Shown here piece by piece: positions 1-42,495 of a DNA stretch of 42,495 nt. The stretch comes from Candidatus Omnitrophota bacterium (GTDB lineage Bacteria; Omnitrophota; Gorgyraeia; B26-G9), in NCBI GenBank assembly GCA_016213925.1, contig JACQZH010000043.1:1-42495 (forward strand), given 5' to 3'. Position 1 is the first letter of the stretch. Each line of letters opens with the position of its first letter. A program made the position numbers and the translations under genes. The notes under the pieces are model-generated. The model saw only the letters and a list, made by a program, of their open reading frames with translations. It was not told the DNA's origin and searched no databases.

Positions 1-1323
1 GCTCTTATGCGCCATTTCATTAAAAAACCGCTTAAAATCATCGACATTTTTTTCGATAATACTTAAACCCGCGGCTTTTTCATGGCCGCCGAATTCTTTC
101 AGCAAATGATCGCATTTTGACAATGTATCAAAAAGGTGGAAATTACGCACAGACCGGCCTGACCCCTTGCCGACATTATCTTTCATGGAAATCAATATCG
201 TCGGGCGGTTATAGCGTTCGGCAATACGCGAAGCAACAATCCCGATAACTCCAGGGTGCCAGTCTTCGTTGTGCAGGACTATTGAGCGGTGATCCTTAAA
301 ATTTATTTCTCTTTCCATCATTGCAAGCGCTTCTTTTAAGGTTTTGCCTTCTTCCTGCTGGCGCTGCCTGTTTTCAGCATGCAAAACTTGAGCCAGCTCA
401 ACAGCCTGTTCGCGGTTATCGGTTAATAACAGCTCTAATGCCTTTTCCGCGGACCCCATGCGTCCTGTCGCGTTAAGCCTGGGCCCTAAGATAAATCCTA
501 CATGAAAAGCCTCAAGCTGGCGCGCTTTAATACCGCTAACCTCTATCAGCGCCCTTAGCCCTGGTTTTTTAGTCCGCGAAAGAATTTCCAGGCCGTTTTT
601 AACCAAAATCCTGTTTTCTCCGGCCAGTTTTGCCACATCACTGATTGTTCCCAAGGCAACCAGGTCCAAATGCTCGTTTACATCAAGAGCTTCTCCGCTG
701 ACTGCCTGAGCTAACTTATAAGCTATGCCCACCCCAGCCAGATCTTTAAAAGGATATTCGCAGTTCTTCTGCAGCGGATTTATAACAGAATACGCATTCG
801 GCACCTTATCTTCCTTTGCCCGGTGATGGTCAGTAATAATCGTATCAATACCTAAAGAATTAAGATACTCCACCTCATCATAACTCGTAATCCCGCAATC
901 TACGGTAATTACCAATCCAGTATGCTGCTGTTTAAGAAAAGTACATGCCTGCTTATTTAAGCCATAACCTTCTTCAACACGATGCGGCACATAACAATGC
1001 ACATCTGCCCCTAAAGCAGTAAATATATATTTAAGCAAAGCGCAACTGGTCAGGCCGTCAACATCATAATCGCCATAAACAAAAATCTTTTCTTTTTGTT
1101 TTACCGCTTTTTTAATACGTAAAACCGCTTTACGCATTCCGTGCATTAAAAAAGGGTCAAAGCAGTCTTTTAAAGTTCCCTGAAGGTAAATTTGAGCTTC
1201 TTCCGCGCTTTTAATGCCGCGGTTAAGCAGTATCTGCGCGGTTACCGGAGAAATGTTTAACCGCGCTGCCAGAGCCTTTTGCTTTTGCGGCGCCGCGGGC
1301 TGAATATTCCAGAGTTTCTGCAT
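1..1323 (-). CDS. recJ: single-stranded-DNA-specific exonuclease RecJ (partial, C-terminus beyond the left edge)
   Basis: Minus-strand reading from 1323: MQKLWNIQPAAPQKQKALAARLNIS...VYGDYDVDGLTSCALL...TDHHRAKED...LGTISDVAKL...GPRLNATGRMGSA; DHH motifs typical of RecJ. Missing from the ORF track because it is open at the edge. Confidence 0.93.
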   Translation of the reverse strand, partial: MQKLWNIQPAAPQKQKALAARLNISPVTAQILLNRGIKSAEEAQIYLQGTLKDCFDPFLMHGMRKAVLRIKKAVKQKEKIFVYGDYDVDGLTSCALLKYIFTALGADVHCYVPHRVEEGYGLNKQACTFLKQQHTGLVITVDCGITSYDEVEYLNSLGIDTIITDHHRAKEDKVPNAYSVINPLQKNCEYPFKDLAGVGIAYKLAQAVSGEALDVNEHLDLVALGTISDVAKLAGENRILVKNGLEILSRTKKPGLRALIEVSGIKARQLEAFHVGFILGPRLNATGRMGSAEKALELLLTDNREQAVELAQVLHAENRQRQQEEGKTLKEALAMMEREINFKDHRSIVLHNEDWHPGVIGIVASRIAERYNRPTILISMKDNVGKGSGRSVRNFHLFDTLSKCDHLLKEFGGHEKAAGLSIIEKNVDDFKRFFNEMAHKS

Positions 1324-1326
1324 GGT

Positions 1327-1989
1327 TTATTTTTTATTAACTTTCCTAATATAATCTTTGCGGTGCCCGACCGTAAAAAACAGCAATCCCAACTGCATCA
1401 TAATCAGGGCCGCGGCAATTATAATTTCCTGTTTATTAAGGATTCTTTCCTTTAAAAAATAGCGGAACAAATATAAGGCGCACAGCAATGCGCCGGTAAC
1501 CAGCACGCGGATAAACTCACCGTTATAATGCGCCTGTTTTATGCTGAATTCCGCGGCGGTTTTTGATTTATATTTTTTAAAATTAGGGAATATCACCGGC
1601 ACTGCTTTTTTATATTTAAGGTATTCCCTGCCGAAAAGCTCTGTAAGCAGAATCTCCTCTTTTTTTATCGTGCCCTGATAGAAAAAGAAAAATACCGCGC
1701 TGTAAATAATCGAAATAAAAATATTATTCACGAAAAGGCAAAACCCAAGGCCCATGAGAAAATTTCCCAGATAAAGCGGGTTACGCACATACGCGTAAGG
1801 CCCGCAAGTGGCTAAACTGCTGATCTTTTTTATGTATCCGGCGGCCCAGAAACGGACAAAAAGTCCGGCAAGTACAAGCCATAACCCGAATTTAAAGCTC
1901 ATCCCGTAATTCCAGGCGAAAAAAAGATACAGCCCTGCAAACGGATATGACGCCCATAAACGCAATTTTTTAAAACGCATGCTTTTCAA
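1327..1989 (-). CDS. PEMT/ICMT-like membrane methyltransferase
   Basis: GPYAYVRNPLYLGNFLMGLG ... E..LL..FG.EY..Y motif plus several TM helices. Confidence 0.75.
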   Translation of the reverse strand: MKSMRFKKLRLWASYPFAGLYLFFAWNYGMSFKFGLWLVLAGLFVRFWAAGYIKKISSLATCGPYAYVRNPLYLGNFLMGLGFCLFVNNIFISIIYSAVFFFFYQGTIKKEEILLTELFGREYLKYKKAVPVIFPNFKKYKSKTAAEFSIKQAHYNGEFIRVLVTGALLCALYLFRYFLKERILNKQEIIIAAALIMMQLGLLFFTVGHRKDYIRKVNKK

Positions 1990-2069
1990 TTAAATCCCAC
2001 TGGTTATCTGAATCTATTTTTTCTTAATCGCTTCTTAGTGTATTGTCAGGCAATAATTAACAATTTTCA

Positions 2070-2337
2070 ATCAAACACTAAATCCTAAATAAACCAAAAA
2101 CTATAAACTCCAAATAAAAATTAAACTTTTTTTCACCCTTCTTTTCGTGTTTTAAGCTTTGGTCATTTAAGTTTATTTAGAACTTAAATTTCTGGTTTCC
2201 CCTTCGGGGACTCACCCTTACGAGTACTCCAGCTAGGTAATTTACTCAAAGTAAATTACCTAGGGGCCAACTCAAAAATTTACAAAAGTAAATTTTTGAG
2301 GGGCATGGTTTCTGGTTACTGGTTTCTGGTTACTAAC
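2070..2337. repeat. dispersed intergenic repeat, copy A (A/T-rich 'ctaaatcctaaataaacc' block plus CCCCTTCGGGG and two long hairpins)
   Basis: Near-identical to 3138-3400; hairpins CTAGGTAATTTACT-CAA-AGTAAATTACCTAG (2233-2263) and CTCAAAAATTTAC-AAAA-GTAAATTTTTGAG (2271-2300). Confidence 0.9.
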
Positions 2338-3021
2338 TTAATATTTATAACACACTCCTAAATTCACTCCCCACTCATCCAGCAAGCGCGCTTCAGTATT
2401 AAAACTTACCCGATCATTAAAACTGTAATTCGCGCCGAAAAACACTCCCCAGATATCTTCAGATTTTAGCCTGCGGCGAAAATCATCAACTTTATATTTA
2501 AGCTGTACTTCACTGTACTGTACCCCTGCGTAAAGCGCGGCCTTTTCCCATTCTTTTATCCCAAGCAATGACATCTGCCACTCATCCCAAATAACCCGGT
2601 GCTTCACATCATTTACAGTATCCTTAAAAGGATGGCAGCTGATATGCTGAAACCCTAAGATTGATTTAAACCCTGAAGATTTATCCTCATACCAAAGATA
2701 CCTAAACCCGTATCCTCCGGCAAAACCAGCGCTAAAATCAAGGCTGATATCATCATTACGGTCAAACGACACGCTTCCCATGCCTACTTTTCCGTCAAGA
2801 AAAAGGCGTTCCGTCAGCCCGTAACTTGCGCTGATAAAATACTGGGTTGTGCTTGCTTTGCCCTCTACCTTATTAAAATCGCGCAAAAATATATGGTTAA
2901 ACTGCGCTCCCCAGATTGATTTATGCAAAGCAGGCAGGAAATCCCCTTCCGAAGGAATAGCAAAAGCAACACCACCAAAAAAAAGAAAAATTAAAAAACC
3001 GACAAGAACAACCCGTCCCAT
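2338..3021 (-). CDS. secreted/outer-membrane beta-barrel-like protein
   Basis: Signal peptide plus alternating aromatic beta-strands, C-terminal ...LGVCYKY. Confidence 0.55.
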   Translation of the reverse strand: MGRVVLVGFLIFLFFGGVAFAIPSEGDFLPALHKSIWGAQFNHIFLRDFNKVEGKASTTQYFISASYGLTERLFLDGKVGMGSVSFDRNDDISLDFSAGFAGGYGFRYLWYEDKSSGFKSILGFQHISCHPFKDTVNDVKHRVIWDEWQMSLLGIKEWEKAALYAGVQYSEVQLKYKVDDFRRRLKSEDIWGVFFGANYSFNDRVSFNTEARLLDEWGVNLGVCYKY

Positions 3022-3137
3022 GGAAAATTTTATCCTTTAAATTTTGTTTCCAGCTTTATATTAGCCTTAATAGATGCTTTTGTCAATTCACAAGTCGCAG
3101 GCTGCAAGCCTCAAGATGCAATAGTTGATACTTTTTT

Positions 3138-3400
3138 AATCAAACACTAAACCCTAAACTCTAAATCCTAAATAAACCAAAAATTATAAACTCCAAAAAA
3201 AAAAAATAAACTTTTTTACCCTTGTTTTTATGTTTTAAGCTTTAGTCATTACTGGTTTCCCCTTCGGGGACTCACCCTTACGAGTACTCCAGCTAGGTAA
3301 TTTACTCAAAGTAAATTACCTAGGGGCCAACTCGAAAATTTACAAAAGTAAATTTTCGAGGGGCCTGGTTTCTGGTAGCTGGTTTCTGGTTACTACTTAC
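3138..3400. repeat. dispersed intergenic repeat, copy B
   Basis: Same block order as copy A; hairpins at 3293-3323 and 3331-3360 (CTCGAAAATTTAC-AAAA-GTAAATTTTCGAG). Confidence 0.9.
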
Positions 3401-3427
3401 CCCTTCGAGGACTCATCCTTGCGAGTA

Positions 3428-3868
3428 CTATTCTTCTATTTCAAATCTCTTGCGGCAATTATTACACTCATAAACTGCCCGCTCATAACGCGGCTCAACA
3501 AACCGCGTATCATTGCTGTCGCATAAAGGGCAATACACAGGATCCTTCCACTCAACCCCCAGGACATCATCCTCCTGAGAATTATCATCCTCAAAAACTT
3601 CCGCTTCCACATCAACAACGTTTTTTCTTCCGCGGCCTTTACTATTTTTATTCTGCCATTGAGCCTGCGCGCCCTTAAACGGAGAAAAAAACACTTTTTT
3701 CCCCATAAGCCCTGCCAAAAACAGCGCCCCCAGCAAAACCCCTCCCACCGCAAGCCAGTAAAGAAACGGAAGGAATAAAAGCCCGAAAAAGAAATTAAAA
3801 ACCAAAAGCATAACAATAAAATATGCTGCCTTGCCGATCACGAATAACGCATTTAGATTAAGTTTCAT
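3428..3868 (-). CDS. two-TM protein with C-terminal zinc-ribbon
   Basis: CPLCDSNDTRF...YECNNCRKRF CxxC pairs, N-terminal hydrophobic helices. Confidence 0.6.
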   Translation of the reverse strand: MKLNLNALFVIGKAAYFIVMLLVFNFFFGLLFLPFLYWLAVGGVLLGALFLAGLMGKKVFFSPFKGAQAQWQNKNSKGRGRKNVVDVEAEVFEDDNSQEDDVLGVEWKDPVYCPLCDSNDTRFVEPRYERAVYECNNCRKRFEIEE

Positions 3869-3891
3869 AATATAAATCCCAAATTAAATAT

Positions 3892-4110
3892 TAAACACTA
3901 AACCCTAAACTCTAAATCCTAAATAAATCCAAAATTATAAACTCCAAATAAAATTAAACTTTATTCACCCTTCTTTTTATGTTTTGAGCTTTGGTCATTT
4001 GAGTTTATTTAGAGTTTAGTCTTTAAAGATTAGCGTTTCTGGTTTCTGGTTACTGGTTTCCCCTTCGGTGCCCGGTTTCTGGTAACTGGTAACTGGTTTC
4101 TGGTTACTAA
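3892..4110. repeat. dispersed intergenic repeat, copy C (lacks the two long hairpins)
   Basis: 'aaacactaaaccctaaactctaaatcctaaataaa...aaattataaactccaaataaaattaaactttattcacccttctttttatgtttt' as in copies A and B. Confidence 0.85.
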
Positions 4111-4117
4111 TAACCCG

Positions 4118-4603
4118 TTACTTCCTATCCAGCCAGATACCTTTTAAATGCTCGGTTATCTTTAAAGCTGCCTGGCTGTCAGGCTCAAGCTTCTCATCCT
4201 CATCAACCTCTTCAGCTTGTCTATGCCTCGAAGATTTTTCCAAAAACTCTTTTACCGAACTCACCCTTGAACCAACAGCCCGGCAGTAAAATTTTATCGC
4301 CTTATCATCGCTGACCACAACAATACGTTTCGGATTACGGCTTTGCTCCACTATCCTCTTTATCTTATCATCCGCGGACTCGTTCTTGCTGAAAATAACC
4401 TTTATCGCAGAACGTACTTGCGGGCTCTCAACTTCAGCTTTTCCGTCAAAAACTACAGTCACCTCGTTTTTCTTCGAGCCGTGCAGTTGATGCTTTTCAA
4501 TAAAATGCATCAGGGAATCCCTGCCCGCCCTAAGCTTCTGGCCGGTCAAAAAATCCACCTGCTTTATCACATTATAACCGTCGATTATGTAATGAAGAGA
4601 CAT
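4118..4603 (-). CDS. YacP-like NYN-domain ribonuclease
   Basis: YIIDGYNVIK...VTVVFDGKAE...ADDKIKRIVE...VVVSDDKAI. Confidence 0.8.
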   Translation of the reverse strand: MSLHYIIDGYNVIKQVDFLTGQKLRAGRDSLMHFIEKHQLHGSKKNEVTVVFDGKAEVESPQVRSAIKVIFSKNESADDKIKRIVEQSRNPKRIVVVSDDKAIKFYCRAVGSRVSSVKEFLEKSSRHRQAEEVDEDEKLEPDSQAALKITEHLKGIWLDRK

Positions 4604-4635
4604 AATAAATACCGCTCATGGTTCATGGCTCATAG

Positions 4636-4830
4636 CTATATTGTCTTTTTAATATAGTTTATTAGACTAGATAACATTTTTCCAATTTGGGCTCCACGTT
4701 CTTTCATCGCTGAAAGCTGTTCTATAGAAATCCACGATTTTTTGTAAAATATAATTAATAAAGTAATAGTTTCATATAAAGATCCACGCGCGATATATAG
4801 AAATTGAATACATTCTTTCTTTGAATATCT
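4636..4830 (-). pseudogene. C-terminal remnant of a four-helix-bundle (S23/IVP-like) protein
   Basis: Minus-strand translation SKKECIQFLYIARGSLYETITLLIIFYKKSWISIEQLSAMKERGAQIGKMLSSLINYIKKTI*; no intact N-terminus. Confidence 0.6.
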
Positions 4831-4860
4831 GCCTATCCATCAATGATTTTTCCCCATGAG

Positions 4861-6183
4861 CTAAGAGCTATGAGCCATATAGAGTTTATCCAGCGGACTT
4901 TTCGGAGCATTGGACATATTTCTCATAACATGCGTATAAATCATCGTTGTTTCAACATTCTTATGCCCCAGTAATTCCTGCACTTCCCTAATATTTATTC
5001 CATCCATTAAAAGATGGGTAGCGAAACTATGGCGTAATGTATGCACAGTCGCGTGTTTGGCGATACCGGCGTCTTTTACCGCCTTGGCTACTATCTTTTG
5101 TATCGCATTCGGCGTAATGTGATGGCGCCGGATGATTCCTCCGCGGGGATCAACAGATAGTTTGGCAGAAGGAAAAACATACTGCCATCGCCATTCTTTG
5201 GCCGCCTTTGGATATTTGATAGAAAGCGAGCCCGGCAAGAAAACTTCCCCATACCCTTTGCTTAAGTCATCATCATGCAGCAGCTTTACTTTCCCAAGAT
5301 AATCCCGTAAATCCGCCTTGAGCATCTCAGGAAGCATAGTCACCCTGTCTTTATCCCCTTTGCCCGCCCGGACAGTTATAGAATTCATCCCGAAATCAAT
5401 ATCATTCACCCGTAAGCGGACACCCTCCATCAAGCGCATCCCCGTACCATAAAGCAGCTGCACTATCAGCCGGTTATTTCCATTCAAGCGGTTAAATATC
5501 TCCTGAACTTCTTGTTTCGTCAAAACTGACGGCAGCCTGGCTCCCCGTTTTGCCCGGACAGTTTCATTCATTCCTTCCAACTCAAGCTTAAACACATTCC
5601 TGAATAAAAATAACAACGCGTTAAACGCCTGGTTTTGAGAAGAAGCAGAAACTCTTTTTGTTAGGGCAAGATACGTCAAAAAATCTTTTACGTCTTCAGA
5701 GCATAGAGAACGGATATTCACCTCTTTATTCTTAATACACCGGATATACTCAAAAAAACGCCGCGCCCAATCCAGATACACACGCTCAGTACTGTAAGAA
5801 AAGTGCTTAAGCCGGATAAGCTCGCGCAGCTGTTCTAAAAACTTCCTATCATCAGCCGGCATGTTATTGGATGAATTCATTTTTTCAATACAATCCCGGT
5901 GCTGTGAATACAACCTGATAGCTTTATCAGCCTGCTTTATTTGCCACTGCGTCATATCTGTACGGCTTAAAATCAGGATAAATTCGCTGATTTGTTTATC
6001 AAGAGGTAAAGCTTTATTTTTTTCTTCCGCTTCAAACTTCAGAAACTTACTGACCCAAAGCGCGTAATACGGCACATTCTTAGTTGCCGCTAATTTGCTT
6101 TTTATTAAAAAAGCCTGAAATTCAGGCAGAACGTTATTTTCCATTTCATTCACCCTTCCCGCCAAATCATCAATACTATACAT
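4861..6183 (-). CDS. intI: integron integrase (tyrosine recombinase) with N-terminal extension
   Basis: Catalytic GTGMRLMEG...HTLRHSFATHLL...LGHKNVETTMIYTH plus IntI-specific insert KYPKAAKEWRWQYVFPSAKLSVDPRGG; ~100 aa extra N-terminus; divergent from the attC array. Confidence 0.95.
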   Translation of the reverse strand: MYSIDDLAGRVNEMENNVLPEFQAFLIKSKLAATKNVPYYALWVSKFLKFEAEEKNKALPLDKQISEFILILSRTDMTQWQIKQADKAIRLYSQHRDCIEKMNSSNNMPADDRKFLEQLRELIRLKHFSYSTERVYLDWARRFFEYIRCIKNKEVNIRSLCSEDVKDFLTYLALTKRVSASSQNQAFNALLFLFRNVFKLELEGMNETVRAKRGARLPSVLTKQEVQEIFNRLNGNNRLIVQLLYGTGMRLMEGVRLRVNDIDFGMNSITVRAGKGDKDRVTMLPEMLKADLRDYLGKVKLLHDDDLSKGYGEVFLPGSLSIKYPKAAKEWRWQYVFPSAKLSVDPRGGIIRRHHITPNAIQKIVAKAVKDAGIAKHATVHTLRHSFATHLLMDGINIREVQELLGHKNVETTMIYTHVMRNMSNAPKSPLDKLYMAHSS

Positions 6184-6200
6184 ACTATGTATTTGCTGAT

Positions 6201-6228
6201 ATTATATATTAAATATATACTAAGGCAA
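6201..6228 (-). promoter_or_regulatory. putative Pint promoter
   Basis: Minus strand TTGCCT (6228-6223) - 16 nt - TATAAT (6206-6201). Confidence 0.5.
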
Positions 6229-6237
6229 GAAATTTAT

Positions 6238-6266
6238 TTGACAATGTATTTTTAGAGTGCCATACT
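6238..6266 (+). promoter_or_regulatory. putative cassette promoter Pc
   Basis: TTGACA (6238-6243) - 17 nt - CATACT (6261-6266), directed into the array, just upstream of the attI crossover. Confidence 0.55.
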
Positions 6267-6305
6267 AAGAATTAAACATATACTATGTATATTAATTGTT
6301 ATGAG
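6244..6305 (+). other. putative attI, crossover at G6298^TT
   Basis: GTTATGAG (6298-6305) is the exact reverse complement of the R'' box of the first attC (CTCATAAC, 7141-7147 region). Confidence 0.75.
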
Positions 6306-6319
6306 AATAAAATAAAGAT

Positions 6320-7138
6320 ATGAAAAGAAAATTATTAAATCAAATACAATTGCTTATGATTGAGGGTAATAAATTTACATTTCAAAATTTTTGCTATCCA
6401 CATGCTCCAGAAGGTAAATATGGGGGTAAAGATACTCCAAGATGGCTTATTTGGAAAACAAGAAGTTTTAACTTAATTACTAAACTTTCTGCTTCTAATT
6501 CACCAGCCGTTACATTAGCAGAAGAAGCAATGGAGATACACACTGAAGGATTTTATCCAAACAACTTTGAACGCCAAAAAGAAACAATGCTTGAGGCCTT
6601 GAAATTAACTGCAGAAAGTGTAAAGAATGATCCATTCGAAGAGCTTAAAAAGCCAACATCTAAAAAAACATTCACTACGCTTTCAAGTAAGATTTTTGTA
6701 GTACATGGACATGATCATTCTTTAAAAACAGAGGTTGAGAATTTTTTAATTAATATTGGTCTTGAACCAATTGTATTACATAAAAAACCAGATGAAGGAC
6801 AAACTATAATTGAGAAATTTGAAAAACATAGTGATGTTGGATATGCATTTATTTTACTTACCCCTGACGATATTGCTTACACCATAGATCAGGATGCAAT
6901 AGAAGATTCTAAACGAACGAAACAGAAGCAATCTAGGCCAAATGTGATTTTAGAGTTTGGTTATTTTGTTGGAAAACTGGGACGCAATCGTGTTTGTTGT
7001 ATTTATAAAGAAGGCGTTGCCTTACCAAGCGATCTCAGTGGACTTTTATATAAAAAAATAGAAAAATCAATTGAAGAAAAAGGATATGAAATAATAAAAG
7101 AACTTCAAGCAGCTGGATATAAACTACAAATTAAATAA
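6320..7138 (+). CDS. TIR-like nucleotide-binding domain protein (cassette 1)
   Basis: KIFVVHGHDHSLKTEVENFL...LEPIVLHKKPDEGQTIIEKFE...YAFILLTPDD...RPNVILEFGYFVGKLGRNRVCCIYKEGVALPSDLSGLLY: predicted nucleotide-binding TIR-like family pattern. Confidence 0.85.
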   Translation: MKRKLLNQIQLLMIEGNKFTFQNFCYPHAPEGKYGGKDTPRWLIWKTRSFNLITKLSASNSPAVTLAEEAMEIHTEGFYPNNFERQKETMLEALKLTAESVKNDPFEELKKPTSKKTFTTLSSKIFVVHGHDHSLKTEVENFLINIGLEPIVLHKKPDEGQTIIEKFEKHSDVGYAFILLTPDDIAYTIDQDAIEDSKRTKQKQSRPNVILEFGYFVGKLGRNRVCCIYKEGVALPSDLSGLLYKKIEKSIEEKGYEIIKELQAAGYKLQIK

Positions 7139-7140
7139 AC

Positions 7141-7222
7141 TCATAACAATTCGCTCCAGGCAATCGGAACCCGCCCCGAAAAAGCCGGGTCGGTCTCCTC
7201 TGCCTGAGCTCAAGCGTTATGT
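7141..7222 (+). other. attC site 1
   Basis: CTCATAACAATTCGCTCCAGGCAATCGGAACC...CTCTGCCTGAGCTCAAGCGTTATGTG. Confidence 0.93.
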
Positions 7223-7245
7223 GAGAAATAATAATAAAATTAAAC

Positions 7246-8775
7246 ATGAAAAATATTTTAAATTATACTCATGTAGAAGCAAAACAATACTTCTTAAAAG
7301 AAGAAAGTTATTTTAATTTTGATCTTCCTCCGTATTTCAAGTTTCAAAATCTTATTACCAAACTATCTGAGAAACTGGACAATAAATTGCTTTCGGATTT
7401 CTATAACACATACAAAAATGCAGGTAAAAAAAATTCTAAAGCAACTTATCCGAGTGAATTTGAAAATGTTAACTATAAACTGCTTAACAATAAAGATGGT
7501 CGGTTTGCATGGCGTCCATTTCAGCTTATACATCCAGCTATATATGTTTCACTTGTTCATCGGATAACAGAAAAACAAAATTGGGAGTTTATAGTTAAAA
7601 GGTTTAAGTCTTTTAGCAAGGATCCGAGAATATCTTGTTTTAGTATTCCTCTGGAATCAGATAGTAAAATATCGGATAAAGCAAAATCTGTATTGAATTG
7701 GTGGCAATCCATCGAACAAAAATCTATAGGTTTGGCATTAGAGTACGAATATATTTTACACACAGATATTGCAGATTGTTATGGCTCTCTTTATACTCAT
7801 ACAATCCCTTGGGCACTACATTCTAAAAAAACAGCTAAAAAAGAAAAAGATAATAAGCTTTTAATTGGCAATGTGATTGATTGGCACCTTCAAGATATGT
7901 CCTATGGACAAACAAATGGTATCCCCCAAGGTAGTACTTTAATGGATTTTGTTGCTGAAATGGTTTTAGGGTATGCTGATCTTGAATTATCAGAAAGAAT
8001 TAGGAGATTAAAATTAGCTGATTTTCAAATACTTAGGTATCGGGATGACTATCGAATATTAGCGAATAACCCGCAAGATGCCGAACTTATAGTAAAACAT
8101 ATTACGGAAATCATGATAGAACTTGGAATGCAGCTGAGCGCAAAAAAAACATTACTTTCCAATGATGTAGTGCAGGATTCAATTAAGCCAGACAAGCTGT
8201 TTTGGATTTATAGTAAAAAAGAAACTGGTAATTTACAAAAAGACTTATTACTAATACACAATCTTTCCAAGAAACATCCAAACTCAGGCAGTTTAACTAG
8301 ATCTCTGCATGAATTTTTTTATCGAATCGAACCCATTAAAAAAACAAACCAAAACATTACTGTTCTTATAAGTATAATCATTGATATTACCTACAAAAAT
8401 CCACGGACATATCCCATTTCAGCTGCAATACTTAGTAAATTTATAACATTGATTAGTTCAAAAAAGGCACAAAACAGGATATTAGGTTTAATATTAAGGC
8501 GATTTGAAAAAATTCCGAATACTGGATACTTGCAGATATGGCTTCAACGAATTCTTTTAAAGACAAACCCTAATTACAGTTTTAATGAAGATCTCTGTAA
8601 GAAAGTAATTGATTCAAATATTTCTATATGGAATTCTGATTGGCTTAAGGATTCTCTGAAAAACATTATAAACTCTAATCCAGTTGTTGATAAAAAAGTT
8701 ATCCAAAAAATACGAGCAATAATTGATGCTAAAGAAGTAGAACTTTTTGAATCAAAAACAATCTATACATATTGA
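7246..8775 (+). CDS. reverse transcriptase, candidate defence-associated type (cassette 2)
   Basis: LHTDIADCYGSLYTHTIPWAL ... GQTNGIPQGSTLMDFVAEMVLGYADLEL ... ILRYRDDYRILANN (YxDD-type RYRDDY) ... LGMQLSAKKTLLS; long alpha-helical C-terminal region. Confidence 0.88.
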   Translation: MKNILNYTHVEAKQYFLKEESYFNFDLPPYFKFQNLITKLSEKLDNKLLSDFYNTYKNAGKKNSKATYPSEFENVNYKLLNNKDGRFAWRPFQLIHPAIYVSLVHRITEKQNWEFIVKRFKSFSKDPRISCFSIPLESDSKISDKAKSVLNWWQSIEQKSIGLALEYEYILHTDIADCYGSLYTHTIPWALHSKKTAKKEKDNKLLIGNVIDWHLQDMSYGQTNGIPQGSTLMDFVAEMVLGYADLELSERIRRLKLADFQILRYRDDYRILANNPQDAELIVKHITEIMIELGMQLSAKKTLLSNDVVQDSIKPDKLFWIYSKKETGNLQKDLLLIHNLSKKHPNSGSLTRSLHEFFYRIEPIKKTNQNITVLISIIIDITYKNPRTYPISAAILSKFITLISSKKAQNRILGLILRRFEKIPNTGYLQIWLQRILLKTNPNYSFNEDLCKKVIDSNISIWNSDWLKDSLKNIINSNPVVDKKVIQKIRAIIDAKEVELFESKTIYTY

Positions 8776-8814
8776 TTAAATAAACAAACAGAACTGTAAA
8801 TTGAAATATAAAAA

Positions 8815-8898
8815 CACATAACAATTCGCTCCAGGGCAATCGGAACCCGCCCCGAAAAAGCCGGGTCGGTCTCCTCTGCCTGAGCTCAAGCGTTAGCC
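8815..8898 (+). other. attC site 2
   Basis: CACATAACAATTCGCTCCAGGGCAATCGG...CTGCCTGAGCTCAAGCGTTAGCC; differs from attC 1 by one inserted G in the central part. Confidence 0.93.
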
Positions 8899-8899
8899 T

Positions 8900-9379
8900 A
8901 TGATAAAAGAAGGATATAATATGCTACAAATATTATTAGGAGCAGGAGTTTTATCTGCGCTTATTGCAGGGCTTATTTCGTTCCGACTGCAAAACAATTT
9001 CTTTAAAGAGCAAACAAAATGTTTGCAAGAAAAAGAAGAACAAGATAATTTTAAAAAAGCTGAATTTATAAAAAAAGCTTTTCTGCATGAATCAAACTAT
9101 AATATTTTATTAGCCGAAAAAGCTAATGCTATGCAGCAAAGAATAGAGCAATATTTTGACACTCAATGTTACTCATTATTTAAAGAGAACATTGCCTTAT
9201 TAGGTGATGAGTTAGCAGAAAGTATTAACAATCTCTATATTGAATTATTTAGCGCCAATTCTCAAATTAAAAAATTAAATTACACCCAAGTAAATTATTT
9301 AAGCATAAAACCAGTATACGAAAACCAAAAGGAAAAGCTTGAAAAATTTGTTACTTTTTTAAAAACTAAATTAAAATAA
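8900..9379 (+). CDS. single-TM, coiled-coil-like hypothetical protein (cassette 3)
   Basis: LQILLGAGVLSALIAGLISF TM then charged helix; attC on both sides. Confidence 0.55.
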   Translation: MIKEGYNMLQILLGAGVLSALIAGLISFRLQNNFFKEQTKCLQEKEEQDNFKKAEFIKKAFLHESNYNILLAEKANAMQQRIEQYFDTQCYSLFKENIALLGDELAESINNLYIELFSANSQIKKLNYTQVNYLSIKPVYENQKEKLEKFVTFLKTKLK

Positions 9380-9384
9380 AAAAA

Positions 9385-9459
9385 GCTAACATCGCTTCAG
9401 GTAATCGGAACCCGCGCTCTATCGGGCTCGGCCTCCTTTACCTAAGCTTAAATGTTAGC
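9385..9459 (+). other. attC site 3
   Basis: GCTAACATCGCTTCAGGTAATCGGAACCCGCGCTCTATCGGGCTCGGCCTCCTTTACCTAAGCTTAAATGTTAGC. Confidence 0.92.
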
Positions 9460-9479
9460 TGTTACAAAAGGGGAATTAA

Positions 9480-10124
9480 ATGGCGATATTTACACCTCGC
9501 GGATTAAAAATAAGAATTTCTATTCCTTATGCATTTGCCTTACTATCAAGATTATATCCTAAAGTCAGCGCTTTTCGAGTTTTAAAAACTGTTGAAGGGA
9601 TAGAATTATTACCAAAAGCAGTTACATTTATTACAGCTATTATATGTTTTATACTAAAAATAGAACCTGTCAGAATATTTTATCTTGTATTTGCATCTTA
9701 TTTAATTATCACATTAATAAATACTTTTGGATTTTATGTTATTCCGGGTTTAGTAAGCATTGGAACAATCTTTAGCTACATATCTGGTTATGGTATCTAC
9801 CTGATCAGTTTAATTATTATTGGATTTATCCTAACTGGATGGCAGGGGTTGATGGCCTTATTTGCTGCAAAAAGTTTAGGTTGGGTTATAACATTTTTTA
9901 TTGAATTATTACAAACCAAAAGGATTTACAACTTAGGTGGGCATGCCTTTACAGCTTCAGAAAGAAATTTTTTCAATGCTTATCGGCTTCATGCTTCAAG
10001 AATGGGAGTAACAACAAATATTGATGTGGCAGATGAAGAACTAAAGGAAGAATACTATATGAAATCTCTCGAAGAACTTTCATATAAATGGCCAGAAGTA
10101 GTAAATAGGTTTACTACAGATTGA
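9480..10124 (+). CDS. multi-TM membrane protein (cassette 4)
   Basis: Several hydrophobic helices; attC on both sides. Confidence 0.55.
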   Translation: MAIFTPRGLKIRISIPYAFALLSRLYPKVSAFRVLKTVEGIELLPKAVTFITAIICFILKIEPVRIFYLVFASYLIITLINTFGFYVIPGLVSIGTIFSYISGYGIYLISLIIIGFILTGWQGLMALFAAKSLGWVITFFIELLQTKRIYNLGGHAFTASERNFFNAYRLHASRMGVTTNIDVADEELKEEYYMKSLEELSYKWPEVVNRFTTD

Positions 10125-10201
10125 TAGATTTCTTATAAGAATCGGAGTTAGAATATTAGAATAAACTAACTTCAAAAGCATAAAAATAAAACAATAAAAC
10201 C

Positions 10202-10263
10202 GTCTAACAAATCACTGCACCTGATTTTGCCTGCGGCAAAACAGGTGAGTTCAAATGTTCGAT
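10202..10263 (+). other. attC site 4 (short, R' = GTTCGAT)
   Basis: TCTAACAAATCACTGCACCTGATTTTGCCTGCGGCAAAACAGGTGAGTTCAAATGTTCGAT; strong CACCTG-TTTTGCC/GGCAAAA-CAGGTG stem. Confidence 0.8.
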
Positions 10264-11094
10264 CAAGAAATAATAAAAAAAATGATAAAGCTTATTGATC
10301 TGATAAGTTTAGCTTGTATAACGATGGGAAAATTCAAAATCCATTGTGCTACGGGGTCAAATCCCGCTCCACTTGAGGCGTTTTATGACGACAAATTTAA
10401 AAAGTGGCAAGAATATCAAAATAACCGCAACTTCAAATGCGACCATATCATATCCTTGATCCACCTTGGCGGTTCTGATTGGCTCTTTGCTGGGATTTAC
10501 AAAGTCAACGGTATTCGGCCAAAATCAAACAATGAAAAATCATGGTTCGAGTATTCGACATCCGAACTCCCCGGTTTAGATCATCTCACCGGACGTGCCA
10601 TAATAGTATTCAACAAGAATTTTAGAGCCTCTTATCTGATAGGTGACCGATATGCTTCCCTATTGTTGGTAAAAGAGATCAAACCGGAACGGCAGTCAAT
10701 CGGGGACTTTCCAGGGTACAACAAAGTCTGTTTGCCGCTTCGAGGACTCAAGACAGTTGTCCGTCAGCAACTTCAAAGCTGGAAAACGGCATTGAGCAAC
10801 ATCGCTGGTGTTTATCTAATCTCTGATACAATGACCGGAAAACAATACGTTGGTAGCGCATACGGCGACATTGGAATCTGGCAAAGGTGGTGTGCCTATG
10901 CTACCACCGGCCACGGAGGCAACAAGGAGCTAAGAGATTTACTGAGAGAAAAAGGCGATGATTACGCGCTTAATTTTCTGTTTACAATTCTTGAGGTTAT
11001 TGACCTTAATGCAAGCAAAGAATATATCACCGCTCGCGAATGCCATTGGAAGGATGCTTTACTGACAAGGCAATATGGATATAACAGCAACTAA
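10255..11094 (+). CDS. GIY-YIG nuclease-domain protein (cassette 5)
   Basis: GVYLISDTMTGKQYVGSAYGDIGIWQRWCAYATTGHGGNKELRDLL...ALNFLFTILEV...ECHWKDALLTRQYGYNSN. Confidence 0.88.
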   Translation: MFDQEIIKKMIKLIDLISLACITMGKFKIHCATGSNPAPLEAFYDDKFKKWQEYQNNRNFKCDHIISLIHLGGSDWLFAGIYKVNGIRPKSNNEKSWFEYSTSELPGLDHLTGRAIIVFNKNFRASYLIGDRYASLLLVKEIKPERQSIGDFPGYNKVCLPLRGLKTVVRQQLQSWKTALSNIAGVYLISDTMTGKQYVGSAYGDIGIWQRWCAYATTGHGGNKELRDLLREKGDDYALNFLFTILEVIDLNASKEYITARECHWKDALLTRQYGYNSN

Positions 11095-11108
11095 GAATAA
11101 AACTAAAT

Positions 11109-11185
11109 GATCGAACAAGGCAATCCAGGTAATTTTATTCCGCGGCAAAGCCGCTCCATAAAATACCTGATTTTCGTGTTATAGG
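11109..11185 (+). other. attC site 5
   Basis: ATCGAACAAGGCAATCCAGGTAATTTTATTCCGCGGCAAAGCCGCTCCATAAAATACCTGATTTTCGTGTTATAG; R'' ATCGAAC complements GTTCGAT at 10257. Confidence 0.93.
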
Positions 11186-11194
11186 TAAAAAATT

Positions 11195-12133
11195 ATGACT
11201 AAAAAAAATGTTTTAATATTTTGTGTTTTGTTTTTATTATTCTGCATTACAGCACAGGCTGGAACATTTACCATCCCTGACTGGTTGATAAACTCATGTG
11301 TTTTTATTATGCGTGGTGAAGAAGTTAACGGGACAGGTTTTCTTATTTGGATTAAAGAATATGATTCCAACTTTTGTTATCTTGTTACAGCAAAACATGT
11401 GGCTCAATCTGTTTTGAGTAATACTCAAGACCCTTTAAAAATACGTTTTAATCTAAAGGAAGGTAATAATGCAAAAATCTTTGATTTTCCAACCTTCAAC
11501 TTTAAAGGAAAAAGGTGGATAGAACATGAAAATCCCACAATAGATATTGCGGTCATTCCACTTACTATCTTTGACAAAGTGTCGAAACTTGAAGTAGGAG
11601 TTCGTATAATAGAAAGCCCCGAAGACGAATTTTTAGCGACAACTCAATGGATTAACAAATACAAGGTAGCTCCTGGAGACCAGGCATTTAGCCTTGGTCT
11701 TGTTCCGTATCTTTATGCAAAAGATCAAAAGAATCTTGTCTTATCAAGGTTTGGCACTATTTCTCTTCTCCTTGACCAGGAAATCAACTTGCCTGGTGGT
11801 AAACAAAAAGCATATTTTCTTGACTGTCAAGCTTTTCCAGGCAATAGTGGAGGGCCCGCATTTGTTCTTATTGAGCGTTCAGAAGAAGGCCCGCTTCTTT
11901 CTGGCTGGCGCTTCGGATTATTAGGTGTCGTTGCGGAATTTGTACCAAGCGCTCTTCGAACTAATATAGTTGATATTCAAGATACACAACACCAGACAAC
12001 AATTCAATTAATTGAAAATACAGGCATCAGCAAGATTATACCTGTTGATTACCTTGTTGATATTTTATTCTCTGATAATCAGAAAGAATTTCGCAAGAAA
12101 ATTATTGCACAAAAAAAAGCAGAAATTCATTAA
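11195..12133 (+). CDS. secreted trypsin-like serine protease (cassette 6)
   Basis: Signal peptide; GTGFLIWIKEYDSNFCYLVTAKHVA, DIAVIPL, FPGNSGGPAFV (His/Asp/Ser triad motifs). Confidence 0.85.
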   Translation: MTKKNVLIFCVLFLLFCITAQAGTFTIPDWLINSCVFIMRGEEVNGTGFLIWIKEYDSNFCYLVTAKHVAQSVLSNTQDPLKIRFNLKEGNNAKIFDFPTFNFKGKRWIEHENPTIDIAVIPLTIFDKVSKLEVGVRIIESPEDEFLATTQWINKYKVAPGDQAFSLGLVPYLYAKDQKNLVLSRFGTISLLLDQEINLPGGKQKAYFLDCQAFPGNSGGPAFVLIERSEEGPLLSGWRFGLLGVVAEFVPSALRTNIVDIQDTQHQTTIQLIENTGISKIIPVDYLVDILFSDNQKEFRKKIIAQKKAEIH

Positions 12134-12174
12134 GGAACCTCTAATAATGCTTCCCTATACAAAAAGGAGAAATA

Positions 12175-12324
12175 ATGAGCGAACGATTAATTATTAAAAC
12201 ATTTAGAAAACAAGATTTTTCCGCTAGTTTTCCGTGGATGCAATTTTGCGAGGAAATAGGGGTAGATCATGTAGCCCCATCTATAAACATCGCAATTCTT
12301 AAAGATGAATGTAGTAGTAATTGA
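12175..12324 (+). CDS. small 49-aa ORF sharing the protease cassette
   Basis: MSERLIIKTFRKQDFSASFPWMQFCEEIGVDHVAPSINIAILKDECSSN*; AAGGAG 5' of ATG; not in the ORF track. Confidence 0.45.
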   Translation: MSERLIIKTFRKQDFSASFPWMQFCEEIGVDHVAPSINIAILKDECSSN

Positions 12325-12350
12325 AAAAGAAATTGAATATTAACTAAACC

Positions 12351-12424
12351 CTATAACAAAGCAATCCAGGTAATTTTATTACGCGGCAAGCCGCTCCATA
12401 AAATACCTGATTTTTGTGTTATCT
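12351..12424 (+). other. attC site 6
   Basis: CTATAACAAAGCAATCCAGGTAATTTTATTACGCGGCAAGCCGCTCCATAAAATACCTGATTTTTGTGTTATCT; R'' complements GTTATAG at 11178. Confidence 0.93.
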
Positions 12425-12457
12425 GAAAATAATAAAACCATTATTAGGAGGTTACAA

Positions 12458-14065
12458 ATGGGATCCTTATACTTGAATAGATTATCACAAAAAGAAAGAG
12501 AAGCTTTAATCGAAAAATTATTCCAATCTCAAAAAGAAATTTGCTTCATTTGCGAAAAAACAATTGACCTTAAACTTCACAAAGATGCTCTTGATATTGA
12601 CCATATTGTTCCTACAAAATTAAACGGGAAGGATGACCCCGTTAATTTTGCGTTAACACATTCAAGTTGTAACAGATCAAAACAAGCGTCCGACCTTAAT
12701 ATAGCAAGGATACTTAATCACTTTGATGAGCTTAAAAATAATATTTCCTCTGAAAACCGCGGTCCCAATTTAGACGATATTTTGAAATCAAAGAGCGGCT
12801 CACAATACGAAATAATATTTAACAAACAAAATGGGAAGATTAAATATTCTCTCCCCGAAATTGGCAATAATCAAATCTTTGATTTGCCTGTTTATATAGA
12901 TGCACTCAGTGGGTTTGAATACTTTTTTACAAATCTTCCAATAGAGTATCTTTATCATGATGACAAAATTAATCCGAGGTCAATTGGAGAGAACATATCT
13001 AAGTTAATTCACGAGTTTTATTTAAAAAGGCCACAATTACACATTTCTCTGGCTTGGATCGACCTTAACTGTCCGAAAACCAAAGTAAAAGTTTTTGACG
13101 GGCAACATAAAGCGTCGGCTCAAATATTGCTCGGAGTAAAACAATTGCCAGTTAGAATTTTTATTAATCCCAATCCTGATATTTTATTAACGACCAATAC
13201 AAACGCTGGAACGACTTTAAGACAGGTAGCATTTGATAAATCTGTTCAACGTCACTTAGGTAGCGCTTTGTATCTTGATAGAATTGACAGATATAAAACT
13301 GACTGCAATTTGTCTAATGATAATTATAACTTTTCAGAAAGGGATTTATTGAAGTACTTTAAAGGTGAGTCAAGAGAAATGAAACGATATATTTTGGATG
13401 CAGTTAGAGATTCAATTACCCACAATCCCGAAAACAAATTAAAAGATTATATTGATTTTGGCGGGAGAGGTAAAGATAGACCCCTATCATACAGCACCAT
13501 AGAGAAAACATTTTACTCTTTCTTTATCTTTCAGGATGTTTTAGAAACACCTATCAATTACCGGTTAGAAGAAGGTGGAAATCCGAGAGAATTAGAGAAA
13601 GAACAAATCCTTGAGTTAATGAACTTAATTGCAGAAGAAATATTTATTGGTAAATTTGACGGCGATATTGGCACAAGTCAGATTGAAAGTAAGATTCAAA
13701 AAGGAGAGAACTTGCCGCTACCTCATATACGGGCGTTTAGAATGAGCAAAGAAGAAATTCTCTACAACTGGCTCAGATATATTGAACAAATAATAAAAAA
13801 CTATTTCATTATGCAGGGCAAACCAATTCAAGAAAGCAAATTATTCCAATATAAATTTCCAGAGCCTTTATGGGAGAGGATCAAAATATTCATAAAAAAT
13901 ATTGCTAATCTGCCAGTCTGGATAAATAAAGAACTATCCTCAACTGTTTTCGGTGGTAAACAGGTTAATGATTATTGGCAAACAATTTTTGAAACGGGAA
14001 AATCATCGCAAGGATTACAAGTATTAGCGGAACCAATTGATTTAATGAAAATGATTAAAGATTAA
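12458..14065 (+). CDS. HNH endonuclease + DGQHR-like (DndB/ParB-like) protein (cassette 7)
   Basis: CFICEKTIDLKLHKDALDIDHIVPTKLNGKDDPVNFALTHSSCNRSKQ (HNH) followed by TKVKVFDGQHKASAQILLGVKQLPVRIFINPNPD; AGGAGG upstream of ATG 12458. Confidence 0.82.
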   Translation: MGSLYLNRLSQKEREALIEKLFQSQKEICFICEKTIDLKLHKDALDIDHIVPTKLNGKDDPVNFALTHSSCNRSKQASDLNIARILNHFDELKNNISSENRGPNLDDILKSKSGSQYEIIFNKQNGKIKYSLPEIGNNQIFDLPVYIDALSGFEYFFTNLPIEYLYHDDKINPRSIGENISKLIHEFYLKRPQLHISLAWIDLNCPKTKVKVFDGQHKASAQILLGVKQLPVRIFINPNPDILLTTNTNAGTTLRQVAFDKSVQRHLGSALYLDRIDRYKTDCNLSNDNYNFSERDLLKYFKGESREMKRYILDAVRDSITHNPENKLKDYIDFGGRGKDRPLSYSTIEKTFYSFFIFQDVLETPINYRLEEGGNPRELEKEQILELMNLIAEEIFIGKFDGDIGTSQIESKIQKGENLPLPHIRAFRMSKEEILYNWLRYIEQIIKNYFIMQGKPIQESKLFQYKFPEPLWERIKIFIKNIANLPVWINKELSSTVFGGKQVNDYWQTIFETGKSSQGLQVLAEPIDLMKMIKD

Positions 14066-14070
14066 AAAAA

Positions 14071-14131
14071 CAGATAACTTGTTAATATAGCCGACGGCAA
14101 AAAGCGCCGCGGCTGATTATAATGTTATCTA
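14071..14131 (+). other. attC site 7
   Basis: CAGATAACTTGTTAATATAGCCGACGGCAAAAAGCGCCGCGGCTGATTATAATGTTATCTA; R'' complements GTTATCTG at 12418. Confidence 0.9.
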
Positions 14132-14156
14132 TAAAAAACAAATTGGGGGAAAATCG

Positions 14157-14534
14157 ATGAAATGCTACTACCATGTTGAAAAGGATGCTATTGGGATCTG
14201 TAAAAACTGCAACAAAGGTCTTTGTAAAGAATGCGCTGTTGATGTTACCAATGGGTTAGCTTGTAATAATTCATGCGAAGAAGAAGTCAAAAAAATAAAT
14301 GAAATAATTTCGCGAGGAAAAACGGCATACAGAAAAACTGGAAAAGCATATTTACATAATGCGATAATATATGGATTATTAGGTTTATTTTTCGTTTTAA
14401 TAGGATTTTATTCTTTATTTACGGACGGACATTCCTCATCAGTGTTGTTTATTCTTCCAGCAGGAATAATATTATTACTAGGAGGGTTTTTCTCCTATAC
14501 AAATAGTAAAAAAATATCTAAAATAGAAGGATAA
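14157..14534 (+). CDS. B-box-like zinc-binding two-TM protein (cassette 8)
   Basis: CYYHVEKDAIGICKNCNKGLCKECAVDV...LACNNSCEEEV then two TM helices. Confidence 0.65.
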   Translation: MKCYYHVEKDAIGICKNCNKGLCKECAVDVTNGLACNNSCEEEVKKINEIISRGKTAYRKTGKAYLHNAIIYGLLGLFFVLIGFYSLFTDGHSSSVLFILPAGIILLLGGFFSYTNSKKISKIEG

Positions 14535-14538
14535 AACT

Positions 14539-14617
14539 AGATAACAAATCGCTTCAGCTAACTGGTGAGCACGTTCTATGAAGCTCACCCCAGTAGCTGA
14601 GCTCTGGTGTTAGATGA
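14539..14617 (+). other. attC site 8
   Basis: TAGATAACAAATCGCTTCAGCTAACTGGTGAGCACGTTCTATGAAGCTCACCCCAGTAGCTGAGCTCTGGTGTTAGATG. Confidence 0.93.
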
Positions 14618-14637
14618 AAAAATAAAAAGGAAATAAA

Positions 14638-15243
14638 ATGATTGCAATCGCATTCGCCATCGTATTAATTCTTATAATTCTTATCGTAGTTTCAATAAAA
14701 TCAACAGGAAATATTAAACTAGTATTTTTGTCAATATCAACGCTTGCCATCATTGTTCCTATAGCCCTTATTCTCTCGATCAAACCTGCACAACAAGGGA
14801 AAATATTGCCTCAATGGGGAAAGATATCTTTATTATTCTTTGAACCAAAAGATTTATGGGAACCGCTCGCACAAGCATCGCTCGAACAAAATAAAAAAGA
14901 ATATAATTTTGTCTTTTCCCATAAATACGTGGGGAATCATGACATCGAGATTGTTCTCTCCAGGCCAGAAATAGACATTTGGAAAATTGAAAAAAACGGC
15001 TTAAGCCTAACTGTTTCAATCTATAATGAAACGAATAAAATATTTTCAAAAACAACGTCCTACGTTGGCGCCTTTAAGGGATTACGCGGTAGCGGGCTCA
15101 CATACCTAAGCTACTCATTGCCTGAAGATTTACCCATAAATAAAGAATTAAAAGTAAAAATTGAAATAACCGGAAATATTGAAAATTTTATAAATCAATA
15201 CGGTAGTGCTAAATTAATAATTAAAAAAAGCTCTGACATCTAA
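14638..15243 (+). CDS. two-TM hypothetical protein (cassette 9)
   Basis: N-terminal TM pair; stop codon lies inside the R'' box of the following attC. Confidence 0.6.
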   Translation: MIAIAFAIVLILIILIVVSIKSTGNIKLVFLSISTLAIIVPIALILSIKPAQQGKILPQWGKISLLFFEPKDLWEPLAQASLEQNKKEYNFVFSHKYVGNHDIEIVLSRPEIDIWKIEKNGLSLTVSIYNETNKIFSKTTSYVGAFKGLRGSGLTYLSYSLPEDLPINKELKVKIEITGNIENFINQYGSAKLIIKKSSDI

Positions 15244-15306
15244 CAACTCGCTTCAGGCAATCGGAACCGCTGCGCGTTTCCTCTGCCTGAGCTCCGGCGT
15301 TAGAAA
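15237..15306 (+). other. attC site 9
   Basis: CATCTAACAACTCGCTTCAGGCAATCGGAACCGCTGCGCGTTTCCTCTGCCTGAGCTCCGGCGTTAGAAA. Confidence 0.93.
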
Positions 15307-15356
15307 AATAATTTTAAATGAATAAAAAAAATATTCTAATTAGAACAGTTTAACAA

Positions 15357-15767
15357 ATGACTATTAATTATAAAATTAAACAAATTGAAATTTTATTGAC
15401 TAAGGTTAAATACGAAAATAGTTTTCTTACAAAAGAAGAAAAGGATGAATTATTGGAACGCTGGATAAGTTCAACGGATAGTAATCGTAAAAGAATACAT
15501 GATTTCATGGATCCTGATTTGTCTGGTTTTGTAATAGGTGTGCAATATTCAGCTATTTGTGATGATCGTTCATGTGATTTTTGTCAAAGCCACAACGGTG
15601 AGTCTATAAAAATTGACAATCACCTGATAAAAGAAAATACACCGCCGATTCATTTAGGCTGTAGATGCATATGGTCACCTATAACTAAAATCGAATTTGA
15701 ACGAGGAAAGATTAATTTTACTTGGAGTACTATTAAAAAGCCAAACTTAGATCTCATCACATTTTAA
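15357..15767 (+). CDS. phage head-morphogenesis (Mu F / SPP1 gp7 C-terminal)-like Cys protein (cassette 10)
   Basis: VQYSAICDDRSCDFCQSHNGESIK...TPPIHLGCRCIWSPI: C-x-x-C ... PPxHxGCRC pattern. Confidence 0.55.
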   Translation: MTINYKIKQIEILLTKVKYENSFLTKEEKDELLERWISSTDSNRKRIHDFMDPDLSGFVIGVQYSAICDDRSCDFCQSHNGESIKIDNHLIKENTPPIHLGCRCIWSPITKIEFERGKINFTWSTIKKPNLDLITF

Positions 15768-15803
15768 AAAATAAATAAAATTTTTGAATTTAAATAGAAA
15801 ACA

Positions 15804-15842
15804 TTTCTAACAAATCATTTTTGCTTTCACACGGTGTTAGGT
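15804..15842 (+). other. attC site 10 (very short, degenerate)
   Basis: TTTCTAACAAATCATTTTTGCTTTCACACGGTGTTAGGT; R'' exactly complements GTTAGAAA at 15299. Confidence 0.65.
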
Positions 15843-15862
15843 TAAAAAAGGAGAGAAAAATA

Positions 15863-16423
15863 ATGAAAAGAGGTTTAATTTTTATATTGTTTATATTTAT
15901 ACTTTTTTTAAACAGCAACGCCTATGCAATTATTTTCACAGTAGATGCTGACCTTAATTCAATCACTTCTACTTATTATCAAAATATTATTCCCCCGTAT
16001 TCCGTTACTCATCTAGATACAAACTTATTTTTGAATAACGGCGATTTCCTTGAGATTTCTGCTTCTGGCACTTGGAGTAATGCTCCCACATCATATAATC
16101 TCATATTTGGCCCCAATGGAAATCCTAATGAAAATATTGCCCTTTCATATCCTGGCGCGGGTTATCCCGTCGCAGCTTTAATGGGAAAAATCGGCGATGG
16201 AGATTATTTTTTTATCGGCAGTAGTTATTCAAACTACGTGACTGAAAATGGCATCCTATATTTAGGATTCAATGCTACTGATTATGGAAATAACTGGGGG
16301 ACTGTTAATGCGGATGTAAACATTACAGAAACAAACAGTCCCGTCCCTGAACCAGCGACAATGCTGTTATTCGGACCAGCTCTATTGAGCTTAATCTGTT
16401 ATAAACGAAAAAACAATAGATAA
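15863..16423 (+). CDS. PEP-CTERM sorting-domain secreted protein
   Basis: Signal peptide; C-terminus PVPEPATMLLFGPALLSLICYKRKNNR; AAGGAG before ATG 15863. Confidence 0.85.
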   Translation: MKRGLIFILFIFILFLNSNAYAIIFTVDADLNSITSTYYQNIIPPYSVTHLDTNLFLNNGDFLEISASGTWSNAPTSYNLIFGPNGNPNENIALSYPGAGYPVAALMGKIGDGDYFFIGSSYSNYVTENGILYLGFNATDYGNNWGTVNADVNITETNSPVPEPATMLLFGPALLSLICYKRKNNR

Positions 16424-16451
16424 AAAGTATAAAAAATGGTATAATTTTTTC

Positions 16452-16718
16452 ATGATTACTCAAGAAGATAAAAATAAAATTAGCGAGTTGGCAAAAAAAT
16501 ATCATATTTCTCAAGTGCTTTTATTTGGATCTGCGCTCAAAAATGACAGCTTCAATGATATTGACCTAGGTATTAAGGGAATAAACCCAGAATTGTTTTT
16601 TAAATTCTATGGCGAACTGCTTTTTGCCCTTTCTAAATCTGTGGATTTGGTGGACCTGGATATAGACAATCCCTTTATCACCTTTGTACAGCAGGAAGGG
16701 ATAAAAATTTATGGCTGA
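16452..16718 (+). CDS. MNT-type nucleotidyltransferase antitoxin
   Basis: QVLLFGSALKNDSFNDIDLGIKG: GSxxxxDxD-like motif; overlaps a HEPN gene. Confidence 0.75.
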   Translation: MITQEDKNKISELAKKYHISQVLLFGSALKNDSFNDIDLGIKGINPELFFKFYGELLFALSKSVDLVDLDIDNPFITFVQQEGIKIYG

Positions 16719-17133
16719 TTTGCAGCAGCGAATAAAAATCGAAATTTATAATATTACCGAAGCCTTAGAAGAAATCAATAATATAAAAGACAAAAAGAAT
16801 AAAACAAAAATAGAACTGGCCGGTATTGCTACTTATCTGCATAATTTTTACAGCGGTATCGAAAATATACTTAAGCAAATATTGGCAGAAAAAGGCATTA
16901 AGATTGCAAAAACTGAATTCTGGCATAAAACCCTGCTAAATATTTCCGTAGAAAATAAAATCATATCCTTGGAATTCAAGGACGCCCTATCAGATTATTT
17001 AGCCTTCCGTCATTTTTTTGTTCACTCCTACGGTTTCATGCTGGACGAACGCCGATTGTTGTCTCTCACAAAAAATGCTGAAAATATATTTCACGAATTT
17101 AAAGAAAATATTAAACAATATTTAACAATTTAA
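16711..17133 (+). CDS. HEPN-domain toxin-like protein
   Basis: Alpha-helical, RHFFVHSYGF (Rx4H); 8-nt overlap with MNT gene. Confidence 0.75.
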   Translation: MADLQQRIKIEIYNITEALEEINNIKDKKNKTKIELAGIATYLHNFYSGIENILKQILAEKGIKIAKTEFWHKTLLNISVENKIISLEFKDALSDYLAFRHFFVHSYGFMLDERRLLSLTKNAENIFHEFKENIKQYLTI

Positions 17134-17190
17134 TTTCTAACAAATCAATCCAGGTAATTTTATTCCGCGGCAAAGCCGCTCCATAAAATG
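17134..17190 (+). other. truncated attC (R' arm lost)
   Basis: TTTCTAACAAATCAATCCAGGTAATTTTATTCCGCGGCAAAGCCGCTCCATAAAAT, then unrelated repeat sequence instead of ACCTGATTTTTGTGTTA. Confidence 0.85.
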
Positions 17191-17191
17191 A

Positions 17192-17226
17192 GGGCGCTGA
17201 GGGACGTAGATAAAAGTATAAAAGAG
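17192..17226. repeat. dispersed repeat X, copy 1
   Basis: GGACGTAGATAAAAGTATAAAAGAG identical to 22425-22449. Confidence 0.85.
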
Positions 17227-17234
17227 TAACCTGG

Positions 17235-17289
17235 GTCAAGTCTCGCCTTGACTACATGTTAATTTGAACCAGCATATTTAATCAACAAA
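17235..17289. repeat. dispersed repeat Y, copy 1
   Basis: GTCAAGTCTCGCCTTGACTACATGTTAATTTGAACCAGCATATTTAATCAACAAA; 49/55 identical to 29807-29861. Confidence 0.85.
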
Positions 17290-17487
17290 ATATCTAGAAG
17301 AACGCCTTTATCAAACTTTTCATCTAATAATGCACCTGATGCTGCGGTTTTTATATCAGAAGACTTTGCCGAAGATATTAAAAAGGTTGTTGATTATATT
17401 TTTACGCAGGCTCCATCATGTCCTGCTTTACAAAGAAATATTGAAACTTGGTACAATCAACAACCACCAATAATTGGGGATATCTAA
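17290..17487 (+). pseudogene. 3' fragment of a cassette ORF without start
   Basis: ...ISRRTPLSNFSSNNAPDAAVFISEDFAEDIKKVVDYIFTQAPSCPALQRNIETWYNQQPPIIGDI*; begins inside repeat Y; ends at ATCTAAC. Confidence 0.5.
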
Positions 17488-17616
17488 CGTAATTCTATTG
17501 AGCGGGCAGAGCGAATAAACTAAACGCTGTTTGAACAACCCTGCTTCGCCCCATGCATTTAGTTAAATATATACTATCTATTGAAAACCACAATATAAAT
17601 AGTTATAATAAATACT

Positions 17617-17925
17617 ATGATTAAAGATAAAAAGGAAATTTTAAATCTCATAAAAAATAACCAAAATGACATTGTGTCTTTCGGCGTAAAACAACTTGGT
17701 CTTTTTGGCTCGTTCGTTAAGGGAAAACAAAACCCTGAAAGCGATATTGATTTACTTGTTGAATTCTACCCTGATAAAAAAAACTTTGATAATTTCATTC
17801 ACCTTTCCTTTTTACTTGAAACATTATTAAAACATCGCATAGAATTAGTAACTTCCGAATCATTAAGCCCTTATATTAAACCTAATATATTACGAGAGGT
17901 CGAATATGTCATTTCCCGGGCATGA
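17617..17925 (+). CDS. MNT-type nucleotidyltransferase antitoxin
   Basis: LGLFGSFVKGKQNPESDIDLLVEF. Confidence 0.88.
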   Translation: MIKDKKEILNLIKNNQNDIVSFGVKQLGLFGSFVKGKQNPESDIDLLVEFYPDKKNFDNFIHLSFLLETLLKHRIELVTSESLSPYIKPNILREVEYVISRA

Positions 17926-18238
17926 ATATCTTCTCCATATATTGGATGAAACAAAATATATTTTAAGTCAAACAAAAGTATTGACTAAAGAAGATTTTAT
18001 GCAGAACGAAACACTCCAAAGAGCGTTTGTCCGTAGTATAGAAATTATCGGAGAGGCTACAAAAAATACCCCTGACAATTTAAAACAAAAACATCCTTAT
18101 ATAGAATGGCGAGCTATGGCTGGCATGCGGGATATATTAATACATGATTACTTCGGCATAGATTATGATATTGTATTTTCAGATTCTTGGTGCATTATGT
18201 TTTTTTGTTTTAATGGCAATTTGCTGGGGCATACTTAG
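17906..18238 (+). CDS. HEPN (DUF86/HepT-like) toxin, C-terminus apparently altered
   Basis: RAFVRSIEIIGEATKNTPDNLK...WRAMAGMRDILIHDYFGIDYDIV (RDxxxH), then atypical FSDSWCIMFFCFNG tail. Confidence 0.8.
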   Translation: MSFPGHEYLLHILDETKYILSQTKVLTKEDFMQNETLQRAFVRSIEIIGEATKNTPDNLKQKHPYIEWRAMAGMRDILIHDYFGIDYDIVFSDSWCIMFFCFNGNLLGHT

Positions 18239-18315
18239 CTTAATCACTGAAGAATAGACAAATTAGTTGTCTGAATGCGGGTCATATGCTATAATTTTGT
18301 TGGGAGGTAACAAAG

Positions 18316-18519
18316 ATGATTCTTAAAATTATTTTAGAACCTAGCGATGAAGGCGGTTATACTGTAGTTGTCCCTGCTTTGCCGGGTTGCATTAGCGAAG
18401 GGAACACGAAAGAAGAAGCATTAAAGAATATTCGCGAAGCAATTGAACTTTATCTGGAGCCCGTAGAAGACGATGCCACCTTCTCCGTCAATGCCGAACA
18501 AGTAGAAATAACGGTATGA
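18316..18519 (+). CDS. hicB: HicB-like antitoxin
   Basis: LEPSDEGGYTVVVPALPGCISEGNTKEEALKNIREAIELYL. Confidence 0.88.
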   Translation: MILKIILEPSDEGGYTVVVPALPGCISEGNTKEEALKNIREAIELYLEPVEDDATFSVNAEQVEITV

Positions 18520-18740
18520 AAGTTCCAAGCGTAAATTATCAGCAAGCCATAAACGTTCTTCACCGTGACGGCTGGGTTGTTGTCCGTCAAAAAGGAAGCC
18601 ACATTCGCTTACAAAAACACGTTAACAATGAAACACTCAAAATTATCGTTCCCGCTCATCGGCCAATTAAACGGTCAACGCTATCTCATATTTTAAAACA
18701 AGCGCAAATCTCTATAGATAAATTCATTGAATTACTATAA
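18516..18740 (+). CDS. hicA: HicA-like mRNA interferase toxin
   Basis: DGWVVVRQKGSHIRLQK...VPAHRPIKRSTLSHILKQAQIS. Confidence 0.88.
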   Translation: MKVPSVNYQQAINVLHRDGWVVVRQKGSHIRLQKHVNNETLKIIVPAHRPIKRSTLSHILKQAQISIDKFIELL

Positions 18741-18743
18741 AAT

Positions 18744-18817
18744 TCCTAACCGCTTCAGCTAACTGGTGGGCACGTTCTATGAAGCTCACCCCAGTAGCTG
18801 AGCTCCGGCGTTAGATT
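18744..18817 (+). other. attC site 12
   Basis: TCCTAACCGCTTCAGCTAACTGGTGGGCACGTTCTATGAAGCTCACCCCAGTAGCTGAGCTCCGGCGTTAGATT. Confidence 0.93.
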
Positions 18818-18879
18818 AAAAAAATAGAATATTTGCAAAAAGATAGTAAATATATTATAATTACTCTGGAGAAATAAAT

Positions 18880-19077
18880 ATGGAAAAAGTATTGGTTAAT
18901 TCAGATAAATATAATGGGCAATATGTTGCGATAAAAAGTGCCACTGATAATACCATTATAGGATCGGGCAATACGCCAGAAGAGGCTTTAAACAAGGCAC
19001 TAAGAAAAGGCATTAAAAACCCCTTTCTTCTGTACGTTCCAGATGAAGGAATAGTACACATTTATTATGTTAGTTGA
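18880..19077 (+). CDS. small DUF5678-like protein
   Basis: YNGQYVAIKSATDNTIIGSGNTPEEALNKALRKGIKNPFLLYVP. Confidence 0.6.
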   Translation: MEKVLVNSDKYNGQYVAIKSATDNTIIGSGNTPEEALNKALRKGIKNPFLLYVPDEGIVHIYYVS

Positions 19078-19462
19078 AAATTATCCTTTTACAATCACCA
19101 GGCCAGGAGATATTGCAAGGCCGTATATTCCAATCACAATCATTAACCCCGAAAATAAAAAAGAACTGAATGTATTTGCCTTAATTGATACTGGTGCCGA
19201 TGAATGCGCACTACCAGCCTCGTTTGCCCCGCCATTAGGCCATAATTTACAATCAGGATATCAGAAAAAAATAAGCACGGGCAATGGCATAACTGTGGCA
19301 TACAGCCATACAGTTTATATTAAAGCTTTTGATTTTCTAACGGAAAATGTGTTGATAGATTTTATGCCAAATCTACAAATACCATTGCTTGGAGTTAAAA
19401 GCTTCTTGAGTAATTTTACTTTAAAAATTGATTATACGGATAAAAATTTTTCAATTCTATAA
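19067..19462 (+). CDS. retropepsin-like aspartyl protease
   Basis: VFALIDTGADECALPASFAPPLG...LLGVKSFL: DTGA active-site motif. Confidence 0.78.
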   Translation: MLVENYPFTITRPGDIARPYIPITIINPENKKELNVFALIDTGADECALPASFAPPLGHNLQSGYQKKISTGNGITVAYSHTVYIKAFDFLTENVLIDFMPNLQIPLLGVKSFLSNFTLKIDYTDKNFSIL

Positions 19463-19530
19463 TCTAACAATGCGCTTCAGCGAATTTGTACCGCTGCGCG
19501 GCCCAAATCGCTGAGCTCCGGCGTTATGTG
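19461..19530 (+). other. attC site 13
   Basis: AATCTAACAATGCGCTTCAGCGAATTTGTACCGCTGCGCGGCCCAAATCGCTGAGCTCCGGCGTTATGTG; R'' complements GTTAGATT at 18810. Confidence 0.93.
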
Positions 19531-19782
19531 AAGATAAAAAAAGAAAGTAATAATAAAAATTATTCAGGATGGAAATGGAACAAAAAAATTCCATTTACTC
19601 CTTTACACTACTTAATTTTTATAATCGCTATTGTGTTAATTTTAATTATTTTGGAGCACTTTGTAGTAAACACAAATTTACTGGATAACTCAAAACTAAT
19701 AATATGTATAATAGCACTAATTCTTATATTTGCATTTCACATAAGTCATCATTTTGTAGATGAAAATGAAGATAAAAAATAA
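19528..19782 (+). CDS. small two-TM protein, likely GTG start inside the attC R' box
   Basis: VKIKKESNNKNYSGWKWNKKIPFTPLHYLIFIIAIVLILIILEHF... Confidence 0.55.
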   Translation: MKIKKESNNKNYSGWKWNKKIPFTPLHYLIFIIAIVLILIILEHFVVNTNLLDNSKLIICIIALILIFAFHISHHFVDENEDKK

Positions 19783-19790
19783 AATAAAGC

Positions 19791-19870
19791 ATATAACCAC
19801 TTCATACACCTGACCGTTACCCGCGCCGAAAACGGCGCGTGCACTGGCAACTAATTTTTATGTGGGTTGA
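19791..19870 (+). other. degenerate attC-like structure (type E)
   Basis: ATATAACCACTTCATACACCTGACCGTTACCCGCGCCGAAAACGGCGCGTGCACTGGCAACTAATTTTTATGTGGGTTGA; related to 26703-26782. Confidence 0.6.
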
Positions 19871-19954
19871 AAAATTATAAAAATCCATCACGTTAGAAAA
19901 CTTGTATTTTAAATATTAGGACAATATGGTATAATTTCTTTAAAGGAGTTAATT

Positions 19955-20257
19955 ATGCTGGATATAAAACCTTATGAGGAACAAATAAAAAAAATTTGCA
20001 TTGAATTACAACTTAAACGATTGGATTTGTTCGGCTCTGCAACAACTGAAAATTTTGGGTCAAATAGTGATGTTGATATAATAGTTGAATTCAAGAAGGA
20101 TGTTGATCTCAACCGATTTGACAGCTATTTTCTATTAAAAACCCATTTGCAAAACATTTTTCATCGTCCAATTGATATAATAATTGATGGAACAATTAAA
20201 AACCCTTATCTCAAAGAAAATATTTCCCAGACAAGGAAGAATATATATGCCTCATGA
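19955..20257 (+). CDS. MNT-type nucleotidyltransferase antitoxin
   Basis: LDLFGSATTENFGSNSDVDIIVEF. Confidence 0.9.
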   Translation: MLDIKPYEEQIKKICIELQLKRLDLFGSATTENFGSNSDVDIIVEFKKDVDLNRFDSYFLLKTHLQNIFHRPIDIIIDGTIKNPYLKENISQTRKNIYAS

Positions 20258-20585
20258 AATCAAGAAATATCTTTTTGATATTCAGCAAGCTATTGAACAA
20301 ATAGAAACATTCCTCAAGGATAAAACCTATGAACACTTTATCGTTGAATCCATCCTGCAATCTGCAGTAGAAAGGCAATTTGAAATAATTGGAGAAGCCT
20401 TATATAGAATCAGGAAAATTGATGAAACTTATTTATCTAAAATTGCTGATGCGCACAAAATAATTGGCTTTAGAAACGTAATTAGCCATGGCTATGATAT
20501 TATTGATTCTAATATAATTTGGGACGCCGTAAAATTAAACCTGCCAAAACTAAAAAATGAAATTAATAATTTAATGAGAATCTAA
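20247..20585 (+). CDS. HEPN (DUF86/HepT-like) toxin
   Basis: MPHEIKKYLFDIQQAIEQIETFL...ERQFEIIGEALYRI...FRNVISHGYDIIDSNIIWDAVKLNLPKL (RNxxxH). Confidence 0.9.
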   Translation: MPHEIKKYLFDIQQAIEQIETFLKDKTYEHFIVESILQSAVERQFEIIGEALYRIRKIDETYLSKIADAHKIIGFRNVISHGYDIIDSNIIWDAVKLNLPKLKNEINNLMRI

Positions 20586-20655
20586 CAAGACAATCCAGGT
20601 AATTTTATTCCGCGGCAAAGCCGTTCCATAAAATACCTGATTTTTATGTTATATA
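20579..20655 (+). other. attC site 15
   Basis: AATCTAACAAGACAATCCAGGTAATTTTATTCCGCGGCAAAGCCGTTCCATAAAATACCTGATTTTTATGTTATATA. Confidence 0.93.
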
Positions 20656-20708
20656 CAATTAAAAGCTAAACATTATTAATAAGAAAAACATAACTTGGGA
20701 GGAGACAT

Positions 20709-21155
20709 ATGAAACTTAAGAAATATATAGCCCATTTTGCTTTAGTATGTTGCTTATTATGTATAATAACATCCTCTGGATGCACAAGCTTAATTTGGAG
20801 CGGTAAACCATTTCAACCTTTTCAACCGAAAATAGCAGAAGATGAAATTTGCATATTAACATATAATATAATTCAACTATGTATAACTATTGATGGTAAA
20901 AAAGGAATTAGCGGAAATAAAATAGGCCTGCCCTCTGGAAAGCACACAATTGGAGTTTTTTATAGAGATCGAAACTTAAATTATCAATCTGAACAAGCTG
21001 TCACTTTAGACTTCTACGGAGTAGCAAAACATGTATACGCTCTTTCACATAGTGTAGATTATAACAGTAAAAAAATTTATTATTCCATTAAGGATATCAC
21101 AGGCAACAAATTTAGCACTGCATATATTGAACCAAAATCATGGAAAAAGCAGTAA
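20709..21155 (+). CDS. lipoprotein
   Basis: Signal peptide with lipobox ITSSGCTS; GGGAGG before ATG. Confidence 0.7.
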   Translation: MKLKKYIAHFALVCCLLCIITSSGCTSLIWSGKPFQPFQPKIAEDEICILTYNIIQLCITIDGKKGISGNKIGLPSGKHTIGVFYRDRNLNYQSEQAVTLDFYGVAKHVYALSHSVDYNSKKIYYSIKDITGNKFSTAYIEPKSWKKQ

Positions 21156-21178
21156 AAATTATTTAAGCATTAAATTTA

Positions 21179-21256
21179 ACATAATCAATTCACTTCAGCT
21201 AACTGGTGAGCACGCCAGGGAGCTCACCCCAGTAGCTGGGCTCAAGCGTTATGATC
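21179..21256 (+). other. attC site 16 (R'' box degenerate)
   Basis: ACATAATCAATTCACTTCAGCTAACTGGTGAGCACGCCAGGGAGCTCACCCCAGTAGCTGGGCTCAAGCGTTATGATC; ATAA(T)CAATTC insertion in R''. Confidence 0.85.
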
Positions 21257-21261
21257 AAAAA

Positions 21262-21647
21262 ATGAGAAAACATAATACAACTATTAAAAAAAAGGCCATC
21301 TATCTCACGGCAATAACTCCTGCGCTCGCTTTGACGATTATGACATGGTATCCGTTTTGGCTATTACTTCATACTCCTACAATCTGGTATGGGCTTTTAA
21401 TTAAAATATCTGCTGGCTTATGGCTTATAATTTTTTTATAAATCTTATCTATGCCGCAGGAACAATAAAAATAATTGGTGAATCTGGCCCCGGGTTTCTT
21501 TTTAACGCGTTATTATTTTTAATCCGTAATCATTTTGTGTTACCATTTTGGATTGAATTATCTCTTGATTTCTTAATTTTGTTGATTGTAACAGTAAATT
21601 ATAGAATGATTAAGGAAGCTTTATTAATTCAGTCAAACAAATTATAA
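21262..21647 (+). pseudogene. membrane protein, possibly one gene split by a frameshift
   Basis: ORF 21262-21441 (in-frame ATG) and 21420-21647 overlap in different frames, both hydrophobic. Confidence 0.4.
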
Positions 21648-21650
21648 CGG
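21641..21650 (+). other. attC R'' remnant only
   Basis: ATTATAACGG at the end of the ORF, no downstream palindrome. Confidence 0.4.
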
Positions 21651-21698
21651 AAAATAAATAGAAATATGGTATAATTTAGAACTAAGGAGAAAAATGGC

Positions 21699-21959
21699 AT
21701 GCCGGAAATATGCAGATTTTTAGGAATAATAATATCAATGTATTATAACGAACATGCTCCTCCACATTTTCATGCTAAATATGGTGAAAGCCGGGCATCT
21801 TTTTCAATTGATGAATTAAAAATTATTGAAGGCGCAATGCCAAAACGTATTATTTCTCTTATATTGGAATGGGCATTTGAACACAGAACCGAATTGTTAG
21901 AAGACTGGTCATTAGCACAAAAGCATGAAGAGTTAAAAAAAATTAATCCACTCGTATAA
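21699..21959 (+). CDS. DUF4160 protein
   Basis: GIIISMYYNEHAPPHFHAKYGESRASFSIDELKIIEGAMPKRIISLILEWAFEHRTELLEDW. Confidence 0.85.
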   Translation: MPEICRFLGIIISMYYNEHAPPHFHAKYGESRASFSIDELKIIEGAMPKRIISLILEWAFEHRTELLEDWSLAQKHEELKKINPLV

Positions 21960-21971
21960 CAAGGAGTCAAA

Positions 21972-22217
21972 ATGCATTGGATAAAAGATGTAAACTATAT
22001 TGAAAAATATAGGCTAAAATTAAAATTTGAAAATAATGAGGTTAAAGAAGTTGATTTAGAAAAACATTTAAATGGCACTGTTTTTGAACCGCTTAAAGAT
22101 ATTAACTTTTTCAAAAAAGTATCCCTCAATTCTGACATCGATACCATTGTCTGGCCTAACAATGCGGATTATTCTCCGGATTTTTTATATAAAATTGGAA
22201 AACCAGTAAATAATTAA
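21972..22217 (+). CDS. DUF2442 protein
   Basis: KDVNYIEKYRLKLKFENNEVKEVDLEKHL...VWPNNADYSPDFLY. Confidence 0.85.
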   Translation: MHWIKDVNYIEKYRLKLKFENNEVKEVDLEKHLNGTVFEPLKDINFFKKVSLNSDIDTIVWPNNADYSPDFLYKIGKPVNN

Positions 22218-22218
22218 A

Positions 22219-22302
22219 ATTATAACAAAGCAATCCAAGTAATTTTATTCCGCCCCGACTTTTTCGGGGCTCCATAAAATACCTGATTTTTGTGTTAGGA
22301 AT
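22219..22302 (+). other. attC site 18
   Basis: ATTATAACAAAGCAATCCAAGTAATTTTATTCCGCCCCGACTTTTTCGGGGCTCCATAAAATACCTGATTTTTGTGTTAGGAAT. Confidence 0.93.
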
Positions 22303-22310
22303 ATAAAAAA

Positions 22311-22380
22311 ATGGATACAAGAATAAATGAATGGGCGAAATTAAAATTTATTGATCCTATAAGCACTCTTTCTCAATTAA
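22311..22380 (+). pseudogene. 5' stub of a cassette ORF cut by repeat X
   Basis: MDTRINEWAKLKFIDPISTLSQL then directly repeat X at 22381. Confidence 0.55.
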
Positions 22381-22460
22381 GACGGAGCGTTGGTGGACGT
22401 AGATAAAAGAGACGGAGCGTTGGTGGACGTAGATAAAAGTATAAAAGAGGGGACTGACCC
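22381..22460. repeat. dispersed repeat X, copy 2 with 30-bp tandem duplication
   Basis: gacggagcgttggtggacgtagataaaaga x2 (22381-22410, 22411-22440), then TATAAAAGAGGGGACTGACCC. Confidence 0.85.
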
Positions 22461-22738
22461 TATAAACTATTGACAAAATTAACGCCCCCCCTGCCTTATT
22501 ATCCAGGATAATACGCGATAACACGCAATATAGGAAAGATATTTCGGTATGGCCTTGTGTTGGCGGTTTGGAAGCAAAACCAGCGCTAATAACAAGCAAA
22601 AAAATGATTGCCGCGGTAAAAGATAAGGATTAAAATAGAAACACGTATAAAAATCACAAAAACAAAAGAAAAAGTCTGTTGGTTGGCTTTTTCTACAGGC
22701 TCGTTAGGTGAAACCACTAACTGAATTCTGAAAAATTT

Positions 22739-23539
22739 ATGGGCAATCAAGATTATAAAAGACCAGATATCCCCAAGAAGGCCAAACCTTATGCGTTGTT
22801 GTCTGTTTTCTTATTTGTTGTTTCCTCTTCCTTGACCTTTTTTGCTTTGGTATTTAAATCAATTCCTATTTTTATGTTTGCTCTCCCTTCCTGGGGATTA
22901 TTAACTATCATAAAGGTTTTATACAATAAAATGGTTCCTCTGCCACTACGGAAAGAAATTAACGAAAAAATTCTTTCGCCTTTACCTGTGGACGAAAATA
23001 ACCAAGAAAGCGTTTTAATTCCCGTTCGTAAACACTCCCGGAAAATTTACTACGGTATAGTTGTCCCCGTGATTGCAATCATCTTTCTTTTAGCGGTGTT
23101 ATTCTTTGCAAATAATCATACTAATTTTACACTCTGGACTAACTTAATTTTTTTGATTTTAACTATGGGGATTACATTTCTTATAATTAAAAATTATTCA
23201 CACATCATGGCTTTAGAAAAAGAAATAAATCCGTTTGCCATCAAAATTTCGAAAAATGGAATTGTTTTTCCGTCAACTATCTTCGAAATTTTTCCTAATG
23301 TTGCAAGCGGAAAGAAATACATAAAATCCCAGCTTCATGAATTTTATCTTTCATGGCATGATATTAAGAAATGGACGGTTGAGCGTTATGATGATACTCC
23401 CTTCTATACGCTTAAACTTAATACTGGCACATGTAGAATCGACCGAACTCTGATTTTCGATGAAATTACCCTGCTTGAATCCGTAAGAAAAATCGGGCAA
23501 CAATCAATCATACTAAGAGATGATATTATAAAACAATAA
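22739..23539 (+). CDS. multi-TM membrane protein
   Basis: Two TM pairs followed by a soluble C-terminus. Confidence 0.6.
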   Translation: MGNQDYKRPDIPKKAKPYALLSVFLFVVSSSLTFFALVFKSIPIFMFALPSWGLLTIIKVLYNKMVPLPLRKEINEKILSPLPVDENNQESVLIPVRKHSRKIYYGIVVPVIAIIFLLAVLFFANNHTNFTLWTNLIFLILTMGITFLIIKNYSHIMALEKEINPFAIKISKNGIVFPSTIFEIFPNVASGKKYIKSQLHEFYLSWHDIKKWTVERYDDTPFYTLKLNTGTCRIDRTLIFDEITLLESVRKIGQQSIILRDDIIKQ

Positions 23540-23574
23540 TAGTGTAAGCTCTTTAATCAATCGGGGTTGGGGAC

Positions 23575-23643
23575 ATCCAACAATGCGCTTCAGCGAATTT
23601 GGACCGCTGCGCGGTTCAAATCACTGAAATTAGGCGTTGTGCG
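23575..23643 (+). other. attC site 20
   Basis: ATCCAACAATGCGCTTCAGCGAATTTGGACCGCTGCGCGGTTCAAATCACTGAAATTAGGCGTTGTGCG. Confidence 0.9.
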
Positions 23644-23674
23644 GACCAAAAAGGATATTAAGAGGCAAATATAA

Positions 23675-24532
23675 ATGCCGGATACAGAACGAATACACGC
23701 GATAAAAATCCCGTTTAAAGTTCCTATTTCTCCGGAGATATCAATCGACAGATTTGCTTTTGCCTATCTTGTTTTTGGTGATAAAATTCATCTGATTGAC
23801 AGTGGCGTAGCAGGCAGTGAATCGACAATTTATGAATATATCAAAGGACAAGGACGTGAACTGAAAGAAGTTGCTTCTTTAATTCTTACCCATTCACACC
23901 CTGACCATATTGGCGCAGCAAAAAGCATTAAAAATCAAACAGGTTGTACTATTTTCGCCCACAAACTTGAACAAGACTGGATCGAAGATACTGAAAAACA
24001 ATTTAAAGCCAGGCCTGTCCCTGGATTTCAAACTTTGGTTGAAGGTTCTGTAAAAGTTGACCGCATCCTTGGTGGAGGAGAAATCATAAAATTAGAAAAA
24101 GGCATTTTGTGCAAAACAGTCCATACTCCTGGCCACTCAAAAGGTTCAATTTCATTATTGTTTGAAAATGATAAAGCTTTATTTACGGCCGACGTTTTGA
24201 TTTATCCCGGGGATCTCCCAATTTACGAAGACATTTCCGCTTGTCTTGAATCAATTAAAATGTTGCAAAAGGTTGCTAATGTAGAGAATTTATTTTCTTC
24301 TTGGGAGCATCCAATTCAAGGACAAGATAAAATAATCAAGAGAATGGATGAAAGTATTGCTTATCTTGAGCGTATTCATACTGCTGTCATCAGCAATAGT
24401 AGTATTAATAAACAACAAACTATTATGGAGTTATGCCAGAAAGTAGTAAGTGAGCTTGGCCTACCTCCTTTTGCAGCCATGCCGCTTGTTGCCAAAGCAT
24501 TTGCATCAAGTCTTCTTGCTGAAAAAGATTAA
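23675..24532 (+). CDS. MBL-fold metallo-hydrolase
   Basis: LILTHSHPDHIGAAKSI...VHTPGHSKGSISLLFENDKALFTADVLIYPGDLP. Confidence 0.9.
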   Translation: MPDTERIHAIKIPFKVPISPEISIDRFAFAYLVFGDKIHLIDSGVAGSESTIYEYIKGQGRELKEVASLILTHSHPDHIGAAKSIKNQTGCTIFAHKLEQDWIEDTEKQFKARPVPGFQTLVEGSVKVDRILGGGEIIKLEKGILCKTVHTPGHSKGSISLLFENDKALFTADVLIYPGDLPIYEDISACLESIKMLQKVANVENLFSSWEHPIQGQDKIIKRMDESIAYLERIHTAVISNSSINKQQTIMELCQKVVSELGLPPFAAMPLVAKAFASSLLAEKD

Positions 24533-24538
24533 AAAAAT

Positions 24539-24577
24539 GGCACAACAAAAGGGCCAAAGTGACGCGGGGAATGTGCA
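24539..24577 (+). other. degenerate/truncated attC
   Basis: GGCACAACAAAAGGGCCAAAGTGACGCGGGGAATGTGCA; GCACAAC complements GTTGTGC at 23636. Confidence 0.55.
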
Positions 24578-24592
24578 TAAGGAGAAAGGAAA

Positions 24593-26599
24593 ATGATATT
24601 GAGGATCAAACGAAAACAAATACTACTATCCACTTTATTCACCTTAGTCTTACTGGCCGCAAGTTGTTTAAACGGTAATACTTCTGATACAAATTATGCC
24701 GATTCAATAATCTTTGGCGGACTAAAACGGACATATCTTATCCATATCCCACCTTCGCATGATAAAACTAAATCAATGCCGCTTTTAATTGCGTTACACG
24801 GAGGAGGAGGAACTGGCAAGAATATGGTGAAACTTACGATGGGCGGTTTTGATAAGTTGTCAGACAAAAAAGGTTTTGTCGTAGCCTATCCGGATGGGAT
24901 TGAAAAGCACTGGAACGATGGCAGAAATGGAAAAGAAACAGGATACCGCGCACACAAAGAAGACATAGATGATGTTGGTTTTATCTCAGCCTTGATTGAC
25001 ACCCTTATAAAAAAACTGAATATACACCCAAAACGTGTTTATATAACAGGAATGTCAAATGGCGCAATAATGTCTTATCGTCTTGCCTGCGAATTGACCG
25101 AAAAAATAGCCGCGATCGCTCCGGTTGCAGGGAATCTTCCGCAAAATTTATATCCGTCTTGTTCGCCTTCAAAGCCAATTTCAGTTCTAGCCATCAATAA
25201 TGTAAATGATCCTCTCATGCCCTTCGCAGGCGGAAATATCACCGGACCAGTTGGGTTTAAGAAACTGGGAAAAGTATTATCAACATCTGATACGATTAGA
25301 TTTTGGGTAAACCATAATAACTGTTCAATATCACCGGTCATTACTCATGAACCGGACAATAACCCGGAAGATGGCACATGGATACAAAAAGAAATATATG
25401 GTAATGGCAAAGACGGAACTGAGGTAATTCTTTATGCCATTACAGGCGGAGGGCACACCTGGCCAGGCGGCTATCCGTACCTGAATGAAAAAATTATTGG
25501 CAAGACAAGCAGAGATATAGATGCAAATGAGGTCATTTGGGATTTTTTCGAAAAACATCCGGCATGGCCATTTCTGAACAAAGAATGGTCGGAAAAAGTA
25601 GGGAATAAAACAGAATATGAAAACTCGGGACCATATGAAGTTAAGTTTCTGGAATTCCCTGGCTTAGAAGATGCCGGCCGGAAGAACCGTAAAGTACCGC
25701 TCAAAGTTCACTTCCCGGCTGAGGGGAAAAATTTCCCGCTTGTTGTCTTTTCGCACGGAGGAGGGGGCAATTGGGACTCTAACATATATCAGGCACAGCA
25801 TCTCGCGAGCCATGGTTATGTTGTTATCTGCGTCGAAGATGTTTACAGCAATAATAAGCGGATAAAATTTTACATGCGCAATGGCGGGGGGCGTATACGG
25901 TATACCGAAGCGCTTTTCCGGACAACACATGATCCTAATGCGATGCTTGAGCGCCCCAAAGATATAAGTTTTGCCATCGACCAGGCAATTTTGTGGAATA
26001 AAGATCACAAGGAGCTTGCAGAAAAAATTAATACCGAAAAGATTGGGGTAATGGGCCACTCTTATGGTGCGTATACTACACTCGTTGCTTGTGGCGCCCA
26101 GCCTATCCTTGATTATCTCGAACCTGCGGTTATTCCAAGAAAGGGACTTGCCGGAAATTTTAGTGACCCTCGTGTTACATTTGGATTAGCAATGTCGCCT
26201 CAGCCTCCCGGCGGCACTTTTTTTAGCAAGGACAGTTATAGAACTATTAACCGCCCATTGGTAGGCATTAGTGGGTCAGAGGATACATGGAAAACCTTTG
26301 ATGATAAGGTTATGCCGGCGGAAAATCGCTGGGAGTTTTGGGATCTTTTGCCTCAGGGGGATAAATACTTCCTCTGGCTTGAACGCGCTGATCACTCCAG
26401 TTTTTCCGACAGTCCTAAGGCATGGATATTGCCGTCAAAGTCACGCCTAGACGTTCAGCGGATTTCAAAGGCTATGATGGTACTTTTTTGCGATCATTTC
26501 TTAAAAGAAAAAAAAGAAGCCAAAAGTAAAATGAACGGGGGATATGCAAATTCGCTTTGTGGTAATGTGGTGAGAAAAATTCAATGGCATGAAAAATAG
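24593..26599 (+). CDS. fusion of two alpha/beta hydrolases (PHB-depolymerase/LpqC-like esterase + second hydrolase)
   Basis: LIALHGGGGTGKNM...VYITGMSNGAIMSYRLA...GGGHTWPGG; then VVFSHGGGGNWDSN...IGVMGHSYGAYTTLVA...ADHSSFSDS. Confidence 0.85.
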   Translation: MILRIKRKQILLSTLFTLVLLAASCLNGNTSDTNYADSIIFGGLKRTYLIHIPPSHDKTKSMPLLIALHGGGGTGKNMVKLTMGGFDKLSDKKGFVVAYPDGIEKHWNDGRNGKETGYRAHKEDIDDVGFISALIDTLIKKLNIHPKRVYITGMSNGAIMSYRLACELTEKIAAIAPVAGNLPQNLYPSCSPSKPISVLAINNVNDPLMPFAGGNITGPVGFKKLGKVLSTSDTIRFWVNHNNCSISPVITHEPDNNPEDGTWIQKEIYGNGKDGTEVILYAITGGGHTWPGGYPYLNEKIIGKTSRDIDANEVIWDFFEKHPAWPFLNKEWSEKVGNKTEYENSGPYEVKFLEFPGLEDAGRKNRKVPLKVHFPAEGKNFPLVVFSHGGGGNWDSNIYQAQHLASHGYVVICVEDVYSNNKRIKFYMRNGGGRIRYTEALFRTTHDPNAMLERPKDISFAIDQAILWNKDHKELAEKINTEKIGVMGHSYGAYTTLVACGAQPILDYLEPAVIPRKGLAGNFSDPRVTFGLAMSPQPPGGTFFSKDSYRTINRPLVGISGSEDTWKTFDDKVMPAENRWEFWDLLPQGDKYFLWLERADHSSFSDSPKAWILPSKSRLDVQRISKAMMVLFCDHFLKEKKEAKSKMNGGYANSLCGNVVRKIQWHEK

Positions 26600-26606
26600 A
26601 ACAATA

Positions 26607-26637
26607 CCGTACTTGCACCCCGGAGGTGCAAGTACGG
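26607..26637. terminator. perfect 13-bp hairpin after the double hydrolase gene
   Basis: CCGTACTTGCACC-CCGGA-GGTGCAAGTACGG; no T tract, so terminator is only one option. Confidence 0.5.
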
Positions 26638-26702
26638 ACTCATCTCCCCTTCCCTGTTCCAATATTTAAATCGACAAATAAATTAAAAAATATTAAAATA
26701 GG

Positions 26703-26782
26703 CTATAACAAAATTAATACACCTAAGCGTTACCCGGGCCGGAAACGGCGCGCGCACCGGTATATAATATCGCTATTATAAT
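26703..26782 (+). other. attC-like site 22 (type E, R' G mutated)
   Basis: CTATAACAAAATTAATACACCTAAGCGTTACCCGGGCCGGAAACGGCGCGCGCACCGGTATATAATATCGCTATTATAAT; distal TTATAAT complements R'' ATTATAAC of the next attC. Confidence 0.65.
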
Positions 26783-26791
26783 TAAACAATT

Positions 26792-27877
26792 ATGAAACAA
26801 GACATTAGAAAAATCAAATTCGAAGATATTGGTTTTAGTGATTTTTTTGTTAATCATTATAAGCAAGCCACAGGCAAAGCCCTTACTCCTGCCCGAATTG
26901 TTGCAGAGCATAAGGAATTGTATATTTTAAGAAATGAAACAACCGAATTATCAGCGAAAATAACCGGCAAAATGATGTTTACATCTTCATCTCGAGAAAA
27001 TTATCCGGCAGTTGGAGATTGGGTCTTAATAACCGTCCTAGATGAAAAGCAAGCCATAATACATAAAATACTCCCCAGAAAAACAGTACTGACAAGAAAA
27101 TCTGTAAGCAATTCAGACAAACAGCTGATTGCTTCAAACATAGATGTTGCTTTAATCATTCAATCACCGGATAGAGATTATAATTTAAATAGGTTTGAAA
27201 GATATATCATACTCGCAGAATCAGAAAACATAAAGCCAATAATAGTCCTGAATAAAACTGATTTGCTATCAAAGAACGAATTAGATATAAAGATAACAGA
27301 GATAGAAAAGAGGTTCGAAAATATTGAAGTTTACGCAACAAGCATTATCACTGGCAAAGGTATCACTGATCTAAAAAATAGCATACAAAAAGGGTCAACC
27401 TATTGTTTTCTGGGTTCTTCCGGCGTAGGGAAATCATCCATTATAAATATTATTTTAGGTAACGCCCTGATTCAAACTGCTGAAATAAGCTCCTACTCAG
27501 ATAGAGGTAAGCATATTACTACGCATAGAGAGCTATTCATATTAGATAATGGCGGGATTTTAATTGACAATCCAGGAATGCGTGAAATTGGAGTATTGGA
27601 CTCAGAACCCGGGATAAGAAGTGTTTTCTCTGAAATTTTTGAATTATCAAAAGAGTGCAAATTTGCAGATTGCCGGCATATTAACGAACCGGGATGTGCT
27701 GTTCAAAACGCCATATCTTCAGGCCATCTAGACGCAAGTAAATTTGAAAACTGTATCAAGATTGTAAAAGAAAATGCGTATAATACTATGAATAAACTTG
27801 AAAAAAGAGAAAAAGATCGCAAATTCGGACAATTTATTAAAACAGCAAAAAAACAAATAAAAAAATACAAATTATAA
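26792..27877 (+). CDS. RsgA-like circularly permuted GTPase (cassette-borne)
   Basis: VLNKTDLL...CFLGSSGVGKSSIINIILG...DNPGMREIGV...CKFADCRHINEPGCAV. Confidence 0.92.
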   Translation: MKQDIRKIKFEDIGFSDFFVNHYKQATGKALTPARIVAEHKELYILRNETTELSAKITGKMMFTSSSRENYPAVGDWVLITVLDEKQAIIHKILPRKTVLTRKSVSNSDKQLIASNIDVALIIQSPDRDYNLNRFERYIILAESENIKPIIVLNKTDLLSKNELDIKITEIEKRFENIEVYATSIITGKGITDLKNSIQKGSTYCFLGSSGVGKSSIINIILGNALIQTAEISSYSDRGKHITTHRELFILDNGGILIDNPGMREIGVLDSEPGIRSVFSEIFELSKECKFADCRHINEPGCAVQNAISSGHLDASKFENCIKIVKENAYNTMNKLEKREKDRKFGQFIKTAKKQIKKYKL

Positions 27878-27948
27878 CAACGCACTTACCTAACTGGTGG
27901 GAGCGCGCAAAGTAACCCAACCCAGTAGGTTATTTTGGATGTTAATAA
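27871..27948 (+). other. attC site 23
   Basis: ATTATAACAACGCACTTACCTAACTGGTGGGAGCGCGCAAAGTAACCCAACCCAGTAGGTTATTTTGGATGTTAATAA. Confidence 0.85.
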
Positions 27949-28018
27949 TTTTCTTCTCCTGCCTTGTTCATTCCCGCACTATATATGTTATAATTTTCTT
28001 ACAAAAGGAGGATGTAAA

Positions 28019-28288
28019 ATGCCAATAATTTCAATGTTTTATGGAATACTTGTTGCGATTTATTACGAAAATACCGGGCGTCATAATAAGCCGCATATTT
28101 ATGTCCGCTATCAAGGGAAAAAAGCTTAAATTTCTATTAAAGATGGAACAGTGCTTGCTGGAGATTTTCCGGCAAAACAACTACGGATGGTTATAGCTTG
28201 GATTGACATTCATAAAGATGAACTCATGGCTGACTGGGAATTAGCGGTATCAGGAGAAGAACCTTTCCGCATTGCCCCGCTGCAATAA
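28019..28288 (+). pseudogene. DUF4160 gene with internal TAA
   Basis: MPIISMFYGILVAIYYENTGRHNKPHIYVRYQGKKA*ISIKDGTVLAGDFPAKQLRMVIAWIDIHKDELMADWELAVSGEEPFRIAPLQ*. Confidence 0.8.
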
Positions 28289-28302
28289 TTATGGAGGAGC
28301 TT

Positions 28303-28545
28303 ATGGAAAAGTTATTAGATGTTATCAATGTTAAGCCTCGCAAGGATAATACACTACTGCTTGTTTTCGAAAACAAGGAGAAACGGCTATTTGATATGAC
28401 ACCATATTTAGACAAAAAGCCCTTTATAAAGCTTAAAGTTTCGGAATTATTTATGAAAGCAACGATTGCATATGGCACTGTCGTATGGCCTGGCAATATT
28501 GATATTGCTCCTGAAACTTTATGGAATCATTCAAAAAGCATCTAA
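28303..28545 (+). CDS. DUF2442 protein
   Basis: LLDVINVKPRKDNTLLLVFENKEKRLFDMTPYL...VVWPGNIDIAPETLW; GGAGGAGCTT before ATG. Confidence 0.85.
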   Translation: MEKLLDVINVKPRKDNTLLLVFENKEKRLFDMTPYLDKKPFIKLKVSELFMKATIAYGTVVWPGNIDIAPETLWNHSKSI

Positions 28546-28656
28546 CAAGACACTCCAGATAATTTTATTCCCTGTCTGCCATCCCTAGCGAGATGTAAAT
28601 AAACAGGCAGGCGCGGCAAAGCCGCTCCATAAAATTCCTGATTTTTATGTTAGATG
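28539..28656 (+). other. attC site 24 enlarged by an internal insertion
   Basis: Standard 'CTCCAGATAATTTTATTC...GCGGCAAAGCCGCTCCATAAAATTCCTGATTTTTATGTTAGATG' split by ~42 nt CCTGTCTGCC...ACAGGCAGG. Confidence 0.9.
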
Positions 28657-29001
28657 AAAATAAAAATGAAAAAAACATATTTAATTCTATTCATTATTTC
28701 TACGTTTTTAATTTCATCATGCTCTTTTCGTTATCCTTATCCATCTAGCTGTACTCTTGTTGAAAATATTAATACTCAAGACTTGTCGGGCATTTATAAA
28801 AACCTTGCAGAAGGTGAAAACGGCTCAACAACACTAACTCTGAGTGGCTTTCTTTTTGATAATTTTGAAGAAAGAAATTACTACTCTGCAACACACATAG
28901 AAATAAAACAAGATAATGATATAATTGAAGTTATTGCCTTGGAGAATGATAAAGTTCTAGGACGAAAAGAACTCTCTTTAAAAAAGGCACGTATAGAATA
29001 A
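28654..29001 (+). CDS. lipoprotein
   Basis: MKKTYLILFIISTFLISSCSF lipobox; upstream ATG lies in attC R' (GTTAGATG). Confidence 0.6.
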   Translation: MKIKMKKTYLILFIISTFLISSCSFRYPYPSSCTLVENINTQDLSGIYKNLAEGENGSTTLTLSGFLFDNFEERNYYSATHIEIKQDNDIIEVIALENDKVLGRKELSLKKARIE

Positions 29002-29213
29002 CAGATAAAAGAATTAAAAAAAATAACAGCCTTAAATTTACAAGCAAAAAATAGGTTGTTGAATGGAAAAATTCACACTATAATATAACCAAAAGCAGAG
29101 ATTTCAGGGGATTTACTTTTAAACCGTAGAGTATCTTTATTTTCAGGCTTTTTTTACAGATTCGTTAGATTTAAACAAGAATTATATATTTCTACTCAAA
29201 GGAGGGATAAATA

Positions 29214-29717
29214 ATGTTAAGCTTCACAATCCTTTTTTTATATGCTTTAATAGTTATTTATTTAATGGGTTCTCCGATATTTCTTACTGACGACATATGT
29301 AAGAATTGGAAAAATATCTTATTTGAAGTGCTTCATATAATCTTTTTTTTAACACTCCCGATCCTTTATTTTTATAAAGGAATAAATATCGGTAAATTTC
29401 TCCTAATATTATTCATCGGTATTATAATATTAGATCTCTGCGAAACGTTAGTAATCGCTTTAACAGGCTCTTATGGCCTTTTTAAAAATAAAGGTTCAAC
29501 TTTACGTGAAAGAAAAGTAGCTTTTTTGCTAAATATTTTTTCCCTGGGGAAACCTGTAAAAACTGTTCGCTTTGGCCATATCGGAAGTTCCATGTGCGCT
29601 TTTGTTGATTTTTTTGATGATAGAACTGCTGATGGAAGAGATATAAGTGATAAATTGCCCTCTCTTTTTCAAGCGTTAGAAATTCGCTCTAACATTATAT
29701 CATTAATGAAATTATAG
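29214..29717 (+). CDS. multi-TM membrane protein
   Basis: Three hydrophobic segments; AAGGAGGG before ATG. Confidence 0.6.
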   Translation: MLSFTILFLYALIVIYLMGSPIFLTDDICKNWKNILFEVLHIIFFLTLPILYFYKGINIGKFLLILFIGIIILDLCETLVIALTGSYGLFKNKGSTLRERKVAFLLNIFSLGKPVKTVRFGHIGSSMCAFVDFFDDRTADGRDISDKLPSLFQALEIRSNIISLMKL

Positions 29718-29783
29718 ATTATTTTTGCAAAGGATTTAAAATAAAAGCAAAAAACATATGAAAAGAAGTATTAAAAATGATTT

Positions 29784-29806
29784 TCTAACGAAAGCAGGGA
29801 ATGAGA
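29784..29806 (+). other. truncated attC (R'' only) followed by repeat Y
   Basis: TTCTAACGAAAGCAGGGAATGAG then repeat Y. Confidence 0.45.
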
Positions 29807-29861
29807 GTCAAGTCTCGACTTGACTGCATGTTAATTTTAACTAATATATTTAATCAACAAA
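29807..29861. repeat. dispersed repeat Y, copy 2
   Basis: GTCAAGTCTCGACTTGACTGCATGTTAATTTTAACTAATATATTTAATCAACAAA. Confidence 0.85.
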
Positions 29862-30152
29862 TGAAACAAGAATATTCCCCGCATAATTTTAATGGCCTCT
29901 CATCAAAACATTAATCTAAACAAAATTACGAGAGTAGCCCTCTAAAATTAAACAAAACTACGTTGTTTAAAGTTTTAAAGTTTACCATTAATCATCCACA
30001 TCCTTTTTCGTTTTATCTTCCATGCCATGTTTTATTTTCATCGCAATAAAACAAAAAAACCTCTGTGCCCTCCCTACCTTGGCGGCAGGCAGGTGTGCCT
30101 TAAAAAATAAGGGAATGTGATATTTTCTACTGCGATTTTTCAGATAATATGA

Positions 30153-30400
30153 TACTATTACAATTGAGTTTAAACCTCGTACTGTTAAAGATTGCCTGCG
30201 TATTGATAAGAAATTAGCAAGAATTATTCTTTTAAAAATTGAACCATTATCAAATAACTTACACGGTGACGTAAAAAAGTTAGCAGATTTTTCTCCTGAA
30301 TATCGCTTACGTGTCGGTAATTATCGGGTTTTATTTAAAACTGAAGAAAATAAAATTATTACTTATTGAATAAGGCACAGAAAAGAAGCCTATATTTAAG
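30153..30400 (+). pseudogene. RelE-like toxin remnant
   Basis: YDTITIEFKPRTVKDCLRIDKKLARIILLKIEPLSNNLHGDVKKLADFSPEYRLRVGNYRVLFKTEENKIITY*IRHRKEAYI*; no ATG start, in-frame stop. Confidence 0.75.
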
Positions 30401-30411
30401 GAGGTTTTAAC

Positions 30412-30610
30412 ATGACTATTCGTGCTCAAATCTTAAAAAGAAACGGTAAAAATGAATTCGCTATCCTCTCTTATGAAGAATTCATAAAAGTACAAGAAAT
30501 ACTGGATAACTATGCGGATTTAAAAGCATTACGTTTGGCAAAAGATAAAGAAAAAAAATGCTAAAACCGTTTCTTTGAAAGAAGTAAAAAAAATTATCCG
30601 CTTTAATTAA
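30412..30610 (+). pseudogene. antitoxin of the RelE-like pair, frameshifted in an A8 tract
   Basis: MTIRAQILKRNGKNEFAILSYEEFIKVQEILDNYADLKALRLAKDKEK / NAKTVSLKEVKKIIRFN*. Confidence 0.65.
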
Positions 30611-30785
30611 TCCTCTAAGGCAATTCAGTGGACTGTTACCCGCCGTTTTCCCCTCCTTATCGGAGCAGGCCCCTTCAAAGATTTACTTTTGGTAAATATT
30701 TAAGCTGGTGTCCCCGCATCAGAATAAAAAAGCAGTCTCTAGCTTATGGCTAATAGCCGAAGATGGAAATACTAACCGCTATACG

Positions 30786-31817
30786 CTAATCGCTATTCAA
30801 ACGCAACTGCCCGCAGGCAGCCTGGATATCAGCGCCTCTTTTCTTTCGGAACGTATAATTAACATTCCTCTTATCCAGCACTTCCTTAAAAGCTTCTATC
30901 TCACGTGGCGAACTTGTCAAAAACTCCCTTTCCGCCAACTCATTCAAAGTAATGAAATTTACCTTGCACTTTACTTTTGAAAGCAGATTAGCCAAAGCAT
31001 CAGCATCCTCCTGCCTGTCATTAACTCCTTTTATTAAAGCATACTCAAAAGTAATAATCCGGTTCGTGGCATTTATATAATCTTTTGCCGCTTTCATCAG
31101 CTCTGAAAGCGGATGTTTTTTATTCACCGGCATTATTCTGCTTCTTAATTCATCGGTTCCCGCGTGCAGGGAAATTGACAGCTCCGCTTGTATGCCTTCT
31201 TTTGCGAACTTGCTTATGCCCTCAGGCAAGCCGCAGGTTGATATTGTTATCTTGCGCGCCGCAATTCCCAGGCAATCCGGATCATTAAAAATTCTCACTG
31301 CCTTAAGCGTATTTTCATAATTAGCAAAAGGCTCTCCCATGCCCATAACTACAATATTAGTTACCCGCTTTTTAGGATTATCATTTTTTATCAGTAACAC
31401 CTGGCTGACGATTTCATCCGCCGTAAGATTTCTTTTTAACCCGGACTTTGCGCTTGCGCAGAATACACAGCCAAAAGCGCATCCCGCCTGCGTGGAAACG
31501 CAAATTGTCGCCCGGTCATCCGCAGGAATAAAAACAGACTCGATTATTTCATTATCAATTGTCTTAAACGCGTATTTTGCGGTATTATCGCGGCTGATAA
31601 GCTTTTTGTCCTCGTAAAGGCTCAACACCTGCATTTTCTCACAAAAAAAACTCCGGAGCTCTTTCCCGACATTGCTCATTCCGGAAAAAGATAGCACTCC
31701 CTTTTTATAAACCCAGTCTAATAACTGGCTGCTTCGGTATGCCGGCATTTCATACTGCCCGATTAGTTTTTTCAACTCTTCAGGTATCAAGCCGGACATA
31801 ATTATTTTCTTATTCAT
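30786..31817 (-). CDS. rlmN: 23S rRNA (adenine2503-C2)-methyltransferase RlmN
   Basis: CVSTQAGCAFGCVFCASAKSGLKRNLTADEIVSQVL...VVMGMGEPFANYENTLKA...ITISTCGLPEGI. Confidence 0.96.
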   Translation of the reverse strand: MNKKIIMSGLIPEELKKLIGQYEMPAYRSSQLLDWVYKKGVLSFSGMSNVGKELRSFFCEKMQVLSLYEDKKLISRDNTAKYAFKTIDNEIIESVFIPADDRATICVSTQAGCAFGCVFCASAKSGLKRNLTADEIVSQVLLIKNDNPKKRVTNIVVMGMGEPFANYENTLKAVRIFNDPDCLGIAARKITISTCGLPEGISKFAKEGIQAELSISLHAGTDELRSRIMPVNKKHPLSELMKAAKDYINATNRIITFEYALIKGVNDRQEDADALANLLSKVKCKVNFITLNELAEREFLTSSPREIEAFKEVLDKRNVNYTFRKKRGADIQAACGQLRLNSD

Positions 31818-31877
31818 GTTTCCCCGCTACTCGCTATTCGATTTTCGCTTTTTCCCGCTAACAACGCTAAGCATTCC

Positions 31878-32261
31878 CTAAAAATACCTGCCGTCTAATT
31901 CAAACGCATCTTTTATTAACTCGATTTTTACCTTACCGGCATCAAACAATACGCTCACCACATCAAAGCGCATATCAATATCCTCAATCTTATTTTTCTT
32001 AAGGTAACTAAGAGCGTTTTGAGAAATCTTGCGGATTTTCGCTTTATCCACCGCTTCTTGAGGAAATCCTTTTTCGTCATTAACTCTGGTTTTTACTTCA
32101 ATAAAACAAAGGAATCCCCTGTCTTTGGCAATAATATCTATCTCTCCAAAAAGACATTTATAATTATGTTCAAGGATTTCATAACCGCCCTGTTTTAAAC
32201 ATTCTAAGGCAAGCTCTTCTCCCCGGCTGCCTATTTTTTGTCTTTCATCTTTCTTGATCAT
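31878..32261 (-). CDS. yraN: YraN/UPF0102 family protein
   Basis: RQKIGSRGEELALECLKQGGYEILEHNYKCLFGEIDIIAKDRGFLCFIEVKTR. Confidence 0.95.
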   Translation of the reverse strand: MIKKDERQKIGSRGEELALECLKQGGYEILEHNYKCLFGEIDIIAKDRGFLCFIEVKTRVNDEKGFPQEAVDKAKIRKISQNALSYLKKNKIEDIDMRFDVVSVLFDAGKVKIELIKDAFELDGRYF

Positions 32262-32317
32262 GAGTAGAATTATCCCAGATTAGCTGATATATGTCAATTA
32301 CAGGAAACAACTAAATA

Positions 32318-32351
32318 AAATAAGCCATTACCTTATAGATAATGGCTTATT
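32318..32351. terminator. bidirectional hairpin
   Basis: AATAAGCCATTA-CCTTATAGA-TAATGGCTTATT. Confidence 0.7.
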
Positions 32352-32378
32352 TATCCGTTATACTATCTTTACTTTAGA

Positions 32379-32681
32379 TCATGCTTTGAGTTTAGCGAAA
32401 AGATGCGACACCATCATAAAATGACCCGCTTCTTCTTCTTTGACTTGCTTATAAAAATTACAAGCGAGGCAATTTCCTTCTTTCTGCGCATAAGAACCTT
32501 GCACGCTTCCTCCGCACAATGTGCCTGTTAGCGCCCAGCAAGCTCTTCCAGCATTCATTCCTCCATGAACACCGTCTAATTTACGCTCAACCGCAGCAGG
32601 GCAAACTCCAAATTCTTGAGTTTTAACTCCGCCGGCCTGGCGTCCGCATTTCTTAATCTCCCAGCAATTAGTTTTACTCAT
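32379..32681 (-). CDS. Cys-rich two-CW-like domain protein
   Basis: MSKTNCWEIKKCGRQAGG...GVCPAA...RACWALTGTLCGG...NCLACNFYKQV; GAGGGAGG upstream of this ATG. Confidence 0.6.
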   Translation of the reverse strand: MSKTNCWEIKKCGRQAGGVKTQEFGVCPAAVERKLDGVHGGMNAGRACWALTGTLCGGSVQGSYAQKEGNCLACNFYKQVKEEEAGHFMMVSHLFAKLKA

Positions 32682-33130
32682 ACCCGCATCCCTCCCTCTT
32701 TTTTGCAAAATCCATAAAAAAATTTGCAGTTTTATTATAAACATTATTTGTGCTTTTCGTCAACAAAAATTTTATAGCAAGTGAACTAATTATTACCTGT
32801 TTTATAAAAAATAAACTAATGTTGTTTAATTATTTAATGCTTAACTATTCTTTCAAGATTCCTTTTTCTTTTTCAATTATCATCCCTCCACTCACTTCCC
32901 TGTTTGCCGCTGATTCCTTTACCTATAACATCCTCCCATAGCCTTTTTTGCTCATTCTTGCCTTCTACTGCTTTACTTTAGTAAAAAAAAGTAGCAAAAA
33001 TTAAAAACTCAAGGTATACTTCTTTTTTTATTTTTGATGCAAAGCAATTTAAACCAAATTAAACATTTATGTAAATGCCGTTTATTAATTAATTCTCCAT
33101 TCTAAACATTAGCTATATCAATATTAAATT

Positions 33131-34123
33131 ATGCGTAATAAAATTATAAACTCAAAAAAAATATTTTTTCTAATCTGCGTTCTTTTGCCGGTGATACTAT
33201 CTTTGGTTTTTGGCAAATCATCTGCCCAAAAACCTCCATTTTTCAAAAAAACTATGCACTCAGTTCTTTCAGCAAGAGTATTATTAAATACACCGTCTTT
33301 TTCTGACTGCTTTTCAGCTGTCTTTCATGAGAATAAAAATAAAGCGTCACCTCCCGAGGAATTGACTCTAACTGAAATAGAAAAAATCATACAGCAAGCA
33401 ATTGCTATTCACAGGATTTCGCAGTTAAAATCTGTTTCAAGCAGAAAACCGGACTTTAATCCTTTATCCGCGCAAGGACGATTAAACCGATGCGGAACAG
33501 CTCAATCCGATATTAAAAGATTAATTTTACATTTATCCAGAGGCATCACTGACTATATCATTAGGTTACGCCAGATTTGGATGGTTTCCAATCTGATAGA
33601 TAATACGCACGCGTTTATTGTCATCAGCGATTTAAATAATAATACTCATTATTTAATTGACCCTACTTTTATCCAATTCTTTATCCTTCCGGTTACTGAT
33701 CCGCCTATCCCAAGAAGTATAGGATATGAAGGCGTAATTATCCGAAAAAATCAAAGATGGTCGGAGTTATCCGCCCAATTACTAATGTATGGGTATATTA
33801 AGCTTGCCGATGAAATAACAAATATGTATCTTAGCGCGTTAAGTAATAAAACCCCGGAACAAATGCACACATTTAATTTTAAAACCGCTGATTTAATTAA
33901 TGCACCGGAATCAATCGATGACTACAGCGATGAGGAGTTTGCCAAATTTTTCGGCCCGTTAGAAAAAAGAATATACAAAGAAAATTTACAGTTAAAACAA
34001 TCCGTGGATATATCTGTATCAGCAGCCATAGAACAGATAAAACTGGGCGATTCAACTAACATAAATAATGTCATAAAAAAACAGATAAAAACACAACAAG
34101 CAATAATAGAAAATTCTATCTAA
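33131..34123 (+). CDS. secreted hypothetical protein
   Basis: Signal-peptide-like N-terminus; no family recognised. Confidence 0.5.
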   Translation: MRNKIINSKKIFFLICVLLPVILSLVFGKSSAQKPPFFKKTMHSVLSARVLLNTPSFSDCFSAVFHENKNKASPPEELTLTEIEKIIQQAIAIHRISQLKSVSSRKPDFNPLSAQGRLNRCGTAQSDIKRLILHLSRGITDYIIRLRQIWMVSNLIDNTHAFIVISDLNNNTHYLIDPTFIQFFILPVTDPPIPRSIGYEGVIIRKNQRWSELSAQLLMYGYIKLADEITNMYLSALSNKTPEQMHTFNFKTADLINAPESIDDYSDEEFAKFFGPLEKRIYKENLQLKQSVDISVSAAIEQIKLGDSTNINNVIKKQIKTQQAIIENSI

Positions 34124-34223
34124 AGAGAAATAAACCTTCCTGCGCCTTACGCCATAATCACTTAGAGAAATTTGCTGTCTGCTTTGCAGTAAAAATGTTT
34201 TAATTCAGAAATTATGGCAGAAC

Positions 34224-36418
34224 TCAAACCCGAAAATTATTCACCAATGCCTGCAATCGATCGACAAGCTTCGTAAAACCGCCGGCATTGCCTATCAATT
34301 CTTCCATTGATGAGGATAATTCCTGAGCAGCCCTCGAAACTTCTTCGGTTATCTGGGAGTTATCAGATGCCGCGGCATTAATTTCAGCTATAGCGGTAAC
34401 CGCTTTTTCCGCGCTTTCAATCTGCAATGGGATTAATTGCACTATTTTAGCTAACCCCTGATTAGAAAAACGCGACGCGTCAGAGATAGAATTTTGCAAA
34501 ATACTTAATTTTTCAACAATATTTTTTCCTTCTAAAGTATCCTGCTTACTCGTCTGGATAACTTCTATCGTGTTTTTAACTTCTGACTGGACACTTTTTA
34601 TCAAATTAGTAATCTCATTGGCGGAACGGCTTGAACCTTCGGCTAGCTTGCGTACTTCTTCAGCAACAACAGCAAATCCCCTGCCGACATCGCCGGCCCG
34701 CGCCGCTTCAATTGCCGCGTTTAACGCAAGCATATTAGTCTGTTCGGCGAAAGAGTTTATCGTATCAATTATCTTGCCTATCTGCAACGACCTGTTACTT
34801 AATTCCTTAACCGCGTCAGCCGAAGATTCAACCTTATCAGCAATGGAATCAATTTTCTTTACCAGCTCTTTGTTGGATGCCCTGCCTTTGTCAGTAAGTT
34901 CTATGGTTTTAAGCATGGACTCTACAACCGCTTTTGTTTTCGCGGAGATCTCATGTAAAGATTCACCGAGGCATCCCATGATTGTAATTACTTCCTCTAC
35001 TTTCTCTACCTGCACCGTTGATCCGGCAGTTATCCGATTAACCGATTCGTTAATTCCGGAAACTGCGCTCTTAATATGCTGGGAAGTATCTAAAATATTT
35101 TTAGCTCCGGCATCTATTTTTGAAGCGGAACTGCTCATGACTTTTGTCATTTTGGCAAAGTTTTCCAAAAAATTATCAAATGAATTACCCAAGACCCCCA
35201 ATTCATCCCTAGAACGCATCTTCAGTTTTTGAGTTAAATCCGCTTTATACGCGGATAAATCATCAGAAAGTTTTTTAATCCAGTTAGTCACATGATTAAG
35301 ATTTCCCGCGATAAACGTTGATATGAGTATCGCGATGACTATACCGAAAATAATTACTATAACCGAGCTGATGCCGATGCCTTTAGTCGAAACGCTCGCG
35401 ATTCGCCGGGTAAGATCCGTTGACTTGTTTACCTGTAAACTCAATCCCGCTTCCGCACTATTAACAATATCCGTAAACTTTTTGACCAGCTCATTAACAC
35501 TTTCGATTATCAGCAAAGAATTTTTCTGATTAAGCAGTAGTTTTTTTCTAAAATTAAAGATCCCTTCGTCTGCGATAACAAGCTGTTCTAAATCCCGGAC
35601 ATTACGCTTTAGAATTGAAATATCCTTTTGCGGCATATCAGCTTCCATTTTACTAATATGCGCATTTACCACAGAAATATATCCATTAAATTCAACTTTA
35701 AGCTTATCAATAAAAACAATATCCTTGGCAGCAACAATCTGTTCGCAGGCATTTGCCGCTAAAGTAATATCTGTTTCAAAAAGGTGAAAATACCTTATCA
35801 GCATAAGAGTCTTATTGCTCAACCCATAAAATGCTTTTGAGATTACCTCGAAATTAGAATTTAAATCCGAGATCTTTGCTTTTACAGCTTCATATTCCTT
35901 GCCAAGAATCTCTGTTTTTTTATTCTCTTGGGACGAAGGCAGCGCCTGCAAAGCCAACATATATTACTGACAAACTTATCCTTCAATTTAATACTTTTTT
36001 CCTCTATTTCAATTTTTGATAAAATCAGCTTATGGATCTCGTCATTTAAGCCCTCTAAGTTTTTTAACGCGGCTTCCAAATCATTAACATACGCGATAAA
36101 TTTTTTTTCACCGCTAAGTTTTTCTTTTAGATACCCAGCAGCGTCTTTTATATTTTTAATCGAAAATTTTATTTTTTCATAAGCTTCTTTTGCTTTCTCC
36201 CGGCTGCTGATGCACATCAACCCTTTGAACTCAGCGTTTATTTGCCATACGAATATAACCAGGTGTTCCGCCGCTTCTGAAGCCGGCAGCATATTCTCGG
36301 AGAGATCATTCATGTTACTGCTTATCTTATTTACGGAAAATAACCCCGCGGCAGCAATAATAACAGTAAAACTGACCACCGCGGTAAAACCTAAAGCTAA
36401 TTTAGTTTTTATTTTCAT
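34224..36418 (-). pseudogene. methyl-accepting chemotaxis protein split into two frames
   Basis: 36418-35882 (4HB-like sensor N-part) and 35960-34224 (HAMP + [43 protein letters not shown]). Confidence 0.85.
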
Positions 36419-36513
36419 TCTGGTTCCTAGGTATTTATAATTTTTACAGCCCTCTTAACACTTTACAAGTAATTCGTTCAATTAACGCGTATCTGTGCGC
36501 AAAAAACTGCTTT

Positions 36514-37761
36514 CTATCTTACTCTCTCACTCGGAAGAAGAGGCGGCGGATTTTCCTTAACCTCTGTCGGAAGCCCCATAACGTTAAGCAGCCCGATAAA
36601 AGGTTCCGGATCAAGCTCCTCCACATTAACCATGGTTTTTGCGTCCCAATCGCCCTTAGCAACAAGCATTGCCGCAGCCGCAGGAGGAACCCCGGCAGTA
36701 TAACAAATTGCCTGCGCTTCAACTTCCTTGTAACAATCCGCATGGTCGCAGATATTATAAATAAAGATCTCTCTTCGCTTGCCGTCTTTTAAGCCTTTGA
36801 TAAAATTTCCGATGCAGGTCTTTCCCTTATAATTCGAAGCTAATGATGAAGGATCCGGCAAAATCGCCTTTAAAACTTTCAATGGCACCACCTCAACACC
36901 TTCAGCGGTTTTAATCGGCTTTTCCGAAGTCAATCCCAGGTTTGTCAGCACGGAAAAAACATTTATATAATGCTCGCTAAACCCCATCCAGAAACGGATA
37001 CTGTCAGCATCAATATTTTTCGATAAGGAATGCAATTCATCGTGGCCGTTTAAATATACCTGCTGTTCGCCGACTACGGGGAAATCATAAACCATTCTTA
37101 TAGAATGCACCTTTTCCATGACCCATTTACGGTCTATCCATGTCCAGACCTTCTTAAATTCCCGGAAGTTTATTTCCGGGTCAAAATTGGTGGAAAAATA
37201 TTTTCCGTGGCTGCCGGCATTGACATCCATTATGTCTATCGTATCGATCTTATCAAAATAACGCTTTAGCGCAAGCGCGCAATAAGCGTTTACCACCCCC
37301 GGGTCAAAACCAGCGCCAAGAATCGCGGTAATGCCTTTATCACGGCAGCGGCCTTTTCTCTTCCATTCATAATTAGCATACCAAGGCGGATCCTCGCAAA
37401 CCTTGGAAGGATCCTCATGTATCGCGCTGTCGATATAAGCAATCCCTGACTGAATACAGGCTTCAAGTAAAGACATATTGACGTATGACTGCGCCAGATT
37501 TATTAATATCTGTGAATTGGTTTCTTTGATTAGCTTTACAACTGCGTCTACATCCAACGCGTTAATCTGTCTGGAATATATTTTTTTTGTTTTATCTTTA
37601 ATACGATTTTTCTTTTTGACGCTTTCGATGATCTTGTCACATTTATTTTGAGTCCGGGAAGCGATACAAAGGTCTCCGAGAATATCGTTATTCTGAGCGC
37701 ATTTGTGCAAAGCTACATGGGCAACCCCTCCTGCACCAACAAGCAGTACATTTTTTTTCAT
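36514..37761 (-). CDS. carboxynorspermidine dehydrogenase (saccharopine dehydrogenase-like)
   Basis: MKKNVLLVGAGGVAHVALHKCAQ...AILGAGFDPGVVNAYCA...; GAGGAGG upstream of ATG; downstream of nspC. Confidence 0.9.
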   Translation of the reverse strand: MKKNVLLVGAGGVAHVALHKCAQNNDILGDLCIASRTQNKCDKIIESVKKKNRIKDKTKKIYSRQINALDVDAVVKLIKETNSQILINLAQSYVNMSLLEACIQSGIAYIDSAIHEDPSKVCEDPPWYANYEWKRKGRCRDKGITAILGAGFDPGVVNAYCALALKRYFDKIDTIDIMDVNAGSHGKYFSTNFDPEINFREFKKVWTWIDRKWVMEKVHSIRMVYDFPVVGEQQVYLNGHDELHSLSKNIDADSIRFWMGFSEHYINVFSVLTNLGLTSEKPIKTAEGVEVVPLKVLKAILPDPSSLASNYKGKTCIGNFIKGLKDGKRREIFIYNICDHADCYKEVEAQAICYTAGVPPAAAAMLVAKGDWDAKTMVNVEELDPEPFIGLLNVMGLPTEVKENPPPLLPSERVR

Positions 37762-37784
37762 CGTAATGATCCTCCTCAATGAGT

Positions 37785-37863
37785 ACGTGATTTATGGGGC
37801 AACGCGTCCGCCAAATTTTATTTGGCGAAGCCTCGCCATTTGTTTGGCGCAAACATAAATCAC
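37785..37863 (-). ncRNA. multi-hairpin element between nspC and the dehydrogenase gene (candidate leader RNA or MITE)
   Basis: Minus strand: GTGATTTATG...CGCCAaacaaaTGGCG...CGCCAAAT-AAA-ATTTGGCG...CATAAATCAC, 10-bp closing stem. Confidence 0.4.
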
Positions 37864-37914
37864 TGTGCAAATTGATGCCGAATTCCCAAAATCTGGCGCA
37901 ATGATTTCCTTTAG

Positions 37915-39021
37915 TTATAAACTATTTACAAAATCATCATACCCGAATTTACGCACAATATCAATCTTTCCGTTGAGCCTTTTTATTGCTATTGCCGGCA
38001 TTTCAATCCCGTTAAACCAGTTCTTTTTAACCATAGTATACCCCGCGGCATCGGAAAATTTAATAATACCGCCCACTTTTAAAGGAGCCTTGAAATTATA
38101 TGCACCAAAAACATCACCAGCCAGACAAGACCTTCCGGCAATTATATACTTAAACTTTCCGCCTTGAGCATCTTTTATTTTTGCCTTTATGCGGTAAACC
38201 AGTAAATCCAGCATATGCGCCTCGGTAGAAGCATCCACTATGGCAATATCCTTCCGGTTGCGAACAATATCCAATACGCTAGTAACTAACTGCGCGGACT
38301 CTGTAATTGCGCTTTCTCCAGGTTCAAGATAAACCTGAACTTTGAAGCGCCTGCTGAAACTTTTTAGTTTTTTACAAAATTTTTCCAGAGGATATCCCTG
38401 TTTGGTAAAATATATCCCTCCGCCCAGGCTAACCCATTCCAGCCGGCAAAGCGATTGCCCATAAACCCCGCTAATAAGGTCAAGATTAGAGGAAAAATTT
38501 TTAAAATTGTCGTTTTCACAGTTAAAATGGAACATTACTCCTTTAATCAATGGAAGAATTTTTAAAACCGCTTTTTTATCGGTAACCCCCAGCCGTGAAT
38601 ATTCGCACGCAGGATCAGCTAATTCGAAATGCGAATAACTGACCCCGGGGTTAAGCCTTAATCCGATATCAGCGCCGCGGACATCCCTGGAAAACTTTTT
38701 GAGCTGGGAAATTGAATTGAATATGATTTTATCGGCAAACCTGGCTGCCTGGCTTATATCTTCCCTGGAATAAGCGACAGAATAAGCATGCACTTCTTTT
38801 CCAAACTTTTCATATCCCAGGCGGGCTTCATAAGGAGAACTTGCGGTTGTTCCATCCATGTATTTTCTCATCAACCCAAAAACACTCCAGGTTGAAAAAC
38901 ATTTAAGCGCGAGTACTGATTTTGCCCCTGAACTGTCCTTTACTCGTTTAATTATTTTCAGGTTTCTTAAGAGCTTACGCTCATCAACTAAATAATAAGG
39001 GGTTTTAAGTTTCATTCCCAA
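37915..39021 (-). CDS. nspC: carboxynorspermidine decarboxylase NspC
   Basis: TPYYLVDERKLLRNL...ALKCFSTWSVF...GLRLNPGVSYSHFELADPACEYSRLGV...MFHFNCEND...EPGESAI. Confidence 0.92.
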   Translation of the reverse strand: MGMKLKTPYYLVDERKLLRNLKIIKRVKDSSGAKSVLALKCFSTWSVFGLMRKYMDGTTASSPYEARLGYEKFGKEVHAYSVAYSREDISQAARFADKIIFNSISQLKKFSRDVRGADIGLRLNPGVSYSHFELADPACEYSRLGVTDKKAVLKILPLIKGVMFHFNCENDNFKNFSSNLDLISGVYGQSLCRLEWVSLGGGIYFTKQGYPLEKFCKKLKSFSRRFKVQVYLEPGESAITESAQLVTSVLDIVRNRKDIAIVDASTEAHMLDLLVYRIKAKIKDAQGGKFKYIIAGRSCLAGDVFGAYNFKAPLKVGGIIKFSDAAGYTMVKKNWFNGIEMPAIAIKRLNGKIDIVRKFGYDDFVNSL

Positions 39022-39108
39022 TCTCAGGGTTAGCAGTTTAAAAAACAGAGTTTACTTGTTAAGTATTTTAACATAAAAGTTTTAACTTTTGAATAAACAA
39101 GATAAAAA

Positions 39109-39142
39109 AATAAACAGCAGAAATAATTCTGCTGTTTATTTT
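39109..39142. terminator. bidirectional hairpin
   Basis: AAATAAACAGCAGAA-ATAA-TTCTGCTGTTTATTT. Confidence 0.75.
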
Positions 39143-39164
39143 TCAATAAAAACACATACCGGCT

Positions 39165-39533
39165 TTATCGGGTAAGAAAACGCGCTTTTACCCTTTTTGC
39201 CTTAAAGAATTCCTTAGTGAATTTCTTTGCCAGCACAGAGTCATAAGTCATGCAGGAAAAGATATTGATATACGCTCTTTTCCAATATTCCGAAAAATGC
39301 CCCGTAATGGAACTAGTTTCAATAAGCTGAACCAAAGAATATCCTTTTGTAAACTCTTCTCTTTTCCCGAAATAAGGAATAAGAGTTTTACCGAATTTCT
39401 TCATCTTAATAAGCTTGCAAAGCTTGTCTGTATATTCCTGCAGCTTCTTCTTCGAAGAAATTACCTCAACGTCACAGTCAAACAAATCCAACACCAGCTC
39501 ATAACCATATATCCTATTTTCTTTTTTCTTCAT
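39165..39533 (-). CDS. hypothetical protein
   Basis: Long ORF between terminator hairpins; no family recognised. Confidence 0.45.
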   Translation of the reverse strand: MKKKENRIYGYELVLDLFDCDVEVISSKKKLQEYTDKLCKLIKMKKFGKTLIPYFGKREEFTKGYSLVQLIETSSITGHFSEYWKRAYINIFSCMTYDSVLAKKFTKEFFKAKRVKARFLTR

Positions 39534-40095
39534 TCCAGTGTTTTCCTCACTTATTTAAGATGGCCAAAGCAGAGAAGCAGTCCCAAGGGTTAAAGTAATT
39601 TATCTCCCACCCAACCATTGTGTTCAGACCAAACTACCGTGTATTATATATAAACGGGTTCGTTATTTTCGCCCAAAAAGAAACCGCAAAAATCTACCCG
39701 GCATTGTAAAAAAAACCGTTCAACAAATTTCGGGTCAATCCGTTATTGCAATAAAACTCTTTTTCGGTTTTCTCCATCTATCATCCCTTTCAGAAACCCT
39801 TTAATTTCCCCTAAGATAAAATCTTTATTATTCTTTTCAACTCAACTTAATATTAACAAAATTTTTATAAATTACAAGGAAAAAAATATTTTTTTTCCTT
39901 GCAGGATTCCGTCGTACTTCCATCACCAAGAAGAGGCATATTTTATCGTAGTTTTTTTTAAAAATCAATAAAAAAACAAACTGATTATTTTCAGGGAAAT
40001 AAAAAAAGAAAAATACGATTAACTAAAGTTTTTGCAGTATTAAGCGGTATAAAAACAGGCCCGGTAAATAAATACCAGGCCCGTTTATCTTTCCC

Positions 40096-40296
40096 TTAAA
40101 CCTTTGTCACATTAACTGCCTGAGCGCCTTTGGGGCCTTGTTCAATCTCAAAGTCCACTTCCTGGCCTTCTTCTATGGTTTTAAATCCTTCGCCCTGAAT
40201 TGCGCTGTAATGTAAAAATACATCACTGCCGGAATCAGTTGTGATAAAGCCATACCCTTTTTGGTTGTTAAACCATTTCACCTTACCTCTTGCCAT
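40096..40296 (-). CDS. cold-shock protein (CspA family)
   Basis: [65 protein letters not shown]. Confidence 0.97.
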
Positions 40297-40453
40297 TACT
40301 TACTACCCTCCTTTGCTAAAAAAAATTTACATAGACCATAAGCGCTTAAACGAAAAAAAACCGCCCAGTGATATTGTTTTCTGACTAGCGGCTTTAAATT
40401 TGCTTCACACTTATTCACTATAAAAAAAATTATACATTATTAAAATTATCTTG

Positions 40454-41464
40454 TCAATCAAAATTATCACAAAAAATATTATTCCTAACCGCATTGTTTA
40501 CAACAGCTTTAGTCCGAAACTCTTCGATCATTTCAATCATCTCTTTCGCACTGGCAGTATGCATAATTTTAGTGCGTAATGATTTTACTCCGGAAATACC
40601 GCGCGTATACCAAGCATAAAATTTGCGGAAAATATAAATACTTCGCTTTTCGCCGTGCAACTCAAAACACAAATTAAAATGCTTACGCATTGTTTGCGCA
40701 ATAACATCAACCGATGGGCGCGGAGGAATCGGATGATTTTCCAGCATTGCTATTATCTCCTGAAATATCCATGGATTACCCAGTGCCCCGCGAGCAACCA
40801 TTACCCCATCACAGCCGGTTTCATCAAACATTTTTTTCGCCAAAGAAGCGTTAAAAATATTACCGCTGGCAAAAACCGGAATTTTTAAAGATCTTTTGAT
40901 AAGCCTCAGCGATTCATAGTCTATATCCGAACTATATCCTTGTATTTTCGTGCGGCCATGCACAAAAATAGCGTTGATACCAGAATCCTCCGCATAACAA
41001 GCAATATCGCGGCTTTTAATCGCATCTTCCCATCCTAGGCGTATCTTTGCGCTCACCGGGATACAAGAACCTTTAACAAGAATTTTTAATAAGCGCTTTA
41101 ATATCTGCGGCGTTTTCAGAAGCGCTGCTCCCTCTCCCTTAACAATTACTTTCCGGCGCGGACATGCCGCATTAAAATCCAGGCTGTCATAATTTTGCGC
41201 GGAAATTTTCTCCAGAGCTTTTTCCAGGTAATAATCTTCATTGCCTAAAAGCTGAATTCCCAACGGGCGGTCATCCGCGTTTGAAACAGTTAAATCACCG
41301 GTTTTTCTGCTGGAGAGCGCAAATGAACGCGCGTGAATCATCTCCAAAAAAGCATAAGGGCAGCCGAAACCGCGGTTAATCATACGAAACGCTAACGAAC
41401 TGATTCCCGCTAAAGGCGCCAGAATAACTTTTGGCAAAACAATCGAATTATTTTTTTTATTCAT
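40454..41464 (-). CDS. dus: tRNA-dihydrouridine synthase
   Basis: VILAPLAGISSLAFRMINRGFGCPYAFLEMI...LDFNAACPRRKVIVKGEGAALL...ARGALGNPWIF. Confidence 0.93.
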   Translation of the reverse strand: MNKKNNSIVLPKVILAPLAGISSLAFRMINRGFGCPYAFLEMIHARSFALSSRKTGDLTVSNADDRPLGIQLLGNEDYYLEKALEKISAQNYDSLDFNAACPRRKVIVKGEGAALLKTPQILKRLLKILVKGSCIPVSAKIRLGWEDAIKSRDIACYAEDSGINAIFVHGRTKIQGYSSDIDYESLRLIKRSLKIPVFASGNIFNASLAKKMFDETGCDGVMVARGALGNPWIFQEIIAMLENHPIPPRPSVDVIAQTMRKHFNLCFELHGEKRSIYIFRKFYAWYTRGISGVKSLRTKIMHTASAKEMIEMIEEFRTKAVVNNAVRNNIFCDNFD

Positions 41465-41710
41465 TGGCGTTATTCTACTGAGAAAAACCTAATCAGTCAA
41501 CAGGAGCATATACTTTGGCTGTCAAAAGTCTTATAGATCCGAATTTTGCTTATCGAGGTATCAAAGCTGTCTTTTTGTAGTTTTATTTTGACGGCGCGGG
41601 TTAATTCAAGAGGGTTATTTCTTTTTTAATACTTTCATTATCAGGCCGGCGATTACCATGACTAATCCGGCCAGTACTCCTAAACGGCTAAGTTCTTTCC
41701 TAAAGCACCT

Positions 41711-42394
41711 TCAGGGTTCTTGGCTTTTTTGTTCTTCTTGTTCTTTCTTTATGGATTCAAGGTGAGCAATGGCTTCATCAATCTGACCTAAAGCTATTCT
41801 GGAGACTAAAGAGCCATCCGCTTTAATATTTTTCTTTAGGGTTAACAACACTGGAATTGTATCCACCTTACCAAATAGTCTTAGAAGTGATACCGAACCA
41901 TTACTATAAGCATCTTTGTCCTTAGTCAATTCTAAAACATAAGGGAAAGCTTCTTCACATTTCATCTTAGATAAAGCACTTAATGCTTCTAAATAATCAG
42001 TTTGTTTTTTCCCTTGCCGTACAATATCCATCAATGGGGCTATCCCCCGATTATCTCCAATTTCTCCTAACGCCCAAATTGCAGAACTTCTGAATCGATG
42101 ATTTTTTCTTTTTACAATCTCAATAAAAAAAAGTACTGCTTTTTTTTCTTTACGCTCTGCTAATATTTCAAAAGAATACTCAGGATAAGGACTAAAAAAA
42201 TCAAAAATATTTATTTTTTTTATTAATACTTCTGAAGAAACTGTATTAAGTTCGTTCTTAAATTCATGCCAATAGTCAAGCCCTTGCAAAGAAACTAAAT
42301 TCCAAAAAACAAACGCTCCTATATAATACAAGAATATACAACTTAGCAGGATGGTTATTGTAACTATTAAAAAATATTTTTTTCTTTTAAACAT
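41711..42394 (-). CDS. membrane-anchored HEAT-repeat protein
   Basis: N-terminal TM; AIWALGEIGDNRGIAPLMDIVRQGKKQTDYLEALSALSKM. Confidence 0.75.
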   Translation of the reverse strand: MFKRKKYFLIVTITILLSCIFLYYIGAFVFWNLVSLQGLDYWHEFKNELNTVSSEVLIKKINIFDFFSPYPEYSFEILAERKEKKAVLFFIEIVKRKNHRFRSSAIWALGEIGDNRGIAPLMDIVRQGKKQTDYLEALSALSKMKCEEAFPYVLELTKDKDAYSNGSVSLLRLFGKVDTIPVLLTLKKNIKADGSLVSRIALGQIDEAIAHLESIKKEQEEQKSQEP

Positions 42395-42495
42395 TACTTT
42401 TGTTCCCTTAATAAATTAATGTATGTTTCTTTTAATAAGATTCTTTTTTGTAACCTTCCTTCAACAATAATATCAAATGTATTTTCGTCTATTTT

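Follow-up and report, generated by a model that had tools for sequence, protein, structure and literature searches.

Integrons are established stores of small defence genes (Darracq et al. 2025 and Kieffer et al. 2025; review: PMC12409362). The integron defence cassettes described there are, like the two cassettes analysed here, small single-gene candidates located between attC sites, in the first positions near the cassette promoter Pc. Unlike them, the present cassettes belong to an uncultured lineage, and one is a 1.7-kb cassette carrying an Abi-P2 gene. Among the Abi-P2 reverse transcriptases (RTs), the closest described are those of E. coli (P2-EC30 ORF570 and P2-EC58 ORF544; solved structure 7r08), of which ORF570 of P2-EC30 was reported to protect against T5 (PMC9508834). 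These share with the RT of the second cassette both domains, the priming tyrosine, the YRDDY motif and the single-gene organisation, but are only 35–36% identical to it and reside in P2 prophages rather than in an integron cassette. The protein of the first cassette resembles PDC-S35, a candidate single-gene defence family of PADLOC, for which no paper using that name was found. The likeness is nearly full-length and includes the N-terminal region, and relatives occur on plasmids and prophages; however, the N-terminal domain is strongly divergent, and the closest full-length relative found (67% identical) is another integron cassette. Additionally, this protein shares its type of TIR domain and NADase pocket residues with Cap12 (TIR-STING, CBASS) and PycTIR (Pycsar) but, in contrast to these, neither a STING domain nor any other known domain for ligand binding was found in it, and its cassette holds no cyclase gene.

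The reading that we consider highly probable is that positions 1 and 2 of the integron are occupied by two independent single-gene anti-phage cassettes, encoding a TIR NADase and a protein-primed, untemplated Abi-P2 polymerase, respectively, and transcribed from Pc. Both products, compact enough to be of cassette size, would then be abortive-infection proteins, each acting without the other. The two cassettes are a well-supported new example in a known niche and not a new kind of system. With them, anti-phage defence carried by integrons would reach into an uncultured lineage. They also illustrate clearly how the type of an attC can by itself point to recent capture, from relatives, of the cassettes adjoining attI.

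The integron and the borders of its first two cassettes

The integron lies within the window (the whole stretch of 42,495 nucleotides that was analysed) and consists of an integrase gene on the minus strand, the attI region and a plus-strand array in which attC-type sites recur from approximately 7.1 to 28.6 kb (Table 1). Integrases are uncommon in the host lineage, with 16 of 368 genomes scoring above the cut-off. Residues 1–110 of IntI form an N-terminal extension of approximately 110 aa; full-length integrases of the phylum occupy open frames of approximately 400–475 aa, so the long form of the protein is usual here. The attI core TAYGTATATTAATTGTTA is common to the window and to the attI of a contig (C73) of genome G373, which represents another genus within the family of the host. 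A different layout was observed in genome G123 (L025, 7587–15065), where the integrase is located downstream of the cassettes, on the same strand as these, and its reading frame is split near the N-terminus.

Table 1. Positions in the window of the integrase, the attI region and the first two cassettes.
Feature	Position	Strand	Details
Integron integrase IntI, 440 aa	4861..6183	-	TIGR02249 417 bits (cut-off 265), E=4e-125, aa 115-434
Candidate cassette promoter Pc, TTGACA-17-CATACT	6238..6266	+	Promoter scan and recurring -35 box
attI core and junction (ATACTATGTATATTAATTG^TT)	6280..6300	+	Recombination point 3' of G6298
Cassette 1 (recombination point to recombination point)	6299..7216	+	Start GTTATGAG complements R'' CTCATAAC (7140-7147)
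TIR effector, PDC-S35 type, 272 aa	6320-7138	+	Helical domain aa 1-110, linker, TIR aa 124-248
attC1	7140..7224	+	R'' 7140-7147; R' from G7216 is part of the cassette 2 start
Cassette 2 (recombination point to recombination point)	7217..8892	+	Start GTTATGTG complements R'' CACATAAC (8815-8822)
Abi-P2 reverse transcriptase, 509 aa	7246-8775	+	Priming Tyr30; catalytic D174, D267, D268
attC2	8815..8900	+	61 consecutive bases as in attC1

The stretch from 6320 to 8898 comprises two open reading frames (ORFs) together with attC1 and attC2. Each ORF lies between recombination points, is followed by its own attC and has IntI and attI upstream, which are the features of an integron gene cassette. The two attC sites were settled by means of their repeats and by direct folding, whereby bottom-strand hairpins were obtained; a pattern scan with a strict hairpin rule misses both. 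Integron cassettes integrate as circles, and the first bases and the R'' of one and the same cassette are therefore expected to be complementary. Each of the two cassettes indeed starts with the reverse complement of the R'' that closes it, as is also seen in cassette 3 (start GTTAGC, R'' GCTAAC at 9385–9390). With such self-closing ends, cassettes 1 and 2 represent two separate single-gene cassettes. Furthermore, the TIR relative of G123 (67% identical; different family, same class) is also located between attC sites and has the same ends, while DNA similarity between the two loci extends from the attI junction to just inside attC1. This similarity does not reach beyond the cassette borders, indicating that the cassette is the mobile unit.

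The TIR protein of cassette 1

In keeping with the TIR-like C-terminal domain recognised in the initial annotation, the Pfam domain CAP12-PCTIR_TIR matches residues 124–248 of the cassette 1 protein (E=7e-36). The same annotation had regarded the N-terminal 110 or so residues as unrecognised; this no longer holds, as the PADLOC models of PDC-S35 cover the N-terminus, with a full-length match over aa 9–271 (profile positions 7–259 of 264, E=5e-70). The nearest structures, by sequence as well as by fold (9lmq, E=3e-6), are those of TIR-STING. In SfSTING the NADase pocket is composed of R78, N80 and E84 together with D110 from the partner subunit (PMC9402430). On alignment to 9lmq the counterparts of these four residues are R206, N208, E212 and D238, each of which is invariant in two sets of homologues. 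The protein is thus a member of PDC-S35 that appears to be of the NADase type, and hydrolysis of NAD+ is predicted from these residues. Activated TIR domains would pack against one another such that E212 and the D238 of a neighbour complete the NADase site, leading to depletion of NAD+.

It is conceivable, if improbable, that the protein is not an NADase and instead binds nucleotides, serves in signalling or acts on nucleotides other than NAD+. Its relatives are publicly annotated as 'nucleotide-binding protein', which is a common annotation, and TIR-like folds do occur in nucleotide hydrolases, a nucleoside deoxyribosyltransferase and a CMP hydrolase being among the weak viral matches returned by Foldseek. 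Against this stand the best fold match, which is to TIR-STING, and the presence and invariance in the family of all four published pocket residues of SfSTING, both of which favour the NADase assignment.

The N-terminal part of the AlphaFold model is composed of helices (residues 2–17, 39–56, 62–72 and 80–102) and is followed, after approximately residue 103, by a low-confidence linker and then by the TIR fold. When modelled alone, this domain is again all helical (pLDDT 83.5), and comparison of the model with solved structures returned no match better than E=0.9. As no solved structure resembles it, the role assigned to the domain is a guess, namely that it may hold the protein inactive or sense infection. 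Proteins with a similar N-terminal pattern have little in common with the TIR protein beyond W45 and L91. On viral contigs, relatives carry the same TIR domain fused to many different N-termini, and such variety would be anticipated were the trigger determined by the N-terminus.

Identity as a CBASS effector was considered and rejected, as Pfam detects no STING domain and the NCBIfam Cap12 model gives a score of 41 against a cut-off of 450. A search of the genome (90% complete) for a SMODS cyclase, which would be the CBASS partner, yielded no match.

The Abi-P2 reverse transcriptase of cassette 2

The second ORF likewise proved to be as initially described, namely an RT with the motif RYRDDY, which occupies residues 264–269. 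The Pfam domain RVT_1 is detected (E=1.7e-12), while among RT class profiles AbiP2 matches residues 1–504 with 674 bits (E=2.4e-203) and the next class, RT_UG14, scores 175 bits. Membership of both genes in defence families, as had been proposed, is accordingly borne out by the profiles PDC-S35 and CAP12-PCTIR_TIR for the first and AbiP2 for the second. The solved Abi-P2 of E. coli (7r08) aligns with residues 1 to 470 (E=2e-94), and identity to P2-EC30 ORF570 amounts to 36% over 98%. Judged by profile and alignment, the cassette 2 product is a full-length Abi-P2 RT.

The active site (D174 and the YRDDY of Y265–D268) is invariant in 13 homologues. In Abi-P2, Tyr61, located between helices 2 and 3, is required to prime DNA synthesis (Figiel et al.). 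This residue (chain numbering of 7r08) aligns with Y30 of the RT, which is equally invariant in the 13 homologues. The initial annotation had additionally noted a long helical C-terminal extension. This part corresponds to the helical domain that is typical of Abi polymerases (PMC9508834); by sequence only, such a domain is found after the palm, where it replaces the thumb (7r08 aligned to residue 470, AbiP2 to residue 504). The enzyme would be expected to form an RT-like oligomer, presumably a trimer as is characteristic of Abi-P2 RTs, and, primed on its own Tyr30, produces untemplated single-stranded DNA, its activity halting the infected cell before phage is released.

Only 29 nt precede the gene within its cassette and 39 nt follow it, so that an ncRNA such as those of DRT2, DRT9 or retrons could hardly be accommodated, which agrees with template-free synthesis. 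By profile score the RT belongs to the Abi/DRT group and not to the retron, group II or DGR classes, so that none of the three placements named in the initial annotation as counting against its reading was found. Identity as a retron, group II, DGR or ncRNA-dependent DRT enzyme was hence rejected in view of the large lead of AbiP2, the low score of the group II maturase model (49.6 bits, where the cut-off is 300) and the scant non-coding space.

A search of viral contigs for close relatives of the RT returned none. In four unrelated genomes (L028, L032, L035 and L036) Abi-P2 immediately follows hsdS within a type I restriction-modification operon, and in two of these hsdR is also present downstream of it. 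Such embedding might be a sign of some connection of Abi-P2 with type I restriction.

Origin, expression and relationship of the two cassettes

The attC1 and attC2 sites are near-identical, with 61 identical bases, while the next closest sites of the array are only 71–72% identical to attC1. In G373 the attC1 type occurs at least five times at 91–97% identity, and sites of this type close the integrase-adjoining cassettes in both integrons of that genome (contigs C73 and C48). Furthermore, G373 carries an Abi-P2 that is 83% identical to the RT and lies downstream of an attC. Since the attC type is rare in the array, common in G373 and present there at the first cassettes, cassettes 1 and 2 look like late arrivals, apparently from the family's own cassette pool, and the suggestion in the initial annotation that they were recently acquired gains support. 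The dN/dS ratios of both ORFs (0.09–0.16) reflect purifying selection, which is strong between genera. Directly after the Abi-P2 gene of G373 a 219-aa ORF is present (L024, 14156–14815), for which neither Pfam nor PADLOC gave a match and which is not followed by a clear attC.

A candidate Pc upstream of attI would transcribe both cassettes of this chromosomal integron. A promoter scan of the attI region yielded matches no more numerous than in shuffled sequences, so the assignment relies on conservation of the -35 box: in both G373 integrons a TTGAC[A/T] box is likewise present, about as far from attI as here, in one instance as TTGACT-17-TATAAT. This recurrence lends some support to the earlier view of the two as the best-expressed cassettes. 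In large chromosomal integrons the majority of cassettes are considered silent or weakly expressed (PMC12409362) and, given also that the promoter assignment by itself carries little weight, it might be argued that the genes were captured and are kept as a dormant stock, with too little expression, or no suitable trigger, for defence in this host. We regard this as unlikely, because both genes are intact and hold the first two positions, the -35 box upstream of attI is conserved, and purifying selection between genera is strong.

The initial annotation had left room for the two genes acting together. A search of 384 genomes of the phylum (matches at E<=1e-10) gave a TIR match in 14 and an RT match in six, with both present in the genome of the window and together in none of the other 383; as approximately 0.2 co-occurrences are expected by chance, this one case is unremarkable. 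Moreover, none of the Abi-P2 loci of seven other species contains a TIR gene of the cassette 1 type, and the closest TIR relative, in G123, is a cassette without an adjoining RT. A joint TIR-RT system would be marked by unrelated genomes repeatedly containing both genes or having them side by side; no such pattern was seen in the 384 genomes and the seven further loci.

It is very improbable, in our estimation, that the cassettes form one two-component system in which the TIR N-terminal domain senses the RT or its DNA and NAD+ is then depleted. Their adjacency in positions 1 and 2 and their near-identical attC sites may point to joint capture, but a common cassette pool explains the shared attC equally well, because in G373 this attC is also found closing unrelated genes, and each of the two genes has a self-closing cassette to itself instead of sharing one with the other. 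Adjacency is the sole reason seen for joining them. Equally improbable is the specific version in which the two arrived by joint capture and cooperate, the helical N-terminal domain sensing a DNA-bearing Abi-P2 complex, or phage inhibitors of it, and provoking loss of NAD+; if true, the pair would be a modular RT-TIR system assembled by the integron. The proposed joint action is thus not sustained, each gene having close relatives that occur without the other, and two independent cassettes remain the preferred reading.

Several further cassettes of the array carry cargo of note. Cassette 5 (10255–11094) matches UzuA of the Uzume defence system (PADLOC E=1e-65) and brings the number of defence-type genes in the first five cassettes to three. 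Among the later cassettes that were scanned, PADLOC returned no match as strong as UzuA with the exception of two PDC-S09 genes. These are nucleotidyltransferases which, each with a small partner, form two mid-array pairs (17617–18238 and 19955–20585) that look like toxin-antitoxin modules. Additionally, a cassette at 11195–12133 encodes a trypsin-like protein that matches PDC-S45 modestly (E=2e-17), and one at 12416–14065 encodes an HNH protein of 549 aa in which a DGQH motif is present and which matches PtuB and the Cas9 HNH domain weakly. Finally, a gene for an RsgA-type ribosome GTPase (Pfam E=4e-50), an unusual housekeeping-like cargo, is located inside the array at 26792–27877.
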